Shown here piece after piece: positions 1 through 38,889 of a stretch of DNA of 38,889 bases. Source of the stretch: Gemmatimonas sp. Its GTDB lineage: Bacteria > Gemmatimonadota > Gemmatimonadetes > Gemmatimonadales > Gemmatimonadaceae. Every line of letters begins with the position of its first letter. The first letter of the stretch is position 1. The position numbers were made by a program, and so were the translations under genes. The DNA lies in the NCBI GenBank assembly GCA_021154285.1, contig JAJKIV010000301.1:1-38889 (forward strand), given 5' to 3'. The notes below the pieces were generated by a model. The model did no database searches. It was not told the origin of the DNA and worked only from the letters and a program-made list of their open reading frames with translations.

Positions 1-944
1 CCGATGATCGTGATCGGAATGAACGATAGAATGTGGTAGCCGATCGCCCAGCTGACCGCCAATCCACCGGTAACGCCGTAGACCTCGAGGCCCACCTTGG
101 CCGCCGCCTCGAACACGCCGAAGAATCCGGGTGACGACGGCAACGCGACGCCGATGGCGATGATGCCCTGAAGAAAGTTCGCCGCGCTGAACGGCACGTC
201 GACGCCGACCGCCTTGAAACCGATCCAGAAGGCGAGCGCGTTCACGAGCCAATGCACCAGCGCCCAGAAAAACACCGCCGCGAAACGCCGTGGGCTTCGC
301 AGCACTCCCAGTCCCTCGGAGAAGGCGTGAATGATCGTGCTCCCACGCTCCACGAGGCCCGGTGCAACTCGGCCGACCATCGTGGCGTACAGGCGAGCGA
401 GATACTGCGGAAACACGACGATCACGTACAGCATGACGAACAGGATGATCGCGCCGACGGCGAACAGGGCCGCGGCGCGCCGGACAGGCTGCCCTCCGAT
501 CGTGATCCCCCGTGGGAACTCCGGCGCCAGCATCGCGGCCACCAACAGGAGCATCAGCGTGAGCGCGTCGAACACGCGGTCCACCGCGAGCGACGCCACC
601 GCAGACGTTAGGCTCACCCGGCTCGTCTCACGCGTGAGAGCGTACGCGCGCGCGATCTCGCCGAGGCGCGCGGGATAAATGTTGTTCACCATCATCCCGA
701 CGGCCGTTGCCCGCCACAGCTGCGAGACGGGCAGATTGGGGGCGACGGGTTCGAGAATCACGCGCCACCGAATGGCGCGGAGAGGAAAGACCGCCGTCGC
801 GACCAGCGCCGCCACGACAAGCAGCGGCACGTTCGATTTGGAGATTACCGCCCAGATGTCCGACGGTGACTCGCCGCGCAGCGTCCACACGAGGAGCCCG
901 GCGCTCAGCACAATGCCGAGCGCAGTCTTCCAATTGAGTTTCAT
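1..944 (-). CDS. YbhN/UPF0104-type integral membrane protein, C-terminus cut by the window edge
   Basis: Reading leftwards from an ATG at 944, an open frame of 314 codons begins MKLNWKTALGIVLSAGLLVW and runs off the window. It shows a series of hydrophobic helices and the polar RLGEIARAYALTRE stretch after the third segment, which fits the lysylphosphatidylglycerol synthase transmembrane / YbhN family (PF03706). Members of this family are polytopic inner-membrane proteins, often next to lipid or glycan genes. The actual transported or flipped substrate cannot be read from sequence. A GGAG lies directly against the ATG, so the ribosome site is oddly close. The gene follows the Hpt-like gene by six bases and is probably translated from the same message. 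An octamer copy lies at 606-613. Family assignment is by pattern, not by search. Confidence 0.75.
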   Translation of the reverse strand, partial: MKLNWKTALGIVLSAGLLVWTLRGESPSDIWAVISKSNVPLLVVAALVATAVFPLRAIRWRVILEPVAPNLPVSQLWRATAVGMMVNNIYPARLGEIARAYALTRETSRVSLTSAVASLAVDRVFDALTLMLLLVAAMLAPEFPRGITIGGQPVRRAAALFAVGAIILFVMLYVIVVFPQYLARLYATMVGRVAPGLVERGSTIIHAFSEGLGVLRSPRRFAAVFFWALVHWLVNALAFWIGFKAVGVDVPFSAANFLQGIIAIGVALPSSPGFFGVFEAAAKVGLEVYGVTGGLAVSWAIGYHILSFIPITII

Positions 945-950
945 CTCCGG

Positions 951-2573
951 CTAGTCGGCGGCGGCGAGATCGAGCAGATCGAACAGCTCGGCGAGAGCCT
1001 CGTCAGTATTCCCACCCGAGAGCCGGATCAGATCGCGGACCTCGATCGCTCGCGCAAGCGCGGATCTTCCGCGATAGAGCAGGTCGTCGATCGGAACGAG
1101 CGTCGCGTCATCCAGCGGAGCCGGCGGAGCGAGCGGTGTCCGATCCAGCTCGTTGAAGCTCGCGATGCCGGACTGGAGGAACCGGGTGAGTTCGGCCCCC
1201 GTGGGCGTCGCCGGGGCTTTCCGCGCGACCGGCATGTCGGTTCGCACCGGCGTCGGACGAGCCGGGCGAGGACTGGGCGCCACGCTGGTTGCCGGCCGTG
1301 CCGGCGCCGACGGCGCCGGGGTACGCTGCGGTTGATCGAGCGGGGAGAAGCCAGCGGCGATCGCGCGGTCGACCGTGTTTGCGCGCCCCAGTTCTCCCAG
1401 CCGCGCCGCGAGGTTCGCGAGCGGTATTGTTGGCGATGCGACGAGTGCCCCCGCCGCGTCGATCGATGAGAGGACGATAGGGTCGAGGATGTTTGTTTCT
1501 GCCGACGCGTTTCCGAAAAAGCGTGATGCGTCGGCCTCACCGAAGCTATCGATCGTCCATCGAATGACGCGAAGTGCCCCACGCAGCTCGTGGCTGATCC
1601 GCTCGCGGCCGACGGAAGTGGTCGCGGTCTTGGCGTCGCCCACGAGTCGCCGGAGATGTTCCGCGAGCGGTGTGGCCTCGCTTCGGAATCGCGTTTCCAG
1701 TGCGGCCGGCGAACGATCGGCGCGGGAGACGATGTGCGGTCCCGCATCGCTGAAGAACAGGCTGGCCACCGGCACTACCTGCTCCTCGTCGCGCGACTGC
1801 TGCTGAAGGGCCAGCGCCGCCGCAGCGAACCGCCGCACTTCAGGCGCCGTCGCGTCGGGGCGACCGGTGGTCCGCAGCTCGCGCGCGGCGCGTCGAAGCG
1901 TATGCGCCGATGCGTCGTACAGCTCTGCGTGCTGCTGGCTCAGCGCCCGGCCGTCCACCATCGTGGTTTTCGCTGCCGTCTCGAGTGCGTCAGCGACATC
2001 CGAGAGTGGCGGGAGATCCTTGAGTGCCGCAATGCCTCGCAGGGCACGCACACGACCAACCGCCTCGTCGAGCGCGTTGCGATCGGTCGGTGTGGCGACG
2101 TAGTTGTCGAGCGCTGCCGCGACGCCTTCGACCTCCGAGGCGAAGAACGCGGGGCTCACCGCGGCGCTGATCGGCGTACTCGCCTGCACGGGGTTGCCGT
2201 CGGGAACGAATGAGCGCAACTCGGCGATGCGTGCGGCGGCGCGCTGCTCCTCTGCGGCGCTCCAGCCGCGAACAGTCCGCAGCAATATCCGGACATCGTC
2301 GATCGCGGCGACGAGCGCGGCGCGCACCTCGGTGCTCCAGTGGACGGAGCCGTCCCGCAGTCCGCGCCCCACGCGCTCCACCGAGCCCGCCAGCTCCGCC
2401 ATCCGGAGCAGCTTCGCCATCGTCGAGCTGCCGCGAAGGGCACGAGCCGCCGCGATGAACGGCGTAGACTCCGGCGGCGCCTGAACGGCTGCGCCCACGA
2501 GCGCGTCGAGCTGGTCGACGTACTCACTCGCCTCGAGGATGTAGAAGTCCAGCAGCCCGACCGTCACGCCCAT
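951..2573 (-). CDS. Protein with repeated degenerate Hpt (CheA/FimL-like) modules
   Basis: About 540 residues from an ATG at 2573 preceded by GGAGCGGG; a longer in-frame start at 2648 would overlap pdxJ and looks less likely. The N-terminus (LLDFYILEASEYVDQLDAL, then ARALRGSSTMAKLLRMAELA at about 43-62) has the helix pattern of a histidine phosphotransfer domain. The position normally holding the phosphorylated His is Arg (R44), and the following Lys is also Arg. A second similar stretch (VGRVRALRGIAALKDL) and a third (SHELRGALRVIRW) occur further on. A Pro/Ala-rich linker around residues 415-455 precedes a last helical block. No kinase ATPase or receiver domain is present. It resembles the logic of FimL, a ChpA-like protein without phospho-acceptors. 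A scaffold role in signalling is inference. Confidence 0.6.
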   Translation of the reverse strand: MGVTVGLLDFYILEASEYVDQLDALVGAAVQAPPESTPFIAAARALRGSSTMAKLLRMAELAGSVERVGRGLRDGSVHWSTEVRAALVAAIDDVRILLRTVRGWSAAEEQRAAARIAELRSFVPDGNPVQASTPISAAVSPAFFASEVEGVAAALDNYVATPTDRNALDEAVGRVRALRGIAALKDLPPLSDVADALETAAKTTMVDGRALSQQHAELYDASAHTLRRAARELRTTGRPDATAPEVRRFAAAALALQQQSRDEEQVVPVASLFFSDAGPHIVSRADRSPAALETRFRSEATPLAEHLRRLVGDAKTATTSVGRERISHELRGALRVIRWTIDSFGEADASRFFGNASAETNILDPIVLSSIDAAGALVASPTIPLANLAARLGELGRANTVDRAIAAGFSPLDQPQRTPAPSAPARPATSVAPSPRPARPTPVRTDMPVARKAPATPTGAELTRFLQSGIASFNELDRTPLAPPAPLDDATLVPIDDLLYRGRSALARAIEVRDLIRLSGGNTDEALAELFDLLDLAAAD

Positions 2574-2625
2574 TCCCGCTCCGAACGAGAGACCGACGAA
2601 GTTAAGACGCTCCCCCAAGGACGGT

Positions 2626-3351
2626 CTACCCTCGGGTCCGCGCAACATCCATCACAGCACGCATTTCGCGAACGGCCTCCGCAAGCCCGACGAATACCGC
2701 TCGGCTCACGATCGAATGGCCGATGTTGAGCTCCTCTATTTCGGCGATTGCTGCAACCGGCCCGACGTTGTGCGTGGTGAGTCCGTGCCCCGCGTGGACG
2801 GCGAGACCGATCTCGTGTCCGTGGCGAGCGGCGTCCTCGAGCGCACGAAGAACGTCTGGCTCGTTCGAATGATGCGCATATCGACCCGTGTGCAACTCAA
2901 TGGCAACGGCGCCGAGGTCCCGCGATCGCGACACGGCGTCTACGTCGGGGTCGATGAAGAGGCTCGTACGAACACCAATGGACGCCAACCGCTCGATGGC
3001 CGACCGCAACGCCTTTGGATCTCGGGTCACGTCCAGGCCGCCCTCGGTCGTGACTTCTTCGCGCCGCTCCGGCACGAACGTGACCTGATAGGGACGCAGC
3101 CGACTCGCGATCCCGACCATTTCCGCGGTGCACGCCATCTCGAGGTTGAGGACTGTCCGGACTGTAGTCTTCAGGCGCTCTACGTCGTCGTCCTGGATGT
3201 GGCGACGATCCTCGCGCAGGTGCGCGGTAATGCCGTCGGCGCCAGCGTTCTCGCATTCGATCGCCGCAAGAACGGGATCCGGTTCAACGGTGCGACGTGC
3301 CTGGCGAAGCGTCGCAACGTGGTCGATGTTAATGTAAAGTCGCTGGTACAT
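2626..3351 (-). CDS. pdxJ: Pyridoxine 5'-phosphate synthase
   Basis: The protein is 241 residues, normal for PdxJ, and starts [20 protein letters not shown], the family's N-terminal signature. It also has [25 protein letters not shown] and a C-terminal [15 protein letters not shown] phosphate-binding region. PdxJ is a cytoplasmic TIM-barrel enzyme that condenses 1-deoxy-xylulose 5-phosphate with 3-amino-2-oxopropyl phosphate, the closing step of the DXP-dependent vitamin B6 route. In-frame ATG (3369) and TTG (3381) starts lie upstream, but the one at 3351 matches the family's usual N-terminus; none has a clear Shine-Dalgarno sequence. It is divergent from the lipoprotein gene at 3400, so the 48-base gap should hold both promoters. 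The Hpt-like gene follows 52 bases downstream. Confidence 0.96.
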
Positions 3352-3399
3352 GGCAGGTTGAGCTACCATTGCGGGCCGCAAAGGCGTGGAGAGAATCCA

Positions 3400-3864
3400 G
3401 TGAAGCGAACGATCCTGTTGTTGTCCTTGGCTGTTGTCGGTTGCAAGTCGGGTTCGGGGAGTAGTTCCTCGGCGCCGAGTCCTGCGGCTGCCCCTTCCGC
3501 GAATCTTCCAGGCGCCCTTGCACCGCGAGCCGCCATAGAGCGGTTCCTCGCGGCAGCGAAATCGCAGGACCTCCAGGAGCTATCCATTGCATGGGGCACG
3601 TCCAAAGGGCCTGCGCGTGATCAGTTCGAACGCACCGAGCTCGAGAAGCGGCTCATCGTCATGCAGGGGTGCTACGACGCGGACAAATACACGATCGGCG
3701 ATGAACAACCCGGCGACAACGGCAAGCGCATCATGAAGGTCGATCTTACGAAGGGAGCTGTGACGAAGTCGCCGCGGTTCACGACGGTGAAGGGGCCGTC
3801 CGACCGCTGGTATGTCGAGGATGCGGACTTCTCGGCTGTTACCGCACTGTGCCGACAAAAGTGA
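3400..3864 (+). CDS. Small lipoprotein with an NTF2/SnoaL-like body
   Basis: 154 residues from a GTG at 3400, with GGAGAG seven bases upstream. [15 protein letters not shown] is a signal peptide ending in a lipobox (AVVGC), so the mature protein should be lipidated and envelope-bound. A low-complexity Ser/Ala/Pro linker (about 17-40) precedes a body beginning [17 protein letters not shown]. That opening helix is typical of NTF2-like or SnoaL-like domains, where a helix is followed by a curved sheet. I do not recognise a named family. It stands alone, divergent from pdxJ and convergent with the epimerase gene. Confidence 0.8.
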
Positions 3865-3905
3865 CAGCAGGCTGAGCGTCGGGAACGCAAGCGAGCATTG
3901 CTGGG

Positions 3906-4319
3906 TTAGTATTCGGACAGCTCGACGAGGACACCCGCGGTCGATGACGGATGCAGAAACGCGATCCGTTTCTTCTCGGCGCCGATGCGGGGGGATTCGT
4001 CGATGAGCCGGATGCCGGCTGCACGACAACGCTCGAGGGCGGCGTCGAGGTCGTCAACGGAAAAGCAGAGGTGGTGGATTCCCGGCCCGCGCTTGGCCAC
4101 GAAACGTCCAATGGGCGAGTCCGGGGACTCGGCTTCGAGTAGCTCGACGAGCGCATCTCCGGCTTCGAGGCCAGCGATCGACGCGCCGTCGGCGTCGTCG
4201 AGCGGTACCTCAGGCAGGCCGAGGATGTCGCGATAGAACGGGAGAATCTCATCGAGGGAACGGACCGCAATACCGATGTGCGCGAGTCGAGTTCCGCGAC
4301 GGGCTGATGGCTTGCTCAT
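3906..4319 (-). CDS. mce: Methylmalonyl-CoA epimerase (VOC superfamily)
   Basis: 137 residues, the usual size. Two vicinal-oxygen-chelate half-modules are visible: LAHIGIAVRSLDEILPFYRD near the N-terminus and GIHHLCFSVDDLDAALERCR near residue 80. The likely metal ligands are His14, a His of the GIHH motif and the Glu of the terminal LVELSEY. The enzyme interconverts (2R)- and (2S)-methylmalonyl-CoA between propionyl-CoA carboxylase and methylmalonyl-CoA mutase; neither partner is in this window. Related VOC enzymes such as glyoxalase I are less likely because the GIHHLCFSV pattern and length match epimerases. It is a single gene on the minus strand, and its promoter region faces that of trxA. 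Confidence 0.88.
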   Translation of the reverse strand: MSKPSARRGTRLAHIGIAVRSLDEILPFYRDILGLPEVPLDDADGASIAGLEAGDALVELLEAESPDSPIGRFVAKRGPGIHHLCFSVDDLDAALERCRAAGIRLIDESPRIGAEKKRIAFLHPSSTAGVLVELSEY

Positions 4320-4362
4320 GGCGCTCTCGCAGGGGAGCGCGAGAAACTAATCCGAAATGGAA

Positions 4363-4379
4363 GCCGGGCGGAGCCCGGC
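4363..4379. promoter_or_regulatory. Short perfect hairpin in the leader of trxA
   Basis: GCCGGGC, a three-base GGA loop and GCCCGGC form a seven-pair G+C hairpin just upstream of the thioredoxin ribosome site (GGAGG at about 4384-4388). It could affect message stability or translation, or be a passive result of GC content. Confidence 0.35.
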
Positions 4380-4398
4380 GCGTGGAGGCTCAAACGAA

Positions 4399-4731
4399 AT
4401 GTCGAACGCAGTGGCGGTAACCGACGCGGACTTCGAGCAGGAAATCGAGAAGCACGATGGTCTGGCGGTGGTTGATTTCTGGGCGACGTGGTGCGGCCCG
4501 TGCCGCATGATTGCGCCGATCCTCGACCAGCTCGCGGTGGAGTACCAGGGCAAGGCGAAGGTAGCGAAGCTCGACGTAGACTCGAACATCCGAACGGCGA
4601 CGCGCTTCAACGTGCGATCGATCCCGGCGGTGCTGTTCTTCAAGAACGGGAAGCTCGTGGATCAGGTCATCGGTGCGGTACCGAAGCCAGCGCTGGAATC
4701 GAAGTTCAAGCAGCACGTCGCGGCGGCCTAA
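4399..4731 (+). CDS. trxA: Thioredoxin
   Basis: 110 residues with the active site WCGPC at 31-35, the conserved Asp26 before FWATW, and the cis-proline at SIPAVLFF (Pro76). This is the canonical single-domain cytoplasmic thioredoxin that reduces protein disulfides using thioredoxin reductase. The ATG at 4399 was chosen because GGAGG lies about ten bases upstream and the protein then has the standard length. A strong terminator follows at 4783-4815, so it is a one-gene transcription unit. The N-terminal KHDGLAVVDFWATWCGPC and C-terminal SKFKQHVAA match bacterial TrxA closely. Confidence 0.97.
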   Translation: MSNAVAVTDADFEQEIEKHDGLAVVDFWATWCGPCRMIAPILDQLAVEYQGKAKVAKLDVDSNIRTATRFNVRSIPAVLFFKNGKLVDQVIGAVPKPALESKFKQHVAAA

Positions 4732-4782
4732 GCGCAGCAGCCGGAAACGATTGCGGCGGTACGGCGCCCGGCCCAAGTTTAT

Positions 4783-4815
4783 CGCCTGAGAGGTTCCTGC
4801 CTCTCAGGCGTTTCT
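4783..4815 (+). terminator. Rho-independent terminator of trxA
   Basis: CGCCTGAGAGG, a six-base loop TTCCTG and CCTCTCAGGCG make a perfect eleven-pair stem. It is followed by TTTCTCATTT, the uridine-rich tail expected of an intrinsic terminator. Confidence 0.92.
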
Positions 4816-4831
4816 CATTTCATTCCATGCG

Positions 4832-5809
4832 ATGCCTGCACTGGCCGCACGGCTACGGTACCCTCACGGGCGTGTTCTCCTCGCGAGAACCAAGCTCGCA
4901 TACGTTCACCTTCGGAATCTCCTCACCGACGCCAAGCGTGACCGTACGGCCCGCGTGGCGGGCTACGTCGCGATCTGGCTTCCGGAGGAATTCCTCGTGC
5001 TCTTTCTGCGCGAGGGCGAGGTAGTCAACGCCATCCGCGCCACGCAGCGCGGCAACGAGCCATTGGCGATCGCCTCGGCCCTCGCCCATGTGCCAGCGGA
5101 ACCGGAATTCGGCGAGATCGCGTTTTACGAGGCGCCGGTCGAGCTGCTCGTGTGTATGTACCACACGCTCCTCATGCCGCCGGACCCCTGGCCAGGGGGC
5201 TTCGTGCCCGGGGATCCAAACACGCTGTTTCCTCACCTGCGAGGTGGCCGATTCAGCGGCGTCGTGGAAGTCGTGAATCACGAGACGGCGAACTATCTGC
5301 TGCTGCGGGATGGGCTGATCGAACAGACCTTCGTCGTGGACGACAATGGGTCGGGGCGAACGGAGCAGCTTGCGCGCGTGTTCGGGCCCGCGCCGTCGCG
5401 TCCCAAGGCGCGGGTCGCTGCGTGGCGCAGTCCGTTGCACATGCCTACTCAGGCGCCTGCCGCGCTCGTCGCTGCGTACCGGGAGCTCGTCGAGCGTATG
5501 TATCTGGAGCTCGGGTCGTATGGCGTCCCCGTGCCCTCGGCAGTCGGCGAGCGCGTGCGGGATGCTCTTCTCGGTCGCTATCCCGCGCTCAGTCGCTTCG
5601 CCGCGGGTTCGAGATCCGAGGATCCGTCCGAGGACGGTCATGAGGTAACGGCGGGCGTCGCGGCGTGGGTGACGGACACCGCCCGAGAGGCACTCGACGG
5701 TGACGAGGAAGCAGCCCGCCGCGTGGTGGTAGAGGCCGCACGTGAGCGCCGCCATATGCTGCACGCGGCCGGATTCCTCTCGGCTCTTCCGTGGGAGTTG
5801 GAGTGGTAG
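4832..5809 (+). CDS. Unknown protein with two DUF4388-like modules
   Basis: 325 residues, cytoplasmic by composition, with no signal peptide or membrane segment. I do not recognise the family firmly. Residues about 23-75 (helical LRNLLTDAKRDRTARVAGY, then beta-strand and LREGEVVNAIRA) and about 140-170 (GGRFSGVVEVVNHETANYLL then LRDGLIEQTF) share the pattern of DUF4388/PATAN-type modules, where short strands end in a G-x-[IV]-V turn. The rest is helical and ends in LSALPWELEW. The gene ends seven bases into the proposed start region of rsmI, so the two are likely cotranslated. The ATG at 4832 lacks a ribosome site. The start follows the trxA terminator closely, so its promoter may overlap it. 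Confidence 0.7.
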   Translation: MPALAARLRYPHGRVLLARTKLAYVHLRNLLTDAKRDRTARVAGYVAIWLPEEFLVLFLREGEVVNAIRATQRGNEPLAIASALAHVPAEPEFGEIAFYEAPVELLVCMYHTLLMPPDPWPGGFVPGDPNTLFPHLRGGRFSGVVEVVNHETANYLLLRDGLIEQTFVVDDNGSGRTEQLARVFGPAPSRPKARVAAWRSPLHMPTQAPAALVAAYRELVERMYLELGSYGVPVPSAVGERVRDALLGRYPALSRFAAGSRSEDPSEDGHEVTAGVAAWVTDTAREALDGDEEAARRVVVEAARERRHMLHAAGFLSALPWELEW

Positions 5810-6642
5810 ACGCCGCGGCGCCGAACGGGTCACTCTATGTCGTCAGCACGCCAATCGGTAATCTGCGCGACATTACGCTCAGGGCAATCGACGTGCTGCG
5901 GACCGTGGATCTGATTCTCGCCGAGGACACGCGGCATTCGCGGCACCTTCTTGATCACCACGAGATCTCCACGCCCATGCTCTCCTACCACGAACACAAC
6001 GAGGCGCGTGCAACGGCGACGGCGATCGCTCGTCTCCGGGAAGGACGCGATGTGGCGTTGATCTCCGATGCCGGCACACCGCTCGTGTCGGATCCGGGTT
6101 CTCGTGTGGTCCGAGCCGCCGCGGAGGCTGGTATCGCCGTGGTTCCGATTCCTGGTCCGTCCGCCGCGTTGGCGGCACTCGTAAGTTCCGCGATAAGCAG
6201 CGAGCGCTTTACGTTTTTCGGTTTCCTGGCGCGGAAAGGGCGCGAGCGCGATGACGCTCTGCAGGAGCTCAGCAGCCTTCGGCACACGAGCGTACTGTAC
6301 GAGGCGCCGAACCGCGTTGCGGCGACGCTCACCGAGCTCGGGGCTCGCGGTGCGGGGGAACGGCGGGTGGTCGTGGCCCGGGAGTTGACGAAACAGTTCG
6401 AGGAAATTCACCGCGGAACGGTGGCCGAGCTCTCGGCGTATTACGAGAGCTCTCCGCCACGCGGGGAGGTCGTGATCGTGCTCGAGGGTACCACTCTTCA
6501 ACCGCTGGCGGAGGACGAGCTGCGCTCGCGTGCCCGCGTGATGCGCGATGCCGGACTCAGTGCACGCGATGTTGCTGCCGCGCTCGTGCGCGAGGGCGGC
6601 GCGTCCCGCAATCTTGCCTATCGACTCGCTCACGAAGCATGA
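5803..6642 (+). CDS. rsmI: 16S rRNA (cytidine-1402-2'-O)-methyltransferase
   Basis: About 279 residues from a GTG at 5803 (GGGAG six bases upstream); an in-frame GTG at 5791 is possible but has no ribosome site. The SAM-dependent tetrapyrrole-methylase fold is clear: LYVVSTPIGNLRDITLRA, LAEDTRHSRHLL, LISDAGTPLVSDPG, PIPGPSAALAAL and the FLARKGRER region. RsmI adds the ribose methyl to C1402 in the decoding centre, working with RsmH. It overlaps the preceding unknown gene by a few bases and its stop overlaps the next start (ATGA). It therefore leads a long translationally coupled run of envelope genes, an unusual setting for an rRNA-modification gene. Confidence 0.95.
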   Translation: MVDAAAPNGSLYVVSTPIGNLRDITLRAIDVLRTVDLILAEDTRHSRHLLDHHEISTPMLSYHEHNEARATATAIARLREGRDVALISDAGTPLVSDPGSRVVRAAAEAGIAVVPIPGPSAALAALVSSAISSERFTFFGFLARKGRERDDALQELSSLRHTSVLYEAPNRVAATLTELGARGAGERRVVVARELTKQFEEIHRGTVAELSAYYESSPPRGEVVIVLEGTTLQPLAEDELRSRARVMRDAGLSARDVAAALVREGGASRNLAYRLAHEA

Positions 6643-7322
6643 GAACCGTACGCGCATACGCCGCATCGCTCGCGGCGCTCGTCGCACTGGCGACTCTCGG
6701 CGCGGCCCGGAACGATGGGCCGCGCCTCGCCATCGCTCGCCTGCAATACGAGGGGGGCGACTGGTACGCCAACCCGTCGAGCCTTCCGAACCTTATCGAA
6801 GCGATCAACGAGCGGACGTCACTGCGGGTCGACAAGACCGAAGGGCGCGTGACGCTGCTCGATGACCGGATCTGGGATTTCGCATTTCTGCACGTGACGG
6901 GTCACGGCGACATAAGGTTCAGCGACGCCGAAGTGGATCGACTGCGCCAGTACCTCCTGCGGGGCGGGTTCCTGCATGTGAGCGACAACTACGGGCTCGA
7001 CGCGAATTTCCGCCGCGAGATCGCCCGCGTGTTTCCGGATCGGCCGCTGGTCGATGTGCCGCTCACGCACCCGATCTATCATTTGGTGTACGACTTTCCG
7101 AACGGTGTCCCGAAGATCCACGAGCACGACGGCAAGCCGGCGCGCGGACTCGGGGTCTTCATCGGCGATCGACTCGCGGTGTACTACGACTTCTCATCCG
7201 ATCTCGGGAACGGGTGGGAGGATACGGGTACCTACAACGACCCACCTGAATTGCACGAGGCGGCGCTTCGCATGGGCGTGAACCTGTTCGTGTATGCGGT
7301 GACGAGCCGCCCTGCGGCATGA
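6639..7322 (+). CDS. Exported DUF4159-family protein
   Basis: 227 residues whose first codon overlaps the rsmI stop (ATGA). An N-terminal signal peptide (MRTVRAYAASLAALVALATLG) suggests export. The core has LAIARLQYEGGDWY at about 30-43 and FLHVTGHGDIRFSDAEVDRL followed by LLRGGFLHVSDNYG at about 83-118. This strand-turn-helix-strand pattern is the hallmark of DUF4159 (PF13709) and resembles ThuA/class I amidotransferase-like folds. There is no Cys at a nucleophile elbow, so enzymatic activity is doubtful. DUF4159 genes in other phyla often sit with MoxR/BatA-type clusters. Here the partner is the giant coiled-coil gene that overlaps by four bases. Confidence 0.85.
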   Translation: MRTVRAYAASLAALVALATLGAARNDGPRLAIARLQYEGGDWYANPSSLPNLIEAINERTSLRVDKTEGRVTLLDDRIWDFAFLHVTGHGDIRFSDAEVDRLRQYLLRGGFLHVSDNYGLDANFRREIARVFPDRPLVDVPLTHPIYHLVYDFPNGVPKIHEHDGKPARGLGVFIGDRLAVYYDFSSDLGNGWEDTGTYNDPPELHEAALRMGVNLFVYAVTSRPAA

Positions 7323-10300
7323 CCGTCATCGATCTCGTCAACCGCGAACGCGGACGCATCTCGCGACTGATCGCCGCGGCGGGTGGCGCCGGGGCGGTCG
7401 GGCTGGCGGCACTGCTGCTCGCGGCGGGCGTAGTGCTGCTCGGCCGCGCGCGATGGATCGACCTCCCGCGAGCGGTCCCGTTCATCATTTGGTTGGCCGT
7501 CGCGATCGTCGCGATGACAGCGATCTGGTGGACACGTCGGCGCCTTGTGCGCGATGCGTCGGTGAGCGGCCTCGCGTTCGAGGTCGAGCGTGAGCAGTCG
7601 CTGCGCGCCGGCGTCGTTCGCGGCGCACTGGAAGTGGCGAACTCGGGCACGCTGGGACGATACAACGCCGAGCAGGTGGCGGAGCGGCTCAAGGAGAAAG
7701 CCGGGAGCCGAAGCCTAACGCCGACGCTGACGCGACGCGCGCTGGTCCGAAGCGGCGCCGCCGCGACGGTCGGGGCGCTGGGGATCCTCCTTCTCGCGAC
7801 TCGGTCTTCCGCGACGCCGGACGGTTGGCGCGCGATCGCGCATCCGGTTCGCGCGTGGACCGGCACGCTGCTCGCTCCCATCGCCTTTCAGCGCGCGCCG
7901 AAGACCGTACTCCGCGGTGAACGACTCACGCTCTCCATCTCGGCGCCGGAGCGCCGTCGCGTCACGCTCTATCAACGCGCGAAAGGGTCGGCGTGGCGGG
8001 CGTCGCAGCACGAGGTCCACGATGGCGTCGCGAAGGTACGGCTCGCACCGATGGATGCCGACCTCGCGCTGTTCGCGACCGATGGCAGAACGATGAGCGA
8101 TACGGCGTCGGTGGCACTGGTCGAGCGACCGTTCATCGGCGACGTCTCGGTGACGGCCACGTTCCCGCGCTACCTGGATCGGCGCGACGAGACGCTGCCT
8201 GTCGGTGAGGCGGCGCAGCTGCCCCGCGGTACCGTCCTGACGATCTCCTGTCACTCGTCGACCGAGCTCGCGGGCGTGTCGCTCGCGAGGGCGAGAGACA
8301 CCGTGCGCCTAACGCCGAGCGGCCGGTCGTTCACCGGGCGCCTGCCGGTGGTGGAGGGTGGCCGCTACGAGTGGAGCGCGGTCGGCCTTGCCGGACCGAT
8401 TACCGAGCTGCCGGCCGCGTTGGAGTTCGAGGTCGTTCCCGACTCGGTCCCGCACGTCGAGATTCTTTCCCCCGCGACCGACACGACCGTGTCCGCGGCT
8501 GACACGATACCGATGTCGTTTCTCGCCACCGATGACCACGGGCTCGCGAGCGTCGTGCTGCGCGCGTGGAGACAGCCCGAGGGCGGGACCGCGATGCCGG
8601 AGACGAAACGGCCGCTGCTCTCGCAGCCCAGCACGCAGTGGACCGGCAACGCCGTGGTGTCGCTGCCGGCGCTCGGCGTGCAGCCGGGCGAGTCGGTGCA
8701 CCTCGTGGCGGTGGCGACCGACGGGTCTCCATGGCATCAAACCGGAGCGACTCGCGAGTTGGTCCTCCGTGTGCCCGGCATGACGGAGGCGAGAGCGAAC
8801 GTGCGCGCTGCCGCGGATTCGGCGGTGGAGCGAGCGAAGGCGGCAGCCGCCGCGCAGAAAGCGCTGCAGCAGCGAACGGCGGATGCGGCGCGCGCGCGTC
8901 CGCGGAACATCCCGAAGAACGGCGACCAACAGGGCTCAAGCAACAAGAGCTCGATGTCCTACGAGGCCGCGCAGCAGGCGCAGGCGCTGGCGAAGGAACA
9001 GCGCGAGCTCGCCGAGCGCATGCAGCAGCTGCAGCAGAATGCGCAGCAGATCGAGAAGCAGCTCAAGCAGAGCAACGCGCTCGACAGCGCACTGTCCGCG
9101 CGGCTCCAGGAAGCACAGAAGCTTTTGAAGGACGCGCTGACTCCGGAGCTCGCGGAGAAGCTCCGCAAGCTCGAGGAGTCGGCGCAGAAGCTGTCCGCCG
9201 AGGACGCGCAGAAGGCGTTAGGCGATCTGGCGCAGCAGCAGAAGGGGCTGCGCGAGCAATTGGAGAAGAGCGTCGAGATGCTCAAGCGCGCCGCGCTCGA
9301 GGGCTCGATGCAGACGCTCAAGGAGGAGGCGAAGGACCTCGCGAAGTCGGAACGCGCGAACGCGGACTCGATGGCGAAAGCGCGTGAGCAGGCGCAGAAG
9401 CAGGAAGCACAGAACAACGCTCGCGATCTCGCCGACCGATCGCGCGACCTTCAGAAGCAGGTCGAGGAGCTACAGAAGCGGCTGGAGCGCGAGAACGCAG
9501 ACGCAGGTGCCCAGAAGGTCAATGACGCGAACCAGCAGGTGAAGGAATCGGCACAGGCGATGGAACGGGCCGCGCGCAATCAGGCGCCCGATCAGCGTCG
9601 TGGCGAGACTCAGCAGCAGAAGGACCAGCGCGCACAGCAGGAGATGGCGCAGCAAATGGCGCAAGCTGCTCAGCGCCAGAGCGGTCAACAGCAGAATGGG
9701 CAGCAGCAGAACGGCCAGCAACAGGGTGGCCAGCAGCAGAAGGCCCAGGGCAACAAGCAACAGGATGGTCAGGCACAGAAGGGACAGGAGAAGCAGGACG
9801 GTCAGCCCGGAGCGCAGAAGCAGGGACAGGACGGCCAGCAATCGCGGCAGGGGCAAACGGGTCAGCCGGGCCAGCAGCAGTCGGGTCAACAGCAGTCCGA
9901 TCAACAGTCCGGGCAGCAGCCGGGGCAGCAGTCAGGGCAACAGCAGGGCGGGCAACAGTCCGGCGGCCAGAAGTCGGCCAACGACGCGGCGGATGCCATG
10001 CAGAAAGCCGCCGACCAGCTGGCGGATGCTCGACAGAAGCAGATCGACGCGTGGAAGCAGGAGCTCACGGGCGAGCTCGATCAGTCCGTGCAGGAGATGC
10101 TTCAACTCTCGCGACAGCAGGAGCAGATCGAGCAGAAAGCGCGGCAGAATGTCGACAAGCAGTCGCTGCAAGCCGAACAGAGCGCGCTTCAGCAGGGCGT
10201 CCAGCAGGCGGGCAAGCGACTGACCGAGGCGGGGCAGAAGTCCTCGCTCCTTTCTCCGCGGGCACAGCGCTCGATGAGCGAGGCACAGCAGAAGGTCGAT

Positions 10301-10975
10301 CAGGCTACGCGCGATCTTGCGAGTGCGCGCCAGAGCGACCAGGCGGCGGGGTCGATGCGCGAGGCATCCGAAGCGTTGAACCAGGCGGCGGCAACGCTGG
10401 TGCGCGATCGCGAGCGGGCCCAGAACGCCAGCTCGGCATCCGGTTTCCAGGAGATGCTCGACCAGCTCAAGGACATGGCGCAGCAGCAAGGCTCGCTCAA
10501 CTCGCAGACCGCGGAGCTGATCCCGCGGCCGGGCGCGCAGCTCGATCAGCAGGGGCGCGAACAGGCGCGGCAGCTCGGGCGTCAGCAGCGCGAGGTCGCC
10601 TCGTCGCTCGACGAGATGGGTGACCAGGATCGGACGGGCCGGGCCGACGAGCTGGCGAAGGAGGCGCGTCAGCTCGCACAGGCGTTGGAAAGCGGGGCGC
10701 TGGACCCGAACGTGATCGACCGGCAGCAGCAGCTGTTCCGCCGGATGCTCGATGCTGGACGGACGCTCGAGCGCGACGAACGCGAGGACAACGGCAAGCG
10801 TGAGGCGAAGGCGGCCACGGGCAACGAGCTGTTCCTGCCGCCTAACGCGACGGCCGGTGGCAAGGCAGCGTCGAAGTTCGCCATGCCGAACTGGAATGAG
10901 CTCCGCGGGTTGACGCCGGAGGAGCGACGCCTCGTGCTCGATTACTTCAAGCGCATCAATGCGGAGAAGCCGTAG
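7319..10975 (+). CDS. Giant DUF4175-like membrane-anchored coiled-coil protein with Gln-rich segment
   Basis: 1218 residues; ATG overlaps the preceding stop. Hydrophobic segments lie at about 22-43, 50-66 and 142-160, so the bulk should be outside the cytoplasm. Residues about 200-480 are strand-rich with Ig-like repeats (LSISAPERRRVTLYQ, VSVTATFPRYLDRRDETLP). Residues about 490-760 are almost pure charged coiled coil. About 770-890 are a low-complexity Gln/Gly tract (repeated QQNGQQQ, QQSGQQ), then further coiled coil and a C-terminal NWNELRGLTPEERRLVLDYF. The order membrane anchor, beta domains and long coiled coil resembles DUF4175 (TIGR02302) proteins. Their function is not established. 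Three octamer copies lie inside (7713, 8307, 9216) and one near the end (10840). Confidence 0.8.
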   Translation: MTVIDLVNRERGRISRLIAAAGGAGAVGLAALLLAAGVVLLGRARWIDLPRAVPFIIWLAVAIVAMTAIWWTRRRLVRDASVSGLAFEVEREQSLRAGVVRGALEVANSGTLGRYNAEQVAERLKEKAGSRSLTPTLTRRALVRSGAAATVGALGILLLATRSSATPDGWRAIAHPVRAWTGTLLAPIAFQRAPKTVLRGERLTLSISAPERRRVTLYQRAKGSAWRASQHEVHDGVAKVRLAPMDADLALFATDGRTMSDTASVALVERPFIGDVSVTATFPRYLDRRDETLPVGEAAQLPRGTVLTISCHSSTELAGVSLARARDTVRLTPSGRSFTGRLPVVEGGRYEWSAVGLAGPITELPAALEFEVVPDSVPHVEILSPATDTTVSAADTIPMSFLATDDHGLASVVLRAWRQPEGGTAMPETKRPLLSQPSTQWTGNAVVSLPALGVQPGESVHLVAVATDGSPWHQTGATRELVLRVPGMTEARANVRAAADSAVERAKAAAAAQKALQQRTADAARARPRNIPKNGDQQGSSNKSSMSYEAAQQAQALAKEQRELAERMQQLQQNAQQIEKQLKQSNALDSALSARLQEAQKLLKDALTPELAEKLRKLEESAQKLSAEDAQKALGDLAQQQKGLREQLEKSVEMLKRAALEGSMQTLKEEAKDLAKSERANADSMAKAREQAQKQEAQNNARDLADRSRDLQKQVEELQKRLERENADAGAQKVNDANQQVKESAQAMERAARNQAPDQRRGETQQQKDQRAQQEMAQQMAQAAQRQSGQQQNGQQQNGQQQGGQQQKAQGNKQQDGQAQKGQEKQDGQPGAQKQGQDGQQSRQGQTGQPGQQQSGQQQSDQQSGQQPGQQSGQQQGGQQSGGQKSANDAADAMQKAADQLADARQKQIDAWKQELTGELDQSVQEMLQLSRQQEQIEQKARQNVDKQSLQAEQSALQQGVQQAGKRLTEAGQKSSLLSPRAQRSMSEAQQKVDQATRDLASARQSDQAAGSMREASEALNQAAATLVRDRERAQNASSASGFQEMLDQLKDMAQQQGSLNSQTAELIPRPGAQLDQQGREQARQLGRQQREVASSLDEMGDQDRTGRADELAKEARQLAQALESGALDPNVIDRQQQLFRRMLDAGRTLERDEREDNGKREAKAATGNELFLPPNATAGGKAASKFAMPNWNELRGLTPEERRLVLDYFKRINAEKP

Positions 10976-12659
10976 CGCCGCGATCGCCTTCACGTTCGCT
11001 TGGGTGTTGACGCTCGCGCCGCAGGCGGCGCGGGCGCAGGCGCAACCGGGCCTGCCGATGCGTGCGCTCGAGCTCGAGCAGGCGGGGCAATGGCGGGAGG
11101 CACTGAGCGCCTACCGCGCGGCGCTCGACGAGTCCACGACAGCCGCGATTCTCGGGATCGAGCGCATCTACGACCAGCTCGGGAAGCGCGATTCCGTTCT
11201 CCCGCTGATCGACTCGATGATCACGAAGCGCCCGCGAGAGCCAATGCTGCGCACGGTGCAGCTCCGGACGCTTTCGTACCTGCATCGCGACGAAGCCGCC
11301 GCGGGCGCCTTCGAGCGGTGGCTACAGATCGCGCCACGTGAGGCGACGCCCTACCGCGAGTACGCGCGCCTGTTGCTCGACGCCGGACGGGCGGCGTCCG
11401 CTGATACGGTGTTGCAACGGGCACAGCGCGCGTTAGGCGGTACGAAGGACATCACCGTCGAGATGGCGCAGCTGCGCGCCGCAACCGGGCTTTGGGAGCT
11501 GTCGGCGCAGAGTTGGCGCGAGGCGATGGTGGCCTCGCCCTACCTCGATCAGGCTGCCGTGTTCTCCCTCTTTCCGACGCCCGATTCCGTCCGCGGCGCG
11601 GTTCGCCAGGTATTCCGCGCGCCCCCGGTACAGGTCGAGGCGAGGCGCGCGCTCGCGCTGCTCGAGCTCCGCTGGAGCTCCGCGCGCGAAGGGTGGGTGG
11701 CGCTGCGCGATCTGCCGCCAAGCGACGACGCCGTGAAAGCGTGGACCGAGTTCGGCGACGAGGCGGAGGCGTCCGGCGCGTGGCTCGTAGCGCGAGACGC
11801 CTTCGCGGCGGCGTTGGCGCACAGCCCGACGCGAGAGCTCGCGGTGCGTGCCGCGAACGACGCGTTGAGCGGCGCCGACCCATCATCGGCGGTGAAGCTG
11901 CTCGAGCCGTACGCCGCGGCAACGGACTCCGAGAGCGTACGAACCGTCCTACCGCTGCGCGTTCGAGCGCTGAGCGCGTTAGGTCGTGCGGCCGATGCCG
12001 AAGCGCTCATCAATGCGAACGCTTCGCGGCTCGATTCACTGGCGCACGTACGACTCGTCCGCATGGCGGCGTGGGGCTGGGTTCGCGCCGGTGACCTCGC
12101 GAAGGCACGTGCCGCGATGGGTACGACGCCAACGGGCGAGGACGAGGATCGCACGATGGGCTGGATCTCGCTGTACGAGGGCGATCTGAAGTCCGCTCGT
12201 CGCATCCTCAAACGCACCGCCGAGACGGACCCGGATCTGCTGCTCGCTCTCGCGCTCCTCGGCCGAACCAAGGTGGACAGCGCGCCGGACGTCGGAAGCG
12301 CGTTTCTCGCGCTGGCGCGCGCCGATAGTGCACCGGCGGCTACGAAGCTTGTCGCTGCCGCGCCGCAGGTTCCCGACGCCAGTGCTCTCTTGCTCAACGC
12401 CGCCGCGCGCATCTACTCTGCTCGGCACGATGACAGCGCCGCGATCGCGCTCTGGGAACGCATCGTGAAGGATTTCGCCTCGGCGCCCGAGGCGGCAGAA
12501 GCCGAGCTCGAGTGGGCGAGAACGCTTCGGCGACGCGGCGACCGGGCGGGCGCGGTGCAGCATCTCGAGCATATGATTCTTACATATCCCCGAAGCGCGC
12601 TGGTGCCCCAGGCCCGGCGCGAGTTGGACCTCGCTCGACAGAGCGTTCCCTCGATATGA
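10959..12659 (+). CDS. Exported TPR-repeat protein
   Basis: 566 residues from an ATG that overlaps the giant gene by 17 bases. The signal peptide MRRSRSAAIAFTFAWVLTLA ends near ARAQAQ. The rest is almost entirely helical with repeated Trp/Leu/Ala TPR-type pairs, such as ALELEQAGQWREALSAYRAA near the start and AIALWERIVKDFASAPEAAE near the end. The final repeats (MILTYPRSALVPQARREL) look like those of outer-membrane assembly TPR proteins. A scaffold role for the neighbouring envelope proteins is inference from the overlapping gene order. Octamer copy at 11431, near-match at about 11979. Confidence 0.88.
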   Translation: MRRSRSAAIAFTFAWVLTLAPQAARAQAQPGLPMRALELEQAGQWREALSAYRAALDESTTAAILGIERIYDQLGKRDSVLPLIDSMITKRPREPMLRTVQLRTLSYLHRDEAAAGAFERWLQIAPREATPYREYARLLLDAGRAASADTVLQRAQRALGGTKDITVEMAQLRAATGLWELSAQSWREAMVASPYLDQAAVFSLFPTPDSVRGAVRQVFRAPPVQVEARRALALLELRWSSAREGWVALRDLPPSDDAVKAWTEFGDEAEASGAWLVARDAFAAALAHSPTRELAVRAANDALSGADPSSAVKLLEPYAAATDSESVRTVLPLRVRALSALGRAADAEALINANASRLDSLAHVRLVRMAAWGWVRAGDLAKARAAMGTTPTGEDEDRTMGWISLYEGDLKSARRILKRTAETDPDLLLALALLGRTKVDSAPDVGSAFLALARADSAPAATKLVAAAPQVPDASALLLNAAARIYSARHDDSAAIALWERIVKDFASAPEAAEAELEWARTLRRRGDRAGAVQHLEHMILTYPRSALVPQARRELDLARQSVPSI

Positions 12660-13978
12660 CACCTCCATCGTCTGATCGGCGCGGCGGCGCGCCGTCCGGG
12701 ATTCGTTGCCTAACGAACCGGGTGCTAGGTCTGCTCGCCCTCGTGATGCTCGCCGTCGCTGCGCCCGCCGTCCGGGCGCAGCATCTGCTCGTCCCGATGG
12801 ACGACGCGCAGCAGAACCACCTCAAGGCGTACGGCCTGACGTTCAACGCGCTCAAGGCTGGGAACCGTGCTGAGTGGTTCATCAACTACCGGGGCGGGGC
12901 GTTCCTGCTGCCGGACGCGCCAGAGCTCCGGAAGACGGCGACGCTCGACGGCGTGACGTTCGAGGCGATCGACAACGGACGCTTGGCGCAGATCCGCGCC
13001 GAGATCGCGAGCGGGAACATGGACGCGGTCACGCTGGAGAAGGCGCCGAAGATCGCGATTTACACGCCGCCGAAATCTCCACCGTGGGATGACGCGGTGA
13101 CGCTCGCGTTGCGGTACGCCGGCATCGAGTACACGACAGTCTGGGACGACGAGGTCATGAACGGAGACCTCGCGAAGTACGACTGGCTGCACCTCTTTCA
13201 CGAGGACTTCACGGGGCAGCTCAACAAGCTGTATCTCGGATTCCGCGACGCGCCGTGGTTCGTCGAGCAGCGCGAACGGAACCTCGATGCCGCGAAGCGC
13301 CTCGGGTTCGCCACGATTCCCGCGCTCAAGAAAGCCGTGGCGGAACGCATCCGCCAATACGTCGAGGGCGGTGGATTCCTGTTCGCCATGTGCGGGGCCA
13401 CGGAGACGCTCGAGCTGGCGATCGCGGCGCATAACGCGGACATCGCCGCCGCCTATGCGGACGGCACGCCGATCGATGAAGACGTCGACGCGAAGATGGA
13501 CTGGAAGCGCGCGATGGCGTTCCGCGATGTCCACGTGGAGCAATCGCCGTTCACGAACTCGATGAGCGACATCGACGGCCACCAGGTGAACGTGCCAGCC
13601 CGCCGTCAGCCGCTCGGACAGTTCACGCTGTTTGCGTTCTCCGCGAAGTTCGATCCCGTCGCCACGATGCTCGTGCAGGATCACCGCACGGTCATCCCAG
13701 ACTACTATGGCGTGACGACGAGCTTCAACAAGGCGGTCATCAAGCCCGGCGTGACGGTGCTGGCCTACGAGGAGGGCGCGCCGTGGGTGAAGTACATCCA
13801 CGGGGATTACGGGAAGGGCTCGTGGACATTCCTGGGTGGCCACGATCCGGAAGATCCGCAGCACAACATCGGAAACGCGCCGACGGATCTGGCGCTGCAC
13901 CCGAACTCGCCGGGCTATCGGCTGATTCTGAACAACGTCTTGTTCCCGGCGGCCAAGAAGAAGCCGCTCAAGACTTAG
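12656..13978 (+). CDS. Exported amidotransferase-like protein (often mis-named asparagine synthetase B)
   Basis: 440 residues, starting within the stop of the TPR gene (ATGA). A signal peptide (NRVLGLLALVMLAVAAPAVR, then AQ) indicates export. The body starts LVPMDDAQQNHLKAYGLTF and has IAIYTPPKSPPWDDAVTLAL and YDWLHLFHEDFTGQ. GGGFLFAMCGATETLELA follows, with Cys246 on what looks like a nucleophile elbow, then WTFLGGHDPED with His396. That Cys plus His pattern and the Rossmann-like order suggest a class I glutamine-amidotransferase/DJ-1 type fold. Homologues in Bacteroidota are commonly labelled asparagine synthetase B, but there is no AsnB domain and the protein is exported. The substrate is unknown. 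An octamer at 12708 falls in the signal peptide. Confidence 0.8.
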   Translation: MTPPSSDRRGGAPSGIRCLTNRVLGLLALVMLAVAAPAVRAQHLLVPMDDAQQNHLKAYGLTFNALKAGNRAEWFINYRGGAFLLPDAPELRKTATLDGVTFEAIDNGRLAQIRAEIASGNMDAVTLEKAPKIAIYTPPKSPPWDDAVTLALRYAGIEYTTVWDDEVMNGDLAKYDWLHLFHEDFTGQLNKLYLGFRDAPWFVEQRERNLDAAKRLGFATIPALKKAVAERIRQYVEGGGFLFAMCGATETLELAIAAHNADIAAAYADGTPIDEDVDAKMDWKRAMAFRDVHVEQSPFTNSMSDIDGHQVNVPARRQPLGQFTLFAFSAKFDPVATMLVQDHRTVIPDYYGVTTSFNKAVIKPGVTVLAYEEGAPWVKYIHGDYGKGSWTFLGGHDPEDPQHNIGNAPTDLALHPNSPGYRLILNNVLFPAAKKKPLKT

Positions 13979-14032
13979 TCTGACCTCCGGGTGGGTTCGT
14001 GAAGTCTTCGGGCGTCGGCTATCTTCCTGTGC

Positions 14033-16540
14033 GTGCCGCCGTCCGCAGTCTCAGCAGCCAAACACTCTCGCCTCGCTGCCTCTCCCGCCGCCGCCATGCG
14101 CGCCGCCATCCGGCTCGCGGGCGGACGAGAGGTGTGCTTCGTCTGCACCATCGACGAAGAGGGCGTCGTACGCACCGCACGCGTCGCGGCGCGCGGCGAC
14201 GCCGAGTGCGTGCTCGCGTTGCCCGGCTTCGCGGAACGCGGCGAGATGCTCGTGCACAACCACCCGTCAGGACGGCTCGAGCCCTCGGGTGCGGACCTCG
14301 AGGTCGCCGCGCGCATGCACGACGATGGTGTCGGCTTCGGGATCATCGACAACGATGCGCGCGAGCTGTACGTCGTTGTCGAAGTGCCGCGTGAGGAGCC
14401 GGACACGCTGCTCGACACGAACGCGATCGACGGAGATCTCGGACCCGACGGCCCGATCGCGCGGCTGCTGCCGAAGTACGAGGACCGGCCTGCGCAACGC
14501 GAGCTCGCCGCGAAGATCGCGCAGCTCTACAACGACGGGGGCGTCGGACTGCTCGAGGCGGGCACTGGGATCGGGAAGTCGCTCGGCTACCTCATCCCGG
14601 CGCTTCGGTGGGCGGCGGCGAACGGCGAGCGCACGGTCGTGTCCACGAACACGATCAACCTGCAGGAACAGCTGGTCGGCAAGGACCTGCCGTTTCTCGC
14701 TCGCGCGCTCGATGACCAGCCCGTGCGGTTCGCACTGCTCAAGGGGTGGCGTAACTACCTGTGCCGGATGCGGCTTCAGCAGGCGGTCTCCACTGGTACG
14801 GCGCTGTTCGAGGAATCGTTAGGCAACGAGCTCGTTGCGCTCTCGGCGTGGGCCGAGCGAACGACCGATGGCTCGCTCAGCGACATGCCGGTTCCCCCGC
14901 GCGCCGAACTGTGGGATGAGGTCTCGGCCGAGCCCGACCTGTGCAATCGGGCGCGATGCGAGTTCTACGACAAATGCTTCCTGTTCGCGGCACGGCGCAA
15001 GGCGGCGCAGGCGGACGTGATCGTCGTCAATCACCATCTGCTCATGTCCGATGTCGCCGTTAGGCGGGTCTCGCAGAATTGGGACGACGCGGCGGTGCTG
15101 CCGGCGTACTCGCGGCTGGTCGTCGACGAAGGTCACCACATGGAGGACGCCGCCGCCGCGCACCTCGGCGCAACGGTCACCCGACGCTCGCTGCAGCGGC
15201 TCTTCGCGCGGCTGGACCGGACCGGCAAAGGAATTCTGCCGGCGCTGATGGCGCGCCTGGCGGAGGGGAAGGACCTCCTGAGCGCGGCGAGCCTCGATCT
15301 CGCGGCCACGAAGCTGTCGCCGTCCGTGCTCGCCGCGCGCGATCGTGCAGGGCTCGTGTTCGACCTCTTGTCGATGCTGCTCGACGAGAGCGGCGTGCCG
15401 GTGCTTCGCCTCACGGATGACTTCACCGGTCACCGGATCTGGCGAAACGGGCTCGAGATGGCGCTGGAGGAGCTGCTGGCCGAGATCGAGCTACTGCACG
15501 ACGGGCTGCGCGTCGTGCGCGAGCGGCTCGAGGTCGATGAGGCGCGGGCCGAAGCAGTGGCGCCGCTGCTCAACGAGCTACGCGGTATCGCGAGACGTCT
15601 CCAGAGCGCGGGCGACGCGCTGCGCCGTACACTCAAGCCGAAGGAAGATGAGGGCGCTGCCGTCCGCTGGATCGAGGTTCGCGGCAAGGAGCGCAATCTC
15701 GCCGTGACGTCCGTGCCGCTCGACCTGGCGCCCGTGCTGCGTGAGGACCTGTTCCGGCGCGTGCGCACCGCCGTGGTGACGAGCGCGACGCTCGCGGCGG
15801 AACAGCGCTTCGATTTCCTGAGCCGACGACTTGGTCTCGATGACCCCGAGCTCACGCCGACGACGGCGCTCTACCCGTCGCCGTTCGACTTTCCGCGGCA
15901 CGCGCGGCTCGCGATTCCGACCAACGCGCCGGCGCCTAACGTCGATGCGACCGCGCACATCCAGTTCGTCGTTCGCGCGGTACTCGACGTAGCGACGGCG
16001 TCGGACGGCGGCATGTTCGTGCTCGCGACGAGCCATCGCGATGTGCGGTTGGTCGCCGCCGAGTTGCGCGCCCGAGGCGTGGAACGGCGATGGCCGCTGC
16101 TCATGCACGGTGACGACGGGCGTGACGCTCTGCTCCGGCGGTTTCGTGAGAACGAACGAGCCATCCTCGTCGGAACGGCGAGCTTCTGGGAAGGCGTCGA
16201 CGTTCCAGGTCACGCGTTGCGCGCTCTCGTCATCACGAAGCTTCCGTTCAAGGTTCCCAACGAGCCGGTCACGGCGGCGCACTGCGAGTCGATCGAGCGG
16301 CACGGTGGCGACGCGTTTCGGGAGTACATGCTGCCGCACGCGTCGCTGCGTCTCAAGCAGGGATTTGGCCGGCTGATTCGCACGGCAACCGACCGCGGCG
16401 TCATCGTTCTGGTCGACCCGCGCGTCATCTCCAAGTCGTATGGCCGCACGCTGCTCGATGCATTGCCTCCAGCCCGGCGGTTGGTAGGCGCATGGCCGGT
16501 GGTGCTGGAACAGATCCAGAACTTCTACGCGAGCCCGTGA
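14033..16540 (+). CDS. JAMM/RadC-like domain fused to a DinG/XPD-family helicase
   Basis: 835 residues. Residues about 24-115 form a JAB1/MPN domain of the RadC kind: MLVHNHPSGRLEPSGADLEV gives His75, His77, Ser85 and Asp88, the zinc-metalloprotease signature, with Glu33 as candidate catalytic acid. From about 150 the chain is a superfamily 2 iron-sulfur helicase: Walker A AGTGIGKS (176-183), Cys244, Cys304, Cys309 and Cys315 as a probable 4Fe-4S site, DEGH at 365-368, and C-terminal GTASFWEGVDVPG and QGFGRLIRT motifs. DinG unwinds DNA such as R-loops and forked substrates. The start is GTG at 14033 (weak); an ATG at 14096 would still retain the JAMM domain. Octamers at 14817, 15058 and 15934. 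Confidence 0.92.
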   Translation: MPPSAVSAAKHSRLAASPAAAMRAAIRLAGGREVCFVCTIDEEGVVRTARVAARGDAECVLALPGFAERGEMLVHNHPSGRLEPSGADLEVAARMHDDGVGFGIIDNDARELYVVVEVPREEPDTLLDTNAIDGDLGPDGPIARLLPKYEDRPAQRELAAKIAQLYNDGGVGLLEAGTGIGKSLGYLIPALRWAAANGERTVVSTNTINLQEQLVGKDLPFLARALDDQPVRFALLKGWRNYLCRMRLQQAVSTGTALFEESLGNELVALSAWAERTTDGSLSDMPVPPRAELWDEVSAEPDLCNRARCEFYDKCFLFAARRKAAQADVIVVNHHLLMSDVAVRRVSQNWDDAAVLPAYSRLVVDEGHHMEDAAAAHLGATVTRRSLQRLFARLDRTGKGILPALMARLAEGKDLLSAASLDLAATKLSPSVLAARDRAGLVFDLLSMLLDESGVPVLRLTDDFTGHRIWRNGLEMALEELLAEIELLHDGLRVVRERLEVDEARAEAVAPLLNELRGIARRLQSAGDALRRTLKPKEDEGAAVRWIEVRGKERNLAVTSVPLDLAPVLREDLFRRVRTAVVTSATLAAEQRFDFLSRRLGLDDPELTPTTALYPSPFDFPRHARLAIPTNAPAPNVDATAHIQFVVRAVLDVATASDGGMFVLATSHRDVRLVAAELRARGVERRWPLLMHGDDGRDALLRRFRENERAILVGTASFWEGVDVPGHALRALVITKLPFKVPNEPVTAAHCESIERHGGDAFREYMLPHASLRLKQGFGRLIRTATDRGVIVLVDPRVISKSYGRTLLDALPPARRLVGAWPVVLEQIQNFYASP

Positions 16541-16548
16541 TTGGGGCG

Positions 16549-16620
16549 CTGGGAACTGGGAACAGGGAACCGAGACTCCTCACGGACTCATGTTCCCACT
16601 CCCCAGTTCCCGGTTCCCAG
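16549..16620. terminator. Inverted repeat built from GGGAAC words, probable terminator
   Basis: After the helicase stop, a left arm of tandem-like words (CTGGGAACTGGGAACAGGGA) faces a right arm carrying their complement (CCAGTTCCCGGTTCCCAG). Together they can fold into a long imperfect hairpin in the 110-base gap before the next gene. There is no strong T run, so termination is inferred. Confidence 0.55.
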
Positions 16621-16650
16621 TAAGCCGGCGGCGACCCTCTCTCCGAACCT

Positions 16651-17283
16651 ATGACCGGACAGCGACCCTCCAAGATTGTGTGCGTAGGCAGGAACTACCT
16701 CGAGCACGCGCGGGAGCTCGGGAATGAAGTGCCTGCGGAGCCTCTGATCTTCCTCAAACCGCCGTCGAGCCTCATCGACGGCGGGGAATCGATCGTCTTG
16801 CCGCCGCAATCAGCGCAGGTGGAGTTCGAGGGCGAGATCGGCGTCGTCGTGGGGCAACGGATTCGCCACGCGACCGAAGCCAGCGCGATCGAGGCGATCG
16901 CCGGCATCGTGGCGATCAACGACGTGACGGCGCGCGATCTTCAGCGGAAGGACGGGCAGTGGACGCGGGCCAAGGGCTTCGACACGTTCTGCGCCGTTGG
17001 AAAGCCGCGCGTCGGGGCGATGACGGCGGCCGAACTGACGGCGCTCGAGGTCGTTACCCGCGTGAACGGCGAAAAGCGCCAGCACGGCAAGGCGGCCGAT
17101 ATGGCGTTCTCAATTCCGTTTCTCGTCTCGTACATTTCGGCGATCATGACCCTCGAGCCGGGCGACCTGATCGCCACCGGCACTCCGGCCGGCGTGGGCA
17201 GGCTCGACGAAGGCGATATCGTCGAGGTCGAAGTTGTGGGCGTTAGCATGGTTACAAACCCTGTCGCCGCACCATCGGTATAA
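16651..17283 (+). CDS. Fumarylacetoacetate hydrolase family protein
   Basis: 210 residues, typical of the short bacterial FAH family (PF01557). Visible motifs are CVGRNYLEHARELG, FLKPPSSLI, the acidic metal site EFEGEIGVVVG, NDVTARDLQ, WTRAKGFDTFCAVG and the C-terminal GDLIATGTPAGVG. Family members hydrolyse or decarboxylate beta-diketo acids (for example acylpyruvate hydrolase, oxaloacetate decarboxylase, homoprotocatechuate pathway enzymes) with a divalent metal. The specific substrate cannot be told, and no catabolic genes are adjacent. Acylpyruvase/oxaloacetate tautomerase-like activity is the commonest for this short form. Confidence 0.92.
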   Translation: MTGQRPSKIVCVGRNYLEHARELGNEVPAEPLIFLKPPSSLIDGGESIVLPPQSAQVEFEGEIGVVVGQRIRHATEASAIEAIAGIVAINDVTARDLQRKDGQWTRAKGFDTFCAVGKPRVGAMTAAELTALEVVTRVNGEKRQHGKAADMAFSIPFLVSYISAIMTLEPGDLIATGTPAGVGRLDEGDIVEVEVVGVSMVTNPVAAPSV

Positions 17284-17328
17284 AGTCGTAGGATTGCAGA
17301 GTGGCGTAAGCGATGCGTCGGAGGTATC

Positions 17329-18354
17329 GTGGGAACACCGGTACGCGATGAGGGCTATAAGGCCAGGCGACCGGCCCGCCACGGACCGGACGAAGATCCT
17401 GGGGGAATGCTGAGCGAAGAGACGACGGGCGCGACGGCAGGACGCGGGGGCAGACGACCGTACCCCAAGCGAGCAGAGACCCAAGGCCGACGGCGGCTCT
17501 CGGGACCGGTGCTCATCTCGATCATCCTCCACGTCGTCGTAGGCATCGCGCTCCTCCGCATCCTGCTCGTTCCGTATCCGTTCACATCGCTGTTCGCCTC
17601 CAAGGAGAAGCCGGTCGAGCCGGAGCGCATCAGCTTCCTCGCGCTCCCTCAGGCGTCCACGACGAACTCGCCGGGGAAGAGCGGCGGAAACGGCCGACCC
17701 GAAACCCCGACCAAGCGAGAGACGCCGCGTCCGCTCGTGGCGCCCACCGAGGTACCATCCACGCTGCCGCCGGTCACGCCTGCGGCGCCGCCGCCCGCGA
17801 CCGACGACGAAGCGAATGGCCCGCTGATCGGCAAGGGTGGGGCGACCCGAGGTATCCGGCCATCGTATTCAGACCCGCGCATCTGGGTACCGCCAGCGCC
17901 TGTCGTCAGCGCACCGAAGTCAGCGCACGAGCGCATGGACAGCGTCGTGACGGCGGACATCGAGCATGCTCGCGATTCCGCGGCCGCCGTTGCGTATAGC
18001 CCGAACAAGTTCGAGCGCGGTGACTGGACCGTCGAGAAGAACGGGAAGAAGTACGGTATCGACAACCAGTACATCCGACTAGGGAAGGTTTCGATCCCCA
18101 ACGTCCTGCTTGGCCTCCTGCCGCTCAACATGCAGGGCAATCCGGTCGCAGCGCAGCGCGATCGTGCGACCGAGTCGCTACGGCAGGAGATTCTCTACCA
18201 GTCGCAGCGCGCGATGAACGAGGAGCAGTTCCGCAAGGCGGTGAAGGAGCTGCGCCAGCGGAAGGAGCGCGAGCACCAGCAGCAGGACAAAGATCGCGCG
18301 CCCAAGCCCATCTCGGCGGTCGATCGCGATCGCGGTACTTCGGCGAACCCGTAA
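17329..18354 (+). CDS. Membrane-anchored Pro-rich protein with a TonB-like transmembrane helix
   Basis: 341 residues from a GTG with GGAGG four bases upstream. A basic cytoplasmic N-terminus (1-60) precedes one transmembrane helix (LISIILHVVVGIALLRILL) at about 63-81. It carries Ser and His four residues apart, as in the S-x3-H motif of TonB anchors. A Pro/Ala/Thr-rich periplasmic linker (about 105-165) leads to a charged domain (RIWVPPAPVV, later KVSIPNVLLGLLPLN) and a Lys/Gln/Glu-rich coiled C-terminus. I see no TonB C-terminal domain, so it is not a standard TonB. It may couple the inner membrane to an envelope partner. It follows the FAH gene by 45 bases. Confidence 0.7.
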   Translation: MGTPVRDEGYKARRPARHGPDEDPGGMLSEETTGATAGRGGRRPYPKRAETQGRRRLSGPVLISIILHVVVGIALLRILLVPYPFTSLFASKEKPVEPERISFLALPQASTTNSPGKSGGNGRPETPTKRETPRPLVAPTEVPSTLPPVTPAAPPPATDDEANGPLIGKGGATRGIRPSYSDPRIWVPPAPVVSAPKSAHERMDSVVTADIEHARDSAAAVAYSPNKFERGDWTVEKNGKKYGIDNQYIRLGKVSIPNVLLGLLPLNMQGNPVAAQRDRATESLRQEILYQSQRAMNEEQFRKAVKELRQRKEREHQQQDKDRAPKPISAVDRDRGTSANP

Positions 18355-18415
18355 CTCGCGCCTAACGCGTCATTGGCGGCGCGCCCAGTGCCGCTTCGCT
18401 GGAGAATCCTGCCGG

Positions 18416-19072
18416 TCAGAGCGGCGGTGCGCCGGCCTCGTCCGATTCCTCGGCCGCATCATGAAACGGCCGGAAGACGGCGGCAATCGTTCCAATCACC
18501 GCGAAATCGTCATTCGGCGTGATCACGAGCTCGCGCTCGTCGGGATTTGCCGGCTCGAGGACGATCGTGGCGCCGCGATGCTGTAACGTCTTCACCGTTG
18601 CTTCGGTGCCCACGCGTGCGGCGATGATATCGCCATCGCCGGCACGCGCCGACGGATTCACCAGTACGTAGTCGCGGTCGAAGATGCCGCGGCCGATCAT
18701 GCTGTCGCCGGCGACGCGAAGGAAGAAGCAGTCATCGCTGGGCACGAACGTACGATCGAGCGTGATGTAGCGGTCCCGGTTTTCCGGGATCAGCATCGGC
18801 TCACCAGCAGCGATCTTGCCGTAGAACGGCACGGGCTGCATTCGCCCGACCGTCGAATACCCAAGCAACCGGACTCCGCGAGAGCGCGCCGGATCGCGCT
18901 GAATGAACCCCTTGTCCGCGAGCGACTGCAGGATGTCGGAAACCGTCTTCGTCGATTTGATACGAAAGCGCTTGCCGATCTCGCGAATGCTTGGCTGATA
19001 CGTGTGCTCGCCGAGGAAATCGAGCAGGTAGTGGTACACTCGCCGCTCTATGGTACTTAGCTCATCGGGCAT
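18416..19072 (-). CDS. lexA: LexA repressor
   Basis: 218 residues, near the usual 200. The N-terminal winged helix includes SIREIGKRFRIKSTKTVSDI (about 28-47). The C-terminal S24 domain has the cleavage site Ala89-Gly90 (IAAGEP), the nucleophile Ser124 in GDSMIGRGI and the base Lys161 in ATVKTL. It represses SOS genes and self-cleaves when RecA filaments form. It lies 180 bases downstream of gltX, separated by a terminator-like hairpin, so it should have its own promoter there. I could not find a classic GAAC-N4-GTTC or CTG-N10-CAG operator in that gap; the site in this lineage may differ. The C-terminus is extended and acidic. Confidence 0.95.
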   Translation of the reverse strand: MPDELSTIERRVYHYLLDFLGEHTYQPSIREIGKRFRIKSTKTVSDILQSLADKGFIQRDPARSRGVRLLGYSTVGRMQPVPFYGKIAAGEPMLIPENRDRYITLDRTFVPSDDCFFLRVAGDSMIGRGIFDRDYVLVNPSARAGDGDIIAARVGTEATVKTLQHRGATIVLEPANPDERELVITPNDDFAVIGTIAAVFRPFHDAAEESDEAGAPPL

Positions 19073-19084
19073 GAGGCCCTCGGG

Positions 19085-19127
19085 AAAACGGGTCGCCGGG
19101 CGGGCTCATCGAGCCTCCCGGCGACCC
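19085..19127 (-). terminator. Terminator of gltX, upstream of lexA
   Basis: On the minus strand GGGTCGCCGGG and CCCGGCGACCC form an eleven-pair stem followed by GTTTTCCC. It lies after the gltX stop and just before the lexA start, so it likely ends gltX transcription and insulates lexA. Confidence 0.7.
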
Positions 19128-19252
19128 TCGTTCTCGGCAAAGTTACGGCAGTTCACGATTGCCGGTCAACGGCATACGACCTCGACCATCACCACCCTGC
19201 GGATGCTACCAAGGTGACGCAGGGGCAAGCCCTGTCGAGTTACACCTTGTGT

Positions 19253-20704
19253 TTATCGCGCAAGCACCTGCAATGCCGTGTCGATACGACCGAGTGAACG
19301 CTCACGACCGAGCAGCATCAGTACATCGAAGATCCCGGGACTCACGCTCGATCCGGTGAGGGCAACGCGCAGCGGCTGGAAGAGCTTGCCGGCACCGAGG
19401 CCGCGACGTTCCGCAACGCTGCGCAGCGCTTCCTCGAGCGTACTTGCGCTCCACTCGCTTGCCGCAGCGAGCGCATCGCGCGCGTCGCTCAGCAGTTCGG
19501 GTGTCACAGGGTCCTTCCACTGCTTCGCCACGGCGTCAGAATCGAGCTCCACGGCATCACCGAAATACGGCGTGGCCTGGCGAACTACGTCGCTCACGGT
19601 CCGTGAGCGCACGCGCAGCAGCTCGAGGAGCGTCATGTACCACGCGCGATTCGCCGCGAGCCACTCTCGTGTTGCCAGCCCCGCGTCGACGATTGCGGGC
19701 GTGATGAGCGGCTCGACCTGATCGAGGGGCAGCATGTTGAGGTGCTGGCCGTTCATCCACTCGAGCTTCTTGAGGTCGAATACCGACGCCTTCTTCAGGA
19801 GGCCATCGGGCGAGAACCGCTCGATCATCTCCTGCATCGTCATGACCTCGATGTCGCCGCCTGGCGACCAGCCGAGGAGCGCGAGAAAGTTGTCCATCGC
19901 GCTGGGCAGAATGCCCTCGTGCCGGTAGTCGCCCACCGCCATCGCCCCATGTCGCTTGCTGAGCTTCTTGCCGTCGGTGCCGTGGATCATCGGCAGATGC
20001 GCAAAGACGGGGAGGGGAGCGCCTAACGCGTTGTAGAGCAGGATCTGCTTCGGCGTGTTCGAGATGTGGTCGTCGCCGCGCATCACGAGCGTGACGCGCG
20101 CGTCGATGTCGTCCGACACGACCGCCATGTTGTAGATCGGCGTCCCGTCCGAGCGAAGGATGACGAAGTCCTCGATGTCCTTGTTCGGGAAGGTGATTCG
20201 CTCGTGCACGAGATCGTCCCACTCCGTGCTGCCGTCCGGAACGCGGAAGCGCAGCACGAATGCGTCGCCGGCAGCCACTCGGTGCTGAATCTCGTCAGGC
20301 GCGAGGCGATCGCATCGGCGATCGTACTTGAACGCATCGCCGCGCGCCTCGGCCTCCGCTCGGCGCTGCTCGAGCTCGGCCGGCGTGCAAAAGCATCGGT
20401 AGACGGCACCCGCATCGAGCAGTCGCTGCGCGTCCGCTCGATGTCGCGCGAGATTCGCGCCCTGGTACGTAACCTCCTCATCCCACGTGAGGCCGAGCCA
20501 CTCCAGTCCCTCGAAGATCGCGCGCGTGCTTTCGTCGGTGCTGCGGGCGCGATCGGTGTCCTCGATGCGGAGCAGGAACGTTCCGCCATACTTGCGGGCG
20601 AGGAGCCAGTTGTGAAGCGCCGTGCGCGCACCGCCGACGTGAAGGTAGCCCGTCGGTGAAGGGGCAAAGCGAACGCGAAGTGGGGCAGGCAGCGTCTTGG
20701 ACAT
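19253..20704 (-). CDS. gltX: Glutamyl-tRNA synthetase
   Basis: 483 residues, standard for bacterial GluRS. The class I signatures are present: VRFAPSPTGYLHVGGARTAL (HIGH-type HVGG) and KKLSKRHGAM (KMSKS-type). The region with NMAVVSDDIDARVTLVMRGD is the typical connective part, and the C-terminal helical anticodon-binding domain is complete. The enzyme charges tRNA-Glu. Whether it also charges tRNA-Gln, as non-discriminating forms do, is not decidable here. It starts at an ATG at 20704, 80 bases after the tRNA-Ser gene on the same strand. An octamer copy at 20021 lies inside the gene. Confidence 0.97.
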   Translation of the reverse strand: MSKTLPAPLRVRFAPSPTGYLHVGGARTALHNWLLARKYGGTFLLRIEDTDRARSTDESTRAIFEGLEWLGLTWDEEVTYQGANLARHRADAQRLLDAGAVYRCFCTPAELEQRRAEAEARGDAFKYDRRCDRLAPDEIQHRVAAGDAFVLRFRVPDGSTEWDDLVHERITFPNKDIEDFVILRSDGTPIYNMAVVSDDIDARVTLVMRGDDHISNTPKQILLYNALGAPLPVFAHLPMIHGTDGKKLSKRHGAMAVGDYRHEGILPSAMDNFLALLGWSPGGDIEVMTMQEMIERFSPDGLLKKASVFDLKKLEWMNGQHLNMLPLDQVEPLITPAIVDAGLATREWLAANRAWYMTLLELLRVRSRTVSDVVRQATPYFGDAVELDSDAVAKQWKDPVTPELLSDARDALAAASEWSASTLEEALRSVAERRGLGAGKLFQPLRVALTGSSVSPGIFDVLMLLGRERSLGRIDTALQVLAR

Positions 20705-20785
20705 GAGCCTAGCAAAAAGGTGCCGAGGATGCGGCCGACGAGTCGGCTTGCGATCCTTGACACCTCGGATGGAGCGGAATGTCGA

Positions 20786-20875
20786 CGGAGAGAGAGGGAT
20801 TCGAACCCTCGATAGGGGTTGACCCCCTATGCCGGTTTAGCAAACCGGTGCCTTCAGCCTCTCGGCCATCTCTCC
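20786..20875 (-). tRNA. tRNA-Ser (anticodon GCU)
   Basis: On the minus strand the sequence begins GGAGAGATGGCCGAGAGGC and has the anticodon arm CCGGT TTGCTAA ACCGG, giving anticodon GCU. A long variable arm (class II) and the T arm with GGTTCGAATCC follow. The 3' end is TCTCTCC plus discriminator G, pairing with the 5' GGAGAGA; CCA is not encoded. About 90 nucleotides. Confidence 0.96.
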
Positions 20876-20972
20876 AGGAGTCGCTAGTCGGGAACCACTG
20901 ATTCGTTGGCGACGCAGCCGCGTGGAGTGACCGACGACTGACGCTCGCGCAACACGCCAGCGAATGCGCAAC

Positions 20973-21248
20973 CTAGCCAGCCCGTGGAGGCCAGTCAACC
21001 GGTTGTGGCGGAGAGGGTTCGGCAGTGGGTTGGTCTGACGAATCGCTCACAAGCAGGCCTTCCCACACGAGCGCTTCCCGCTTCCACAGCAATCGCTGTC
21101 CGCGCTCATCCATCTTCGCCCAGAGTCGTACCTCGTAGAGCGCGCCATCCAGGCGGACCTGGCACTTGGTCCGCTGGATGAGCACGACGTCGCCGTCACG
21201 CGGGCCACCGACGCATTCGTAGCGGATCGTTTTGCGGGGAATCTTCAC
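20973..21248 (-). CDS. Hypothetical protein, 91 residues
   Basis: Starts at a GTG (21248) as MKIPRKTIRYECVGGPRDGD and ends in a Pro-rich tail (QPTAEPSPPQPVDWPPRAG). The middle (KCQVRLDGALYEVRLWAKMD) looks like an all-beta small domain. I do not recognise the family and no ribosome site is obvious. Codon positions look GC-rich as in neighbours. It is the first gene of the pocket between the two serine tRNAs. It may be real because the complementary frames are less protein-like, but confidence is moderate. Confidence 0.5.
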   Translation of the reverse strand: MKIPRKTIRYECVGGPRDGDVVLIQRTKCQVRLDGALYEVRLWAKMDERGQRLLWKREALVWEGLLVSDSSDQPTAEPSPPQPVDWPPRAG

Positions 21249-21546
21249 TGGCCGGAGCGCCGCGGGTTCGAAGGTGGCCGGGTCAGGGGGACTCTGACAC
21301 TACAATCGATGCGACGGGTGGGGAAGACCACAGGTCACACGTTAGGCACCCGCGAGTCGGATGGCACAGGAAAAGGCTTGGCTAGCCGTCGCTTTGGGTT
21401 GCAAGAGTCTGGCTCGAGGGGTTGCATCCGCCAGGCCGATCGAGGGCCGCCGTGATACGATCTGATGCATCGGCATCGGGGGTTGCCCCTACACAACGGT
21501 ATGAACCGTGCGTTCGGCGAGCCGGGGCGAAACCAGGGAACAGTGG
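21249..21546. other. Gene-poor stretch with one octamer copy
   Basis: 298 bases between divergent genes. It should hold promoters for both flanking genes. I see an octamer copy at 21340-21347 and no convincing open frame or RNA gene. Confidence 0.5.
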
Positions 21547-22233
21547 GTGGCCATACTTCACGTCGACGACCAGCCAGCACTCCGCGAGATTGTCGGCCAG
21601 GCACTCAAGGCGTTCGGATTCGCTGTCGTGTCGGCCGACGGCGTGCACACGGCGAAGCTTGCGCTCAATAGCCGCGACGATCTCGCCGGGGCGTTACTCG
21701 ATGTGCGGCTGCGTGACGGCAGCGGAGTCGAACTGTACGAATGGATCACGGTGCATCACCCCCGTCTCGCCGGACGCGTCGCGTTTCTCACCGGCAGCGT
21801 CGACGCCGATAGCAATCAGGCGCTTCATGCAACCGGGTGCCGAATGCTTTCGAAGCCGTTCGAGATCATCGACTTGAGCCGGCTTGCCGCGGAATGGGAG
21901 GGCGCGGCCAGCGACGGGCCGCCTGTCGCCGATCGCCGTGCCCGCGGTGGCGATTCCGCGAACTGGAACCCGCGACGCTCGCTGGTGGCTGTGCTTCGCA
22001 ACGCGGGTCCGCGGCCGCCGGACGTGCAGGCCCTTCGCGAAGTGGTGTGTGCGTATGTGAACGCAGCGCGACTCGGCGGCGAGCCGTATTCCCGAGTGGT
22101 CGCCGATTTGAAGGAGTCGATGCGCGAGGCGGGTCTGGTTGGTCAAGCCGCGAGCGCGGAAGAGCGCGCGCTGGAGGATACGGTGATCGCGTGGTGTGCC
22201 GACTGCTACCAGCCCGCGGAGCGCGCGGGCTGA
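21547..22233 (+). CDS. Orphan receiver-domain protein with an uncharacterised C-terminal helical region
   Basis: About 228 residues from a GTG at 21547 (AGGGA about eight bases upstream); a longer GTG start at 21508 is possible. Residues 1-120 form a response-regulator receiver: AILHVDDQPALREIVGQAL with the acidic pair, ALLDVRLRDGSGVELYEW with the phospho-acceptor Asp, FLTGS with the conserved Thr, and LSKPF with the conserved Lys. The remaining 100 residues lack a recognisable DNA-binding domain but contain a Trp/Cys-bearing helical end (AWCADCYQPAERAG). No histidine kinase is adjacent. The C-terminal part resembles nothing I recognise. A hairpin terminator follows. Confidence 0.85.
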   Translation: MAILHVDDQPALREIVGQALKAFGFAVVSADGVHTAKLALNSRDDLAGALLDVRLRDGSGVELYEWITVHHPRLAGRVAFLTGSVDADSNQALHATGCRMLSKPFEIIDLSRLAAEWEGAASDGPPVADRRARGGDSANWNPRRSLVAVLRNAGPRPPDVQALREVVCAYVNAARLGGEPYSRVVADLKESMREAGLVGQAASAEERALEDTVIAWCADCYQPAERAG

Positions 22234-22254
22234 GTTCAGCCGTGTCTACGGTCG

Positions 22255-22281
22255 AACGCCCCGCGTGTTAGGCGGGGCGTT
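22255..22281 (+). terminator. Hairpin after the receiver gene, with GTTAGGC spanning its loop and stem
   Basis: AACGCCCCGC, a seven-base loop GTGTTAG and GCGGGGCGTT make a perfect ten-pair stem directly after the receiver gene. The T run is short, so termination strength is uncertain. The loop and first stem bases spell GTTAGGC, the heptamer core of the repeated word described below. Confidence 0.65.
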
Positions 22282-22333
22282 CCGTATCCGGTCACGGCGT
22301 GAAATCAGCAGTTCCCATCGCGTTTGCCAGCAC

Positions 22334-22633
22334 TCACTTCGCGACCGGACCGACCGCGCAAGTTACCTTCGTGTGCATCGGCGTGTAGATACTGAACGTG
22401 AGCGCCCCCACGAGCCCGTTCAGGAAACTGCGTTCTGTCTCGACGACGGCGAGGTTTTTGGCGCATTGCGCTTTCGTGTCGATCTCCGGAGGGGGCACCA
22501 GTCCGTAGACGAACGAATTCTGCCACGGCTTGTCGATGGTTTCCGCGGCGGACGGGGCCCCGGTCACCACCGTGACCCGGTAACATCCGGACAGGAGAAC
22601 GGTCGCCACTACGAGGCTAGTGGTCGCGCGCAT
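22334..22633 (-). CDS. Bor-family lipoprotein, copy 1
   Basis: 99 residues. MRATTSLVVATVLLSGC is a signal peptide with a lipobox, so it should be a lipidated outer or inner membrane protein. The body has FVYGLVPPPEIDTKAQC and ERSFLNGLVGALTFSIYTPM followed by a final Cys motif TKVTC. The NGL-x-G...IYTP...C pattern is that of the Bor family (PF06291), named for a lambda lipoprotein linked to serum survival. Its role in this organism is unknown. GGAG lies eight bases before the ATG. It lies 20 bases downstream of a second copy on the same strand. The two cysteines flanking the domain could pair. Confidence 0.85.
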   Translation of the reverse strand: MRATTSLVVATVLLSGCYRVTVVTGAPSAAETIDKPWQNSFVYGLVPPPEIDTKAQCAKNLAVVETERSFLNGLVGALTFSIYTPMHTKVTCAVGPVAK

Positions 22634-22653
22634 TGACAGTCTCCGGGTTCTGG

Positions 22654-22944
22654 TTAGGCCGCGCACGTGACGCGGAGGTGTTGGGGCGTGTAGATGCCGA
22701 GCGTGACGAGGCCGACCAAGCCGTTCACGAAGCTCTGCTCCGTCTCGACCTTGGCGACGCCCGATGGACACTTCTGTCGGACGTCGATCGTGTCTGCCGG
22801 GACAATGCCCCAGAGCCACGTCCGTACGAATTGGTGTTCGATTACGGTGGGAGATGGTTCGAGCCCACTTGAAACTGATTGATGGAAACAGGCGCTGCCC
22901 GACAGCGCGAGCGCCGCGACTAACGCGAGCCGCAAACGAATCAT
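22654..22944 (-). CDS. Bor-family lipoprotein, copy 2
   Basis: 96 residues, MIRLRLALVAALALSGSAC with a lipobox, then WLWGIVPADTIDVRQKC, EQSFVNGLVGLVTLGIYTPQ and LRVTCAA. It matches the first copy across the whole mature region and is slightly closer to the lambda Bor pattern (NGL-x-G...LGIYTP). The two genes are diverged paralogues on one strand, about 20 bases apart, so they are probably cotranscribed with this one first. The TAA stop codon lies inside a GCCTAAC word. GGAG is about ten bases before the start. Confidence 0.86.
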   Translation of the reverse strand: MIRLRLALVAALALSGSACFHQSVSSGLEPSPTVIEHQFVRTWLWGIVPADTIDVRQKCPSGVAKVETEQSFVNGLVGLVTLGIYTPQHLRVTCAA

Positions 22945-23134
22945 CGATCATCCGCTCCGGAATAAGGGAGCCGGACGATGGCGACTTGCGCGGCGGTTGG
23001 CTACCGACCGTACCGGTAGTTCATGAAATTGTCATAAAGTCACTGATCTGGTCGCTTTTCCGCCGGGCGTTAGGCGGAGTCGCGCATCGCAACCGACGCC
23101 CGGGCGATTTCGCGGTGCGCAGCCCGGCCAACGG

Positions 23135-23347
23135 CTATGCGGGACTGCGCGTCTCGGGCTCTTTGTATGTCGGCAGGCCGCTGATCGACAACGACCCTCG
23201 CTCTCGGGCGTCGATCTCCTCGAACCTGAGCGTTGTCTGGATCACGTCGTCGATCAGCTGGGCGAAGTCGTCGTCCGACATGGTGCCGCGGAAACGCTCC
23301 AGGCGAGCGGCTAGGGCTTCGCGGAGCGAGGCGAAGTGCTCGGGCAT
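23135..23347 (-). CDS. Small protein of a duplicated local family, copy A
   Basis: 70 residues starting MPEHFASLREALAARLERFR, with LIDDVIQTTLRFEEIDARER in the second half. The pattern AARL-x-R-x-R...D-x-x-F...L...QT-x-x-RF-x-EIDA is shared with the gene at 24037-24255, so they are paralogues. It is helical, soluble and charged, without a known motif; it could be a small partner or regulator. No strong ribosome site. The stretch downstream to the Bor genes holds an octamer at 23068 inside a short hairpin (TCCGCC...GGCGGA). Confidence 0.65.
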   Translation of the reverse strand: MPEHFASLREALAARLERFRGTMSDDDFAQLIDDVIQTTLRFEEIDARERGSLSISGLPTYKEPETRSPA

Positions 23348-23470
23348 AGGTCGTCGTGCCAAGGGACGTACAGCGGGGCGTGAGACGATGCTACCGGGAC
23401 CAACAGGGCGCAATCGGGCGGATGCCGCGAGCGCCCGAGTCCGGCTCCAAGCTTGCGAGACCAGGCGATC

Positions 23471-23947
23471 ATGTCCGCTGCTCGAGTACGTCGACGCCAC
23501 GAGCCCATCCAGTACCGCGACGGTCAGGACCGCGTGTGGTCCGTCTCGGAGGTTGCGGCGCTCAAGGTCGTGTCGCCCGCGATCGATGGGCCGAACCTGG
23601 CGCTGGTGATTCGGTTCGAGCGGGAAGGCGACGAGCGACTCGCGCGGTGGATAGGCGGAGACGACTGGCAACAGCCGCCCGCGTTGGACCGGCTGTTCAC
23701 CGAGGCGGAGCCCGTCGCGCCGGACTCCGCCCAACTGGGCGCGAGTCCCGCACCAGCCACACTCAACGACCAGAGGCCGCCGGAGGCCCCGATCGCCAGG
23801 CGACTGCAGTGGATTCGGGAGGTTGCTGAAATGGGGCCGGACGCGCTCGATCTCTTCGAGCAGCAGACCTTCCAGCAGTGGGACCGCGCGAGCCTCGTGG
23901 CCGTGCGGCGGGCGATCGACGCGCGACGGCGCGAGCTCTCGGGCTAG
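23471..23947 (+). CDS. Hypothetical protein, 158 residues
   Basis: Starts MSAARVRRRHEPIQYRDGQD with a weak AGG before the ATG. Residues about 15-60 look beta-rich (VWSVSEVAALKVVSPAI, LALVIRFEREGDERLARWIG), followed by a Pro/Ala linker and a helical C-terminus (WIREVAEMGPDALDLFEQQ, AVRRAIDARRRELSG). I recognise no family. It sits between the two copies of the small-protein family, and a remnant of its own C-terminal end lies immediately after it. Overlapping antisense open frames are judged to be shadows. Confidence 0.6.
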   Translation: MSAARVRRRHEPIQYRDGQDRVWSVSEVAALKVVSPAIDGPNLALVIRFEREGDERLARWIGGDDWQQPPALDRLFTEAEPVAPDSAQLGASPAPATLNDQRPPEAPIARRLQWIREVAEMGPDALDLFEQQTFQQWDRASLVAVRRAIDARRRELSG

Positions 23948-23953
23948 CTCCGG

Positions 23954-24019
23954 ATGACCGACGACAGCGGTGTTGGCCGCATAGCGATCGACCGCAGGCG
24001 CCGCGAGCTTGCCGGATGA
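23954..24019 (+). pseudogene. Remnant of a duplicated 3' end of the preceding gene
   Basis: Six bases after the stop of the 158-residue gene, a 21-codon frame ends VGRIAIDRRRRELAG. It matches the end of that gene (VRRAIDARRRELSG) apart from a few substitutions, and the DNA shares GCGATCGAC and GCGAGCT words. The simplest reading is the leftover tail of a tandem copy, most of which has been deleted. It may still be translated as a tiny peptide. Its own ATG at 23954 is preceded by a CTCCGG stretch, not a ribosome site. Confidence 0.5.
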
Positions 24020-24036
24020 CCACGAGGCGGGCGCGT

Positions 24037-24255
24037 TCACCCCAATGATGCCGGACCGTCGGGACCGGCAGCGCCCCCCACTCCCGGCTTCGCATCGATC
24101 TCGCGGAAGCGTGCCGCGGTTTGCGCGGCGCTCTCGACCAGTTCCGAGAATTCCGTATCCGTCAGCCCGCTACGGACGCGCGACAGTCGCGCGGCGATCT
24201 CTACCCTCAGCGCCGCCTGACGCCGTTCCTCTCGTGAATCCTGCACACTGTCCAT
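24037..24255 (-). CDS. Small protein of a duplicated local family, copy B
   Basis: 72 residues from an ATG with GGAG four bases upstream. It starts MDSVQDSREERRQAALRVEI, then AARLSRVRSGLTDTEFSELV and QTAARFREIDAKPGVG, with a Gly/Pro-rich tail. It aligns with copy A over about 40 residues (AARL...R...D...F...L...QT...RF-x-EIDA). The helix pattern suggests a small helical bundle or partner-binding protein. It is convergent with the remnant of the 158-residue gene, which suggests the pair was duplicated as a unit. Confidence 0.65.
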   Translation of the reverse strand: MDSVQDSREERRQAALRVEIAARLSRVRSGLTDTEFSELVESAAQTAARFREIDAKPGVGGAAGPDGPASLG

Positions 24256-24345
24256 CTCGCTCCGGTCCCGGCGACGGGAAAGCGCAAGCACCGTGCGAGC
24301 GGCCTAACGCGGCGGGGTGAATGCGGTGACTCTGTTTCGCTCGGG

Positions 24346-24483
24346 CTAGAGCAACACGCCCGCAATGACGCAGAGGACGGCGACTAAGAGGACGGCGACT
24401 AAGAGGACGATCGCGAGCCAGGTCGACCGAGCGTAGAGGGGCCGCTCGTTTTCACCCGCGTTTCCACCTGCCGAGGTCGTCGC
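24346..24483 (-). other. Open frame for a single-helix membrane peptide without a normal start codon
   Basis: On the minus strand, a frame after a TAG at 24486-24484 reads ATTSAGGNAGENERPLYARS, then TWLAIVLLVAVLLVAVLCVI and AGVLL, ending in TAG at 24346. The polar start followed by one long hydrophobic helix is very protein-like. No ATG, GTG or TTG is in frame. Either it starts at an unusual codon, has lost its start, or the match is chance in GC-rich DNA. The preceding TAG is part of an octamer copy. Confidence 0.3.
24373..24409. repeat. 15-base tandem repeat
   Basis: Two full copies and half a third of GAGGACGGCGACTAA. In the membrane-peptide frame on the minus strand it encodes LLVAV twice in a row, lengthening the helix. 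Confidence 0.9.
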
Positions 24484-24694
24484 CTAACGCGGAGCATGTT
24501 GCACAACTCCGTCGCGTTAACGGGGCCGAGTGCGGATGGCGGCACGATTTCTGTAACCGCTCCTCCGGCGCCGGAAGCTGGGCCCTGTGTGCCGCTGTGT
24601 CCGTCTCACTCGACACGGACACGCGCGTACGCCCTGGCTCGCTCCCTGAACTCAACCGTGGCGCGGTACGCATCACCGTTGTGAGGATACACAC

Positions 24695-25237
24695 ATGGCA
24701 CGAGTCACCGCAGTGTTCGACGACCGTACGCAAGCCGAGCGCGCGATATCGGAGCTTCGGCGTCGAGGTATTCCCGACGCGCAGATGTCGATCGTCTCGC
24801 GGCGTCCGGACGACGTCGATGTTACCGCAGGGCGCGCCGATGACACCACCGGGGAGCGTGTCGGAAAGGGCGCCCTCGCCGGTGCTGGCGTCGGCACGCT
24901 GTTCGGTCTGGCCGCACTGCTCATTCCCGGCGTCGGGCCATTCGTCACCGCGGGTGTGCTCGCGTCGGCACTCGGCGCGACGGGTGGCGCGATCGCGTCG
25001 GGGGCGATCGTCGGCGGCACGTCCGGTGCGCTCGCCGGTGCCTTCTCGAAGGCCGGGTATTCGCGTGACGAAGCCGAGTTCTACGGATCGGGCGTCGAGC
25101 GCGGAGGCGTGGTCGTGGCCGTCGAAGCCGACGACGTGTCGTCAGAGCGTCTGCGATCCGAGCTGGCGCAGTTCGGTGGGAGAACGTACGGCGCCGAACA
25201 GACGACCGGGCGGCCCCAATCTCGGCCGACGATCTAG
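24695..25237 (+). CDS. General stress protein-like (YflT/GSP17M type) with Gly-rich membrane segments
   Basis: 180 residues; ATG with GAGG about nine bases upstream. Residues 1-45 (MARVTAVFDDRTQAERAISE, LRRRGIPDAQMSIVSRR) match the N-terminal domain of the YflT/GSP17M family (PF11181), which binds nothing known. About 65-115 are two glycine-rich hydrophobic stretches (GALAGAGVGTLFGLAALLIP, GATGGAIASGAIVGGTSGAL), as in related glycine-zipper stress proteins. The C-terminal part (SRDEAEFYGSGVERGGVVVA) recurs in the family. It is monocistronic and followed by two strong hairpins. Stress induction is family knowledge, not shown here. Confidence 0.8.
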   Translation: MARVTAVFDDRTQAERAISELRRRGIPDAQMSIVSRRPDDVDVTAGRADDTTGERVGKGALAGAGVGTLFGLAALLIPGVGPFVTAGVLASALGATGGAIASGAIVGGTSGALAGAFSKAGYSRDEAEFYGSGVERGGVVVAVEADDVSSERLRSELAQFGGRTYGAEQTTGRPQSRPTI

Positions 25238-25267
25238 TTCGGAACGCTGACGTTCGTCGGCTGGGGT

Positions 25268-25296
25268 GAGCTTCGTGAGTACACCTCACGAAGCTC
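25268..25296 (+). terminator. Hairpin after the stress protein gene
   Basis: GAGCTTCGTGAG, the five-base loop TACAC and CTCACGAAGCTC form a perfect twelve-pair stem, 31 bases after the stop. The sequence CCTCACGAA recurs once more just downstream. No T run follows, so it may need Rho or act in mRNA stability. Confidence 0.7.
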
Positions 25297-25321
25297 CGAG
25301 GCGCCTCACGAAATCACCCCG

Positions 25322-25355
25322 TCCGCCGGGCCTCCATTAATGGAGGCCCGGCGGA
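25322..25355. repeat. 34-base perfect palindrome
   Basis: The DNA is an exact palindrome with no spacer: half-site TCCGCCGGGCCTCCATT followed by its complement. It sits in the gap after the stress gene, about 25 bases past the previous hairpin. It could be a terminator stem or a protein-binding site. Confidence 0.8.
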
Positions 25356-25511
25356 TGTCGAGCGGTCTCAGGACGAAAACAGCGGGGTTGGCAGTAGATG
25401 CCGCGCGAGATGCGGCGCCGAACGTACGAGCGCCGTTCGGGTGCCTCGAATCGTCTCGGAAATAGTGTCAACGGGGCCAGAGCACTTCGCAGCAACACTA
25501 GCTAACTTCAA

Positions 25512-25596
25512 CGGAGGGCACAGGATTCGAACCTGTAAGCGCCTTTCAGCGCGGCGGTTTTCAAGACCGCTGCATTAGCCATTCTGCCAGCCCTCC
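25512..25596 (-). tRNA. tRNA-Ser (anticodon UGA)
   Basis: On the minus strand GGAGGGCTGGCAGAATGGC begins the gene. The anticodon arm is GCGGT CTTGAAA ACCGC (anticodon UGA), then a class II variable arm (CGCGC...GGCGC), GGTTCGAATCC and the acceptor end GCCCTCC with discriminator G. About 85 nucleotides, CCA not encoded. It is the right boundary of the accessory pocket. Confidence 0.96.
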
Positions 25597-25661
25597 CGGG
25601 TAGCGAAGCCTATTCGACGAACCCGCGAGGTCAACCCATCCGCAGGCACTCCACTCGATCA

Positions 25662-27389
25662 ATGCCGATCATGCGCCTCGCGCTGCCCGCCGCACTTCTC
25701 GCGGCCACGTCTGTCTTCGCCCAGCAGCCCAAGCAGCCGCTTCCGCTCAAGCTCGAGCCGACGAAGACCACGCCGGCGATCACGATCCCTGACCTCATGA
25801 CGCGCATCTATCGCTTCGCCGATGACAGCATGCGCGGACGCATGGCGGGGAGCGCCGAGGCCATGAAGGGCACCGAGTACATCGCCGGTGAGCTGAAGCG
25901 GCTCGGGCTCCAGCCCGCCGGCGATAGCGGCACGTACTACCAGAACGTGCCGTTCGCCGTGCAGACGATGGATTCGTCGTCGACCATCCAGGTCGGTGAG
26001 ACGACGTTCAAGGCGGGATCGGATTTCCTCGCCAGCGCGCCGCTTGGGACGCCGTCGGAGCCGCGGAACCTCGACGTGGTCTTCGGCGGTCAGGCCATCG
26101 ACACGATGAACGTCCTCGCGCCAGAGAAAGTGAAGGGCAAGCTCCTGCTGCTTCTGCCGGCTGCCGCCCCGCCGTCCGACGTCCAGGCGTTCCTCGCATC
26201 GGAGGGATTCAAGCGGTATCAGGCGGAAGTGAGTGCGGCCGCGGTGATCGCGCTCATCGGGCCGACGCAATTTCCGCCCACGGTCGTGAAAAACGCGTTC
26301 ACCCCGAGTCCGTTCGTGCAGCTCGTGCCTGACCAGCCGCCGACGGTCCCGGTCACGCTTCAGCTCACCCAGCCTGTCGCCATGGCACTGCTCGGAGCAC
26401 CTATGGCGATGCCGGCCAAGGGCACTGCGGGCAAGACGGCGCAGATCAACCTCAAGTTCGTGGTGACCCGCCGCCCCGGACGGAACGTCGTCGCCATCCT
26501 GCCCGGTGGCGATCCGAAGCTCAAGGGTGAATACGTCGCCATCGGTGCGCACAGCGATCACGTCGGCGTGCGCGCGCAGGGACCGGTGGAGCACGACTCG
26601 ATCCGCGTGTTCAACACTGTCGTTAGGCCGCAGGGTGCGGACAGCCCCAACCGTCCCGCGAGTGCCGACGATGTGGCGAAGATGAAGACCATGATCGACA
26701 GCGCGCGGGCCGCGCAACCGCCGCGCCAGGACTCGATCAACAACGGCGCCGACGACGACGGCTCGGGCTCCATGGGCGTGCTCGAGATGGCCGAGGCGTT
26801 CGTGAGCGCCAAGCCGAAGCCGAAGCGATCGATCCTGTTCGTCTGGCACATGGGCGAAGAGGAGGGAATGCTCGGCTCGCGCTACTTCACCGATCATTCC
26901 ACGGTGCCGCGTGACTCGATCGTCGCGCAGCTCAACGTGGACATGATCGGGCGTGGCGCGTCGAGCGACATCACCGGCGAGGCGAAGGATGGATCGCTCA
27001 TCCACGGGCGCGACTCCGGCTACGTGCAGGTCATCGGGTCACGCCGACTCTCGACGGAGCTCGGCAACCTGATCGAGGACGTGGACACGAAGACGAAAGC
27101 GAACCTGCAGATCGACTACGCGCTCGACGCGGACGGGCATCCGCAGAACATCTACTGCCGCAGCGACCACTACATGTACGCGCGCTACGGCATCCCGATC
27201 GCGTTCTTCACGACCGGCGGACATCGCGACTATCACCAGGTGACCGACGAGCCGGAATACCTCGACTTCGATCAGTATCGTCGGGTGACGCAGTTCATCT
27301 ACGATGTCGCGTGGCGCCTTGCGGACCTGGATCACCGGCCGGCGGTGGACAAGCCGAAGCCCGATCCGAACGGCGCGTGCCAGCAGTAG
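25662..27389 (+). CDS. Secreted M28-family metallopeptidase
   Basis: 575 residues with a signal peptide (LALPAALLAATSVFAQQ). A PA-type insert region (about 120-220) precedes the M28 di-zinc catalytic core. The ligands are visible in order: His in GAHSDHVG, Asp in NNGADDDGSG, Glu pair in GEEEGMLGSRY, Asp in NVDMIGRG and His in GHRDYHQVTDE. Such enzymes are aminopeptidases or carboxypeptidases acting on peptides in the periplasm or outside. The start at 25662 or the ATG nine bases later is uncertain, with no clear ribosome site. It ends with a terminator hairpin at 27416. Octamer at 26621. Confidence 0.95.
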   Translation: MPIMRLALPAALLAATSVFAQQPKQPLPLKLEPTKTTPAITIPDLMTRIYRFADDSMRGRMAGSAEAMKGTEYIAGELKRLGLQPAGDSGTYYQNVPFAVQTMDSSSTIQVGETTFKAGSDFLASAPLGTPSEPRNLDVVFGGQAIDTMNVLAPEKVKGKLLLLLPAAAPPSDVQAFLASEGFKRYQAEVSAAAVIALIGPTQFPPTVVKNAFTPSPFVQLVPDQPPTVPVTLQLTQPVAMALLGAPMAMPAKGTAGKTAQINLKFVVTRRPGRNVVAILPGGDPKLKGEYVAIGAHSDHVGVRAQGPVEHDSIRVFNTVVRPQGADSPNRPASADDVAKMKTMIDSARAAQPPRQDSINNGADDDGSGSMGVLEMAEAFVSAKPKPKRSILFVWHMGEEEGMLGSRYFTDHSTVPRDSIVAQLNVDMIGRGASSDITGEAKDGSLIHGRDSGYVQVIGSRRLSTELGNLIEDVDTKTKANLQIDYALDADGHPQNIYCRSDHYMYARYGIPIAFFTTGGHRDYHQVTDEPEYLDFDQYRRVTQFIYDVAWRLADLDHRPAVDKPKPDPNGACQQ

Positions 27390-27415
27390 TCGACTGAGCG
27401 CTCGGTTCGCAGCGC

Positions 27416-27447
27416 TGATCGCTCGCCGTGACGATGGCGGGCGATCA
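27416..27447 (+). terminator. Terminator-like hairpin after the M28 peptidase gene
   Basis: TGATCGCTCGCC, eight bases GTGACGAT, and GGCGGGCGATCA pair over twelve positions with one wobble. Four bases later comes a GTTAGGC word (27451-27457). Confidence 0.6.
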
Positions 27448-27543
27448 CAGGTTAGGCGTCGTGAATTGCGCTTCTCGCGCGTGTCGCGCTGGAGAGAAGC
27501 CGCTGCACCTGATGCCAACCGAGCGCGAGGTCGCTTTCCATCA

Positions 27544-28287
27544 ATGACGTTGGATGCACGACGACACGGCCGACGGCTGTGGCGCATCGCCATGCTTGCC
27601 TCGCTGGTCTTCACCGCTGCGCTCGTGGGTTGCAGCGACTCGGTCGGCGCGAGCGACGACAGCTATGCTGTCAGCTTCGACTTCTCGAGCGACTACCAGG
27701 GCTGGGTGGCGGGGTTCGTGGACTATCCAGTGGGCAAAGAGGCGGAGTGGGGCATTGGATCGTCATTGGCCCCGCTGCCCGCGCCGCTCGATCCGGCTCG
27801 CAAGGGCATTCTGTTGACGGGCGCGAACCACAGCGACGACCTGTTCATGTACATCACGCGCGAGGGTCCGACCCTCGCGCCTAACGCCTCGTACGTGGTC
27901 CGCTATCGGGTGACGGTGGCCACGAACGCGCCGAAGAACTGTGCGGGGATCGGCGGCGCGCCGGGCGAGTCGGTCGTGCTGAAGGTGGGCGCGACGCCGG
28001 AGGAGCCGGCACGCATCGTCGACGCCGCCCAGTACTACCGCGCGAACTTCGACCACGGATCACAACTCGCGGGTGGTCGCGACGCGTTGCCCGTGGGCAA
28101 CATCGCGAACTCCAATACCAACTGCGCGGTGCCGCGCTACGAGCTGAAGCAGTTCGACAGTGCGCCGCTCACGATCGCCACGTCGGCCAGCGGGAGGTTG
28201 TGGCTCGTGGTGGGCGTGGATTCGGGCTTCGAGGGCACAACGGCGGTGTACATCACGGCGGTACGAGTCGCGATAGGGCCGGCCTGA
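27544..28287 (+). CDS. Lipoprotein with a beta-rich body
   Basis: 247 residues from ATG 27544 (an ATG at 27592 just before the hydrophobic core is the alternative). The basic N-terminus leads into MLASLVFTAALVGCSDS with a lipobox at AALVGC, so lipidation is expected. The body (FDFSSDYQGWVAGFVDYPVG) is beta-rich with internal repeats of hydrophobic alternation and several Trp/Tyr, like a carbohydrate-binding or jelly-roll domain. I cannot name a family. Two Cys in the body could form a disulfide. It faces the DUF2723 gene across a shared terminator. Octamer at 27879. Confidence 0.75.
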   Translation: MTLDARRHGRRLWRIAMLASLVFTAALVGCSDSVGASDDSYAVSFDFSSDYQGWVAGFVDYPVGKEAEWGIGSSLAPLPAPLDPARKGILLTGANHSDDLFMYITREGPTLAPNASYVVRYRVTVATNAPKNCAGIGGAPGESVVLKVGATPEEPARIVDAAQYYRANFDHGSQLAGGRDALPVGNIANSNTNCAVPRYELKQFDSAPLTIATSASGRLWLVVGVDSGFEGTTAVYITAVRVAIGPA

Positions 28288-28344
28288 TCGCGAAGCGCGG
28301 CCAGCAACTGATGCCTAACAACCAACGACCCACGACTCATAACC

Positions 28345-28385
28345 GATGACTGGCCACGCATCGTCGCGATGCGGGGCCAGTCATC
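28345..28385. terminator. Bidirectional terminator between convergent genes
   Basis: GATGACTGGCC-AC-GCATCG, a three-base loop and CGATGC-GG-GGCCAGTCATC form a long stem in the 132-base gap between two convergent stops. The flanks repeat the words CAGTCAT and ATCGGTT, so the hairpin can extend further in several registers. Confidence 0.75.
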
Positions 28386-28419
28386 AGTCATGGGTCAACA
28401 GTCATCGGTTGTCAGTCAT

Positions 28420-30723
28420 TCAGTTTTCCTGCTTCTTCCCGCTTTCTGGTTTAACCGGAAGGGGGATCGCCGGAGGACGGCTATCGCCCTCAGCGCCTAA
28501 CGGCGGGAGACTCTGCGCCGCGTTGAACAGGTCGGAGAGCCGGGTGGCCTTGGCGACATTCTCGGCCGTGGCCAGAACGCGCTTGGCCTCGTCCACGCGG
28601 CCCTGCGAGCGCTGGGCTTCGGACAGCATGAATCCCGTGGACACGTAGAGCGCGGGAATCCCGACCGAGGCTCGATCGGGCCAGTCGCCCTTCCGCACGA
28701 TCGATTTCGGCGCCTGGAACACGCTGTCCCACAGCACCGTCGTCCGCGGCACGTCGACGAATCCCTCACCCGGAACGAGCATCGTGTCCCGACCTGCCGG
28801 TCGCGGGATGTCGGGCATGAGCTTGCGGGCGAGTCCCTGCGTCATGAGGTACGGCGCGAGCCCGAGCTCCTGACTGCCGTATCCGCCCGACGTGCGGCTG
28901 AAGTACACGGGCCGGCCCGTATTGTCCTTGATCATGCGCAGCACGAAGATGTCGGCGCGCGTGAGGGTCCGCGGCTGAATCGTCGCTTCGATCTTGCCGG
29001 CTGTGAATTGCTGCGGCTCGCGCATGTCGAACGCGATCGGGATCTGGTCGGCTTCGTCCATTGTCATCTTGACCGGCGGTCCCGAGGGCTTCGGCCAGTT
29101 GCCGTTCCGGTAGATCGCCGGCCCTTTCGCGGCGTCATAGGGCCGGACCGGCGCGCGGATCAGCTGACGGGTGTACCAGTCCGTATTGAGCAGCGACGTG
29201 TTCGCCACGATGACGTCCTGGCGAATCCCTTCGACTTCCTGCGCATACCAGAGCGGGAACGTGTCGTTGTCGCCGACCGTGACGAGGATTCCGTACGGCT
29301 CGACGGAGTTCAGCAGGTCGGCCGCGAAATCGCGCGTCGTCGTGTCGTACCGTCGCGACGCCGCGTTCCAGTTCCCGAAGAGTGGAATGAACGAGAGCGC
29401 CAGTACGGGCGCCGCGATCAGCCAGCTCTGCTTGCGGGGAAGCTGCAGGGTTTCCCGGCCGAGCCTAACGTTTTCCGAGCCGACGAGCGCCGCGATCGTC
29501 TCCCACAGATAGACGAGCCCCAGCGCCGCCCACACACTCCAGCCGGAGAAGCTCCACAAGTAGAAGTAGTCTCGGTCGCGGACCTCACGCGGGACATTGT
29601 CGCCGAGCTCCGGCGCCTGCGAATACCCGTACTTGAAGTTCAGGTAGTAGATGAGCAGCAGTGTCATGGTGAACATCAGCGGACCGAAGAACCAGAATGA
29701 CCGCCGGTCCCGCTGCCAGTGCACCCACCCGCCCATCAATCCGAGAATGAGGAAGATGGTCGCGAGCGTCGTCTGGAGCGCTTCACGATCGCCGTGCGCA
29801 TCGCGCAGCCACTGCCACTTGAAGTAGAGCCACCACATGCCGATCTGGGCGCCGATGGGCGCCTGGCGTTCCACGACTGGCGGCTTCCCGTACTGCTCGC
29901 GATTGAAGTTGTACTTGAACGCCTGCCACGTGCCTTCCGAGAACGTGCAGCTTGCCTTGAGCTCGGTGCGGCACCCGGTTGGCTCACCCTCGTTGATCGC
30001 GGGGAAGTACGCGGCGCGGATCGGCTGGGTCGCGAATGGCGTGATGCCGAGCAACCCACCGCCCAAGCACGCGGCGATCAGCCAGGGCCGAACAAGGGTT
30101 CGTGGACGACGAATCAGGACCGCGATCGCGACAGCTGGTGCCGCGAGCATGCCAGCCATGTGGTTCGCGTAGCCCAAACCGAGCAGGTACGCGACGAGCA
30201 CGAGCAGCCGGTCCGCCTTGGGGCCATCCGGCTCGTCGCACCAGCGGACGGTGAGCCAGGCGACGAGCGCGAGTCCGGCGAGACTGACGGTATACACCTT
30301 CTCGTTCACGACCGACTGACTCCACACCGTGAACGACGTCGCGCCGATCAGCGCGGCGAGCGAGCCGCCGACGATTCGCTGCCACCGCTGCGGGAACCAG
30401 CTGACGAGGACGCGTTCCGTGATCAGGAACCACATCCCGGCCGACACGGCGCTCGAGACCGCCGCGAGGATGTTGACCCGCGCGGCGATCGTGCCGCCAA
30501 TCGGCATCAGCGTGAAGAATTTCCCGATCAGGACGAAGAACGGGTTCCCCGGCGGGTGGGGCAGGCCGAGGATGTACGCAGCGGCGATGTACTCACTCGT
30601 GTCCCACATGGCCGTGGACGGCGCCAGTGTCACGACATACAGGATAAGTACGAGCGCCGCCGCGATACCGGCCGCGAGGTACGACGGCCGATAGTCGAGA
30701 TCGGCTGAAACGGTGGAAGACAT
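28420..30723 (-). CDS. DUF2723-family integral membrane protein (glycosyltransferase-like)
   Basis: 767 residues starting MSSTVSADLDYRPSYLAAGI. About ten hydrophobic segments fill the first 430 residues. The family signature MWDTSEYIAAAYILGLPHPP (DUF2723, PF11028) lies near residue 40, with the Asp/Glu typical of GT-C type enzymes. The C-terminal 300 residues are soluble (DNDTFPLWYAQEVEGIRQD) and probably periplasmic. Such proteins are predicted protein O-mannosyltransferase-like enzymes using lipid-linked sugars; this is family inference. It ends at the shared terminator and lies downstream of purH with a 69-base gap. Octamers at 28495 and 29463. Confidence 0.9.
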   Translation of the reverse strand: MSSTVSADLDYRPSYLAAGIAAALVLILYVVTLAPSTAMWDTSEYIAAAYILGLPHPPGNPFFVLIGKFFTLMPIGGTIAARVNILAAVSSAVSAGMWFLITERVLVSWFPQRWQRIVGGSLAALIGATSFTVWSQSVVNEKVYTVSLAGLALVAWLTVRWCDEPDGPKADRLLVLVAYLLGLGYANHMAGMLAAPAVAIAVLIRRPRTLVRPWLIAACLGGGLLGITPFATQPIRAAYFPAINEGEPTGCRTELKASCTFSEGTWQAFKYNFNREQYGKPPVVERQAPIGAQIGMWWLYFKWQWLRDAHGDREALQTTLATIFLILGLMGGWVHWQRDRRSFWFFGPLMFTMTLLLIYYLNFKYGYSQAPELGDNVPREVRDRDYFYLWSFSGWSVWAALGLVYLWETIAALVGSENVRLGRETLQLPRKQSWLIAAPVLALSFIPLFGNWNAASRRYDTTTRDFAADLLNSVEPYGILVTVGDNDTFPLWYAQEVEGIRQDVIVANTSLLNTDWYTRQLIRAPVRPYDAAKGPAIYRNGNWPKPSGPPVKMTMDEADQIPIAFDMREPQQFTAGKIEATIQPRTLTRADIFVLRMIKDNTGRPVYFSRTSGGYGSQELGLAPYLMTQGLARKLMPDIPRPAGRDTMLVPGEGFVDVPRTTVLWDSVFQAPKSIVRKGDWPDRASVGIPALYVSTGFMLSEAQRSQGRVDEAKRVLATAENVAKATRLSDLFNAAQSLPPLGAEGDSRPPAIPLPVKPESGKKQEN

Positions 30724-30792
30724 TGAAGTCCGGTTATCGGGAGAACGCGAGTCCGAAATACAACTTCGGTCGCGAGTGAAGCGTCACGAAAG

Positions 30793-32325
30793 CTAGTGCC
30801 GAAACTGCCGTTGGCCGGTAAAGACCATCGCCATCCCGTGCTCGTCCGCCGCGGCGATCACGTCGGCGTCGCGGATCGAGCCGCCGGGCTGCACGATTGC
30901 CTTGACCCCCGCCTCGACCGCATGCTCCAGGCTGTCCCGGAACGGGAAGAACGCGTCTGACCCCATCACCGCACCCGCCGTGTCGTGGCCGGCCGAGCGC
31001 GCCTTGTGGACGGCCACGAACGCGGCGTCCACCCGTGACATCTGACCCGCGCCGATCCCGATCGTGGCCCCGTCCTTGGCGAGCACGATCGCGTTGGACT
31101 TGACCGACGCGACCGCCCGCCACGCGAAGAGCATGTTCTCACGCTCCTCGGCCGTTGGGTGGCGCCTGGTCACGACCTGCCAGGTCGCATCGTCGATCAC
31201 GTTAGGCGCGCGCTCCTGGGCGAGCACCCCGCCACGTACCCGCTTGAAATCCAGCGCGTGCGCCGTCCATCGCGCCGTGCCGACGAGCACGCGGAGGTTC
31301 TTCTTTCGCCCCAGCACGTCGAGCGCCTCCGGCGAGAAGTCCGGCGCGACGATGCATTCGACGAACAGGCTTGCGACCGCTTCCGCTGCCTCGGCGTCCA
31401 CGGTCGTGGTAAACGAGATGACTGAGCCGAACGCCGACGCCGGGTCGCATGCCAGTGCCTTGCGGTAGGCATCGATCGCGGAGGAACCGACCGCGAGACC
31501 GCACGGCGTCGTGTGCTTCACGATCCCGCAGCAGATCTCGCCGGCGAACGGGTCGGTGGCGATGAGCGCGCCTTCCAGGTCGAGGAGGTTGTTGAACGAG
31601 AGCTCCTTCCCGCCGCGCTGCTCGAGAGCCGCCAGACCACCGCCGCCGCGCTCCACATAGAAGGCGGCACGCTGTCCTGGATTCTCACCGTACCGGAGAC
31701 TCTGCGCGCGTTCGAAAGAGACGGCGATCTCCTGTGGGAACAGCTCCCCGCGCTGCTCTGCGAACCAGCTGGCAATGGCACCATCGTAGGCGGCCGTGTG
31801 CGCGAAGACCTTCGCGGCCAGCACTCGGCGCAGGTCGAGATCGTCATCGCCTGCCTGCAGCGCGGCCAGCACGCGGGCATAGTCGGCCGGATCCACGACC
31901 GCGAACACCGACGGAAAGTTTTTCGCCGCGGACCGCAGCATGGACGGGCCGCCGATGTCGATCTGCTCGATGACGGCGTCCGGCCGCACGTTAGGCCGGG
32001 ACGCCGTCTCACGGAACGGATAGAGGTTGACCGCCACGAGGTCGATCGTATCGATGCCCTGTTCGGCCAGCGCGGTCATGTGCTCCTCCACGTCGCGACG
32101 CGCGAGCAGGCCGCCGTGCACCATGGGGTGCAGCGTCTTCACGCGCCCGTCGAGCATCTCCGGAAAGTGCGTCACCTCCGCGACGTCGCGCACCGGGAGA
32201 CCCGCGTCGCGGAGCGCCTTCGACGTGCCGCCGGTGGAGATGAGCTCCCAATCCAGCTCGCGCAGGCCTCGCGCGAACTCGAGGAGGCCCGATTTATCCG
32301 AAACGGAGAGTAGAGCGCGAGGCAT
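30793..32325 (-). CDS. purH: Bifunctional AICAR transformylase / IMP cyclohydrolase
   Basis: 510 residues from the ATG at 32325, the normal length. The MGS-fold cyclohydrolase part begins MPRALLSVSDKSGLLEFARG, with STGGTSKALRDAG and RVKTLHPMVHGG. The formyltransferase part has KHTTPCGLAVG (Lys-His catalytic pair) and AFGSVISF. It ends in QPGGSIRDADVI and VFTGQRQFRH. It catalyses the last two steps of purine synthesis. An upstream in-frame extension exists but lacks homology. It lies 38 bases downstream of purN and is part of the same transcription unit. Two octamers (31200 and 31989) are read as Pro-Asn in the protein. Confidence 0.97.
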   Translation of the reverse strand: MPRALLSVSDKSGLLEFARGLRELDWELISTGGTSKALRDAGLPVRDVAEVTHFPEMLDGRVKTLHPMVHGGLLARRDVEEHMTALAEQGIDTIDLVAVNLYPFRETASRPNVRPDAVIEQIDIGGPSMLRSAAKNFPSVFAVVDPADYARVLAALQAGDDDLDLRRVLAAKVFAHTAAYDGAIASWFAEQRGELFPQEIAVSFERAQSLRYGENPGQRAAFYVERGGGGLAALEQRGGKELSFNNLLDLEGALIATDPFAGEICCGIVKHTTPCGLAVGSSAIDAYRKALACDPASAFGSVISFTTTVDAEAAEAVASLFVECIVAPDFSPEALDVLGRKKNLRVLVGTARWTAHALDFKRVRGGVLAQERAPNVIDDATWQVVTRRHPTAEERENMLFAWRAVASVKSNAIVLAKDGATIGIGAGQMSRVDAAFVAVHKARSAGHDTAGAVMGSDAFFPFRDSLEHAVEAGVKAIVQPGGSIRDADVIAAADEHGMAMVFTGQRQFRH

Positions 32326-32363
32326 GAACGGACACTGGTTGCAGGTTACAGGCGGTTTACTGG

Positions 32364-33014
32364 TTAACGAGAGGCGGGAAAGGTGATCAACTCCGGTACC
32401 GACGCCAAGCCGGCGACGCGGCCGTCGGCGCCTAACGTCACACGACCTTGCGCGACTGCCTCGAGCGCCACCGGGTACAGCGCGTGCTCGACGGCCAGAA
32501 CCCGCTCCGCCAGCACTTCCGGAGTATCGCCGGGTCGCACGGGCACGGGCCACTGCGCGATGATTGGTCCGCAGTCGTACTCCTCATCAACGAAGTGCAC
32601 CGTCACACCCGTGAGGCGCACGCCGGCTTCGATCACGGCCTGGTGCACGCGAATGCCGTACATCCCCGTGCCGCCGAACGACGGGAGCAGCGACGGATGC
32701 ACGTTCACGATGCGTCCGCGCCACTGGCGCGTCACGCTCGTCGGCACGAAGCGGAGATAGCCGGCCAGCGCGATGTAGTCGATCGCGTGCGACTCCAGGA
32801 CCCTCGCCATCTCGTCGCCACGCTGCTCCTTGTCGAGCGCAACCACCTCGACGCCGTGTCGCCTGGCTCGGTCGAGCGCTCCCGCGGACGCACGATCCGA
32901 CGCGACCAGCGAAACGGTCGCGCCGCGAGCGTCACCCCGCGCGTCGAGATAGTCGAGAATCGCCTGAAGGTTCGTCCCACCTCCAGACGCGAGCACGGCG
33001 ACTCGAGCAGTCAT
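32364..33014 (-). CDS. purN: Phosphoribosylglycinamide formyltransferase
   Basis: 216 residues, usual for PurN. GGGTNLQAILDYLDARG, the IALAGYLRFVP region, NVHPSLLPSFGG with the catalytic Asn-x-His, and GVTVHFVDEEYDCGPII with the catalytic Asp are all present. It transfers a formyl group from 10-formyl-THF to GAR. It sits between the gmhB-like gene (10 bases upstream) and purH. An octamer at 32430 gives a Thr-Leu-Gly turn near the C-terminus. Confidence 0.96.
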   Translation of the reverse strand: MTARVAVLASGGGTNLQAILDYLDARGDARGATVSLVASDRASAGALDRARRHGVEVVALDKEQRGDEMARVLESHAIDYIALAGYLRFVPTSVTRQWRGRIVNVHPSLLPSFGGTGMYGIRVHQAVIEAGVRLTGVTVHFVDEEYDCGPIIAQWPVPVRPGDTPEVLAERVLAVEHALYPVALEAVAQGRVTLGADGRVAGLASVPELITFPASR

Positions 33015-33024
33015 GCTTCAGATT

Positions 33025-33594
33025 CTATCCGGCTCGCGAAGACCGCGGGAAGAGGGCAAGAAACTGCTGCACGGCATCGAGCAGCGACTGGGCAACGGTG
33101 GCGCCCGCGCGAACCGACTCGTCTACCTCGTCGGGCGGCGTCGACGGTGCAGGGACGAGAAACGCTGTTCCGCCGAACGTGCGCGCCGGAAGCACATCGC
33201 GCGAGCGGTCGCCCGCGAACATCGACGCGGTTGGGGCCAGGTCGAGATCAGCGATCGCCTGATCGAACAGCTGTCGCCCAGGCTTCCGGCAGTCACAAGG
33301 CTCGCTCACCGCCGGATAGTGCGGACAGTAGTAGGAAGCGTCGATCCGTGCGCCGTGCGCGGCCAGCACGTCTGCCGTCCGTTCGCGCACGGCCTCGTAA
33401 TCGGCGACTGTGAACATGCCACGCGCGATCCCGCTCTGGTTCGTGATCACGACGACGGCAACGTCGTGCTCATTGAGCAGCGCGATCGCCTCGGCAGCGG
33501 TCGGGCGCAGCTGGACCTGGTCCGGGCGCGAGATGTAGCTCACGTCCTCTATGATGGTGCCGTCCCGATCGAGGAAGGCTGCTGGTCGCGCCAT
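33025..33594 (-). CDS. gmhB: HAD-IIIA phosphatase, heptose-bisphosphate phosphatase type
   Basis: 189 residues with HAD motif I FLDRDGTIIED, motif II NQSGIARGMF, the zinc loop YCPHYPAVSEPCDCRKP (Cys-x-His ... Cys-x-Cys) and motif IV GDRSRDV. This matches D-glycero-D-manno-heptose 1,7-bisphosphate 7-phosphatase, used to make ADP-heptose for LPS. Related histidinol phosphatases share the zinc loop, so the exact substrate is likely but not certain; no other heptose genes are here. It is eight bases downstream of selA, in the same run of genes. Confidence 0.85.
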   Translation of the reverse strand: MARPAAFLDRDGTIIEDVSYISRPDQVQLRPTAAEAIALLNEHDVAVVVITNQSGIARGMFTVADYEAVRERTADVLAAHGARIDASYYCPHYPAVSEPCDCRKPGRQLFDQAIADLDLAPTASMFAGDRSRDVLPARTFGGTAFLVPAPSTPPDEVDESVRAGATVAQSLLDAVQQFLALFPRSSRAG

Positions 33595-33602
33595 TCCCCA
33601 GC

Positions 33603-35012
33603 TCAGACGAGCGATGTGGTGACGGCGCGCACGAGCTGTTCATCGTGCCCGGCCGGAACGCTTCGCATGTCGAGCAGAACGCGGCCGTTCGCGATGCGGC
33701 CGATCACCGGGTGGTCGCCGCGACGCAGCCGCTCCTCGATCGCAGCGGGAGTTCCCTGCAACGCCACGGCGTACGACAGAATACGTGCTGTTGGAAATGC
33801 TCCGCCACCAACGCTGGCTTCGGTCTCCACCACGTCGCAGCTCACACCGTTGTCACGAAGACGAGCGGCTGCCTGCTCCGCGCGCAGCTGGACGTTCGCC
33901 GCCGGCGCAGTGAGCATCGCCAGCGCGGGGACTTCGCGAACGGCGCGCACTGGCTCCCGGTACAACGCCAGAGTCGCCTCGAGTGCGGCGAGCGTCAGCT
34001 TGTCCACGCGCACCGCACGAGCCAGCGGATTCCTTCGGCAGGCCGCGATCGCGCTGGCATCACCGAGGACGATTCCTGCCTGCGGGCCGCCGAGCATCTT
34101 GTCGCCGCTCATGAGCACGAGCGTCGCGCCGGCGCGCACGGCGTCACGCGCGGTCGGCTCGCCGCGCAACCCGTACTCGTCCAGCGACACGAGGAGGCCA
34201 CTCCCGAAATCGAAGAGCAGCGGAATCGCGTGCGTGCGCGCGAGCGGCGTAAGCGCCGAGAGCTCTACCTCCGAGACGAAGCCGCGCAGCTCGAAGTTGC
34301 TCCGGTGCACCTTCACGATCGCGCCCGTCGACTCGCCGACTGCCTCCTCGTAGTCCGTGAGGTGCGTGCGATTCGTCGTGCCGACTTCGACGAGCGTGGC
34401 GCCACTCTTCGCCATGATGTCGGGCACGCGAAAGCTGCCACCGATCTCGATGAGCTCACCGCGTGAGACGATCGCCTCGCGGCCGGCGGCCAGCGAGTTG
34501 AGCGCCAGCACGAGCGCCGACGCGCAGTTGTTGACCACGATCGCGTCCTCGGCGCCAGTCAGCTCGCGAAGCAGTGCCACAGCGTGCACGTACCGCGACC
34601 CTCGCTCGCCGCGCTCGAGGTCGTACTCGAGGTTGCAGGCGACGGCGGCCGTCGCGGTGATCGCGTGGAGCGCGGCAGCCGAGAGCGGGGCACGGCCAAG
34701 GTTCGTATGCAGCACGACGCCTGTGGCGTTGATGACGGCCCGAAGTGATGGCCGCTCGAGGGCCTCCAGCCGGTCGGCGATGGCCTCTACCCAACCGGCC
34801 AAGTCGTTAGGCGTCGACGCCGGATCCCGCCTGGCGTCGTCGACGACCGAACGAACTGCCTCGGCGACGAGTGAGCGAGGCGCGCGCGCCAGCAGCGGAG
34901 CGACCTCGATGCTCTCGAGCAGCACGCCCACCGACGGCAGCGCGCGCCGAGGGTCGCTTGGCGCGTCGAGCGGCGTCGGTACGGAGCGCGTGCCGGGTCT
35001 CGGGTCGCTCAC
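33603..35012 (-). CDS. selA: L-seryl-tRNA(Sec) selenium transferase
   Basis: 469 residues from a GTG whose bases overlap the stop of the Ig-like lipoprotein gene (GTGA) with GGAG eight bases upstream. The family signature is clear: LPSVGVLLES at the start, AVINATGVVLHTNLGRAPLS, YDLERGERGSRYVHAVALL, GTTNRTHLTDYEEAV and LMSGDKMLGGPQAG, where Lys is the pyridoxal phosphate site. SelA converts Ser-tRNA(Sec) to Sec-tRNA(Sec) with selenophosphate. No selB, selC, selD or candidate selenoprotein is seen in the window, so the rest of the pathway must be elsewhere. The overlap suggests translational coupling with the lipoprotein gene. Octamer at 34805. Confidence 0.96.
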   Translation of the reverse strand: MSDPRPGTRSVPTPLDAPSDPRRALPSVGVLLESIEVAPLLARAPRSLVAEAVRSVVDDARRDPASTPNDLAGWVEAIADRLEALERPSLRAVINATGVVLHTNLGRAPLSAAALHAITATAAVACNLEYDLERGERGSRYVHAVALLRELTGAEDAIVVNNCASALVLALNSLAAGREAIVSRGELIEIGGSFRVPDIMAKSGATLVEVGTTNRTHLTDYEEAVGESTGAIVKVHRSNFELRGFVSEVELSALTPLARTHAIPLLFDFGSGLLVSLDEYGLRGEPTARDAVRAGATLVLMSGDKMLGGPQAGIVLGDASAIAACRRNPLARAVRVDKLTLAALEATLALYREPVRAVREVPALAMLTAPAANVQLRAEQAAARLRDNGVSCDVVETEASVGGGAFPTARILSYAVALQGTPAAIEERLRRGDHPVIGRIANGRVLLDMRSVPAGHDEQLVRAVTTSLV

Positions 35013-36334
35013 TTGGCCACTCCGGGGGTGAATAACTCGCGCATGAAACGCAATGATAGCTCGCCACGCTCCGGCGGGCGCCGCGCCGGCGGCGGTCGCC
35101 GGGTCGAATCCGGACGCCGCGCGGAGTCGCCGGGAGCCCGGGTGGAATCGGTGTGACGCGGCGCGATGAAGACGCGGTCGGATGTCCGCGGGATGTCCAT
35201 CAAGCTCCGCAGTGAGTCGGCGCGCAGTCGATACGTCGTTGCCGGCTTGAGCCCGCGACCGAGCTTGATGATCGCATACGTCTCGGGGATGGGCGCGCTC
35301 ATTTTCGGGCGCGGAATGGTGTCGCGGGCGGAGCCTGGCCGGCGCGCGGGCGGGCCAGCTGGCGTTGGCGCCGGACGCGGCGCCCGCGGGTTCGCGCGTG
35401 CGATCGAGTCGGCCTGCCGTGCACGCGCAATCGAGTCCGCCACTTCCTTGGCCTTCGCGCTGTCGGCCTGCAGCTTCTCGAACGCGGTTCCCATCGTCAC
35501 CGAAACGATCGGGACAACGGACGAATCGGCGGCGCGCAGGGAAAACCGCGTGGCGGGAACGGGAACGCCAGGTCGCAGGGGACGATCGAACCGGCTTCGG
35601 ATCGTCACCGAGTCGCGAACTTCGACCTCGGCGAGTCCGGCGCCGATGCTGTCGTGGACGAACGCCAGCATCTCGTGCGATGCCGAGTCCGTGAGCGCAA
35701 CGGTGGTGGTGTCGAACAGCTCGCGACGATCGAGCACGCGGTTGTTGTTCGCGTCGATGATCCCGCGAACGAGATACCGTCCGGGCGGCAGGTAACGCAC
35801 GACGAACCGGCCGAGTGAGTCGGCGTACTCGCCATACGTTAGGCTGTCGGGGAGGTGGATGGCTTCGATGTACGCCTTTGGCGCCGGCTGTCCGGTCGCC
35901 CAATCGAACACCTCGCCGCGGATCAACGACGCCGCTCGAGTCGGCCCGGTCGAGAAGATGTATTGGTGCTGAACGCTGTCCGAGTTACCACGCAGGTCGG
36001 CCACGCCCGCGAGCTGCGTGATGACATAGGTGGTGTTCGCCATCCAGCCGCGGCGCGGCCGGATCTCGATACGACTCCGGTGCCATTTGACATCGACGCG
36101 GCCACGCTGCGGCGAGATGAGGAATACCCCGGACAGGTTGTCGCCGCCGCGCGCCGGGCGCTCGTTGATGATCTCGTCGAATTGCAGCTGGACGCTTTTC
36201 GGGCGCGCATTGAGCGCGTTCGTGTCGGGCGAGATCCGGAGCAGGTGCGGGGCGGCGTGATCATCCGGGCCGCCCGGGGGCGAGCCGAGTTGGGCGCACC
36301 CCAGAACGGTGACGAGCAGGATCAGCTTCCGCAC
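35009..36334 (-). CDS. Ig-like domain lipoprotein
   Basis: 441 residues. MRKLILLVTVLGCAQLG is a signal peptide with lipobox TVLGC. Residues about 30-130 form a bacterial Ig-like domain (SbsA type: PHLLRISPDTNALNARPKSV, QLQFDEIINERPARGG, TYVITQLAGVADLRGN). A carboxypeptidase-regulatory-like strand domain follows (about 140-200, YLPPGRYLVRGIIDANNNRV). A long Arg/Pro/Ser-rich region (about 300-430) is low complexity. The GTG start at 36334 lies 13 bases inside the end of valS, and its stop overlaps selA. It is thus wedged between two tRNA-related genes, an unusual place for an envelope lipoprotein. Octamer at 35837. Confidence 0.87.
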   Translation of the reverse strand: MRKLILLVTVLGCAQLGSPPGGPDDHAAPHLLRISPDTNALNARPKSVQLQFDEIINERPARGGDNLSGVFLISPQRGRVDVKWHRSRIEIRPRRGWMANTTYVITQLAGVADLRGNSDSVQHQYIFSTGPTRAASLIRGEVFDWATGQPAPKAYIEAIHLPDSLTYGEYADSLGRFVVRYLPPGRYLVRGIIDANNNRVLDRRELFDTTTVALTDSASHEMLAFVHDSIGAGLAEVEVRDSVTIRSRFDRPLRPGVPVPATRFSLRAADSSVVPIVSVTMGTAFEKLQADSAKAKEVADSIARARQADSIARANPRAPRPAPTPAGPPARRPGSARDTIPRPKMSAPIPETYAIIKLGRGLKPATTYRLRADSLRSLMDIPRTSDRVFIAPRHTDSTRAPGDSARRPDSTRRPPPARRPPERGELSLRFMRELFTPGVAK

Positions 36335-38889
36335 AGCGTTTTTACCTTGGCCGCGAGCTGTTCACGCCGCGCGGACCATTCGCGTTCCTTCTGCCGTTCC
36401 GCTTCGACGATCTCCGGCTTGGCGCGCGACACGAAGTTTTCGTTTGCGAGCCGCTGCCTGAGTCCATTGAGCTGCTTCTCGAGACCAGCGAGCTCCTGCT
36501 GGAGGCGGGCACATTCCTTGGCGATGTCGATCGTCCCCGCGAGCGGCACGATGACCTCGGAGCCGTCGGCGAGCACCTGGTGCGCGGCCGTTTCTCCCGT
36601 GGGCGCAGCGTCGGCGACCGACACCGTACACTTCGTCAGCCGGCCGATGAGCCCCGCTTCGGCCGCGAGTACGGTCCGGGCGTTAGGCGCCGGCACGACG
36701 ATCGCCGACAGCTGCTTGCCGGGCGTGATGTTGTACTCGCCGCGAAGCTGTCGCAGCGCGTCCACCGCGTTGCGCACGCGCTCGAATTCGTTTGCCCCCT
36801 CGCCGTGACCACCCGTGGCCTTGGGCCACCGCGCCGAGATCAGCAGCTCATTTTCGGCGCGACCAGGGAGCCGTTGCCAGAGCGCTTCCGTAACGAACGG
36901 CACGATTGGGTGGAGCAACCGGAGCGCGCCATCGAACGCGTGCGCGAGGACCGCGCGCGCCACGTCGCGGTCATCACCGTTCTCGGCGAGCCGTCCCTTG
37001 ATGGCCTCGAGGTACCAATCGGCGAGCTCGTTCCACACGAATCGCCGCGCGGCCTCGGCGTAGTCGTTGAGCCGCATGCCCATCGTGCGCTCGGCCAGCG
37101 TCCAGTGCGTGTTCACCGGCCGCGCGGGACCGAGCGCCGCGTCGCATTCGGCGATGGCGGCGTCGAGGCGCGCGAGGATCCACTGGTCAGCGCGCGACAG
37201 TCGGTTCGGGTCGATCGCGGACACGGGTTGCACGGGCGCGGTTCCGACATTCGTGAGCAGGAACCGCCCGATGTTCCAGAGCTTCGTGACGAAGTTCCGG
37301 CCCGGCGCAAACGACTTCTCCAGGTCGTCGGGGTCGAAGATGATGTCCACGCCGAGGCCCATCCCGGCTACCACCGTGTAGCGCAGCGGGTCCGCGCCGA
37401 AGCGGGCGATCACGTCCAGCGGGTCGATGCCGTTACCTAACGACTTGGACATCTTGCGGTGCTTCGTGTCGCGGGCGATGCCGTGCAGGTACACCGTGTG
37501 GTACGGCGCCTCGCCCATGAACTCGAAGCCCGACATGATCATCCGCGCCACCCAGAAGAACAGGATGTCGGGTCCGCTCACGAGCACGTCGGTGGGGTAG
37601 AACGCCCGGAGGTCCGGCGTGTCCTTTGGCCATCCGAGCGTGGAGAACGGCCACAGCCACGACGAGAACCACGTGTCGAGCACGTCCTCGTCCTGGCGTA
37701 CGGGCCCTGAACACGATGGACAGGTGAGCACATCTTCCCGGCTCACGGTCTCCCGACCGCAGCCATCGCAGTACCACACGGGGATGCGATGGCCCCACCA
37801 GAGCTGTCTGGAGATGTTCCAGTCGCGGATGGTGTCGAGCCAGTGGACGTACACGCCCTCCCAGCGCTCGGGCACGATGCGGATGCGGCCGTCGCGCACC
37901 GCGGCGAGCGCCGGCTCGGCGAGCGGCTTCATCTTCACGAACCATTGATCCGACAGCCGCGGCTCGACGACGGTGTCGCAGCGGTAGCAGCGCCTAACGG
38001 CATGCTGGTGTGGCTCGACCTTCACGAGCCGGCCGGACGCCTTCAGCATTTCCACGATCTTCTCGCGCGCCTCGAAGCGATCCAGCCCGCGCAGTGATTC
38101 CGGGACGCGCTCGATCGTCTCGCCGCGCTCGTTCGTTTCGCGCGGCGATTCCTGACCCATCGTGCCGTGGGCCGTGATCACCACAGGCATCGGCAGGTCG
38201 TGGCGCTGGCCGACCTCGAAGTCGTTCGCGTCGTGTGCCGGCGTGATCTTCACCGCGCCGCTGCCGAACGTGGGATCGGTATAGCTGTCCGGAATGATCG
38301 GGATCTCGATGTCAGAGATCGGCAGCACGACCGTGCGTCCGATGAGGTCGCGATAGCGATCGTCGTCGGGGTGCACGGCGACGGCCACGTCCCCGAGCAT
38401 CGTCTCGGGGCGCGTCGTCGCCACCACGATCGCACGCTCGGGATCACCGCTCAGCGGGTAGCTCAAGTGATACAGCTTGCCGTTCGTATCGTGAAACTCT
38501 GCTTCCTCATCGCTCAACGAGGTCAGGCAGCGTGGGCACCAGTGAATCACGCGGTGACCGCGATACACGAGCCCCTTCTCGTAGAGACGCACGAACGCTT
38601 CGCGCACGGCGCGCGACAGCTCAGGCGAGAGCGTGTACGCCGTTCGCGACCAGTCGCACGAGGCGCCAAGCGCGCGCAGCTGGTTGAGGATGGCGCCGCC
38701 GGTTTCCTCCACGAATCGCACGGTCTTGCGCACGAACGCGTCGCGGCCGACGTCGTACCGTGTGTGTCCTTCCTTCGCGATAAGCTTCTCGACGACGTTC
38801 TGCGTCGCGATTCCCGCGTGGTCGGTGCCGGGAACCCAGAGTGCTTCATCGCCGGCCATGCGTCGCCAGCGGATGAGGACGTCCTGGAG
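36322..38889 (-). CDS. valS: Valyl-tRNA synthetase, N-terminus cut by the window edge
   Basis: 856 codons are present from the C-terminal end; the first part, including the HIGH motif, is outside. Visible are ALWVPGTDHAGIATQNVVEK, the editing domain (ATTRPETMLGDVAVAVHP), cysteine pairs (YCDGC, TCPSC), the WDTW-type DVLDTWFSSWLWPFST block, and KMSKSLGNGIDP at the catalytic site. The C-terminal coiled-coil (LQQELAGLEKQLNGLRQRL) is typical of ValRS. It attaches valine to tRNA-Val and edits threonine. It overlaps the next gene by 13 bases. An internal Met at 38859 is not the true start because the frame continues. Octamers at 36681 and 37992. Confidence 0.97.
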   Translation of the reverse strand, partial: LQDVLIRWRRMAGDEALWVPGTDHAGIATQNVVEKLIAKEGHTRYDVGRDAFVRKTVRFVEETGGAILNQLRALGASCDWSRTAYTLSPELSRAVREAFVRLYEKGLVYRGHRVIHWCPRCLTSLSDEEAEFHDTNGKLYHLSYPLSGDPERAIVVATTRPETMLGDVAVAVHPDDDRYRDLIGRTVVLPISDIEIPIIPDSYTDPTFGSGAVKITPAHDANDFEVGQRHDLPMPVVITAHGTMGQESPRETNERGETIERVPESLRGLDRFEAREKIVEMLKASGRLVKVEPHQHAVRRCYRCDTVVEPRLSDQWFVKMKPLAEPALAAVRDGRIRIVPERWEGVYVHWLDTIRDWNISRQLWWGHRIPVWYCDGCGRETVSREDVLTCPSCSGPVRQDEDVLDTWFSSWLWPFSTLGWPKDTPDLRAFYPTDVLVSGPDILFFWVARMIMSGFEFMGEAPYHTVYLHGIARDTKHRKMSKSLGNGIDPLDVIARFGADPLRYTVVAGMGLGVDIIFDPDDLEKSFAPGRNFVTKLWNIGRFLLTNVGTAPVQPVSAIDPNRLSRADQWILARLDAAIAECDAALGPARPVNTHWTLAERTMGMRLNDYAEAARRFVWNELADWYLEAIKGRLAENGDDRDVARAVLAHAFDGALRLLHPIVPFVTEALWQRLPGRAENELLISARWPKATGGHGEGANEFERVRNAVDALRQLRGEYNITPGKQLSAIVVPAPNARTVLAAEAGLIGRLTKCTVSVADAAPTGETAAHQVLADGSEVIVPLAGTIDIAKECARLQQELAGLEKQLNGLRQRLANENFVSRAKPEIVEAERQKEREWSARREQLAAKVKTLCGS

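Follow-up and report, generated by a model that had tools for sequence, protein, structure and literature searches.

A RadC-like DinG helicase of Gemmatimonadaceae with a putative LexA box and lineage-specific losses of its JAMM domain

The window, by which we mean the whole stretch of 38,889 nucleotides that was analysed, encodes a protein in which a RadC-type JAMM domain is followed by a complete DinG/XPD Fe-S helicase (Table 1). A preliminary description of the locus, made from the sequence, had the coordinates of the reading frame and its residue numbers exactly right. An in-frame stop codon lies at 14000-14002 and conserved sequence begins at residue 13; the GTG at 14033 is the sole ATG, GTG or TTG codon between the two, and the JAMM domain is therefore made. 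We regard this start as secure enough. No clear ribosome-binding site was seen ahead of it, and the next in-frame ATG, at residue 22, would keep all five catalytic residues. Conservation that already runs from residue 13 rules out a late or wrong start, including the start downstream of residue 90 with which, according to the preliminary description, the domain would not be made.

Table 1. Features of the RadC-like DinG locus, in window coordinates.
Feature	Coordinates	Strand	Evidence
RadC-like DinG gene, 835 aa, GTG start, stop included	14033..16540	+	Homologues in 54 of 59 genomes searched, nearly all full length
RadC/JAMM (JAB) domain, residues 13-119	14069..14389	+	PF04002; AF2 pLDDT 85.5; nearest fold RadC 2QLC
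Variable linker, residues 120-145	14390..14467	+	Mean identity to the window protein among relatives 41%, vs 71% for JAB and 60% for motor
DinG/XPD-type Fe-S helicase motor, residues 146-835	14468..16537	+	NF053712, PRK08074, PRK11747, Helicase_C_2; best PDB fold 6FWR
E33, JAMM catalytic glutamate	14129..14131	+	Invariant, 52/52 and 70/70
H75-N-H77, predicted zinc ligands	14255..14263	+	Invariant, 52/52 and 70/70
S85-x-x-D88, oxyanion serine and zinc ligand (predicted)	14285..14296	+	Invariant, 52/52 and 70/70
Walker A GTGIGKS, residues 177-183	14561..14581	+	Alignments
Fe-S cysteines C244, C304, C309, C315	14762..14977	+	Cys in all 53 order relatives aligning there
Motif II DEGHH, residues 365-369	15125..15139	+	Alignment of order relatives
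Motif VI QGFGRLIR, residues 776-783	16358..16381	+	Alignment of order relatives
Putative LexA box TTCGTGAAGTCTTCGG, 21 nt ahead of the GTG start	13996..14011	+	recA-box form; orthologous position occupied in relatives
LexA-type repressor	18416..19072	-	Pfam LexA_DNA_bind, Peptidase_S24; kept near dinG across the family

The gene is part of a run conserved in Gemmatimonadota (DUF4175, TPR, an exported protein without Pfam match, dinG and FAA hydrolase; 7319-17283). No functional partner was evident in this run, and the run itself was not seen in the other phyla.

The identity of the N-terminal domain was established by profile, motif and conservation. The RadC-like JAB family PF04002 matched the whole protein above its gathering threshold in Pfam (24.9 vs 22.1 bits), the domain search that the preliminary description had proposed gave E 2.9e-7 on residues 1-129, and the same family matched the JAB domain of 54 of 54 relatives. 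The RadC equivalog models TIGR00608 and PRK00024 scored 18-26 bits and did not reach their cut-offs of 134 and 180. The arrangement E33, H75-N-H77, x7, S85-xx-D88 satisfies EXnH(S/T/N)HX7SXXD; the published JAMM motif is EXnH(S/T)HX7SXXD, with the Asn variant known for distant JAMMs (PMC300881). The complete motif had been recognised earlier from His75, His77, Ser85 and Asp88, and to these the catalytic E33, missed at the time, is now added. All five residues are identical in the 52 fused relatives within the order, so that the zinc ligands do not vary in close homologues, and in all 70 full-length proteins of an alignment that spans four phyla, which rules out a decayed domain. N76, P78, G80 and further non-catalytic positions are just as invariant.

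The predicted structure, which had also been suggested as a check, supports this assignment. The AlphaFold (AF2) model of the domain is a confident JAB fold (mean pLDDT 85.5), and its best PDB match in Foldseek is RadC 2QLC (E 2.5e-4), followed by PfJAMM1, CSN5, Rpn11 and AfJAMM. The TM-scores are modest, about 0.5, as would be expected of a minimal, divergent member. By sequence profile 2QLC is again the only significant PDB match (E 1.3e-7). In the full-length model (pLDDT 88.7, pTM 0.82), for which the best PDB match is E. coli DinG 6FWR, the motor, arch and Fe-S domain stand behind the RadC-like domain in one chain.

The remainder of the protein has the features of a DinG-like SF2 Fe-S helicase, namely Walker A, a DEAH-type motif II, motif VI and four cysteines, as the preliminary description had it, and matches Helicase_C_2 with E 1.6e-44 (Pfam). 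The YoaA equivalog NF053712 reached 558 bits against a curated cut-off of 680. The first Fe-S cysteine, C244 (14762-14764), is a serine in 20 of 70 RadC-like DinG proteins, which belong to deeper Gemmatimonadota and include a Longimicrobium; the other three cysteines are kept. Since C244 varies in this way and the JAMM residues are invariant (70/70), the predicted zinc site is kept more strictly in the alignment than the first Fe-S ligand.

The fusion is the form that DinG usually takes in Gemmatimonadota, and it is found in at least three other phyla. Besides Gemmatimonadota, a scan of the collection detected the domain in Spirochaetota, in a Geoalkalibacter of the Thermodesulfobacteriota and in a genome of Hydrogenedentota, with JAB domain and motor in one frame at the loci of those phyla. 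The 52 fused sequences within the order answer the earlier question of whether relatives conserve the fusion, and its presence in at least four phyla overall rules out a recent or chance fusion. The view that a JAMM domain at this place is unusual holds relative to Firmicutes, but not for Gemmatimonadota, where it is the normal DinG, nor for the other phyla, and the architecture had already been named (PMC11981726). A plasmid-borne element was rejected, as nothing in the plasmid collection matches the gene. A defence system was rejected also: in PADLOC the only matches were to type IV CRISPR DinG/Csf4 models and a weak one to PDC-S28, and all of them fell on the helicase part.

Not every relative has kept the JAMM domain. 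For two genomes, G029 and G017, matches to the window protein start only at residues 126 and 131. A quick tree of the motor alone, with SH-aLRT support only, places both inside the window's family (99% for the family, 91% for G029 with G017), and the JAB domain was therefore lost there. Whole-genome searches showed eight near-complete genomes of the genera g5, g18 and g30 that have the motor and no JAB match stronger than that of a separate RadC; G070, G093 and G105, of other families, are possibly of the same kind. The motor thus does not require the JAMM domain, which is an accessory to it. One DinG-type helicase and one separate canonical RadC were found in the window's genome, which is 78% complete; given that RadC, the fused domain is not the cell's RadC.

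The upstream region suggests regulation by DNA damage in some members of the family. A PWM derived from the sites of recA and lexA was used to score candidate boxes. Each of the 29 regions examined upstream of recA in the family (L218-L246) contains the repeat TTCG(G/T)-N6-TTCGG with at most one mismatch, against 0.7 expected from shuffles, mostly in the form TTCGT-N6-TTCGG, and all eight canonical lexA upstream regions (L195-L202) contain two TTCGG-N6-TTCGG repeats each. The direct repeat TTCG(G/T)-N6-TTCGG is probably the LexA box of Gemmatimonadota; a literature search found no published description of it. At the dinG gene of the window the repeat scores 9.9 with one mismatch, the second-best score in the window and alone not significant. 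Near dinG starts generally, 17 of 134 loci have the repeat with no more than one mismatch (1.4 expected), some of these loci being copies of one genome. PWM scores of at least 10 were found upstream of dinG in 7 of 31 family genomes, against 0.04 expected, and scores of at least 6.7 in 10 of 31, with a clear gap below. Most relatives have no box directly upstream of dinG, which there often abuts or overlaps the preceding gene. These distributions suggest that part of the family, about 10 of the 31 genomes and probably the window genome among them, has dinG under SOS control.

JAMM-DinG fusions were already known, and the window protein is a new member; what is added here is the LexA box and the lineage-specific domain losses. 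Cheng 2025 (section 3.8) defines a "RadC-like DinG" subgroup of unknown function, with a conserved E, two H and D and a YoaA-like motor, and models it on Desulfuromonas soudanensis (PMC11981726). The window protein has in common with that subgroup the N-terminal RadC-like domain with E, H, H and D, the YoaA-like motor and the Fe-S site; it comes from Gemmatimonadaceae, and Gemmatimonadota do not figure in the review's main text (PMC11981726). The same domain pairing is cited in passing by Iyer et al. 2017, as RadC fusions to DinG/RAD3 helicases from which nucleic-acid processing is predicted for RadC, without a family analysis in the passage concerned (PMC5512222). E. coli DinG and YoaA have the motor and Fe-S cluster in common with the window protein, 6FWR being the closest solved fold, but lack an N-terminal JAMM domain; E. 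coli DinG is LexA-controlled (PMC11981726). ExoDinG of B. subtilis and S. aureus likewise has an enzyme domain N-terminal to the DinG motor, in its case a DEDDh exonuclease, and is reported not to be LexA-controlled (PMC11981726). In the N-terminal region of the window protein Pfam matched no exonuclease family, but JAB instead. The stand-alone RadC of this genome (G000:C178, L170) shares the JAMM core HNHPSG..PS..D with the fused domain (hhalign probability 95%), but has in addition an N-terminal part and the segments HPREVF and DHVII, which are missing from the fused domain. With the JAMM/MPN+ metalloproteases AfJAMM, PfJAMM1, CSN5 and Rpn11 the fused domain shares the E..HxHx7SxxD motif and the fold; it differs in the Asn that separates its two histidines, a variant known from distant JAMMs (PMC300881), and in its minimal size of about 90 residues. 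Of the two, the JAMM/MPN+ enzymes alone have been shown to be peptidases.

RadC domains occur widely, and what chemistry they perform has been in dispute for a long time. The explanation that we prefer, with a probability of about one half, is a damage-response helicase with an active zinc hydrolase whose substrate is nucleic acid or DNA-bound protein. A Fe-S helicase or translocase of the DinG/YoaA kind would load, with a polarity that we infer as we do the loading, on single-stranded DNA at damaged forks, R-loops or gaps. Its N-terminus would be a RadC-lineage JAMM hydrolase, active and with a single zinc, and the motor would bring this hydrolase to, or feed it, whatever the motor exposes or runs into. 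In some members of the family, probably including this genome, the sequence suggests that the protein would be expressed in the SOS response. The substrate would slightly more probably be nucleic acid (strand or flap processing, like that by the exonuclease in ExoDinG) than protein bound to DNA, because the nucleases of ExoDinG and EndoDinG sit at the same position, N-terminal to the DinG motor (PMC11981726), and because of the RadC lineage. Nucleic-acid processing was predicted for RadC in a 2012 paper (PMC3482391) and again by Iyer et al. 2017, on the ground that the clade seems to be without the ubiquitin-tail groove (PMC5512222). Against this explanation, biochemistry is absent for every RadC-like DinG, a DALI search in the 2025 review found no similarity to nucleases, and E. 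coli radC mutants are cited there as having no repair defect (PMC11981726). All JAB domains characterised biochemically were peptidases of ubiquitin-like proteins at the time of Iyer et al. (PMC5512222), and the JAMM domain is dispensable in g5, g18 and g30.

We would rank protein on DNA slightly after nucleic acid, then docking, and ubiquitin-like deconjugation last. A helicase-coupled protease, which we consider rather unlikely, would have the DinG motor run into a protein that is crosslinked to DNA or tightly bound to it, and unfold that protein for cleavage by the JAMM domain. It could be seen as a one-chain counterpart of the pair FANCJ plus SPRTN, in which the XPD-family helicase FANCJ unfolds a crosslinked protein by translocating into it, so that SPRTN can cleave (PMC12279946). 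The JAMM active site is complete, S85 and E33 included, the Foldseek matches after RadC are proteases, and the putative SOS box in part of the family would fit; however, the known JAMM enzymes are (iso)peptidases that act narrowly on ubiquitin-like tails, there is no sign of a broad protease, and the prediction of Iyer et al. for the RadC lineage is nucleic-acid processing (PMC5512222).

The JAMM domain might instead have ceased to be catalytic and serve, stabilised by zinc, as a docking or DNA-binding module that positions the helicase. Its loss in several genera that keep the motor is consistent with such a role, as is the equal invariance of N76, P78, G80 and other non-catalytic positions, and we know of no established catalytic activity of RadC. 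But docking has no need of the general-base glutamate and the oxyanion serine; these are invariant in 70 of 70 sequences in which C244 varies, and hydrolysis is therefore favoured over docking, which we consider unlikely. Far less likely again is an isopeptidase that strips a ubiquitin-like modifier from DNA-repair proteins. The JAMM motif and fold would suit it, and Prok-JAB proteins are present in some relatives, but no Prok-E2_B was found above cut-off in 58 relatives, most of them with the fusion, in a search confined to that E2 family, and the ubiquitin-tail groove is reported absent from the RadC clade in the passage cited above (PMC5512222). The coupling of unwinding to hydrolysis put forward in the preliminary description is plausible, and the conserved catalytic residues favour an active enzyme; its isopeptidase variant is disfavoured by the lack of Prok-E2_B above cut-off in those 58 relatives and by the reported absence of the groove.

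A more specific form of the damage-response hydrolase is possible, but tentative: an SOS-induced single-chain machine in which the DinG motor unwinds or unfolds an obstacle and the RadC-lineage zinc hydrolase cuts a DNA flap or crosslinked protein. The absence of a box immediately upstream in most relatives, and the window box, which by itself is not significant, count against the SOS part of this form and of the preferred explanation alike. If true, such a machine would give RadC domains their first defined substrate. The RadC-DinG fusion is in any case a concrete system for finding RadC function, with a well-understood motor, catalytic residues conserved across phyla and, in part of one family, a probable SOS promoter; lineages that have lost only the JAMM domain provide natural controls.

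The LexA-type repressor gene of the window stays within several kilobases of dinG in many family genomes, and its cleavage site, Ser and Lys appear intact by eye. That this neighbour shares the recA box was ruled out, as it has no TTCGG box, whereas the canonical lexA elsewhere has it. Most near-complete family genomes encode another LexA homologue away from dinG. In the window's genome, exact copies of the box also occur about 30-50 nt ahead of three further genes: L209 is a radical-SAM gene, L215 is gyrB-like, and L217 is a second SplB-like radical-SAM gene, as named by reading the sequence.
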